Assembly: GCA_003242675.1 (NCBI GenBank)
Contig: QGVE01000094.1
Span: 1 to 11,013, forward strand
Source: Bacillota bacterium
Lineage (GTDB): Bacteria > Bacillota_E > Symbiobacteriia > Symbiobacteriales > Symbiobacteriaceae
Reading direction: 5' to 3'
DNA length: 11,013 nt
The notes beneath the pieces are model-generated. The model saw only the letters and a program-made list of their open reading frames with translations. It had not been told where the DNA came from and made no database searches. Below are positions 1 through 11,013 of this stretch, piece by piece. The translations under genes were made by a program, and so were the position numbers. Positions within the stretch are counted from its first letter, which is position 1. Each line of letters starts with the position of its first letter.

Positions 1-153
1 CTCCCGCGTGGTTTTTTCCGCTGTGTGCACGTCAAGCGGTTGCGACAGCCGCGCCGCGCCCCCGCACGGGGCTCTGCGACGCCCACGCAGGCCTTGCCGG
101 AGTGCCTGTCCGCGAGGGCAGCGGCACGGTCGAGGAGTGGCTAGCTCCACAGG
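1..153. other. left edge, no supportable gene
   Basis: I see no convincing coding sequence here. All frames open at the left edge give low-complexity Arg/Pro/Ala-rich translations without a recognisable motif. A rightward frame starting at base 3 stays open until about 230, and its middle looks slightly more protein-like, but it runs straight through the palindrome at 154-202, so I do not call it. A T-run at 11-16 and a GCCCC/GGGGC inverted repeat at 58-72 are the only local structures. Confidence 0.4.
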
Positions 154-202
154 CGCGCAAAACCTGCACTCCGCCCGGCGCGGCGGGTGCAGGTTTTGCG
201 CG
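154..202. repeat. long inverted repeat, copy 1 of composite repeat
   Basis: A 49-base hairpin. The outer arms CGCGCAAAACCTGCAC (154-169) and their exact complement (187-202) give 16 perfect pairs. After a one-base bulge, CCGCC (171-175) pairs with GGCGG (182-186), leaving a 6-base loop. The element is not followed by a T-run on either strand, so it is not a standard terminator. A second 49-base copy lies at 326-374. REP/BIME-like intergenic palindromes look like this, but the family is not one I recognise. Confidence 0.85.
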
Positions 203-228
203 TCATAAGCGCCCAAGTCGGCTATCTT

Positions 229-247
229 GATACCCCAGTGGGGTATC
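229..247. repeat. ACCCC/GGGGT palindrome, copy 1
   Basis: The arms GATACCCCA and TGGGGTATC flank a single central base at 238, giving a 9-bp-per-arm palindrome. Its TACCCC core starts exactly 28 bases after the end of the hairpin at 154-202. The same 28-base gap separates the second hairpin from the second palindrome at 403-416. It could be a protein-binding dyad or part of a mobile palindromic repeat. A one-base loop argues against a simple RNA hairpin. Confidence 0.7.
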
Positions 248-325
248 TTTGCGGCTCCTTGCCCGCCTGAACCTCACAGTTCGCGGTCCTCGACCCCCGA
301 TTCCAGCCCTCGCGACAGGGGTGAA

Positions 326-374
326 CGCGCAAAATCTGCACCTGCCTTCTGCGGGCAGGTGCAGATTTTGCGCG
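326..374. repeat. long inverted repeat, copy 2 of composite repeat
   Basis: A 49-base hairpin with 21 perfect pairs (326-346 with 354-374) around a 7-base loop. It shares the outer arm CGCGCAAAAYCTGCAC with the copy at 154-202. Where copy 1 has a C-G pair (163/193), this copy has T-A (335/365): a double change that keeps the pairing. The inner stem also differs in sequence (CTGCC/GGCAG here, CCGCC/GGCGG in copy 1) while remaining paired. Confidence 0.88.
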
Positions 375-402
375 CAACCGACCGTTCCAGGGGGCATCAA
401 CC

Positions 403-416
403 TACCCCATGGGGTA
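403..416. repeat. ACCCC/GGGGT palindrome, copy 2
   Basis: A perfect 14-bp palindrome, TACCCCATGGGGTA, lying 28 bases after the second long hairpin. Together with 229-247 it forms the second module of the composite repeat. It sits 45 bases past the thiolase stop in the direction of that gene, so a role in 3'-end formation cannot be excluded. Confidence 0.7.
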
Positions 417-432
417 CTTCCCGGACCCCATA

Positions 433-459
433 CCCCGCCCGGCGCCCCATGGGGCGGGG
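433..459 (-). terminator. possible 3' hairpin of the thiolase gene
   Basis: Immediately after the leftward thiolase stop codon, CCCCGCCC (433-440) can pair with GGGCGGGG (452-459). Alternatively CGCCCCATGGGGCG (443-456) folds as a perfect 14-bp palindrome. Neither is followed by a T-run on the minus strand. The inner palindrome repeats the CCCCA/TGGGG theme seen at 229-247 and 403-416, so it may belong to that repeat rather than act as a terminator. Confidence 0.3.
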
Positions 460-460
460 G

Positions 461-1645
461 TCAGTCTCCCACCCGCTCCACCACCATGGCGATCCCCTGG
501 CCGCCGCCGATGCAGAGCGTCGCCAGGCCGTAGCGGCTCTTCCGCCTCTTCATCTCGTAGAGCAGTGTGACCAGGATGCGCGTGCCGGAGGCCCCGATCG
601 GATGGCCCAGCGCGATCGCCCCGCCGTTCACGTTCACCTTCGCCATGTCGAACTGGAGCTCCCGCGCCACCGCCAGCGCCTGCGCGGCAAAGGCCTCGTT
701 GGCCTCGATGAGGTCGATCTGATCGAGCGTGAGGCCGGCCCTGGCCAGGGCCTTGCGGGTCGCCGGCACCGGTCCCATGCCCATGATGCGCGGCTCCACC
801 CCGGCCGAGGCGTAGGCGCGGATCACCGCCATCGGCGTGAGGCCCAGTTCCCGCGCCTTGTCGGCGGACATGACCAGCACCGCCGCCGCGCCGTCGTTGA
901 TGCCCGAGGCGTTGCCGGCCGTGACGGTGCCGTCGGGCTTGAAGGCGGGGCGCAGCTTGGCCAGGGCCTCGACCGTGGTGCCGAAGCGGGGGAACTCGTC
1001 GGTGTCGAACACGACCTCGCTCTTGCGGGTGCGCACGGTGACCGGCACGATCTCGTCCTTGAAGCGGCCGGACTTGATGGCGGCCTCGGCCTTCGCCTGG
1101 GAGGCCGCCGCGAAGGCATCCTGATCCTCCCGGGTGATGCCGTACTCCGCGGCGATGTTCTCGGCCGTGATGCCCATGTGGCAGTCCTCGAAAGCGCACC
1201 AGAGGCCGTCCTTGATCATCGTGTCGATGAGCTCGCCGTGGCCCATGCGGTAGCCCGACCGGGCCTGGGTGAGGGCGTAGGGCGCCATCGACATGTTCTC
1301 CTGGCCGCCGGCGACGACGATGTCCGCGTCGCCCGCGAGGATCGCCTGCGCCGCCAGGGCCACGGTCTTCAGGCCGGAACCGCAGACCTTGTTGATGGTC
1401 GTCGCGGGCACGGTCGCCGGGATGCCAGCCCTGAGGGCCGCCTGGCGGGCCGGGTTCTGGCCCTGCGCGGCCGTCAGGACCTGGCCCATCAGCACCTCGT
1501 CCACCATCTCCGGGTTGACGCCGGCGCGGTCCAGCACCGCGCGGATGACCGCCGCGCCGAGCTCGTGGGCCGGCACGGTGCTCAGCGTGCCGTTGAAGGA
1601 TCCGATGGCTGTGCGGGCTGCGGAGACGATGACCGCTTCACGCAC
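461..1645 (-). CDS. acetyl-CoA C-acetyltransferase (thiolase)
   Basis: This cytoplasmic thiolase, 394 residues, condenses two acetyl-CoA to acetoacetyl-CoA or performs the reverse cleavage. The length matches biosynthetic-type thiolases (about 390). All family landmarks are visible: the acylated nucleophile Cys88 in NKVCGSGLK, the NEAFAAQ motif, His348 in [14 protein letters not shown], and the second catalytic Cys378 in CIGGGQG. I chose the GTG at 1643-1645 because AAGGGGGG lies 8 bases upstream and the protein then begins [11 protein letters not shown], the usual thiolase N-terminus. The frame is open for 53 more codons upstream, but that part is Gly/Pro-rich and unlike the family. The gene stands alone: the aldo/keto reductase gene upstream on the same strand ends 349 bases away, and no partner for butyrate, PHB or ketone metabolism is present. 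The acyl-chain preference cannot be read from the sequence. Confidence 0.96.
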
Positions 1646-1994
1646 CGAGACTGCCCCCCTTGAAGGTACTCGTTGGCCTCCTCCACCGCCCCCGGCGCCG
1701 CCGGGGCAGGCGCCGCTGCGGCCGGTTGCCGCATCCCGGCCGAGTGCCGGGAGCGGACAGAACCCGTGACCAGTGAGCGTTCCGCGGAACTCCTTACCTT
1801 TCATGTTACCCGTTAGATGAAATTGAGGCTACCCCAAAATGTCTGAAGGAACCTGTCGCGGATGTGCCAGCCCGGCTGTTGCCGGGACTCAGCGGAGGTT
1901 CGATCGCCTCTCCTTCAGCGCGCCAGGCCCTCCGGTCCCCCGCTGCGGGGGGTCCGGAGGGCCGAAGAGCCTCGGGCGCTGTCGGAGGAGCACA
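1646..1994. other. intergenic region upstream of the thiolase
   Basis: I see no gene here. The thiolase side contains two short GC hairpins, 1690-1706 (CCCCGGC/GCCGGGG, 3-base loop) and 1734-1752 (TCCCGGC/GCCGGGA, 5-base loop), within the likely 5' leader of the leftward thiolase mRNA. There is a perfect 12-bp palindrome GTTCCGCGGAAC at 1779-1790 and an inverted repeat TTTCAT-N12-ATGAAA at 1799-1822, which could be operator-like. No convincing -35/-10 pair was found. The aldo/keto reductase end holds the hairpin listed at 1926-1963. Confidence 0.5.
1926..1963 (-). terminator. hairpin after the aldo/keto reductase gene
   Basis: GGCCCTCCGG (1926-1935) pairs perfectly with CCGGAGGGCC (1954-1963). 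The inner CCCCCGC/GCGGGGG extends the stem to about 17 pairs with one bulge and a very short loop. It begins 31 bases after the leftward stop codon. No T-run follows on the minus strand, so intrinsic termination is plausible but not shown. It may instead stabilise the 3' end. Confidence 0.45.
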
Positions 1995-3172
<1,178 letters not shown>

Positions 3173-3907
3173 ATGCTCGTGACCGTGCTCGGCCGGTACT
3201 CTCCCTACGCGCCGGCGGGCGGCGCCTGCCCCGGGTTTCTCGTCCAGGCCGCGGGCGTCGCCCTCATGCTCGACGGCGGCCCCGGCACCGTCGCCCGCCT
3301 GCAGATGCAGGTCGCCGCGGCGGACCTGACCACCGTGCTGGTGTCCCACCTGCACCACGACCACATCGCGGACCTGCACTGCCTCCAGTACCTCATCGCC
3401 GACCAGGCGCCCGGGCGGGAGCCGCTGCCCATCTACGCGCCCGACCTGGCCACGCCTGACCGCCGCTGGCTGGAGCCCAGCAGTTTCGGTGCCAGGTGGA
3501 TTCGGCTCCTCCCCCTGCCGGTGGACGAGGGGATCACCTTCGGGCCGCTGCGGGTGACCTTCGCCCGCACGGATCACCCCGAACCGTGCTGGGCGATGCG
3601 CATCACCGACGGGCAGCGCACCCTCGTGTACACCGCCGACACCGGCGCCGGCATCGACCTGGCCCCCTTCGCCCGCGGGGCCGACCTGCTGATCGCGGAA
3701 TCCACCTTCGTCGCCGCCAACGGGCAGAACCGCACGGGGCACATGACCGCGGGCGAGGCCGCCGAACTGGCCCGGCGCGCCGGCGTGAAGCGGCTCCTGC
3801 TGACCCACTTCCTGCCGTCGACGCCGATCGCCGAGGCCGAGGCGGAGGCGCGGGCCGTCTTCCCGGCCGCCGAGGCGGCGGTGGAGATGCGGACCTACCT
3901 GGTGTGA
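3173..3907 (+). CDS. metallo-beta-lactamase-fold hydrolase (YhfI/RNase Z-like)
   Basis: A soluble 244-residue metallo-beta-lactamase-fold protein, the same length class as Bacillus YhfI. The zinc-binding signature SHLHHDH gives His59, His61, Asp63 and His64. Further ligands are His135 (TDHPEP), Asp156 (YTADTG) and His212 (LLTHF), so two metals can be bound. The segment GHMTAGEAAELARRAGV is typical of the RNase Z/phosphodiesterase branch, but I see no flexible arm for tRNA binding, so I do not call it RNase Z itself. The ATG at 3173 is preceded by GGGAGTGA about 6 bases upstream. It is separated from padR downstream by 283 bases containing a separate promoter, so it is probably monocistronic. 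The physiological substrate is unknown; a phosphodiester or lactone hydrolase role is inferred from the fold. Confidence 0.92.
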   Translation: MLVTVLGRYSPYAPAGGACPGFLVQAAGVALMLDGGPGTVARLQMQVAAADLTTVLVSHLHHDHIADLHCLQYLIADQAPGREPLPIYAPDLATPDRRWLEPSSFGARWIRLLPLPVDEGITFGPLRVTFARTDHPEPCWAMRITDGQRTLVYTADTGAGIDLAPFARGADLLIAESTFVAANGQNRTGHMTAGEAAELARRAGVKRLLLTHFLPSTPIAEAEAEARAVFPAAEAAVEMRTYLV

Positions 3908-3960
3908 CGGTCGAACCGCCGGTGGCCGGGCGCGGCGCGGGACTGGGACGAGCGCTCTCC

Positions 3961-3989
3961 TTGACGCCCTCCACCATAACAGCCATAAT
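3961..3989 (+). promoter_or_regulatory. sigma-A-type promoter of the padR gene
   Basis: TTGACG (3961-3966) and CATAAT (3984-3989) are separated by exactly 17 bases, each matching five of six consensus bases. They sit in a local AT-rich island within very GC-rich DNA, downstream of the hydrolase stop and pointing toward padR. The expected transcription start, near 3996, coincides with the palindromes at 3997-4013. This is the best promoter in the window. Confidence 0.78.
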
Positions 3990-3996
3990 TTAGGTG

Positions 3997-4013
3997 AGAT
4001 GTTCATCTAGATG
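3997..4013. promoter_or_regulatory. nested palindromic operator at the padR transcription start
   Basis: AGATGTTCATCTAGATG contains two overlapping dyads: AGATG-TT-CATCT (3997-4008) and the perfect 10-bp palindrome CATCTAGATG (4004-4013). Three half-sites therefore alternate in orientation directly downstream of the -10 box. Occupancy would block initiation, which suggests autorepression by the PadR-type protein; PadR proteins commonly repress their own genes. Which protein binds is inferred. Confidence 0.55.
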
Positions 4014-4190
4014 CACGCGGTTAACGCCCGTGCTGGTTCCCCGGCGTACCGGACCCTCCCCCGGAGCGAGGACGCCGGTGGCCCGGCGCAGCCCGGCGCC
4101 AGGGCACACAGCGATTCCACGCGTCCCCCACTGCCGCGCAAGGCGCCGCGGCGGCCACCACCATGCGAAGGAAGGGCGAGTGACGCAGCC
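4014..4190 (+). other. long 5' leader of padR
   Basis: From the predicted transcription start near 3996 to the preferred GTG at 4191 lies a leader of about 195 bases. The padR frame stays open across it from an ATG at 4011, but the translation (Pro/Arg/Ala-rich, no motif, no ribosome binding site) does not look like protein. A near-perfect tandem 10-mer GCCCGGCGC(A/C) occupies 4081-4100. I see no known riboswitch. Confidence 0.4.
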
Positions 4191-4604
4191 GTGGATCACA
4201 GACACCACCATCCCCATCACCACCCCCGTGATGGCCGGGGACGCGGCCGCCGGTGCGGCATGGGCCACATGTACCGGTTCGTCGAGCCCGTCGTGCTCTA
4301 TGCCCTGAAGCGCAAGGGCGAGAGCCACGGCTACGACCTGGCCGGCGTCGTGCAGGAGTGTGCCCTGACGGACGCCGAAATCGAGCGGGCCTCGCTCTAC
4401 CGGACCCTGAAGCAGCTGGAGGCCGGCGGCTACGTGACCTCCCGCTGGGAGGCAGACGAAAGCGGCCCCGCCCGCCGCCTCTACCGCCTGACCGAGAGCG
4501 GGGAGCGGTACCTGCAGGAGTGGGTGGACAGGCTGGACCGGCTGGCGCAGTCGATGGCGCGCTTCGTGCAGGAGGTGCGCAGCCTGGGGTCTGGCGGCGA
4601 CTAG
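4191..4604 (+). CDS. PadR-family transcriptional regulator with His/Cys-rich N-terminus
   Basis: A 137-residue DNA-binding repressor of the PadR winged-helix family. The core begins at MYRFVEPVVLYALKRKG, continues with SHGYDL, then the recognition region SLYRTLKQLEAGGYVTSRW and the wing ARRLYRLTESGERYL, and ends in a dimerisation helix (about residues 105-130). Ahead of the core lies an unusual basic tail with seven His in its first ten residues, then Arg/Gly repeats and CGMGH. I prefer the GTG at 4191, with AAGGAAGGG 14 bases upstream (rather far); ATG codons at 4260 and 4269 would give the bare core but have no ribosome binding site. Its promoter and a likely self-operator lie at 3961-4013. 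No transporter or other typical PadR target is adjacent. The effector is unknown; metal binding by the tail is a hypothesis. Confidence 0.88.
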   Translation: MDHRHHHPHHHPRDGRGRGRRCGMGHMYRFVEPVVLYALKRKGESHGYDLAGVVQECALTDAEIERASLYRTLKQLEAGGYVTSRWEADESGPARRLYRLTESGERYLQEWVDRLDRLAQSMARFVQEVRSLGSGGD

Positions 4605-4617
4605 CGCTCGGGAAAGA

Positions 4618-4659
4618 AGGGCGCCGGCGCCCGGCAGTACAGAAACGAGCCGGCGCCCT
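4618..4659 (+). terminator. hairpin immediately after padR
   Basis: AGGGCGCCGGC (4618-4628) pairs perfectly with GCCGGCGCCCT (4649-4659) around a 20-base loop, starting 14 bases after the padR stop codon. No T-run follows. It may be a first, weaker 3' structure ahead of the clear terminator at 4772-4802. Confidence 0.4.
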
Positions 4660-4771
4660 CGTGGAGCCCGGGTGGAGTGCCGTGCCCGGCGCACACCTGG
4701 AGGGGACCCACCAGATTGCAGACGCACCTCAAAGAGGGCCGACTCCAAAGCAGATTGCGGACGTAGCGAAA

Positions 4772-4802
4772 GGGCAGGGATCCCCACGCGGGATCCCTGC
4801 CC
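4772..4802 (+). terminator. rho-independent terminator between convergent genes
   Basis: A perfect 13-bp stem, GGGCAGGGATCCC (4772-4784) with its complement (4790-4802), around the 5-base loop CACGC. On the plus strand TTTTCTT follows within a few bases (4807-4813), giving a textbook terminator for padR. On the minus strand the stem is followed by TTTCGCT, so it may also serve the coiled-coil gene that ends at 4861. Confidence 0.8.
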
Positions 4803-4860
4803 GATGTTTTCTTGGCAGCCCCGTAACCTTCCACCTCACGGCTGTGCCGCCGTCCCGGGC

Positions 4861-5934
4861 TCAGCGCAGGCCGGCCCGGATCGTCAGCCGGCCGTCGCTG
4901 AGCTGCACGCCGGTCAGCGTGAGCGGCGAAACCCATGCGCTCACGTCGATGTCCAGGAGCCCGTCGGCCACGATCTGGGCGATGATCGCCTCGGGCACCC
5001 GGAACTCGCGCACCTGCAGGAGAGACGGCTCGAACCGCAGCTTGCCGTCGGGCAGCACGCGCAGGCCGCCGCTGATCTCCACCGGCACGTCGGCGAACAC
5101 GCCGGAGAGCACGAACGCCTCCTCTTCCCCCACCAGATCCACCCGCAGGTCGGCCAGCTCGTCGTAGTCGCCGAGGTACGCGTTGAGCCGCTCCTCGGTG
5201 ATGACGACCGTCGCCCCGGGCGGGAACAGGGAGAAGCGGATGTCGTCGGGCTTGAGCCCCGCCGTGCCCAGCTCCTGGAGGGCCTGACCGAGGGCGCCCA
5301 GGACGGGCAGGGCGCTCTGCTGCCAGTCGGCCTCCACCGCGGCCAGGGCCTTCTCCACGTCGGCCCGCTCCTCGCCGAGGCTCGCCAGGATGGCCTCCTT
5401 CTCCGCTACGGCCGCCTCCAGCTCCGCCACCTGGGCCTGCTGCTCGGCCCGCAGCCGGTCGGCCGCGGCCCGCGCCTCCGCGAGCCGCTCCGCCTGGGCC
5501 GCCAGCGCCACCTGCGCGTTCCGCAGCTCACGCGCCAGGCGGGCGTCGTAGGCCATGATCTGCTTCAGGGCATCGAGCCGCCAGAGGAAGTCGGGGAGCG
5601 ACCGGGCGCTGAACAGCAGCAGCCAGGGGCCGCGGTTCCCCTGCTCTCGGTAGTACCGCAGGCGCCGGCCGTACTGCTCCTTGCGCGCGGCCAGCTCATC
5701 TTCCAGCCGGGCCAGGTCCGCCAAGGCCTTCTCCTCCTCGGCCGCGACCTCGCGAAGGCGCGCCTCCAGGTCGGCCAGGGCGCTGCGCGCCTCCTCCAGC
5801 CGGCGGTTGAGCATGAACAGCTCCTGCAGCACCGCCTCGCGGTCGGGCGGGGCGGCGCCGGCCGGCCGCAGGACCGGGCCCGCCAGGAGCAGCACCATGA
5901 GGCAGAGCAGGCTCCAACGACGCGCTCTCCTCAT
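4861..5934 (-). CDS. secreted coiled-coil protein (PcsB/CwlO-like N-terminus) with C-terminal beta-rich domain
   Basis: A 357-residue exported protein of unknown function. Residues 1-28 form a signal peptide (basic start, Leu-rich core, AGA-A cleavage region). Residues 30-205 are a heptad-rich, Ala/Glu/Leu/Arg coiled coil broken at 103-128 by WLLLFSARSLPDFLWRLDAL, a segment typical of the PcsB/CwlO/EnvC-like helical domain of peptidoglycan hydrolase proteins and their regulators. Residues 230-357 are different: predicted strands, VVITEERLNAYL and LPDGKLRFEPSLLQV, resembling YpmS/DUF2993-type lipid-binding-like domains. No NlpC/P60, CHAP or M23 catalytic motif is present, so it is more likely a scaffold or regulator than a hydrolase. 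The ATG at 5932-5934 has AGGAG 7 bases upstream; an in-frame TTG at 5961 lacks one. It converges with padR. Envelope location is well supported, function is not. Confidence 0.82.
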   Translation of the reverse strand: MRRARRWSLLCLMVLLLAGPVLRPAGAAPPDREAVLQELFMLNRRLEEARSALADLEARLREVAAEEEKALADLARLEDELAARKEQYGRRLRYYREQGNRGPWLLLFSARSLPDFLWRLDALKQIMAYDARLARELRNAQVALAAQAERLAEARAAADRLRAEQQAQVAELEAAVAEKEAILASLGEERADVEKALAAVEADWQQSALPVLGALGQALQELGTAGLKPDDIRFSLFPPGATVVITEERLNAYLGDYDELADLRVDLVGEEEAFVLSGVFADVPVEISGGLRVLPDGKLRFEPSLLQVREFRVPEAIIAQIVADGLLDIDVSAWVSPLTLTGVQLSDGRLTIRAGLR

Positions 5935-6025
5935 ACGCCCCTCTCCTCTCGCCCGCGGCAACGTGCGCTCAGTTGTCTATACTACGGCCGCTCGGCCCTC
6001 TCCTGCACGGGCCCCGGGCGCGCCG

Positions 6026-6057
6026 CGGGGCGCTGCGCCCGGGGGCGCAGCGCCCCG
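6026..6057 (-). terminator. strong GC hairpin after the radical SAM gene
   Basis: GGGGCGCTGCGCCC (6027-6040) pairs with GGGCGCAGCGCCCC (6043-6056), and C6026-G6057 extends it, giving about 13 usable pairs with a tight loop. It begins 17 bases past the leftward stop codon of the radical SAM gene. No T-run follows, so it is terminator-like by position and stability only. The rest of the 140-base gap, down to 5935, should hold the promoter of the coiled-coil gene; TAGTAT near 5980 is a candidate -10 with a poor -35. Confidence 0.45.
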
Positions 6058-6074
6058 TCCCGCGCGTCGGTCGC

Positions 6075-7451
6075 TCAGTCGTCGCCCGCCTTCACGCCCG
6101 CGGGCTGGGCAGAGTGCTTCTTCGCCCAGATCTCGTCGGCCAGCTCGCCCCAGGCCTTCGCGTAGCCGGCCAGCTTCTCGGCGAACTCGTCGACCGTCTC
6201 GTCGTTGCTCTTCTGCGTCCAGTAGGCGCCCGACTCCTTCACCATGTCCCGCAGCACGTAGGGGTGGTCGATGATGGGGCACGGCCGCCGCAGGTTCTCC
6301 GAGAAGGGCTGCCGCTTCTGGTAGGCCTTGAAGAGCGGGTTCTGCAGGGCCTCTTCCAGCGACATGTTGTGGATGTTGCACGTCGCGTAGTGGGCGAAGG
6401 CGCAGGGCTCCACGTCGCCCGCGGAGTTGATGTGGAAGTACTTCCGCCCGCCGGCGATGCAGCCCACGGCCGCCTCGCCGTCGTTCCAGAAGTCGACCAG
6501 GAAGATCGGCTTGGTGCGGCGGAACTCGCAGATGCGGTCGAACATGTACGCCCGCTGCTGCGGCGTGGCCATGAGCTCCAGGTCCACGTCCCGGCCGATG
6601 GGGATGTAGGTGAAGAACCAGCCAAAGCTGGCGCCCTTCTCCACCATCTTGTCGATGAACTCCTCACTGCCCAGCTCCTCGGTGTTCTTGCGCGTGTAGG
6701 TGGCCGAGAAGCCGAAGATGAGCCCCTCCTCGCGCAGGATGTCCATGGCGTTCATGACCTTCTGGAACACGCCCTTGCCGCGCCGGGCGTCCGTCGACTC
6801 CTCCAGCCCCTCCAGGCTCAGGGCAAAGACCATGTTGCCGCGCTCCGCCGCCTCGCGGGCGAACTCCCGGGTGATCAGCGTGCCGTTGCTATAGATGTGG
6901 AACATCTTGTCCGGGTGGCGGCGGGCAAGCTCCAGCAGGTCGTCCTTGCGCACCATGGGCTCGCCGCCGGAGATGACGTAGAAATGAATGCCCAGCTCTC
7001 CGCCCTCCCGGCAGATCCGGTCCATGGTCTCGAGGCTGAGCTCAGGCCGCAGCTCGTAGTCGCCGGCCCAGCAGCCGATGCAGCGCAGGTTGCACTTCGC
7101 GGTGGGGTCCATCAGGATCGCCCACGGCACCTTGACGCCCAGCCGCTTCTCCGCCTCCCGCTGCTTCGGGATCCCGACCAGGCTGGCGTTGATGAAGAAG
7201 TTCACGGCCGTGCGCTTGCGCACGTTGGGGTGCGTCTCGGTCAGCAGCCGCATGCCCAACTTGTGCCAGTTGCTGTTTTCGTCCTCGAGGTAGACCTTCA
7301 CCTTCTGGGCAATCTCACGGTGGCTCTCCAGCGGGGCATTCTTGCAGACCCAGTCGACCAAACGCGGCAGGTTCTCCTTCGGGTTGCGCATGACCATCCC
7401 CATCAGGAACTCCAACACCTGGCGACCCAAGTAGGTCTCCGCGAGATTCAT
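6075..7451 (-). CDS. radical SAM protein with SPASM-like auxiliary cluster site
   Basis: A 458-residue radical S-adenosylmethionine enzyme of unknown substrate. Residues 1-110 are a mostly helical N-terminal extension. The AdoMet cluster motif is CNLRCIGC (Cys120, Cys124, Cys127), followed by the SAM-binding ISGGEP (160-165) and the barrel strands HIYSNGTL and FALSLEGLEEST. The C-terminal part has Cys331, Gly345 and Cys350 in the SPASM spacing C-X13-G-X4-C, plus Cys358 and Cys391, enough for one more [4Fe-4S] cluster. About 65 residues follow. SPASM enzymes often modify peptides, but no precursor peptide gene is visible nearby, so I do not assign a substrate. The ATG at 7449-7451 has AAGGAGG upstream at proper spacing. 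It lies 54 bases after tetR on the same strand and is presumably co-transcribed and controlled by it. Confidence 0.9.
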   Translation of the reverse strand: MNLAETYLGRQVLEFLMGMVMRNPKENLPRLVDWVCKNAPLESHREIAQKVKVYLEDENSNWHKLGMRLLTETHPNVRKRTAVNFFINASLVGIPKQREAEKRLGVKVPWAILMDPTAKCNLRCIGCWAGDYELRPELSLETMDRICREGGELGIHFYVISGGEPMVRKDDLLELARRHPDKMFHIYSNGTLITREFAREAAERGNMVFALSLEGLEESTDARRGKGVFQKVMNAMDILREEGLIFGFSATYTRKNTEELGSEEFIDKMVEKGASFGWFFTYIPIGRDVDLELMATPQQRAYMFDRICEFRRTKPIFLVDFWNDGEAAVGCIAGGRKYFHINSAGDVEPCAFAHYATCNIHNMSLEEALQNPLFKAYQKRQPFSENLRRPCPIIDHPYVLRDMVKESGAYWTQKSNDETVDEFAEKLAGYAKAWGELADEIWAKKHSAQPAGVKAGDD

Positions 7452-7505
7452 CAGCCGTCCCTCCTTCGGATGCTCCGGTTAACGAACTGCCCCCTGAAGT
7501 GCCGA

Positions 7506-8258
7506 TCACAGCAACTCGGCCTGGAACGCCGCCTCCTCCCGGGCGACCAGATCCTCCAGCCGGTTCAGCACGTCCTCCGCTGCCGCCGCTTCCTGCGAAG
7601 GCGTCGCCCGGCTGCCGACATCGAGCGCCGCCACCACGGTGTCCGCCATGAGGCCGGCGATCTGCTCGTCGGTCAGGGAGGCCTGCTCCGGGAGCCACGA
7701 GGCTGTGACGAAGAACCCCAGAAAGATGGCACTCACCAGGAACGCCTGGGCCTGGGGCGTGAGGTCGCGCCGCACGAGATTGTGCCGGCCCAGGAACTCC
7801 AGCAGCACGTGGAACAGCTCCTTCTGCTCCGGGTGCGCGCGCTGCTCCCGCAGGAGAAGGTGGCCGACCATCTCCACGTCCCGGGTGAAGACCGCCCGCA
7901 CCAGCGGCCGCTGCAGGAGGCAGAGGGCCGCGTGCTTGAACAGCGCCCGCACGGTGAGCGGCTCCTTCTCCGCGCGCATCCGATCGAGGAAGCTGCGGGA
8001 GAGCAGGATCTGCTCCCGGCGCAGCACGGCGCCGAACAGCTCCTCGCGCGAGTGCCAGTGCAGGTAGAGGGTGCCCTTCGCCACCCCGGCCTCCCGTGCG
8101 ACGTCGTCCAGGGTGGTCTTGCTGTAGCCGTAGCGCTCGACCAGGGACGCGGCCGCAGCAAGGATCCGCAGGGCCCGCTCCGTCCGCCGGGACTGCCGGC
8201 CCCGCCTGGTGCCCTTGCCGACCTTGGTCTCGCCTACCCCATCGCCGGGGATGCCCAC
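7506..8258 (-). CDS. TetR/AcrR-family transcriptional regulator
   Basis: A one-component repressor of about 250 residues. The N-terminal TetR DNA-binding domain is clear: RRTERALRILAAAASLVERY, then the helix-turn-helix TTLDDVAREAGVAKGTLYLHW (about residues 48-68) and REELFGAVLRR. The remainder is a helical ligand-binding/dimerisation domain without recognisable specificity, ending in an acidic tail. Start choice: the GTG at 8256-8258 has GGAAGG 8 bases upstream. An ATG at 8295-8297 (13 more residues) is possible, and the frame is open to an ATG at 8387, but that reading would run through the likely operator at 8363-8386. The radical SAM gene follows after 54 bases on the same strand, so the pair is probably an autoregulated operon. 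The inducer is unknown and is probably related to the radical SAM enzyme's substrate or to membrane stress. Confidence 0.9.
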   Translation of the reverse strand: MGIPGDGVGETKVGKGTRRGRQSRRTERALRILAAAASLVERYGYSKTTLDDVAREAGVAKGTLYLHWHSREELFGAVLRREQILLSRSFLDRMRAEKEPLTVRALFKHAALCLLQRPLVRAVFTRDVEMVGHLLLREQRAHPEQKELFHVLLEFLGRHNLVRRDLTPQAQAFLVSAIFLGFFVTASWLPEQASLTDEQIAGLMADTVVAALDVGSRATPSQEAAAAEDVLNRLEDLVAREEAAFQAELL

Positions 8259-8362
8259 ATCACCCGCCTTCCGCTGCAACTCCCGCTGCATCTCCATCCG
8301 ACCTGCACCGAGTCTCCCGCTCGCCCTCCACAGCATCCTCAGCGGCCCCCACTTCAGGTTTT

Positions 8363-8386
8363 TGACCAGATGTGCACATCCGGTCA
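8363..8386. promoter_or_regulatory. 24-bp palindrome, likely TetR operator
   Basis: A 24-bp dyad with 11 of 12 base pairs symmetric (mismatch only at 8368/8381). Its centre is GATGTGCACATC (8369-8380) and its ends are TGACC/GGTCA. It is centred at 8374/8375, about 115 bases upstream of the tetR start and outside any gene. TetR proteins bind such long dyads and typically repress their own operons, so this is the natural operator for the tetR-radical SAM pair. Confidence 0.72.
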
Positions 8387-8389
8387 TGG

Positions 8390-8419
8390 ATTCAAGTTTA
8401 GGGTAGCGAACTGTTTCCA
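8390..8419 (-). promoter_or_regulatory. weak candidate promoter of the tetR-radical SAM operon
   Basis: On the minus strand TGGAAA (plus 8414-8419) and TTGAAT (plus 8390-8395) are separated by 18 bases and each matches four of six consensus positions. The predicted start would fall at the edge of the palindrome at 8363-8386, which fits repression. The boxes are individually weak and other pairings are possible. Confidence 0.3.
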
Positions 8420-8464
8420 GCGGTACAAGGACGCGAATGGATAGGTTTGCCTCCGATGCCCCTC

Positions 8465-8485
8465 CCTTTGGGCGTACGCCAAAGG
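8465..8485. repeat. interrupted palindrome CCTTTGG...CCAAAGG
   Basis: CCTTTGG (8465-8471) and CCAAAGG (8479-8485) flank CGTACG, itself palindromic. Apart from one extra G at 8472 the whole 21 bases would be a perfect 20-bp palindrome. It lies between the dehydrogenase 3' hairpin and the tetR promoter region. It could be a second 3' structure or a protein-binding dyad. Confidence 0.5.
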
Positions 8486-8510
8486 TACTGCTCCAGCCCG
8501 CACGCGCGCC

Positions 8511-8544
8511 GGCGGGCCTGCGCCCCTCCGGACGCAGGCCCGCC
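8511..8544 (-). terminator. hairpin after the tartrate/malate dehydrogenase gene
   Basis: GGCGGGCCTGCG (8511-8522) and CGCAGGCCCGCC (8533-8544) form 12 perfect pairs with a 10-base loop, beginning 11 bases past the leftward stop codon. No T-run follows on the minus strand. Like the hairpins at 1926-1963 and 6026-6057, it marks the end of a leftward unit. Confidence 0.5.
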
Positions 8545-8555
8545 CTTACTGTGGC

Positions 8556-9635
8556 TTACTTGAACCGCTGGGACAGCTTGGCGATGATCGCGTCGGTCAT
8601 CTCGTCGGTGGTGCTCTTGCCGCCCAGATCCGGCGTGCGCACCCGCCCTTCCTCCAGCACGTCCTCGACCGCATCCATCACGGCCTTGCCGAGATCGGCC
8701 CGGCCCAGGTGGTCCAGCATGAGGCTCACGGACCAGATCTGCCCCACCGGGTTGGCGATGCCCTTGCCCGCGATGTCCGGGGCTGATCCGTGCACCGGCT
8801 CGAACATGGACGGGTACTTCCGCTCGGGGTTGATGTTGGCCGAGGCGGCCATGCCGATGGACCCCATGATCGCGCCGCCCAGGTCGGTCAGGATGTCGCC
8901 GAACAGGTTGGAGGCCACCACCACGTCGAACTCGTGCGGCTTCAGCACGAAGTTGGCTGCGAGCGCGTCGATGTGGCAGAGCCAGCGGTTCACCTCGGGG
9001 AACTCCTTCTCGCCGATCTCGTTGAACACCTCATCCCAGAACGGCATGGCGTAATTGATGCCGTTGGACTTGGTCGCGCCGCAAAGCCGCTTGCGCGGCG
9101 CCTTGGCGGCCAGCTGGTAGGCGTAGCGGATGACCCGCTCCGTGCCCACCCGCGTAAACACGGAGTTCTGCACGACCACCTCGTAGGGGAACCCGGTGTG
9201 CAGCCGGCCGCCCATGTTGGAGTACTCGCCCTCGGTGTTCTCGCGGATGACCACGAAGTCGACGTCGCCCGGGTTGCGGTCCCGCAGCGGGCTGACGAAG
9301 CCGCGCAGAATTCGCACCGGGCGCAGGTTGATGTACTGCTGGAAGCCCCGCCGGATGGGCAGCAGGAGGCCCCACAGGGACACGTGGTCCGGCACGCCGG
9401 GGTAGCCGACCGCGCCCAGCAGGATGGTCTCGAAGTTGGCCAGGGTGTTCAGGAAGCCCTTCGGCGCCATCTCGCCGTGCTTCAGGTAGTAGGCGCAGCC
9501 CCAGTCGAACTCCGTGTACTCGAACTTGAGGCCGCCGTCCATTTCCGCGACGGCATCCAGCACGCGGCGCCCCGCCCGCACCGTCTCGACGCCAATTCCG
9601 TCGCCGGGGATGACCGCAACCGAGACCTTTTGCAC
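8556..9635 (-). CDS. tartrate/D-malate dehydrogenase-type beta-decarboxylating dehydrogenase
   Basis: A 359-residue NAD-dependent beta-hydroxyacid oxidative decarboxylase of the isopropylmalate/isocitrate dehydrogenase superfamily. Landmarks: nucleotide-fold start VSVAVIPGDGIG, SLWGLLLPIRRGFQQYINLR (about 86-105), VIRENTEGEYSNMGGR (Arg131, Tyr138), catalytic Lys189 in ATKSNG, metal-binding Asp223, Asp247 and Asp251 (CHIDALA, NLFGDILTDL), and the NAD loop EPVHGSAPDIAGKGIANP. The PDHVSLWG segment is typical of tartrate dehydrogenase/D-malate dehydrogenase (TtuC/DmlA type), not LeuB, and no leucine genes are adjacent. Expected reactions are D-malate to pyruvate, and tartrate oxidation or decarboxylation; 3-isopropylmalate activity is possible. 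The GTG at 9633-9635 has AAGGAGG 8 bases upstream; the in-frame ATG at 9683 precedes that site. It appears to be a single-gene unit. Confidence 0.9.
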   Translation of the reverse strand: MQKVSVAVIPGDGIGVETVRAGRRVLDAVAEMDGGLKFEYTEFDWGCAYYLKHGEMAPKGFLNTLANFETILLGAVGYPGVPDHVSLWGLLLPIRRGFQQYINLRPVRILRGFVSPLRDRNPGDVDFVVIRENTEGEYSNMGGRLHTGFPYEVVVQNSVFTRVGTERVIRYAYQLAAKAPRKRLCGATKSNGINYAMPFWDEVFNEIGEKEFPEVNRWLCHIDALAANFVLKPHEFDVVVASNLFGDILTDLGGAIMGSIGMAASANINPERKYPSMFEPVHGSAPDIAGKGIANPVGQIWSVSLMLDHLGRADLGKAVMDAVEDVLEEGRVRTPDLGGKSTTDEMTDAIIAKLSQRFK

Positions 9636-9651
9636 GTTCGTTCCCTCCTTA

Positions 9652-9668
9652 GATCTCCGCACGAGATC
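9652..9668. promoter_or_regulatory. small inverted repeat in the dehydrogenase leader
   Basis: GATCTC (9652-9657) and GAGATC (9663-9668) form 6 perfect pairs around 5 bases, just upstream of the dehydrogenase ribosome binding site. It could be an operator half-site pair or a small leader hairpin. No clear promoter was found in the 138 bases between this gene and the nuclease stop at 9774, although AATATT near 9722-9727 is a possible -10. Confidence 0.3.
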
Positions 9669-9773
9669 GGATTCCACTTCCATTCAACCCCTGCAGTTCG
9701 CTCCCCGCAATGGCCCGACGGAATATTGGCCCGATATGACACGTTGGTACCGGGGCGCCGGCGTGCACTGGTG

Positions 9774-10781
9774 CTACCGCTTGGATCGCCGGTATCCGGC
9801 GGCCTCCGCCTCTTCCGGCGTGCGGAAACAGGCCTCCGCGTAGGTGCGGTCGTAGAACTGCCCGCCGGGCACGTGGTAGATCAGCTCGCCGCTGGAGGAG
9901 ACGTTACCCTTGATGAGCCCGAAGCAGTCGCCGTTGACGGGAAGGATCACCCCGCCGGAGGACGCGCCCGGAGCGGCGGTCCCGCCACCTGCGGCGCCGC
10001 CGCCGGTGGTGCTGCCGCCACCCGCCGTCCCGCTGTCGCCGGCGGCGCTGCCGCCGCCCGCGCCGGCGCCTGCGGCCGACTCATCCGCAAGCCCCCACAG
10101 CCCGCGGCCGGCCTCCCGGGCCTCGCGCTGCAGGGCGACGAACTGATCGACGTACTTCACGTTGGGGGGAACGGTCATCAGCTGGGCGTAGCCCTCCCGC
10201 AGCAGCGTCGCGTTGAACAGCTCGTCGCCGACCCAGACGTACGCCAGCAGCCGGCCGTACTTGTCCCGCTCCTCCACGTCCAGCTCCAGGCGCACCTCCC
10301 GGCCGTCCAGCCGCCGCTTCGTGAACGCGGACGCCTCGGCGCCGTAGGCTTCCGCCTGGCCGTAGACCTCCGGCGTGTCCACGCCGATCAGCCGCACCCG
10401 TTCCGTGCGGCCGTCGATCCGCACATCCAGCGTGTCGCCGTCCACCACCCGCACGACGGTCGCCGTAAAGGTGCGGTGAGGGTTGGGCTCGGCCCCGCCG
10501 GAGCTGCCGGACTCCGCTCCGTTCGCCCCCGCCGTGCCGGCGGCGCCCGCTCCGCCCGGCGTTCCCGTCTGCCCGGACCCGCCAGGGCCCGCATCGCCCT
10601 CCGCGGGCCCCTCCGCTTCATCCCCAGGCACCGGGGCCTGGGCCGATATCTGCGCCTCCCCGCTCGGCTCCTGCTCTCCCTGTCCGCTCTCGGGCCGGAC
10701 GCTCAGGGCCGCCACCACGGCGGCCACGGCCACCAGCGCCACCCAGCCTCGGCTGCGCCGCCCCTCCTGCTTCCGCCTCAT
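9774..10781 (-). CDS. membrane-anchored or secreted thermonuclease with C-terminal nuclease-associated domain
   Basis: A 335-residue extracytoplasmic nuclease of the staphylococcal nuclease (SNase) family, hydrolysing DNA or RNA with Ca2+. Residues 1-11 are basic and 13-27 hydrophobic (WVALVAVAAVVAALS) with no clear AxA site: signal anchor or signal peptide. A Gly/Glu/Ala/Pro linker (30-100) precedes the SNase domain (103-231). Catalytic counterparts are Arg130, Glu138 and Arg177, with metal-binding Asp116 and Asp135 (VDGDTLDV, RLIGVDTPEV, DKYGRLLAYV). A second Gly/Ala/Ser/Thr linker (236-277) leads to a compact C-terminal domain (281-335) with GLIKGNVSSSGELIYHVPGG and EEAEAAGYRRSK plus Cys286 and Cys318, a module often attached to such nucleases. 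The ATG at 10779-10781 has GGAGGT 8 bases upstream; the TTG at 10823 does not. A promoter is suggested at 10823-10851. Likely roles are scavenging or degradation of external DNA. Confidence 0.93.
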   Translation of the reverse strand: MRRKQEGRRSRGWVALVAVAAVVAALSVRPESGQGEQEPSGEAQISAQAPVPGDEAEGPAEGDAGPGGSGQTGTPGGAGAAGTAGANGAESGSSGGAEPNPHRTFTATVVRVVDGDTLDVRIDGRTERVRLIGVDTPEVYGQAEAYGAEASAFTKRRLDGREVRLELDVEERDKYGRLLAYVWVGDELFNATLLREGYAQLMTVPPNVKYVDQFVALQREAREAGRGLWGLADESAAGAGAGGGSAAGDSGTAGGGSTTGGGAAGGGTAAPGASSGGVILPVNGDCFGLIKGNVSSSGELIYHVPGGQFYDRTYAEACFRTPEEAEAAGYRRSKR

Positions 10782-10822
10782 CCGCTGCAACCTCCGTGAT
10801 GCCTTGACTTCCTTATGGCTCA

Positions 10823-10851
10823 ATGGTACGCAGATCGAACCTGGCCGTAAA
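10823..10851 (-). promoter_or_regulatory. putative promoter of the thermonuclease gene
   Basis: On the minus strand TTTACG (plus 10846-10851) and TACCAT (plus 10823-10828) are separated by exactly 17 bases. Each matches four of six consensus positions. The predicted leader is about 35 bases, a sensible distance to the ATG at 10781 with its strong ribosome binding site. Confidence 0.45.
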
Positions 10852-10887
10852 CCGGCGGATGGCAGGCGCTTCGGGGCGGCAGCGGCT

Positions 10888-11013
10888 TCAGAGGTAGCGG
10901 GCCTGTGCCTCCTGCCGCAGCCAGGAAGAGACCGCCTCCACCTCCGGCTCCAGTTCCGCGGCCGCCGAACCCTCGACGGGCGCGAACAGCTCCGGGACCA
11001 CCCGGCCGCGCTC
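10888..11013 (-). CDS. unidentified protein, C-terminal 41 residues (partial)
   Basis: A leftward reading frame enters from the right edge and ends at a TGA at 10888-10890. The 41 residues begin ERGRVVPELFAPVEG and end WLRQEAQARYL. Third positions are strongly G/C, and the composition (acidic helix with EPEVEAVSSWL) looks like a genuine soluble protein terminus. It lies 106 bases upstream of the thermonuclease start on the same strand, and the gap contains that gene's likely promoter. I do not recognise the family, and the fragment is too short to assign function. Confidence 0.6.
   Translation of the reverse strand, partial: ERGRVVPELFAPVEGSAAAELEPEVEAVSSWLRQEAQARYL

Follow-up and report, generated by a model that had tools for sequence, protein, structure and literature searches.

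Two long hairpins with a common outer arm downstream of a thiolase gene in Symbiobacterium-like DNA

Two long hairpins that share an outer arm, CGCGCAAAAYCTGCAC, lie 172 bases apart at positions 154-202 and 326-374 of the window (the whole stretch of DNA analysed here, 11,013 bases of high G+C), just as a preliminary description had claimed. They occupy an apparently non-coding gap that runs from the stop of a thiolase gene to the window's left end. With somewhat less than even confidence, we read the pair as duplicated symmetric gene-end hairpins that would act from either side to terminate transcripts or stabilise their ends, and we lean against the modular REP/BIME-like family earlier put forward as an interpretation of the pair.

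Structure and setting of the hairpin pair

The features of the gap and its borders are as follows.

1..17, + strand: CTCCCGCGTGG followed by TTTTTT, a sequence reading of the left edge
154..202, no strand assigned: hairpin 1, arms CGCGCAAAACCTGCAC / GTGCAGGTTTTGCGCG, fold -41.4 kcal/mol, z -7.18
203..230, no strand assigned: gap 1, 28 bases, likeness to gap 2 not above chance
229..247, no strand assigned: palindrome 1, GATACCCCAGTGGGGTATC, 19 bases, ATACCCC-N3-GGGGTAT with TAC-N9-GTA inside
326..374, no strand assigned: hairpin 2, arms CGCGCAAAATCTGCACCTGCC / GGCAGGTGCAGATTTTGCGCG, fold -42.5 kcal/mol, z -10.17
375..402, no strand assigned: gap 2, 28 bases
403..416, no strand assigned: palindrome 2, TACCCCATGGGGTA, 14 bases, TAC-N8-GTA
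418..462, - strand: folded stretch right past the thiolase stop, -23.0 kcal/mol without shuffle control, containing the palindrome CGCCCCATGGGGCG at 443-456
461..1804, - strand: thiolase open frame, stop codon 461-463, start codon not fixed

Pfam matches were obtained for all nine window frames chosen: thiolase, aldo/keto reductase, metallo-beta-lactamase fold, PadR, PcsB-like coiled-coil, radical SAM/SPASM, TetR, isocitrate/tartrate dehydrogenase and nuclease. Among 120 proteins listed, the two nearest to the dehydrogenase are one named from Symbiobacterium thermophilum (90% identity) and one named from S. terraclitae (85%); it is by this single protein that the source is placed as a Symbiobacterium relative. 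The stretch 461-1666 matches Thiolase_N with 370 bits and Thiolase_C with 184 bits. The hairpins lie 86 and 258 nt past the thiolase stop codon, into which the folded stretch at 418-462 extends by two bases. Open frames do traverse the gap that holds them; the five frames scanned within 1-270 gave no Pfam match, and a translated reading of 249-530 yielded one candidate with no match at E up to 10. Rfam returned no gathering-level match anywhere in the window, and five sub-threshold matches in 1-470, to snoRNA and microRNA families of eukaryotes, were dismissed as hairpin look-alikes; the best of them had E 0.0025 and 25.3 bits where the cut-off is 35. From its letters, the left edge at 1-17 may be what the window end has left of a convergent gene's intrinsic terminator, namely its right arm and U-run. 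Across the window, GTAG occurs 59 times against 30 expected.

Folded as RNA from the + strand, both hairpins are more stable than every one of their 200 shuffles (0/200 as good for each). The stem of hairpin 2 has 21-22 perfect pairs around a loop of 5-7 bases, and that of hairpin 1 consists of 16 outer pairs, one bulged base and 5 inner pairs. With one mismatch allowed, the arms measure 18 bases in hairpin 1 and 22 in hairpin 2, whereas no arm exceeded 15 when the whole 11,013-base window was dinucleotide-shuffled 20 times. The string GCGCAAAAYCTGCAC occurs exactly four times in the window, always inside these two hairpins, with two further places appearing at three mismatches. The 16-base outer arms of the two hairpins agree at 15 of 16 positions, and at the single differing position (Y) the pair is C:G in hairpin 1 and T:A in hairpin 2, a compensated change. 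The inner stems are unlike in sequence, yet pair in both.

Each hairpin is, in addition, an inverted repeat of the other (22 nt, 91%), as would befit the palindromic terminal repeats of one small MITE spanning 154-374 (221 bases). We consider such a single element very unlikely: no target-site duplication was seen by eye in the flanks, and the equally spaced palindromes would fall one inside and one outside it.

The description of a TACCCC/GGGGTA palindrome 28 bases past each hairpin holds when the count runs from TACCCC; the coordinates first given for the second palindrome (403-416) are right, and those for the first (231-245) fall short of its full 19 bases, 229-247. As had been noted, the gaps are poorly conserved (7/26 identity over 203-228; gapped alignment P 0.95). 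The order of parts, the 28-base distances and the 172-base period are kept; palindrome 2 is one base shorter at its centre. At an offset of +172, identity is 35/49 across the hairpin and 11/19 across the palindrome, and outside them 26/78 after the palindrome and 15/49 before the hairpin. Gapped local alignments, with P values from 1000 shuffles, gave P 0.17 after the palindrome and 0.70 before the hairpin; gap, palindrome and following sequence aligned jointly gave P 0.002, with the palindrome within the aligned part. The 15-base form TACCCCANTGGGGTA occurs without mismatch in the window only at the first palindrome, and with three mismatches allowed at least one match turned up in 35 of 200 shuffles. 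A third palindrome, with core CCCCATGGGG, at 443-456 had been overlooked in the preliminary description.

Hairpins at gene ends

In the reading that we favour, both 49-base elements would be RNA hairpins that work in either direction past the thiolase gene, terminator-like or stabilising 3' ends. On both strands they follow one design of A-tract, G+C-rich inner stem and T-tract (AAAAYCTGCAC...GTGCAGRTTTT); transcripts would run through them and may end there. A single copying event inside this gap, or conversion between copies, would have given the common outer arm, while the inner stems and spacers would have drifted. The TACCCC/GGGGTA palindromes would be separate double-stranded sites, the first fitting a CsoR-type operator.

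Long G+C-rich hairpins at gene ends recur in the window. A scan for arms of at least 12 bases found them no more than 60 nt past the stop in five of the nine Pfam-matched genes, at distances of 31 nt for the aldo/keto reductase, 13 for PadR, 58 for the PcsB-like gene, 9 for the radical SAM gene and 11 for the dehydrogenase; such hairpins are therefore ordinary in this window. Against this, the other four ends (thiolase, metallo-beta-lactamase, TetR and nuclease) have no arm of at least 12 bases within 60 nt, and the thiolase stop is already followed by a folded stretch of its own, the pair standing 86 and 258 nt off. Long G+C-rich hairpins lacking T-runs were also seen shortly 3' of genes at 1926-1963, 6018-6065 and 8511-8544; gene ends of this genome may often carry such U-less hairpins. 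Two hairpins lie where the PadR and PcsB-like genes converge (4604-4861), and that at 4772-4802, with AAA before and GATGTTTTCTT after, resembles a bidirectional terminator.

Both members of the pair form a stable G+C-rich stem-loop past a gene (-41 to -43 kcal/mol), and the AAAA and TTTT flanking the G+C-rich stem suit termination from either side. The last 12 arm bases hold four T in hairpins 1 and 2 (ATTTT or GTTTT) and none to two in the other five gene-end hairpins. In their G+C stem, their A-tract and T-tract on both strands and their place in a gene-end gap, the hairpins are like bidirectional intrinsic terminators; they differ in being two copies of nearly one arm sequence and in their short T-tract, only four T, themselves paired inside an outer GCGC. 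A terminator scan that needs at least five T in eight called neither hairpin. Three further points count against the gene-end reading: the 15/16 arm identity exceeds the conservation that a terminator needs, equal 28-base gaps devoid of sequence similarity are not well explained by simple tandem duplication, and one of the two outside matches described below (that in an Anaerolineae MAG) sits within an apparent dispersed repeat.

Matches in other genomes and the dispersed-repeat alternative

Alternatively, the hairpins could belong to a palindromic repeat of the REP/MITE kind, dispersed in this Symbiobacterium species or strain and by chance present twice in one gap, which we regard as possible though doubtful. 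Conservation of the outer arms in two copies that have unlike flanks, together with a paired change, would be expected of such a repeat, and a location past a gene suits REPs as described in an excerpt of PMC3733652. According to the same excerpt, most REPs, not all, carry at one end an unpaired GTAG or CGTC tag, and their length is 20-40 bp. No GTAG adjoins either hairpin, the nearest being at 402-405 on the - strand and overlapping palindrome 2; a CGTC (201-204) ends hairpin 1 but not hairpin 2, so no tag is common to both. The hairpins thus resemble REP/BIME elements mobilised with a RAYT (TnpA-REP) in their apparent intergenic site, their palindromy and their presence in more than one copy, but differ in the lack of GTAG and of a common CGTC, in their 49 bases compared with the 20-40 bp of that excerpt (PMC3733652), and in the window's proteins, none of the nine scanned being a transposase.

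The exact pattern GCAAAAYCTGCAC-N{5,35}-GTGCAGRTTTTGC was found in two stretches, one in a Myxococcales MAG (locus L001) and one in an Anaerolineae MAG (L002), of a genome collection not shown to include Symbiobacterium, and in none of the viral contigs. So few stretches, in unrelated phyla, speak against a dispersed family. Three background sets gave chance expectations of 0.0, 0.3 and 2.0 exact matches in 257 Gb, estimates that assume uniform base composition and are good to an order of magnitude only. The first set comprised 25 of the 30 loci L003-L032 (L004, L005, L006, L007 and L030 were dropped as duplicates or holders of a match), the second all 10 Y1_Tnp loci, and the third all 8 viral loci, a set biased upward because the hairpin pattern had itself retrieved 7 of the 8; the same formula on all 52 loci, matches included, gives about 2.2. 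Two matches would exceed chance on the two less biased sets. Among plasmids, blastn at E up to 10 returned 12 records, none covering more than 80% of the query and the longest match spanning 14%. Weak matches, 12 and 2 in number and with a best E of 0.85, came from a BLAST of window positions 140-260 against the two matched genomes; none of those listed lies at either hairpin.

The Myxococcales hairpin stands between two same-strand frames, 2974-3408 and 3522-4667 of its locus. Its arms have 16 bases in common with hairpin 2, beyond the 13 searched (longest exact stretch 18 bases), and are nearer in sequence to the window's than those of the Anaerolineae match. These shared 16-base arms favour the repeat reading and leave room for kinship. 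On the other side, the hairpin is a single copy in its genome, a looser pattern was found in 1 of 282 genomes of the phylum, namely its own, and the count of single arms at no more than one mismatch was 12 there against 7 for controls.

The Anaerolineae hairpin, 3' of a frame ending at 3752 of its locus, has richer surroundings. Single arms with up to one mismatch number 63 in its genome against 31 control matches, and the exact 13-base arm occurs at seven places, five of which adjoin a CATTTCGGCGG-type stretch. At these seven places the partner arm has 0 (the match itself), 2, 3, 3, 3, 5 and 5 mismatches, with 0, 1, 12, 14, 16, 224 and 270 of 300 shuffles as good; a partner arm with 2-3 mismatches is thus present at four of the six places besides the match. 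In L003, L005, L009, L013 and L015, TGCAAAATCTGCAC (AGCAAAATCTGCAC in L013) adjoins the CATTTCGGCGG-type stretch, and at the match a second G+C palindrome (CCCGCC...GGCGGG) lies a few bases from the hairpin. With five adjoining stretches and these partner arms, the match is no isolated accident; the exact-arm places resemble copies of a palindromic repeat dispersed in that genome, which lends the repeat reading some support, as do the Y1 transposase matches there. That family has five matches in each of the two matched genomes; those in the Anaerolineae genome, of Y1 type (IS200/REP), are L033, L035, L037, L040 and L042. Set against this, a slightly looser pattern was found in 1 of the 61 genomes comprising this one and its relatives, itself, and is absent from the other 60. 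The Anaerolineae repeat shares with the window a 13-base core and a general plan, and differs in inner stem, neighbouring sequence and spacing; kinship is therefore not established.

A looser pattern returned five viral stretches, L044/L047 and L045/L048 being the same stretch twice; all five were set aside, their arms pairing imperfectly even over the searched bases (C form against T form). Of the four stretches that another looser pattern gave, two were once more L045 and L048. In L051, a looser-pattern stretch, ATCTGCACC recurs close by. A provirus-linked hairpin at 1338-1393 of L052 has arms AAAATCTGCACC / GGTGCAGATTTT between runs of A and T and the same core as the window's arm; it lies 206 nt past a queA-like frame, in a terminator-like setting. 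Both this hairpin and the place of the Myxococcales one between two frames count in favour of the gene-end reading.

Among the papers listed for Symbiobacterium on repeats and palindromes, repetitive intergenic DNA or terminators, none plainly concerns such an element, and of the papers containing any of the four 13-base arm strings, none is about repeats as judged by its title.

Palindromes and fixed spacing

The palindromes could instead be CsoR-family operators for a gene beyond the left end, with the hairpins as attenuators or insulators between them, a regulatory array that we think unlikely. In an excerpt of PMC3902906, the streptomycete CsoR type-2 consensus is ATATACCCCTNAGGGGTATAT, most conserved at positions 3-8 and 14-19, and a TAC-X9-GTA motif is found at a number of CsoR sites. 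ATACCCC-N3-GGGGTAT within 229-247 matches the conserved type-2 positions and, with TACCCC-N3-GGGGTA and TAC-X9-GTA, palindrome 1 is like the Streptomyces lividans operators of that excerpt (PMC3902906). It alone in the pair has TAC-X9-GTA round its G-tracts: palindrome 2 is one base too short, with TAC-X8-GTA. In the - strand sense, the GGGAG of the left edge might serve as a ribosome-binding site rather than as half a terminator, in keeping with a gene beyond that end. The sites lie more than 200 bases from the window's left end, however, and the nine proteins scanned include no CsoR-family protein. Since the scan of 1-2000 found no promoter-like site and no copper gene is among the nine, the resemblance of palindrome 1 to a CsoR operator is a lead and no assignment, and any regulator binding there is a prediction from sequence.

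Palindrome 2 is more likely a double-stranded site than an RNA hairpin, because its 14 bases leave little room for a loop as RNA. In a fold of 315-425, its ACCCC pairs with a GGGGU upstream of hairpin 2. Elsewhere in the window, a palindrome at 8363-8386 (TGACCAGATGTGCACATCCGGTCA, 12-base arms, one mismatch) lies in the first, 5'-terminal part of the TetR-family frame, ahead of the TetR_N domain (residues 75-121); it is a likely operator and hints that the true TetR start codon lies further in.

A constant 28-base gap of unrelated sequence is accounted for by none of the four readings, whether gene-end hairpins, dispersed repeat, single element or regulatory array. A further reading has a long hairpin and a CsoR-like operator moving at fixed spacing as one module, a composite repeat belonging to this Symbiobacterium lineage that would spread regulator sites and terminators at once; the Anaerolineae repeat, a hairpin with a G+C palindrome beside it, would then be a far relative of like plan. 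We judge this distinctly improbable.

If a count across the genome showed a family, the pair would represent a REP-like element that lacks the usual tags and is joined to a binding site, and would be worth study. If it is merely a local duplication, as the favoured gene-end reading has it, the pair would belong to the ordinary gene-end anatomy of a G+C-rich bacterium.
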